13,879 nt of DNA from a candidate division WOR-3 bacterium. GTDB taxonomy: Bacteria; SDB-A. This document shows positions 1 through 13,879 of the stretch, piece by piece. Made by a program: the position numbers and the translations under genes. The notes under the pieces are model-generated. The model searched no databases and had not been told where the DNA came from. It saw only the letters and a program-made list of their open reading frames with translations. The number at the start of each line of letters is the position of its first letter. Within the stretch, counting starts at the first letter, position 1. Location of the stretch: NCBI GenBank assembly GCA_016934535.1, contig JAFGSQ010000052.1, positions 1 through 13,879 on the forward strand, read 5' to 3'.

Positions 1-51
1 AACCCCGCTGGATTTTGAGTCCAGTGCGTCTACCAGTTCCGCCACTCCGGC
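1..51 (-). tRNA. tRNA-Leu (anticodon CAA), 3' part cut off by the window edge
   Basis: Read on the minus strand, the sequence starts with a 7-nt acceptor 5' strand GCCGGAG, then TG and a D-arm of bacterial tRNA-Leu type (GCGGAACTGGTAGACGC). The anticodon stem is CTGGA/TCCAG with loop CTCAAAA. The anticodon CAA lies at plus-strand positions 15-17 and reads UUG leucine codons. The sequence after the anticodon stem (CGGGGTT) would begin the long variable arm typical of class II tRNA-Leu. The rest of the variable arm, the T-arm and the 3' acceptor strand lie beyond the left edge. It is transcribed divergently from rimO. Confidence 0.93.
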
Positions 52-66
52 AGGCAGAAAAAGGCA

Positions 67-95
67 ATTATAAACATCATTTTTTGACAAAGCAA
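67..95 (-). promoter_or_regulatory. Sigma70-type promoter for the tRNA-Leu gene
   Basis: On the minus strand there is a perfect -10 hexamer TATAAT (67-72). A -35-like TTGCTT (90-95) precedes it with a 17-bp spacer. Transcription would start near position 60, giving a leader of about 9 nt before the tRNA 5' end at 51, a usual arrangement for tRNA genes. The -35 box matches the TTGACA consensus at only its first three bases, and it abuts the rimO start codon at 98. Confidence 0.6.
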
Positions 96-97
96 GA

Positions 98-1399
98 ATG
101 AAAAATTTTTTTATAGATTTCAACGGATGTCAGAGAAACCACATAGACGCCGAACTGATATCGGCGGCGTTGAAGAAAAATTCCTTTGACGAAGTTCACG
201 CTCCGGAGAGAGCGGATGTTTTGATTTTCCTTGGATGCGGATTTACTGAAGATGCAAGAAAAGAGAGCATAGAAACAATACTCGAGATGTATCTTGCAAA
301 AAAGAAAAAATCCGTTCTCGTCGTCGGAGGATGTATTTTCAGAAGACACAAGGCAGAATTAAAAAAAAATCTGCCTGAAGTCGATCTTTGGGTGGACGGC
401 TCCAACCCGGCTTTATTCCTAAAAACTCTTAAAAACACCGAGCAGACGGATGATTTTTCTCTGCCTGAACTCGATGGACCGAGAAACAGAATGGGATTGT
501 TTCATGTCGGGCTCGTAAAAATTTCCGAGGGCTGTCTCAACAACTGCTCGTATTGCGCAATACCGTTTATTAGAGGACCTTTAAGAAGCAGAGAAATAAA
601 GCATGTCACAGACGACGTCAAAAGACTCCAGGACGAGGGATGCACTGAAATTATACTCGTGTCGCAGGATTCGACGGCGTACGGGAAAGACAAAGCAGGT
701 AAAAGTCTTATGCCGAAACTTTTGGGTAAAATGGAAAAATGCGTATATCCCGGGGTGAAATACAGGATACCTTACCTTCATCCTAATGGAATTGACGACA
801 GACTGGCGGAAAAAATCGCTGGAACTGAAAAAATGATAAAATGCCTCGATATACCGGTTCAGCATTTTTCCGACAAACTGCTTAAAAAAATGAACAGAAA
901 TTCAACCGGCGCAGAACTCGTGGATCTGTTTTCGAAACTTCGTCAAAAAATTCCGGGGTCGGCCTTCAGGACCACTTTTATAGTCGGATTTCCAGGAGAG
1001 ACAGACCGAGACGTCGCGAAAATTATAACCGCTTCCAGGAAAATCGGTTTCGAAAGATCCGGTGTATTTATATACAGCCGGGAAGACAACACACAGGCAA
1101 AAAGTTTTCAAAATATACCCGCTAGAAAAACAGCCAGAAAAAGATATTTCGAAGTAAAAAAAAACCTGGACGTGGTAATGCTCGGCAAAGACAAAATGCG
1201 GGAAGGTCTTAAAATCCAGGCGATAATTGACGGTTACGCGGGTTCTTACGCCGTCGCGAGAACCGATTGGGACATGCCTGATGTCGACAAGGCGGTTTTC
1301 ATTAAAGACGAAAAAAGAGAGTTACAGAGCGGAATATGGACAAACATAAAAATCGTGAAAGCGACAAAAAATGCCTTATACGCGGTCAAAGCGGACTGA
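98..1399 (+). CDS. rimO: RimO: ribosomal protein S12 methylthiotransferase (radical SAM)
   Basis: Predicted to add a methylthio group to the conserved aspartate of ribosomal protein S12, using SAM and two [4Fe-4S] clusters in the cytoplasm. The 433 residues match the usual RimO length. The N-terminal UPF0004 domain carries the three auxiliary-cluster cysteines C11, C47 and C79; the context around C47 (GCGFTEDARKESIETI) is RimO-like rather than MiaB-like. The radical SAM CxxxCxxC motif is C146, C150, C153, followed by AIPFIRGPLRSR, also typical of RimO. The C-terminus is a TRAM-like domain with the RimO-style pattern around ARTDWDMPDVD. The start ATG has no convincing Shine-Dalgarno sequence; a -10-like TATAAA lies at 69-74 but without a matching -35. 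First gene of the run; it overlaps the next gene by 29 nt. Two A9 runs (361-369 and 1156-1164) lie within it. MiaB or MtaB identity is less likely. Confidence 0.9.
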   Translation: MKNFFIDFNGCQRNHIDAELISAALKKNSFDEVHAPERADVLIFLGCGFTEDARKESIETILEMYLAKKKKSVLVVGGCIFRRHKAELKKNLPEVDLWVDGSNPALFLKTLKNTEQTDDFSLPELDGPRNRMGLFHVGLVKISEGCLNNCSYCAIPFIRGPLRSREIKHVTDDVKRLQDEGCTEIILVSQDSTAYGKDKAGKSLMPKLLGKMEKCVYPGVKYRIPYLHPNGIDDRLAEKIAGTEKMIKCLDIPVQHFSDKLLKKMNRNSTGAELVDLFSKLRQKIPGSAFRTTFIVGFPGETDRDVAKIITASRKIGFERSGVFIYSREDNTQAKSFQNIPARKTARKRYFEVKKNLDVVMLGKDKMREGLKIQAIIDGYAGSYAVARTDWDMPDVDKAVFIKDEKRELQSGIWTNIKIVKATKNALYAVKAD

Positions 1400-2465
1400 A
1401 AAACTTTTTTTGTATCTTTTGGCGTCAATGTTTTTTGTCCTTAACTTCTGCGTTTCGTGCTCGAAAAATTCGAAAGAAATTTTTAGCAAGATAGATTCCA
1501 CAAATTATTTTGTATTGTTTTCGGATTCGATGGACGGTGAAATCACTTCGTGGGACGCGTCCGGAGATTCGGCTCTGATGATAGGGACTTCCACCGGAAG
1601 AATCGCGCTTTATTCACTGAAAAACGGCAAGATTCTCGACGATACTTTTTTCGACGGGTCCGTGTCTCAGATAAACTGCGTCAGTGAAGGGTGTGCCGTC
1701 CTTTTCAGCGACGCTTACGTCAGGCTTTTTGACGAAAATTGGTCCATGGTCAGGGAATTCAGGATTTCCAGAGGCAGATACATGCCTTCGGCGGAAGGCC
1801 CCGGAAAGATATTCTATCAGAAGCTTGACGGTGAGATATTTATATTCGACCACGAGGTCCTCTACGTTTCAGAAATAGACATAACACAAGCCAAGGGAGT
1901 CGGAATGAGAAGGCCTGTAAAAAACAGCGGAAAAATTCTGTTTCTGACGAGAAAAGCACTCTGGTGCCTCGATTCAAAAAGCGGAAATATTTTGTGGTTT
2001 TCTCCTTTCGAAGGTGCGGCAATTCCGGCTGATTTTGCCGTTTCTGACGACACGGTATTTGTCTCGTTTGACGACGGGACACTTCTCACCGTCGAAAGCT
2101 TCGACGGGAGAATACTGATGAGCCGTTCACTTTTCGAAGGTGAGGGGTTTGTCTTTGACGTCCAGTGCGAAGACATGTATTATATTGCAGAAAACGGTGA
2201 TATAGGTGTATATTTCAGGGGATCTGAAGAATTTCTCTGGAATCTCAGAACAGGCAATGTTTATTTGACCAAGCCTTTGACGGACAGCGAAAATGTCCTG
2301 TGCGTAAGTATATCAGGTCAATTTCTCGCCGTTGACAGGTGGACAGGAAGAGTGAATGAGGCTCTTATGCTGCCTTTGCAAAACGTGAAGTATTTTGAAA
2401 AATCGGGAGAAATTTTTATAGCCGCGGGAGGGAACGGTGTTTTTTGCGTCATCGGCAAAAAATGA
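1371..2465 (+). CDS. Putative lipoprotein with PQQ-like beta-propeller repeats (BamB-like fold), copy 1
   Basis: A 364-residue protein with a basic N-terminus (RSKRTEK), a hydrophobic stretch of about 20 residues and a possible lipidation cysteine at C30 in the context FCVSC. This lipobox is imperfect, with Cys at -3 instead of Leu. The mature part is beta-rich, with recurring strand-turn units of the quinoprotein/PQQ propeller kind: GRIALYSLKNGKIL (about 76-89), KALWCLDSKSGNILW (195-209), GTLLTVESFDGRILM (226-240) and GQFLAVDRWTGRVNE (316-330). No catalytic residues are recognisable. Such lipoproteins usually serve as envelope scaffolds, as BamB does in outer-membrane protein assembly, but a specific role is not shown. 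The chosen start gives a complete signal peptide and overlaps rimO by 29 nt; an in-frame ATG at 1428 would remove the basic region. Confidence 0.72.
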   Translation: MPYTRSKRTEKLFLYLLASMFFVLNFCVSCSKNSKEIFSKIDSTNYFVLFSDSMDGEITSWDASGDSALMIGTSTGRIALYSLKNGKILDDTFFDGSVSQINCVSEGCAVLFSDAYVRLFDENWSMVREFRISRGRYMPSAEGPGKIFYQKLDGEIFIFDHEVLYVSEIDITQAKGVGMRRPVKNSGKILFLTRKALWCLDSKSGNILWFSPFEGAAIPADFAVSDDTVFVSFDDGTLLTVESFDGRILMSRSLFEGEGFVFDVQCEDMYYIAENGDIGVYFRGSEEFLWNLRTGNVYLTKPLTDSENVLCVSISGQFLAVDRWTGRVNEALMLPLQNVKYFEKSGEIFIAAGGNGVFCVIGKK

Positions 2466-3555
2466 AAAGTGTTTGCATACAATCTTTTTTTTATTAACCG
2501 GTTTATTGGTTTTGTCATGCTCTTCGCTTCACGAAGCGAAATACGATTTTTCAATTTACGGCGGAAGCCGCGATCATTCTCCTTACAGAACAAAAGGCGT
2601 CGAAGAGTTCGGAAAAGAACTCTTTTTCGCCGTTCAGATAAGACCGGTCGGAGTTTTTATTCATGAAACCGGTTATGCTGTATTTGCATCAGACGGAGAA
2701 ATTTTATTTTTTGATCCCGCAGCGGGCACCTTGTCCGTAATTAAAGAGACCGGCCGATATTTTTCTTCGGTAATACAGTCCGGTCAATACTTTTTCGCGG
2801 TTTGCGAAGACAGCGTTCTGATCAAACTTGACGCCGGTTTTTCTTTGGTTTGGGAAGTATCACTTGAAGAAAAAATAATTTCCCTGCCCGTGCTAAATGG
2901 CGGCAATCTGATATTGATCACTGAAAACGGTGTGCGAGGTGTTTCCTCTTCGGACGGCTCTACCGAAGCCCGCGTCGAAGGGTTGAATTTCACGGGCTGC
3001 GGCAGAGTCTCTCCCCTTGTAAACGAAGGTAAAATGTACGTCCCTTCTGCCGGAGGAGAGATTTTATGTTTCGATCTCAAAAAATTCACGCTGTCCTGGA
3101 CTTATTTTACGGGAAGCTTTTTTCCAGTCAGATCGGTTCCTGTTATGACCGGATCGAGACCATCGGTTTTTGACTGCGCCGGAACATTCCACATCTTAAA
3201 TCCCTCGGACGGTTCTCTTTACGGAAAATTCAGATTGCTTCCTATCTCTTCTCCGTCTTTTGCCGCAGTTGACGGAGACGAAGTAGTAGTTTCTAGCCTT
3301 TTCGGAGACAAAATCGTTTTTTCATATTCTCTGAAGAATAGTGAGATGAACTGGATCAAAAAAGGATTTTTCGGACAGCCTTTCATTTTCAAAGACGCCC
3401 TTGTCGTGGCTTCCGACAGTTCATTAACTGTACTCGACAAAAACGGAAATGTTATCGAGAGCTATACTGAAAATTCAGGAGTAACCAGTTATTTCATACA
3501 TCCGCAAGCCTTTTTCATGTTTTCGGATGAAGGATTGAGAATTATATCAAAGTGA
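2437..3555 (+). CDS. Putative lipoprotein with PQQ-like beta-propeller repeats (BamB-like fold), copy 2
   Basis: A 372-residue protein starting at a GTG preceded by a strong purine-rich site (GGGAGGGA, 2427-2434). It overlaps the preceding gene by 29 nt. The N-terminus has a hydrophobic segment (about 14-26) and a lipobox VLSC with the lipidation cysteine at C28. The mature protein begins with YDFSIYGGSRDHSPY, which resembles the opening motif of PQQ/BamB-like propellers (a W/F..GG....H/R pattern). Repeat units follow, such as DGEILFFDPAAGTLSV, GGEILCFDLKKFTLSW and AGTFHILNPSDGSLYG. It is probably an exported, membrane-anchored paralogue of its upstream neighbour; the two resemble each other in length, signal type and repeats. 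The function is unknown; envelope assembly or a structural role is an inference from the fold. Confidence 0.74.
   Translation: MFFASSAKNEKCLHTIFFLLTGLLVLSCSSLHEAKYDFSIYGGSRDHSPYRTKGVEEFGKELFFAVQIRPVGVFIHETGYAVFASDGEILFFDPAAGTLSVIKETGRYFSSVIQSGQYFFAVCEDSVLIKLDAGFSLVWEVSLEEKIISLPVLNGGNLILITENGVRGVSSSDGSTEARVEGLNFTGCGRVSPLVNEGKMYVPSAGGEILCFDLKKFTLSWTYFTGSFFPVRSVPVMTGSRPSVFDCAGTFHILNPSDGSLYGKFRLLPISSPSFAAVDGDEVVVSSLFGDKIVFSYSLKNSEMNWIKKGFFGQPFIFKDALVVASDSSLTVLDKNGNVIESYTENSGVTSYFIHPQAFFMFSDEGLRIISK
2523..2540. repeat. Short inverted repeat just after the lipobox codons of the second lipoprotein
   Basis: A perfect 7-bp inverted repeat, TTCGCTT (2523-2529) and AAGCGAA (2534-2540), with a 4-nt CACG loop. 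It lies inside the coding region directly after the lipobox cysteine codon. It contains the 10-mer CTTCACGAAG (2527-2536), which recurs in reverse complement in the hairpin at 13860-13874. It could fold in mRNA; no function is shown. Confidence 0.5.
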
Positions 3556-3562
3556 GGAAAAT

Positions 3563-4060
3563 ATGCCCCAAGTTTTTCTGAGCGACCGAGCCGTGGTTGA
3601 AGGAGACGTGAGGCTTGGACAAAACGCCAACATCTGGCACTGCGCGGTTTTGAGAGCCGACATAAATCACATCGAAGTAGGCGAGAACACCAACATTCAG
3701 GACGGATGCATTGTTCACGTAACGCACGTACTTCCGGCTGTAATAGGAAAAAATGTAACAGTGGGACACGGCGCCATAGTACACGGGTGCAGGATTGAAG
3801 ACAACGTGTTGATCGGCATGGGGGCCGTAATACTGGACGGTGCCGTGGTCGGAAAAAATTCCGTCGTAGCGGCCGGTGCAGTCGTGCTCGAGAATCAGAA
3901 AATCGAAGAGAATTCGCTTGCGGCCGGAATACCCGCGAAAATTAAAAGGGCTGTATGCCAGGAAGAGGTGCTAAAGATTTCCGAATCCGCCGCTGAATAT
4001 GTTAAACTTGCACAAAAAAAATTAAAAGAGACGAATTTCGACAGGAGGATTGATGATTAA
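3563..4060 (+). CDS. Gamma-class carbonic anhydrase-like protein (left-handed beta-helix, YrdA/CaiE family)
   Basis: A 165-residue hexapeptide-repeat protein, normal for the YrdA/PaaY/gamma-carbonic anhydrase family, expected to trimerise with metal sites between subunits. The putative metal-binding histidines are H52 (DGCIVHV), H69 and H74 (VGHGAIVHGC). R31, D33 (LRADINHIEVG), Q46 and D47 correspond to residues conserved in the archaeal enzyme Cam, so the site looks intact. Many family members have no measured carbonic anhydrase activity, so the reaction CO2 + H2O to bicarbonate remains a prediction. The acidic loop with the proton-shuttle glutamate of Cam is not evident, as in other short bacterial members. 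The start ATG follows GAGGA by 4 nt. The gene lies 7 nt after the lipoprotein gene and overlaps korA by 8 nt, so it is probably translated with the CO2-handling KOR enzyme. Confidence 0.85.
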   Translation: MPQVFLSDRAVVEGDVRLGQNANIWHCAVLRADINHIEVGENTNIQDGCIVHVTHVLPAVIGKNVTVGHGAIVHGCRIEDNVLIGMGAVILDGAVVGKNSVVAAGAVVLENQKIEENSLAAGIPAKIKRAVCQEEVLKISESAAEYVKLAQKKLKETNFDRRIDD

Positions 4061-5177
4061 AAAAATGATGCACGGCAACGAAGCCTGCGCGTATGGAGCC
4101 ATAATAGCCGGCTGCAGATTTTTTGCCGGTTATCCGATTACGCCATCGAGTGAGATCGCCGAAGAAATGGCGGTCATGCTTCCTCAAGTCGGAGGAAAGT
4201 TCATACAGATGGAGGACGAGATAGCTTCGATGGCCGCAATTATCGGTGCGAGCCTCAACGGAATAAAATCCTTGACCGCGACATCCGGACCGGGTTTCAG
4301 CCTCAAACAGGAGAACATCGGTTACGCGTGTCACGCCGAAATCCCGTGCGTTATAGTCAACGTTCAGAGAGGGGGCCCTTCGACGGGCAGTCCGACGATG
4401 CCTTCACAGGAAGATTTCATGCAGAGCAGGTGGGGAACTCACGGGGATCATTTCATAGTCGTGCTTTCTCCGAGCAGTGTTCAGGAAACTTTCGAACTGA
4501 CAATCAAATCGTTCAACATTTCCGAAAAATACAGAACGCCCGTGATTCTTTTGATGGACGAGATAGTCGGGCACATGACTGAAAAAATGATATTACCGGA
4601 ACCTGGAGAGGCGGAAATAATAGAAAGAAAAAAACCCGGCGTGGAACCCGAAAACTTCAAACCGTACGAGACCACTGATGACGGAGTTCCGCCCATGGCG
4701 GCATTCGGAAGCGGTTACAGACATCATGTCACGGGACTGATGCACGACGACACGGGTTTTCCCACAAACGACAACGCCAAAATAAAAGCGCTTAAAGACA
4801 GATGGAAAAAGAAATTTGACATGGCGCGTGATTCTATTGTGATGACGGAGCTGATAGATGCCGAGGACGCCGAGTATCTCGTTTTTTCGTACGGCAGTTC
4901 GGCCAGGTGTGCGAGGAAGGCCGTAAAAATGGCGCGTGAGAAAGGTGTCAAAATCGGACTTATGAAAGCTTTGACACTATGGCCGTTTCCCGACAAAGAG
5001 CTGGCGAAAGCCTCGGAGAAGCTTAAGGGAATAATCGTCGCCGAAATGAACATGGGTCAGGCGATACGCGAAGTGGAACGTGCAATACCGAAAAACGTCA
5101 AAGTTCTTGGTGCAAACAGGTACGACGGCGAATCGATGCACCCCAACGATATTCTAAACGTTATAGAAAAATTTTAA
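4053..5177 (+). CDS. korA: 2-oxoacid:ferredoxin oxidoreductase alpha subunit, probably 2-oxoglutarate-specific (KorA)
   Basis: Catalytic alpha subunit of the TPP-dependent enzyme that interconverts 2-oxoglutarate + CoA and succinyl-CoA + CO2 with reduction or oxidation of ferredoxin. The N-terminal domain has the hallmark YPITPSSE (27-34), then TSGPGFSLKQENIGYA and RGGPSTGSPT...Q.D....HGDH, all typical of the alpha family. The segment around DGVPPMAAFGSGYRHH and the C-terminal transketolase-like domain are also present. The length of 374 residues fits KorA of the four-subunit type. The ATG at 4053 is preferred because AGGAGG (4043-4048) is 4 nt upstream; a TTG at 4050 would be too close to that site. 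The substrate could instead be a branched-chain 2-oxoacid (VOR), because family motifs alone do not settle specificity. Confidence 0.88.
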   Translation: MIKKMMHGNEACAYGAIIAGCRFFAGYPITPSSEIAEEMAVMLPQVGGKFIQMEDEIASMAAIIGASLNGIKSLTATSGPGFSLKQENIGYACHAEIPCVIVNVQRGGPSTGSPTMPSQEDFMQSRWGTHGDHFIVVLSPSSVQETFELTIKSFNISEKYRTPVILLMDEIVGHMTEKMILPEPGEAEIIERKKPGVEPENFKPYETTDDGVPPMAAFGSGYRHHVTGLMHDDTGFPTNDNAKIKALKDRWKKKFDMARDSIVMTELIDAEDAEYLVFSYGSSARCARKAVKMAREKGVKIGLMKALTLWPFPDKELAKASEKLKGIIVAEMNMGQAIREVERAIPKNVKVLGANRYDGESMHPNDILNVIEKF

Positions 5178-5190
5178 AAGGGGACAAGGA

Positions 5191-5745
5191 ATGTCTTTTC
5201 GTTACGAAATCAGATTGAGCGGCGCAGGCGGGCAGGGTTTGATATTGATAGGAAAAATCCTCGCCGAAGCCGCGGCTATATTCGCAGACCTGAACGCGAC
5301 CCAGAGCCAGTCATACGGACCTGAATCCCGAGGCGGAGCCAGCAGGAGCGAAGTAATAATATCGGATGAAGACATAGATTATCCGAAAGCCGGACAGGTG
5401 GATTTTCTGCTGGCGATGACACAGGAAGCTTTTGACAAATACTCGGGAATGACGAAAAACGGCGGCGTTATTGTCTACGACAAGGAACTCGTTCACTCGC
5501 CCAAAGAAGTCGAAGGAGTAAGAGTGTATCCTTCCGACATAACAAGCATCGCGGTCAGAGACCTTAAAAAACCTATCGTCGCGAACATGGTCGCCCTCGG
5601 GATAGTCGTGAATCTTTCGAACATACTTCCCGTTGAAACAGTAAAAGAAGCTATAAAGTCGAGGGTTCCGAGAGGAACCGAGGACATCAATCTTCAGGCT
5701 TATGAACTTGGTTACGAAAAAGGGAAAGAGCTTCAGGGGCTTTAA
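5191..5745 (+). CDS. korC: 2-oxoacid:ferredoxin oxidoreductase gamma subunit (KorC)
   Basis: A 184-residue gamma subunit of the same KOR complex. It starts with the family's glycine-rich motif SGAGGQG (10-16), followed by QSYGPESRGGASRSEVI at about 40-56, a very characteristic segment of the POR/KOR gamma domain. In structurally known relatives the gamma domain packs against the alpha/beta core and helps in CoA handling. The gene starts 13 nt after korA. AGGGGA (5179-5184) can serve as ribosome binding site, with AAGGA immediately before the ATG. An 8-nt gap separates it from the large GlnE-like gene, so the KOR genes are not contiguous. Confidence 0.9.
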   Translation: MSFRYEIRLSGAGGQGLILIGKILAEAAAIFADLNATQSQSYGPESRGGASRSEVIISDEDIDYPKAGQVDFLLAMTQEAFDKYSGMTKNGGVIVYDKELVHSPKEVEGVRVYPSDITSIAVRDLKKPIVANMVALGIVVNLSNILPVETVKEAIKSRVPRGTEDINLQAYELGYEKGKELQGL

Positions 5746-5753
5746 GGCCATTC

Positions 5754-8717
5754 TTGAAAAGCGCCGAACTTAAACTTCTGACGCCTCTTCAGAGGAATTT
5801 GGAGGAGATTTCCGGATGGGGCAACCACATGCGGAAATACGCTTTTTTCATTGAAAGCAACTACGAATCTCTGATGGAAGAGCTGGCACGGAAAAATTTG
5901 TCCGACGAAATTCACCTTTCTCACAGCCTTCCGGATTTCGACAAACAGATATCGAGAGAGATGGCCGTAATAGCCGGACTCGAAATAGAATGCGCGGACA
6001 AAGTGAAGCATCTGGGGACTTATTATGCAATAAAACTTGTCCAGCTCAACGTCACTACTATAGATTTCATAAGACCCGCGGTCATCAAGTCGGATCCTCT
6101 GAAAGCATACGAGAATTTCATGCGCGAAATCGGATGGAAATTCAGATCCCTGACGTCAATATTTCTCGAGAATCTGATACCAATCCTTTCAGCAGACCTT
6201 AGAATCCCGCCATTTATAATAGCGAGTGTAGGCACAAGAACAGACATGGACGACATAGATGCCGCCGTAATAACCGTTGACAGCGACACAAAAGATCTCG
6301 ACAAACTGCTGAGCCGAGTCAACAAAGTGATGACCAAGTACGGAACCACGATGCATTTTCATCTGGCTGAAAGCATAGACAATGGCAAATACAGCGCGAC
6401 TGTAGCGGAATTCATCGGTTTTGCCGTTCAAAATGTTTCAAATTTTGTCTTCATAACCGAAATAATCGGCGCGAAGAGAATTTATGGGCCGCATAACCTG
6501 ATGGAAGAATTTGAAGAAGAGGTATTTCAGCTTTTTTATCCGGAATATTCTCCCGACGTCAGGTATCACGAAGCGTATCTCAGGATGATTTTGGGCGAGA
6601 TAAGAATTTATCTCAACAGAAAGATTGAATCGGAATACATAAATCCGAAAAACGACGCTCTGAGAATGATAAAAGCGCTGATAACAGTTCAAAAGACAAG
6701 ATACGGTATATATAAAAAAAATCCATGGGCAGTGCTCGATAAACTTAAATATTTTGATTCAAAGAACTGGGACATCTACAAAGCCATTGGAGAAAGTCTG
6801 GCTTTTGTCGAAACTCTGAGGTTTTTGTTCATGCTCTATGGAACACAGGAAGAACTGATCCAGCTCGATGTTCCTGAAAACGTGAACACGCTTAAGCAGA
6901 TAGCAGGGATAATGGGGATTGACTCCATCGGTGCTGTGTCTAGCTTAGAACACCTCCTTATAAGATATTACGACCATTTGAGGCGAGTCAAGAAAATCGT
7001 AGAATTCATGCTCGATGACTGCCGGGAATACCTGAAAAGGATAACTCTCATAAATGAGGTCCTCACGGAAAACAAGGGTAACCTCGCCGTCAATTTCGCG
7101 AAAAATTCTGACATTTTCAAGGGTTCCGATTTCTGGGACGACATACTCGAAGCCTTCTCACTGGACGATTTCAGGCTTTTGCGGGTATTCGCGAGAGATT
7201 ATCTCTCTCTTGATCCTAGGTTAAGGAAAGTCATCCTCAAAGGACTTTTTTCGCGCATCGAGTACACTTTTGACGGTCTCGTATCATTCATCGTCATGTT
7301 AGGAACTCAAAAAAACTACAAAGAGATGTTGCCGGTCAGGGATGAGTTTCTTTTGTACCTGACAAACAGCTTTCAAAACACACCGGATCTTCTTTTTTCA
7401 CTCGTCGGATTTTTCGAAAAAAACAATATAGGGCTCTGCCTTCTTCTCGAAAGTATTGACAGAGAAACTCTTCTAAAAATAAAAGAAACCTTCGCCAATC
7501 TCAGGGAAGATTCCTCTGAAAAGAAATCTAAAAAATCAAAAAACTACAATTTCAAGAATGTTCTCAACATTTACGCTGAAGGCAGCCGCTATTTCAGAAA
7601 ATATTTCCAAAAAATCCTTCTTTCCGACCCATGGATAGTAAAACTGATAGAATCCGAGGAAAAAATCGAAGACATATGCTCGGGAATATTTGCCGAGATA
7701 TCGAGAACTGTCAACAGACAGACTCAAAAGTCGCTTTTGACGCGATTTTACAATCTGAAATTCTTGAACATCGGCCTCGAAGCAATAGGAGGTAAATCTT
7801 ACGACGGGATTTCAAAGGATTTTATTGAGCTTAACAACGATTATCTGGTCACGCTTTTCGACGTGTGTTTTCTGGAATTGGAAGAGCAGAAATCTTTGAG
7901 GTTAAAAGGGGAAGACCTTTTTTTGTTTTTTATAGTGGGCAGTCTCGCCCGAGAAAGTTCATTCAACGATGACATAGACATACTCGTCATTATGGACACG
8001 GAAGAGACCGACCTATTTACTTCATACAATAAAATTCTTTCGAGAATGAGCAGAGAAATAGTAAAGACAGGCACCATTCCGCAGTTCAGACTGGCCGATC
8101 ATTTCGGCACATACGTGACTAAAATGAGCGATTTAAAGTCATTTTTCCAAAAAAACACATCTGACACTTTCATCGAAAAATCCCAGATCCTCGAGTCAAA
8201 ATTAATTACCGGCTCTGAAATGTTTTTGGAAAAATTCAAAAGCGAGCTGATAGAAGAAGAAATTTTCACCAAATGGGACATTTTCGCTAAAAAAATGCTC
8301 GATGAAATAACAGGCAGACACGAAAACAATTCCGATTTCATATACAATGTCAAAGAAAGCCCCGGTGGAATAAAAGACATCGAGATGATTTTTCTAATAT
8401 TGAAAGCCAAATACGGAGTAGTCTTCAAATACGGGGAAGAACTGGTCCAGGAGCTGGCGGAAAGAATGCCGGCAACATCGGATCTCGTCGCTAGAGCCGC
8501 CCTTTATCTCAAGCAATTGAGGGAAATAAGACAATTCATGAGATTAACAGTATCAAAAACGAATGTAATAGATACGACCGAACTTTCCAGAAATTTTAAA
8601 TCTTCTGTGATTCCATACAACGGCAGAAATTCTTCCGATTTTGAAGAATATTACCGCAGATTGATGTCAAATTCGAGAGAGAATCTCGAGAAATTAATAG
8701 GTCTCGTTTTTATATAG
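5754..8717 (+). CDS. GlnE-like tandem nucleotidyltransferase, divergent
   Basis: A 987-residue protein with the two-half plan of glutamine synthetase adenylyltransferase/deadenylase (GlnE, usually about 950 residues). The C-terminal half has GS(x8)DDID at 729-742, the DNA polymerase beta-type nucleotidyltransferase motif. A GlnE-style region follows (FIEKSQILESKLITGSEMFL, about 806-825), then NVKESPGGIKDIE (865-877), matching the K.GPGG.RDIE signature shared by GlnE and GlnD. Residues 608-700 resemble the GlnE helical segment ahead of the transferase domain (SRYF...LL.DP...L...., then RFYNLKFLNIGLEAI). The N-terminal half has a shorter motif, GTRTDMDDID (160-169), and a helical region with LR and GID motifs (350-420). 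GlnE's VDLRLRP region reads PQFRLADHF (776-784), so the usual third Asp appears as Gln777. The start is TTG with a weak AAGG site; an ATG at codon 26 is an alternative. It lies inside the kor operon. Activity and target are unknown. Confidence 0.72.
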   Translation: MKSAELKLLTPLQRNLEEISGWGNHMRKYAFFIESNYESLMEELARKNLSDEIHLSHSLPDFDKQISREMAVIAGLEIECADKVKHLGTYYAIKLVQLNVTTIDFIRPAVIKSDPLKAYENFMREIGWKFRSLTSIFLENLIPILSADLRIPPFIIASVGTRTDMDDIDAAVITVDSDTKDLDKLLSRVNKVMTKYGTTMHFHLAESIDNGKYSATVAEFIGFAVQNVSNFVFITEIIGAKRIYGPHNLMEEFEEEVFQLFYPEYSPDVRYHEAYLRMILGEIRIYLNRKIESEYINPKNDALRMIKALITVQKTRYGIYKKNPWAVLDKLKYFDSKNWDIYKAIGESLAFVETLRFLFMLYGTQEELIQLDVPENVNTLKQIAGIMGIDSIGAVSSLEHLLIRYYDHLRRVKKIVEFMLDDCREYLKRITLINEVLTENKGNLAVNFAKNSDIFKGSDFWDDILEAFSLDDFRLLRVFARDYLSLDPRLRKVILKGLFSRIEYTFDGLVSFIVMLGTQKNYKEMLPVRDEFLLYLTNSFQNTPDLLFSLVGFFEKNNIGLCLLLESIDRETLLKIKETFANLREDSSEKKSKKSKNYNFKNVLNIYAEGSRYFRKYFQKILLSDPWIVKLIESEEKIEDICSGIFAEISRTVNRQTQKSLLTRFYNLKFLNIGLEAIGGKSYDGISKDFIELNNDYLVTLFDVCFLELEEQKSLRLKGEDLFLFFIVGSLARESSFNDDIDILVIMDTEETDLFTSYNKILSRMSREIVKTGTIPQFRLADHFGTYVTKMSDLKSFFQKNTSDTFIEKSQILESKLITGSEMFLEKFKSELIEEEIFTKWDIFAKKMLDEITGRHENNSDFIYNVKESPGGIKDIEMIFLILKAKYGVVFKYGEELVQELAERMPATSDLVARAALYLKQLREIRQFMRLTVSKTNVIDTTELSRNFKSSVIPYNGRNSSDFEEYYRRLMSNSRENLEKLIGLVFI

Positions 8718-8728
8718 GAGGTCAAGTT

Positions 8729-8944
8729 TTGCAGACAAAAAAATTTAAGATCACGGTTGACGAAAAGCTTTGCAAGGGATGCGAAAACTGCGTCACTCAG
8801 TGTCCCAAAAAAGTTCTCGAACTCAACTTGTTGCAGAAAGCTTTCGGCGCAAGACAAAACGACTGCATAGGATGTCTCAGGTGCGAGTATGTCTGTCCTG
8901 ATTTCGCGATAACTGTAACCGAAATTGAAGGAGACTCAAAATGA
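8729..8944 (+). CDS. korD: KOR delta subunit, 2[4Fe-4S] ferredoxin (KorD)
   Basis: A 71-residue ferredoxin with two complete CxxCxxCxxxCP motifs: C15, C18, C21, C25 and C46, C49, C52, C56. Each can ligate a [4Fe-4S] cluster in the usual cross-over pattern. As the delta subunit it would pass electrons between the TPP/cluster site of KorB and soluble ferredoxin. The start codon is TTG, well supported by AGGAGG (8716-8721) with a 7-nt spacer; this ribosome binding site overlaps the TAG stop of the preceding gene. Its own stop overlaps the korB start as ATGA, indicating translational coupling. Confidence 0.9.
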   Translation: MQTKKFKITVDEKLCKGCENCVTQCPKKVLELNLLQKAFGARQNDCIGCLRCEYVCPDFAITVTEIEGDSK

Positions 8945-9807
8945 AAACCGAAATAGTCCTGTCCTATCTCAGAAGGAACAAGCTGCCTCACATCTGGTGC
9001 CCCGGATGCGGCCACGGCATCATCCTGGGTTCTCTCATAAGAGCCATACACAAGACAGGTTGGAAAAAAGACGACATAGCTCTCGTCTCCGGGATAGGCT
9101 GTTCGAGCAGAACTCCAGGATACGTCGACTTTAATACTCTTCACACCACTCACGGAAGATCACTCGCTTTCGCTGCCGGCATTAAATTTTCCAATCCGAA
9201 ACTCAATGTCATATCAGTGATGGGGGACGGCGACGCTGTAGCGATCGGCGGTAATCATTTCATCCACGCCGCGAGAAGAAACCTTAACATCACTGCCCTG
9301 GTGTTCAATAATTACATTTACGGAATGACCGGAGGCCAGTTTTCTCCCACGACTCCCCAAAAAGCCATAGCTTCGACGACTCCTTACGGCAACATTGACG
9401 GTAATTTCGACATTACGGCTCTGGCGACAGGCGCGGGAGCAGGTTTTGTCGCAAGAAGCACCGCGGTGCACGTTCCGGCCCTTGACGACATAATTTTCAA
9501 AGCGCTGACATACGACGGATTCGCTGTCGTCGAGATATTGAGCTTTTGCCACGTTCAATTCGGAAAAAGGAACAAGTTGAAAACATCTTTCAGCATGATA
9601 GACTGGCTGAAAGGTATGACATTACCCTTTACTGCCTACGAAAAACTCGACCCGGAGGCAAGAAAAGACAAAATACCGGTTGGCATTTTCAAGAATGAAC
9701 CGACTGAAGAATATTCAAAAAAATATGAAAAACTTATCGTTGAGCCAAATCAGTCGAAAAACAGTATTTTAAAGGAATATTGCAAAGCAAAGCTTTATGA
9801 TTTATGA
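8941..9807 (+). CDS. korB: 2-oxoacid:ferredoxin oxidoreductase beta subunit, TPP-binding (KorB)
   Basis: A 288-residue beta subunit that binds thiamine diphosphate and one [4Fe-4S] cluster. The TPP motif runs from MGDGDA (94-99) to FNN (122-124), and HGR (71-73) is also family-typical. The cluster cysteines are probably C20 and C23 (WCPGCGHG), C54 (GIGCSSR) and C203 (SFCHVQFGKRNK). The length and these motifs match KorB rather than the longer PorB. The ATG is part of an ATGA overlap with korD. The gene order here is A-C-[GlnE-like]-D-B, so the beta subunit that must pair with KorA is encoded about 3.8 kb downstream of it. The stop overlaps the next gene by 11 nt. Confidence 0.92.
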   Translation: MKTEIVLSYLRRNKLPHIWCPGCGHGIILGSLIRAIHKTGWKKDDIALVSGIGCSSRTPGYVDFNTLHTTHGRSLAFAAGIKFSNPKLNVISVMGDGDAVAIGGNHFIHAARRNLNITALVFNNYIYGMTGGQFSPTTPQKAIASTTPYGNIDGNFDITALATGAGAGFVARSTAVHVPALDDIIFKALTYDGFAVVEILSFCHVQFGKRNKLKTSFSMIDWLKGMTLPFTAYEKLDPEARKDKIPVGIFKNEPTEEYSKKYEKLIVEPNQSKNSILKEYCKAKLYDL

Positions 9808-10735
9808 TATTTCTTTAAAAACTGTACTTGTTACAGGCGCTGATGGTTTCGTCGGAGGAATGGTTGCGTCAAAATTATCCCGCGACAAACGCTTTAAAAC
9901 AGTCGGAACTTCGCTTTCTGAAGTCTGTGATGAAAAAAAAGAGTTCGATCTTGTCACGATAGATATTACGGATTTCAAAGATGTCAGGAAACTCATCGAA
10001 GAAACCAGACCGGACATTGTCTATCATTTCGCCGCCCAATCTAGCGCAGGATATTCTTTTAGCGACGCTTCGACGACGTTTAAAGTCAATTTTGAAGGTA
10101 CTATTAATTTTCTTGAGACCATGAGGGAAACCGACATAAAATTCATTTACGTATCATCTTCAGAAGTATACGGCGACACGGGAGGAAGAAAAGCGACTGA
10201 AAACGATCTGGTCGCGCCTCTCAGCCCGTATGGAGCGAGCAAGGCCGCGGCTGAAATAGCTGTTTTGCAGTATTCGCGGTCATTCAACATGAATTGCTCG
10301 GTGATCAGACCTTTTCCCCAAGTCGGAAAGGGCCAGAACGGCAGGTTTTTTATCCCGTCAATGGCCAAACAAATAATGGACATTAAAAAAGGCATTCTGG
10401 CGCCAGAGATTAAAACAGGCAATCTAGGACCTGTAAGGACATACATAAGCGTTGAAGACGCAGTAGTTTTTTATCTGGCGATGATAGATAAAGCCCAAAA
10501 GGGAGAGATATACAACCTGGCGGGCAGACAAGACATCAGCCTTCTTCAAATACTTAACATGATGAAAGATATTGCGGGAGTGGAAGCCGAAATAGTTCAA
10601 AGCGACGATTTGCTGAGGGCTTCTGATCCGGAGTTCCAGCTCGGTTCACCGGAAAAAATAGAAAAGACGACGGGCTATACACCAAAAAGAAAAATAGAAG
10701 ATGAGATAAGGGAAATACTGGATAATTACAGATGA
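9797..10735 (+). CDS. NAD(P)-dependent sugar epimerase/dehydratase, resembling GDP-4-keto-6-deoxymannose reductase (Rmd)
   Basis: An extended short-chain dehydrogenase of 312 residues. The Rossmann motif is TGADGFVG (13-20, GxxGxxG). The catalytic elements are Ser at about 121-122 (VSSSEVYG) and Y145xxxK149 (SPYGASKAA). The pattern RPFPQVGKGQNGRFFIPSMAKQ and GNLGPVRTYISVEDAV resembles the GDP-mannose 4,6-dehydratase/Rmd branch (RPFN..GPGQ.., GNL...RDF.DV.D). This suggests it makes or modifies a GDP-linked deoxy sugar such as a rhamnose. The exact substrate cannot be read from the sequence; UDP- or dTDP-sugar enzymes are alternatives. The start overlaps korB by 11 nt with no strong ribosome binding site, so translation is probably coupled. 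It opens the glycan cassette; its stop overlaps the GT4 start as ATGA. Confidence 0.8.
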   Translation: MIYDISLKTVLVTGADGFVGGMVASKLSRDKRFKTVGTSLSEVCDEKKEFDLVTIDITDFKDVRKLIEETRPDIVYHFAAQSSAGYSFSDASTTFKVNFEGTINFLETMRETDIKFIYVSSSEVYGDTGGRKATENDLVAPLSPYGASKAAAEIAVLQYSRSFNMNCSVIRPFPQVGKGQNGRFFIPSMAKQIMDIKKGILAPEIKTGNLGPVRTYISVEDAVVFYLAMIDKAQKGEIYNLAGRQDISLLQILNMMKDIAGVEAEIVQSDDLLRASDPEFQLGSPEKIEKTTGYTPKRKIEDEIREILDNYR

Positions 10736-11832
10736 AAATACTTCTTATAAATTGGGGAGACAGAAAAAATCCTTACGGCGGAGGCGCAGAGATACATCTC
10801 GAGGAAATTTTCTCAAGAATAGCACGATCGGGCAATGAAATATATCTTTTGTGTTCAGCATTCGAAGGTTCAAAAAAAGAAGAAGTGATTGACGACATAA
10901 ACATCATTAGGACAGGAAGAAGAGCCACTTTCAATTTTGACGCCAGGAACTTCTACTTAAAAAAATTGTCGAATGAAAAATTTGATCTCCTCGTCGAGGA
11001 TATTAACAAACTCCCGTTTTATTCACCTCTGTGGTCAAAAGTGCCGGTCCTGCCGGTTGTGCCTCATCTGTTCGGCACAACGGTTTTCAGGGAAGCTTCC
11101 GTTCCCCTCGCTTTCTACGTATATCTCTGGGAAAAAGGTCTTTTAAAAGTTTACGGAAAACTCGACATCGAAGTCATATCCGAATCCACAAAAGAAGATC
11201 TCGTCAGGCGCGGATTTGACGGAAACAGGGTGCACGTCATCCACTGCGGAATAGATCATAATGTATACAATCCCGGAGGAAGTAAAAGCGCGACACCTCT
11301 CATAGTCTACGTCGGGAGAATAAAAAAATACAAAAGAGTAGATCTTCCCATCAAAGCCGTAAGTATATTGAAAAAAGATTTTCCTGACATAAAACTCGTC
11401 ATAGTCGGAGAAGGAGACGCTTCGGCGGAACTTAAAAAACTGGCGTCGAAATTGTTGAGACCCGAAGATTACGAATTCACGGGCTTCGTGACCATGGAGG
11501 AAAAGATTTCCTGGATGAGGAAGTCTCACGTAGTCATGAACACTTCTGAAAAAGAGGGTTGGGGACTTACCGGCGTGGAAGCCAATGCGTGCGGCACGGC
11601 TGTCGTCGCGTCCGACTCGCCGGGCATAAGGGATTCAATAATTGACAATTACTCGGGGATTCTCGTAAAACACGGCGACTGCAATGCGCTGGCCGACGCG
11701 GCCGCGTCTTTTCTTAATAACGAAAAATTAAGAAAAACAACAGAAAAAAACGCACTCGAAAGGGTCAAAGAACTCACGTGGGAAAACGCCGCAGAAAAAA
11801 CATCGAAGTTAATTGAAAGAATTTTGACGTGA
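10732..11832 (+). CDS. Glycosyltransferase family 4 (GT-B fold)
   Basis: A 366-residue retaining-type glycosyltransferase of the GT4/WcaA-PimA kind. The N-terminal acceptor domain has the glycine-rich GGGAE (16-20) found in many GT4 enzymes. The C-terminal donor domain starts near VYVGRIKKYKR (192-202) and contains the EGWGLTGVE motif with E275 and E283 (E-x7-E), which binds the nucleotide-sugar donor. No membrane segments are evident, so it probably works at the inner face of the cytoplasmic membrane. The neighbouring Rmd-like reductase suggests a GDP-deoxyhexose donor, but this is inference. It is coupled upstream by ATGA and downstream by GTGA overlaps. Confidence 0.87.
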   Translation: MKILLINWGDRKNPYGGGAEIHLEEIFSRIARSGNEIYLLCSAFEGSKKEEVIDDINIIRTGRRATFNFDARNFYLKKLSNEKFDLLVEDINKLPFYSPLWSKVPVLPVVPHLFGTTVFREASVPLAFYVYLWEKGLLKVYGKLDIEVISESTKEDLVRRGFDGNRVHVIHCGIDHNVYNPGGSKSATPLIVYVGRIKKYKRVDLPIKAVSILKKDFPDIKLVIVGEGDASAELKKLASKLLRPEDYEFTGFVTMEEKISWMRKSHVVMNTSEKEGWGLTGVEANACGTAVVASDSPGIRDSIIDNYSGILVKHGDCNALADAAASFLNNEKLRKTTEKNALERVKELTWENAAEKTSKLIERILT

Positions 11833-12848
11833 AAAAGAAAATAAAAAATCTCGCATTTTTCGCGCTTAAAATGATAATTTCTTCAGCTATCCTTTTTGTC
11901 GTTTTTTTTAAAGTCCAGAAAGATCAAGGCGCGTTGTGGGCTGAATCACACGGCGGGGAAAACCTCTGGCTCGGAATGATCGGTCTCGTCCTGTCGAGCA
12001 ATCCTTTTTTAGTTGCGGCGGCGGTTCTTTCGAACATTGCGGGTATAATGCAGTCCGTTATCAGATGGCACGTTCTTTTGACGTCTCACGGCAATAAAAT
12101 AAAATATTTCACGACAGTAAAAATCCAGTTCATCGGATATCTTTACAACAACATCCTTCCGGCTTCCATAGGCATGGACGCTATAAGAGGAGCCTACGCC
12201 TATTCGATAACAAAAAAGAAAGGCGAGGTTCTCAGTTCTCTTTTAGCGGACCGGTTTTTCGGACTGATAGGCATGATCCTCCTCGGAATAATCTGTTTTC
12301 CGTTTTACTTCAATGTCCATCTTGCTTTCCTTATATTTGCCGTAGAAGTCGGTGTTTTGGTTTGCATGGCGGCTTTTCTTATCCTTTTTTCAAACGACAG
12401 ATTTTTCGCTTTCATAACCGGATATTTCAAAAAGCTCCACATTTTCAAAATAGGATCGAGATTTGTCACGCTATACGAAGCTTTCAAAAATTACACAGAC
12501 AAACCTACAACAGCAGCCAAAGCAATATTCTTTTCGATGCTTCTTCAGCTTTTTCTGACTTTTAACATGTTCTTTCTGGCAAAGGCCTTGAATCTCACCG
12601 GTGTTTCTTTCGGATCTCTACTCGGCTATCTTCCTTTTATAAACATAGTTTCGATGATACCGACACCGGGGGGACTGGGTCCGAGAGAGGCGTCCGTTGT
12701 GCTCCTGCTCGGAAACGCCGGCTGTTCGTCTGCGGAAGCTCTTACGCTTTCTCTTTTTTATTACACAGTCTCACTGGCCGTCAGTCTCAGCGGTCTCGTC
12801 TTTTTGCCTATGATGAAGTTCGGCAAAGGAGGAATGGATGAAGTTTGA
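11829..12848 (+). CDS. UPF0104 / lysylphosphatidylglycerol synthase TM-domain family membrane protein
   Basis: A 339-residue polytopic inner-membrane protein with a lysine-rich N-terminus and probably seven to eight hydrophobic segments. Family landmarks are YLYNNILPASIGMDAIRG (104-120), a DRFFG motif (131-135) and PTPGGLGPREAS (278-289), typical of the LPG_synthase_TM (UPF0104/AglD-like) family. Relatives include the flippase half of MprF and proteins found in glycolipid or glycan loci. Flippase or lipid-handling activity is likely, but not established for stand-alone members. There is no MprF aminoacyl-transfer domain. The start is GTG within a GTGA overlap with the GT4 gene. The last 11 nt overlap the GT2 gene, whose ribosome binding site lies inside this gene. 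Confidence 0.85.
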   Translation: MKKKIKNLAFFALKMIISSAILFVVFFKVQKDQGALWAESHGGENLWLGMIGLVLSSNPFLVAAAVLSNIAGIMQSVIRWHVLLTSHGNKIKYFTTVKIQFIGYLYNNILPASIGMDAIRGAYAYSITKKKGEVLSSLLADRFFGLIGMILLGIICFPFYFNVHLAFLIFAVEVGVLVCMAAFLILFSNDRFFAFITGYFKKLHIFKIGSRFVTLYEAFKNYTDKPTTAAKAIFFSMLLQLFLTFNMFFLAKALNLTGVSFGSLLGYLPFINIVSMIPTPGGLGPREASVVLLLGNAGCSSAEALTLSLFYYTVSLAVSLSGLVFLPMMKFGKGGMDEV

Positions 12849-13764
12849 TTACACGGTGATAATACCCGCCTGCAACGAAGAAGAAAATATGAATGAACTT
12901 TTTGCGAATCTCACTGCTCTCGAAAAAAAAAGCGAAATAAAATTTGAAGCCGTTATAGTAGACGACGGCAGTACTGACAACACTCCGGCTCTCGCCGACG
13001 AATTGGCTCAAGGAAAAGAATGGATAAAAGTAATACATCATCCGAGGAGACTCGGCATAACAAAGGCGCTCGAGGCGGGTCAGGAAGCCGCGGGGTCTGA
13101 CGTTTTCGTTTTTTTTCCAGCGGATCTTCAGTTCGACGTCGAAGACATTCCGAGAATGGCTGAGCCCGTGGTAAAAGGAATTTACGACATAGTCACCGGG
13201 GCAAAAATAGGAAAATACGAAAAGAAATTCGTATCGGGCATATACAACACGCTGGGCAAAATGCTGTTCAAAATACCGGTTAAAGACATGAATTCAGTCA
13301 AAGCCTACAACCGCAAATCAGTCCTTTCCATACCTTTGAGAAAGGAATGGCACAGGTACATAGTTATTCTCGCCCACGAATCGGGAGCAAAAATAGGAGA
13401 AATTGAAGTAAAACTCTATCCGAGAAAAAGCGGGAAATCTAAATTCACACCACTTAGAATACCCGTGGGACTTCTCGACCTTTTGGGTGTTTTTTCTGAA
13501 GTCAGGATAATGAAAAAACCGATGCTCGTCTTCGGTACGATGGGAATAATCTCGATGGCTTCAGGAGCCGTCGTCGCTTTAACCGCCCTTGTCCTGAGGA
13601 TTTTATCTCACGGCTACAGACCTCTTCTTTACCTCGTTATATTGCTTGTCCTCGGAGGTTTTTTGTCATTCATGCTTGGAATAGTCGGAGAAAAGCTAGC
13701 CGGTATTTCGAAGAGGCAGGAAATGATTCTCAAAAAGCTCGACCGGATCAGCAGAAAAGACTGA
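12838..13764 (+). CDS. GT2 polyprenyl-phosphate glycosyltransferase (DPM/GtrB-like) with two C-terminal membrane segments
   Basis: A 308-residue family 2 glycosyltransferase. The N-terminal GT-A domain has VIIPACNEEENM (7-18) and the nucleotide-binding VDDGSTDNTP (41-50). The metal-site region reads FFPADLQFD (92-100), so the first Asp of the usual DAD is Pro94 while D96 and Q98 remain. The C-terminus has two hydrophobic segments (about 233-257 and 262-285) ending in a basic/coiled tail. This arrangement is typical of enzymes that load a sugar onto undecaprenyl or dolichyl phosphate at the membrane. The ATG has an excellent AGGAGG (12827-12832) 5 nt upstream. Last gene of the run; next to a UPF0104 protein, it probably supplies a lipid-linked sugar for the same glycan pathway. 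Confidence 0.85.
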   Translation: MKFDYTVIIPACNEEENMNELFANLTALEKKSEIKFEAVIVDDGSTDNTPALADELAQGKEWIKVIHHPRRLGITKALEAGQEAAGSDVFVFFPADLQFDVEDIPRMAEPVVKGIYDIVTGAKIGKYEKKFVSGIYNTLGKMLFKIPVKDMNSVKAYNRKSVLSIPLRKEWHRYIVILAHESGAKIGEIEVKLYPRKSGKSKFTPLRIPVGLLDLLGVFSEVRIMKKPMLVFGTMGIISMASGAVVALTALVLRILSHGYRPLLYLVILLVLGGFLSFMLGIVGEKLAGISKRQEMILKKLDRISRKD

Positions 13765-13808
13765 TAAATAAAATTTCTATATTTAAAAATACAATTTCTA
13801 CCACGAAG

Positions 13809-13837
13809 TTATAAAATTTGTGATACAAATTTTATAA
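13809..13837. repeat. Perfect 13-bp inverted repeat with 3-nt loop
   Basis: TTATAAAATTTGT (13809-13821) and ACAAATTTTATAA (13825-13837) are exact reverse complements around GAT. The stem is nearly all A/T. It could be an RNA hairpin at the operon end or a dimeric protein-binding site; nothing in the sequence separates these. Confidence 0.75.
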
Positions 13838-13853
13838 AGAAATATTTCTTTAT
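13834..13853. repeat. Perfect 20-bp palindrome without loop
   Basis: The sequence reads ATAAAGAAAT then ATTTCTTTAT, a perfect palindrome. It overlaps the right arm of the preceding inverted repeat by four bases, so the two structures would compete. Symmetry without a loop suits a DNA-binding site more than an RNA hairpin, but its extreme AT content makes chance more likely. Confidence 0.6.
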
Positions 13854-13859
13854 GATTTT

Positions 13860-13874
13860 CTTCACTTCGTGAAG
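13860..13874. repeat. 6-bp hairpin CTTCAC-TTC-GTGAAG
   Basis: CTTCAC (13860-13865) pairs with GTGAAG (13869-13874) around TTC. Flanking T4 (13856-13859) and A4 (13876-13879) could extend the stem past a bulged G. It contains CTTCGTGAAG, the reverse complement of the 10-mer at 2527-2536. It sits at the window edge, so its full extent cannot be judged. Confidence 0.55.
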
Positions 13875-13879
13875 GAAAA

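Follow-up and report, generated by a model that had tools for sequence, protein, structure and literature searches.

A tandem nucleotidyltransferase encoded within a 2-oxoglutarate:ferredoxin oxidoreductase operon, and the oxidoreductase as its candidate substrate

Five genes were located on the forward strand of the window (the whole stretch of 13,879 nucleotides that was analysed) in the order korA-korC-X-korD-korB, where X encodes a putative tandem nucleotidyltransferase. The first four are separated by 13, 8 and 11 nt, and korD and korB overlap by 4 nt. The order, strand, coordinates, gaps and overlap given in a first-pass annotation were all recovered, and its kor gene identities were confirmed with Pfam and NCBIfam. 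All four KorABCD-type subunits of 2-oxoglutarate:ferredoxin oxidoreductase (KOR) are present by these searches, with substrate specificity taken from the family names only. KorA scored 571 bits against NCBIfam PRK08659 (cut-off 411), and the nearest solved relative of KorC was 3on3 (174 bits). X is single copy in the window's genome (2.23 Mb, 76 contigs, scored 100% complete), and its TTG start recurs in two congeners. Coordinates are given in Table 1.

Table 1. Features of the kor operon and of the protein encoded by X.
Feature	Positions	Strand	Assignment and evidence
korA	4050..5177 (TTG 4050) or 4053..5177 (ATG 4053)	+	2-oxoglutarate:ferredoxin oxidoreductase alpha subunit; POR_N, PFOR_II
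korC	5191..5745	+	Gamma subunit; PF01558 POR 2.7e-37; PRK08537
X	5754..8717	+	Tandem nucleotidyltransferase, 987 aa, TTG start; PF08335; homologous halves (hhalign P 99.9); own clade
X half 1, residues 115-425	6096..7028	+	VGTRTDMDDID (159-169), putative third acid E206, PKxDxLR (298-304); aligned to half 2
X middle region, ~residues 430-640	7041..7673	+	Predicted helical (low-confidence model); unmatched
X half 2, residues 685-955	7806..8618	+	G729-S..DDIDI (739-743), putative third acid D782, KESPGGIKDIE (867-877)
korD	8729..8944	+	Delta subunit, 4Fe-4S ferredoxin type, TTG start; Fer4; NCBIfam OorD-like
korB	8941..9807	+	Beta subunit, thiamine diphosphate binding; PF02775 TPP_enzyme_C 3e-32; PRK09628 336 bits

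Profiles were built from a homologue set of 65 full or nearly full X sequences. Half 1 (residues 1-440) and half 2 (640-987) were aligned with hhalign over 317 columns, and their homology upheld the first-pass label of a tandem nucleotidyltransferase. For the middle region, taken as a negative control, P was 0.2 or less. Each half consists of a polymerase-beta-type nucleotidyltransferase site and a GlnD/GlnE-type helical region. PF08335 (GlnD_UR_UTase) matched residues 845-927 (2.7e-10, 40.9 bits, cut-off 21) and exceeded the gathering score in 8/8 family members tested; a single-sequence search also gave weak matches to the NCBIfam GlnD models. The N-terminal half was without a match in the Pfam search, and the middle region matched no Pfam family and, in profile comparison, neither GlnE nor GlnD.

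The hG[GS]..DxD motif and third acid that mark the polymerase-beta-type nucleotidyltransferase superfamily are present in X. The consensus over homologues reads VGTR.DQDDID, H..H..E206, HE..LR...GE and PK.D.LR in half 1, and GG.AR....DDD.D, PHYRF.[DE]782 and KE..GG[LI]RDIE in half 2. D167/D169 are kept in 64/65 homologues (the exception is truncated) and E206 in 64/65; D740/D742, K867 and D875 are kept in 65/65, and D/E782 in 61/65. The third acids were assigned from position and conservation and are putative. All six candidate catalytic acids are kept in 59/65; the exceptions are one truncated sequence, the second copy of genome G237 (E206Q) and four sequences that lack an acid at 782 only. 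The loop between GT and DID is shortened in half 1, the activity of which could be altered.

Superfamily Pfam models matched single X members weakly (E 0.0025-0.0068). Searching the PDB with X alone (phmmer) gave no match, and the family profile gave weak matches to GlnE only (1v4a, 0.0018; 3k7d, 0.13). AlphaFold models of half 1 and of the complete protein, each made from only two sequences, had pLDDT of 31 and 34, too low to be of use. The nucleotidyltransferase assignment is supported by the sequence profiles.

A domain tree was calculated from nucleotidyltransferase-plus-helical segments. Three clades were recovered: one of X halves (support 99/93), one of GlnE halves (100/99) and one of GlnD (100/99); X half 1 and X half 2 were each monophyletic. 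Because the halves of X and of GlnE fall into separate clades, X appears to represent a third lineage, neither GlnE nor GlnD, with a tandem duplication that looks independent of that of GlnE; the case is strong but not final, alignment being difficult at such distance. The earlier description 'GlnE-like' thus holds for the tandem architecture and fails for the grouping in the tree. GlnE has a similar length (about 950 aa) and two nucleotidyltransferase-plus-helical halves, is collinear with X over the full length of both (hhalign P 99.0), and has the K..GG(I/L)RDIE motif in common with it. X half 2 matched the N and C halves of GlnE with P 98.8 and 98.4, and half 1 alone matched the GlnE N half with P 80. 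Unlike GlnE, X has a short DQDDID loop in half 1 and an unmatched middle region, and is linked to kor, not glnA. No X member scored above the cut-off of the NCBIfam GlnE model, which gave trace scores in some members only.

The N-terminal nucleotidyltransferase part of GlnD was closest to X half 2 (P 99.3; P 85 for half 1 alone), and the GlnD models scored best in NCBIfam. X differs from GlnD in its second nucleotidyltransferase half, in having no HD or ACT domains in the Pfam search, and in belonging, in the window, to a genome without PII. The putative nucleotidyltransferases of DUF294 (PF03445) resemble X weakly in a short DQD-type motif (E 0.21 for one member, not significant), and their CBS and cNMP-binding domains were not seen in X. 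Profile similarity to GlnE and GlnD does not prove that X modifies a protein.

Genomes were labelled from G000 (the window's genome) onward, and phyla were taken as grouped by the genome database used. Full-length X homologues were found in 4/4 genomes of the window's phylum and in 3/4 genomes of the phylum of G009. Homologues were also found in 30/82 genomes of the phylum of G047 (a few are fragments), in G004, the only genome of its phylum, and in about 21/120 genomes of the phylum of G056, where weaker matches were mostly canonical GlnE or GlnD. Within a broad genome sample X was present in 21/386. Scans of viral contigs and of plasmids gave no X relative. A relative at 76% identity is a candidate division WOR-3 MAG.

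Gene neighbourhoods were compared across the 65 homologues. Kor genes lie within ~6 kb of X in 41, or 42 if G474 is counted, in which X and the end of an opposite-strand korB are about 1.8 kb apart; roughly one homologue in three lies away from kor. The chance of X-kor adjacency was estimated at roughly 0.3-0.8% per genome. The kor-linked loci, whose gene order varies, come from at least five phyla. Within the window's phylum korA-korC-X-korD-korB is kept: G002 and G003 show all five genes, and G001 shows the same order except for korD, which the ORF picker did not call. The order (korD)-korA-korB-korC-X was found in the phyla of G056, G009 and G047 and in G004 and G263. The korC-X-korD synteny was found in the window's phylum and another order in other phyla, and the link to kor extends far beyond close relatives, against the alternative of scattered homologues. 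Eleven homologues away from kor adjoin sdh genes or PEPCK (one of them also both fumarase subunits), and four adjoin an HdrA-MvhD-like gene. Further neighbours include sucC with sucD, ndk, acetate kinase (ackA), a malic enzyme-PTA fusion and a dicarboxylate symporter. For five divergent homologues (G282, G421, G558, G297, G309), no central-carbon genes were visible nearby. KOR is the sole neighbour enzyme common to at least five phyla.

Co-occurrence with KOR extended to genomes in which X lies away from kor. A KorA orthologue (at least 56% identity) was present in 17/17 X-carrying genomes tested, eight of which have X away from kor, and in 5/35 X-less genomes (at least 53% identity). Fisher p was 1.2e-9 by genome and 2.2e-5 by family, neither value being fully phylogeny-corrected. 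Family f95 is mixed, with KorA in three genomes that carry X and no KorA in two that do not.

The first-pass annotation pointed to the role of GlnE and GlnD in nitrogen control and suggested that co-expression could couple carbon flux to nitrogen assimilation. On one reading X would be a divergent GlnE or GlnD with its usual job on glutamine synthetase or PII, and 2-oxoglutarate, as a shared signal, would explain the kor operon. GlnD and GlnE are the closest characterised relatives of X, and one glnA is present in the window's genome. None of the four genomes in that phylum to which the window belongs (G000-G003) gave a PII match (PF00543), in a search whose control was positive in 13/14 genomes, and neither the window's genome nor its three relatives encode a PF08335 protein (GlnD or GlnE) besides X, so that the second canonical GlnE for which a check had been suggested is not there. 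In the glutamine synthetases of G000 and G001, the residue that corresponds to the adenylylated Tyr398 of E. coli is Phe (KNLFELPP vs KNLYDLPP). Since PII, any other GlnD or GlnE and the Tyr are all missing, the usual targets are unlikely in this genome, and the nitrogen-control reading, with PII or glutamine synthetase as target, was rejected for it. In the tree X also falls outside both GlnE and GlnD, and the HD and ACT domains that GlnD has are missing from it. Genomes such as G009 carry canonical GlnE, GlnD and PII in addition to X (the glutamine synthetase of G009 keeps Tyr). A usual GlnE/GlnD role is strongly disfavoured, and we regard it as most improbable.

The loci away from kor bear on a different target. 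X may nucleotidylate another central-carbon protein (succinate dehydrogenase, PEPCK, fumarase or succinyl-CoA synthetase) or a shared regulator, with the kor link reflecting a common pathway; one X clade lies divergently beside sdhABCD, PEPCK and fumarase, and another lies beside HdrA-MvhD. A KOR orthologue was nevertheless present in 8/8 tested genomes with X away from kor, and only KOR adjoins X across at least five phyla, so that we consider such a target rather unlikely, though worth keeping in view. The tested genomes with X beside succinate dehydrogenase, fumarase or PEPCK still carry KOR; the target there may thus be the same, or may extend to these enzymes. X might instead bind nucleotides without transferring them and regulate KOR by binding, as a metabolite sensor or scaffold. 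The unusually short motif loop of half 1 and the loss of one third acid in several homologues would fit this; retention of DxD in nearly every homologue in half 1 and in all of them in half 2, and of three acids in both halves in most, is as expected of an active enzyme and makes a binding role quite improbable. That the kor link is operon hitchhiking from one ancestor, without functional meaning, is in keeping with the single gene order of most kor-linked members in one phylum. The order differs between phyla (korA-korC-X-korD-korB vs korD-korA-korB-korC-X), X lies inside the kor operon in the window's phylum, and it co-occurs with KOR even when moved away; hitchhiking is accordingly a very unlikely explanation.

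The best-supported reading is the other one raised by the first-pass annotation, that X could modify a KOR subunit: the kor linkage is conserved and the usual targets are disfavoured here. We tentatively propose, with a little less than even confidence, that X acts on KOR or a KOR partner by reversible nucleotidylation, as a dedicated regulator of the ferredoxin-linked TCA-cycle branch. KOR, as the operon partner, would be the parsimonious substrate. In GlnE, one half acts as writer and the other as eraser. By analogy, a side chain in KOR, or in a partner bound to KOR, would receive a nucleotide (probably AMP or UMP) from one half of X and lose it again through the action of the other. Sensing of a metabolite, for instance 2-oxoglutarate, glutamine or succinyl-CoA, or of the adenylate ratio, may fall to the middle region or to the helical bundles. 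KOR activity, and hence the supply or consumption of 2-oxoglutarate, would be set post-translationally, and the ferredoxin-linked interconversion of 2-oxoglutarate and succinyl-CoA would be tuned.

A precedent for modification of a neighbour-encoded partner is provided by MntA-type (MNT) antitoxins, nucleotidyltransferase-fold proteins that AMPylate the product of an adjacent gene (PMC7641770). Unlike X, they belong to toxin-antitoxin pairs and have no metabolic link.

A search of open-access papers for a nucleotidyltransferase linked to 2-oxoglutarate:ferredoxin oxidoreductase found nothing relevant. The class of chemistry is known; as far as could be checked, the X lineage, its apparently independent duplication and its association with kor have not been described. 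It is possible, although we would not call it probable, that several uncultured phyla share an undescribed system in which a dedicated tandem enzyme, parallel to GlnE, reversibly nucleotidylates KOR. Most known examples of bacterial metabolism being regulated by protein nucleotidylation come from nitrogen control (PII, glutamine synthetase). With a third lineage tied to KOR, this type of control would reach into central carbon and ferredoxin metabolism. X would then set 2-oxoglutarate flux directly in cells without PII, GlnD or GlnE, which would suggest how PII-less bacteria balance 2-oxoglutarate. The putative enzyme-substrate pair is encoded in one operon and is directly testable.

The region around KorC Tyr84 was considered as an X-specific modification signature and dropped, since the same DKY stretch occurs in 3on3, a solved KorC from outside the set; no specific site could be singled out. 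Tyr84 and the residues next to it do not vary among 42 genomes with X, and most KorC sequences from X-less genomes differ there.

Nucleoside diphosphate kinase genes (ndk) often adjoined X, the 987-residue tandem nucleotidyltransferase (loci L104, L105, L106, L108-L111, L116, L119 and L163), lying just downstream of X or of the GTP cyclohydrolase gene folE2 adjoining X. As ndk also followed korC on its 3' side in genomes with X relocated or absent, it was assigned to a sucCD-kor-ndk cluster and not to X. Two distant genomes had a small protein encoded between X and the kor genes; from its motif stretch it looks like another small nucleotidyltransferase, and a Pfam scan of the L013 copy gave no match.

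Kor and TCA genes were absent from the neighbourhoods of the divergent X relatives. The shortest two (797 and 887 residues) appear to be missing much of the middle region between the nucleotidyltransferase halves. An asparaginase/GatD-like gene adjoined one of the five, and two had flanking genes alike in size and order. Genome G237 carried a second X copy (L112), a paralogue adjoining an HdrA-MvhD-like gene. Its putative third catalytic acid in half 1, E206, was replaced by Gln, hinting that one activity may have been lost.

Features at the compared loci and in the window
Feature	Location	Strand	Details
Small protein, L013	11481-12233	-	251-279 aa (both copies); VVGAMSL...WDLDLLF
Small protein, L166	3834-4670	-	VVGAMSL...WDLDLLF
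Divergent X relatives	L168, L169, L170, L171, L172		797-1011 aa
BamB-like (PQQ-repeat) putative lipoproteins	window 1371-3555		two, adjacent
Polysaccharide-type gene run	window 9797-13764		directly downstream of korB, 11-nt overlap

Upstream of the kor operon, the BamB-like pair had a RimO-like methylthiotransferase gene on one side and a gamma carbonic anhydrase gene on the other, in an order kept in the relatives despite just 21-54% identity. The polysaccharide-type run began with a sugar epimerase/dehydratase (Pfam), and its subsequent genes were judged from sequence alone to encode two glycosyltransferases and, between them, a flippase-like membrane protein.
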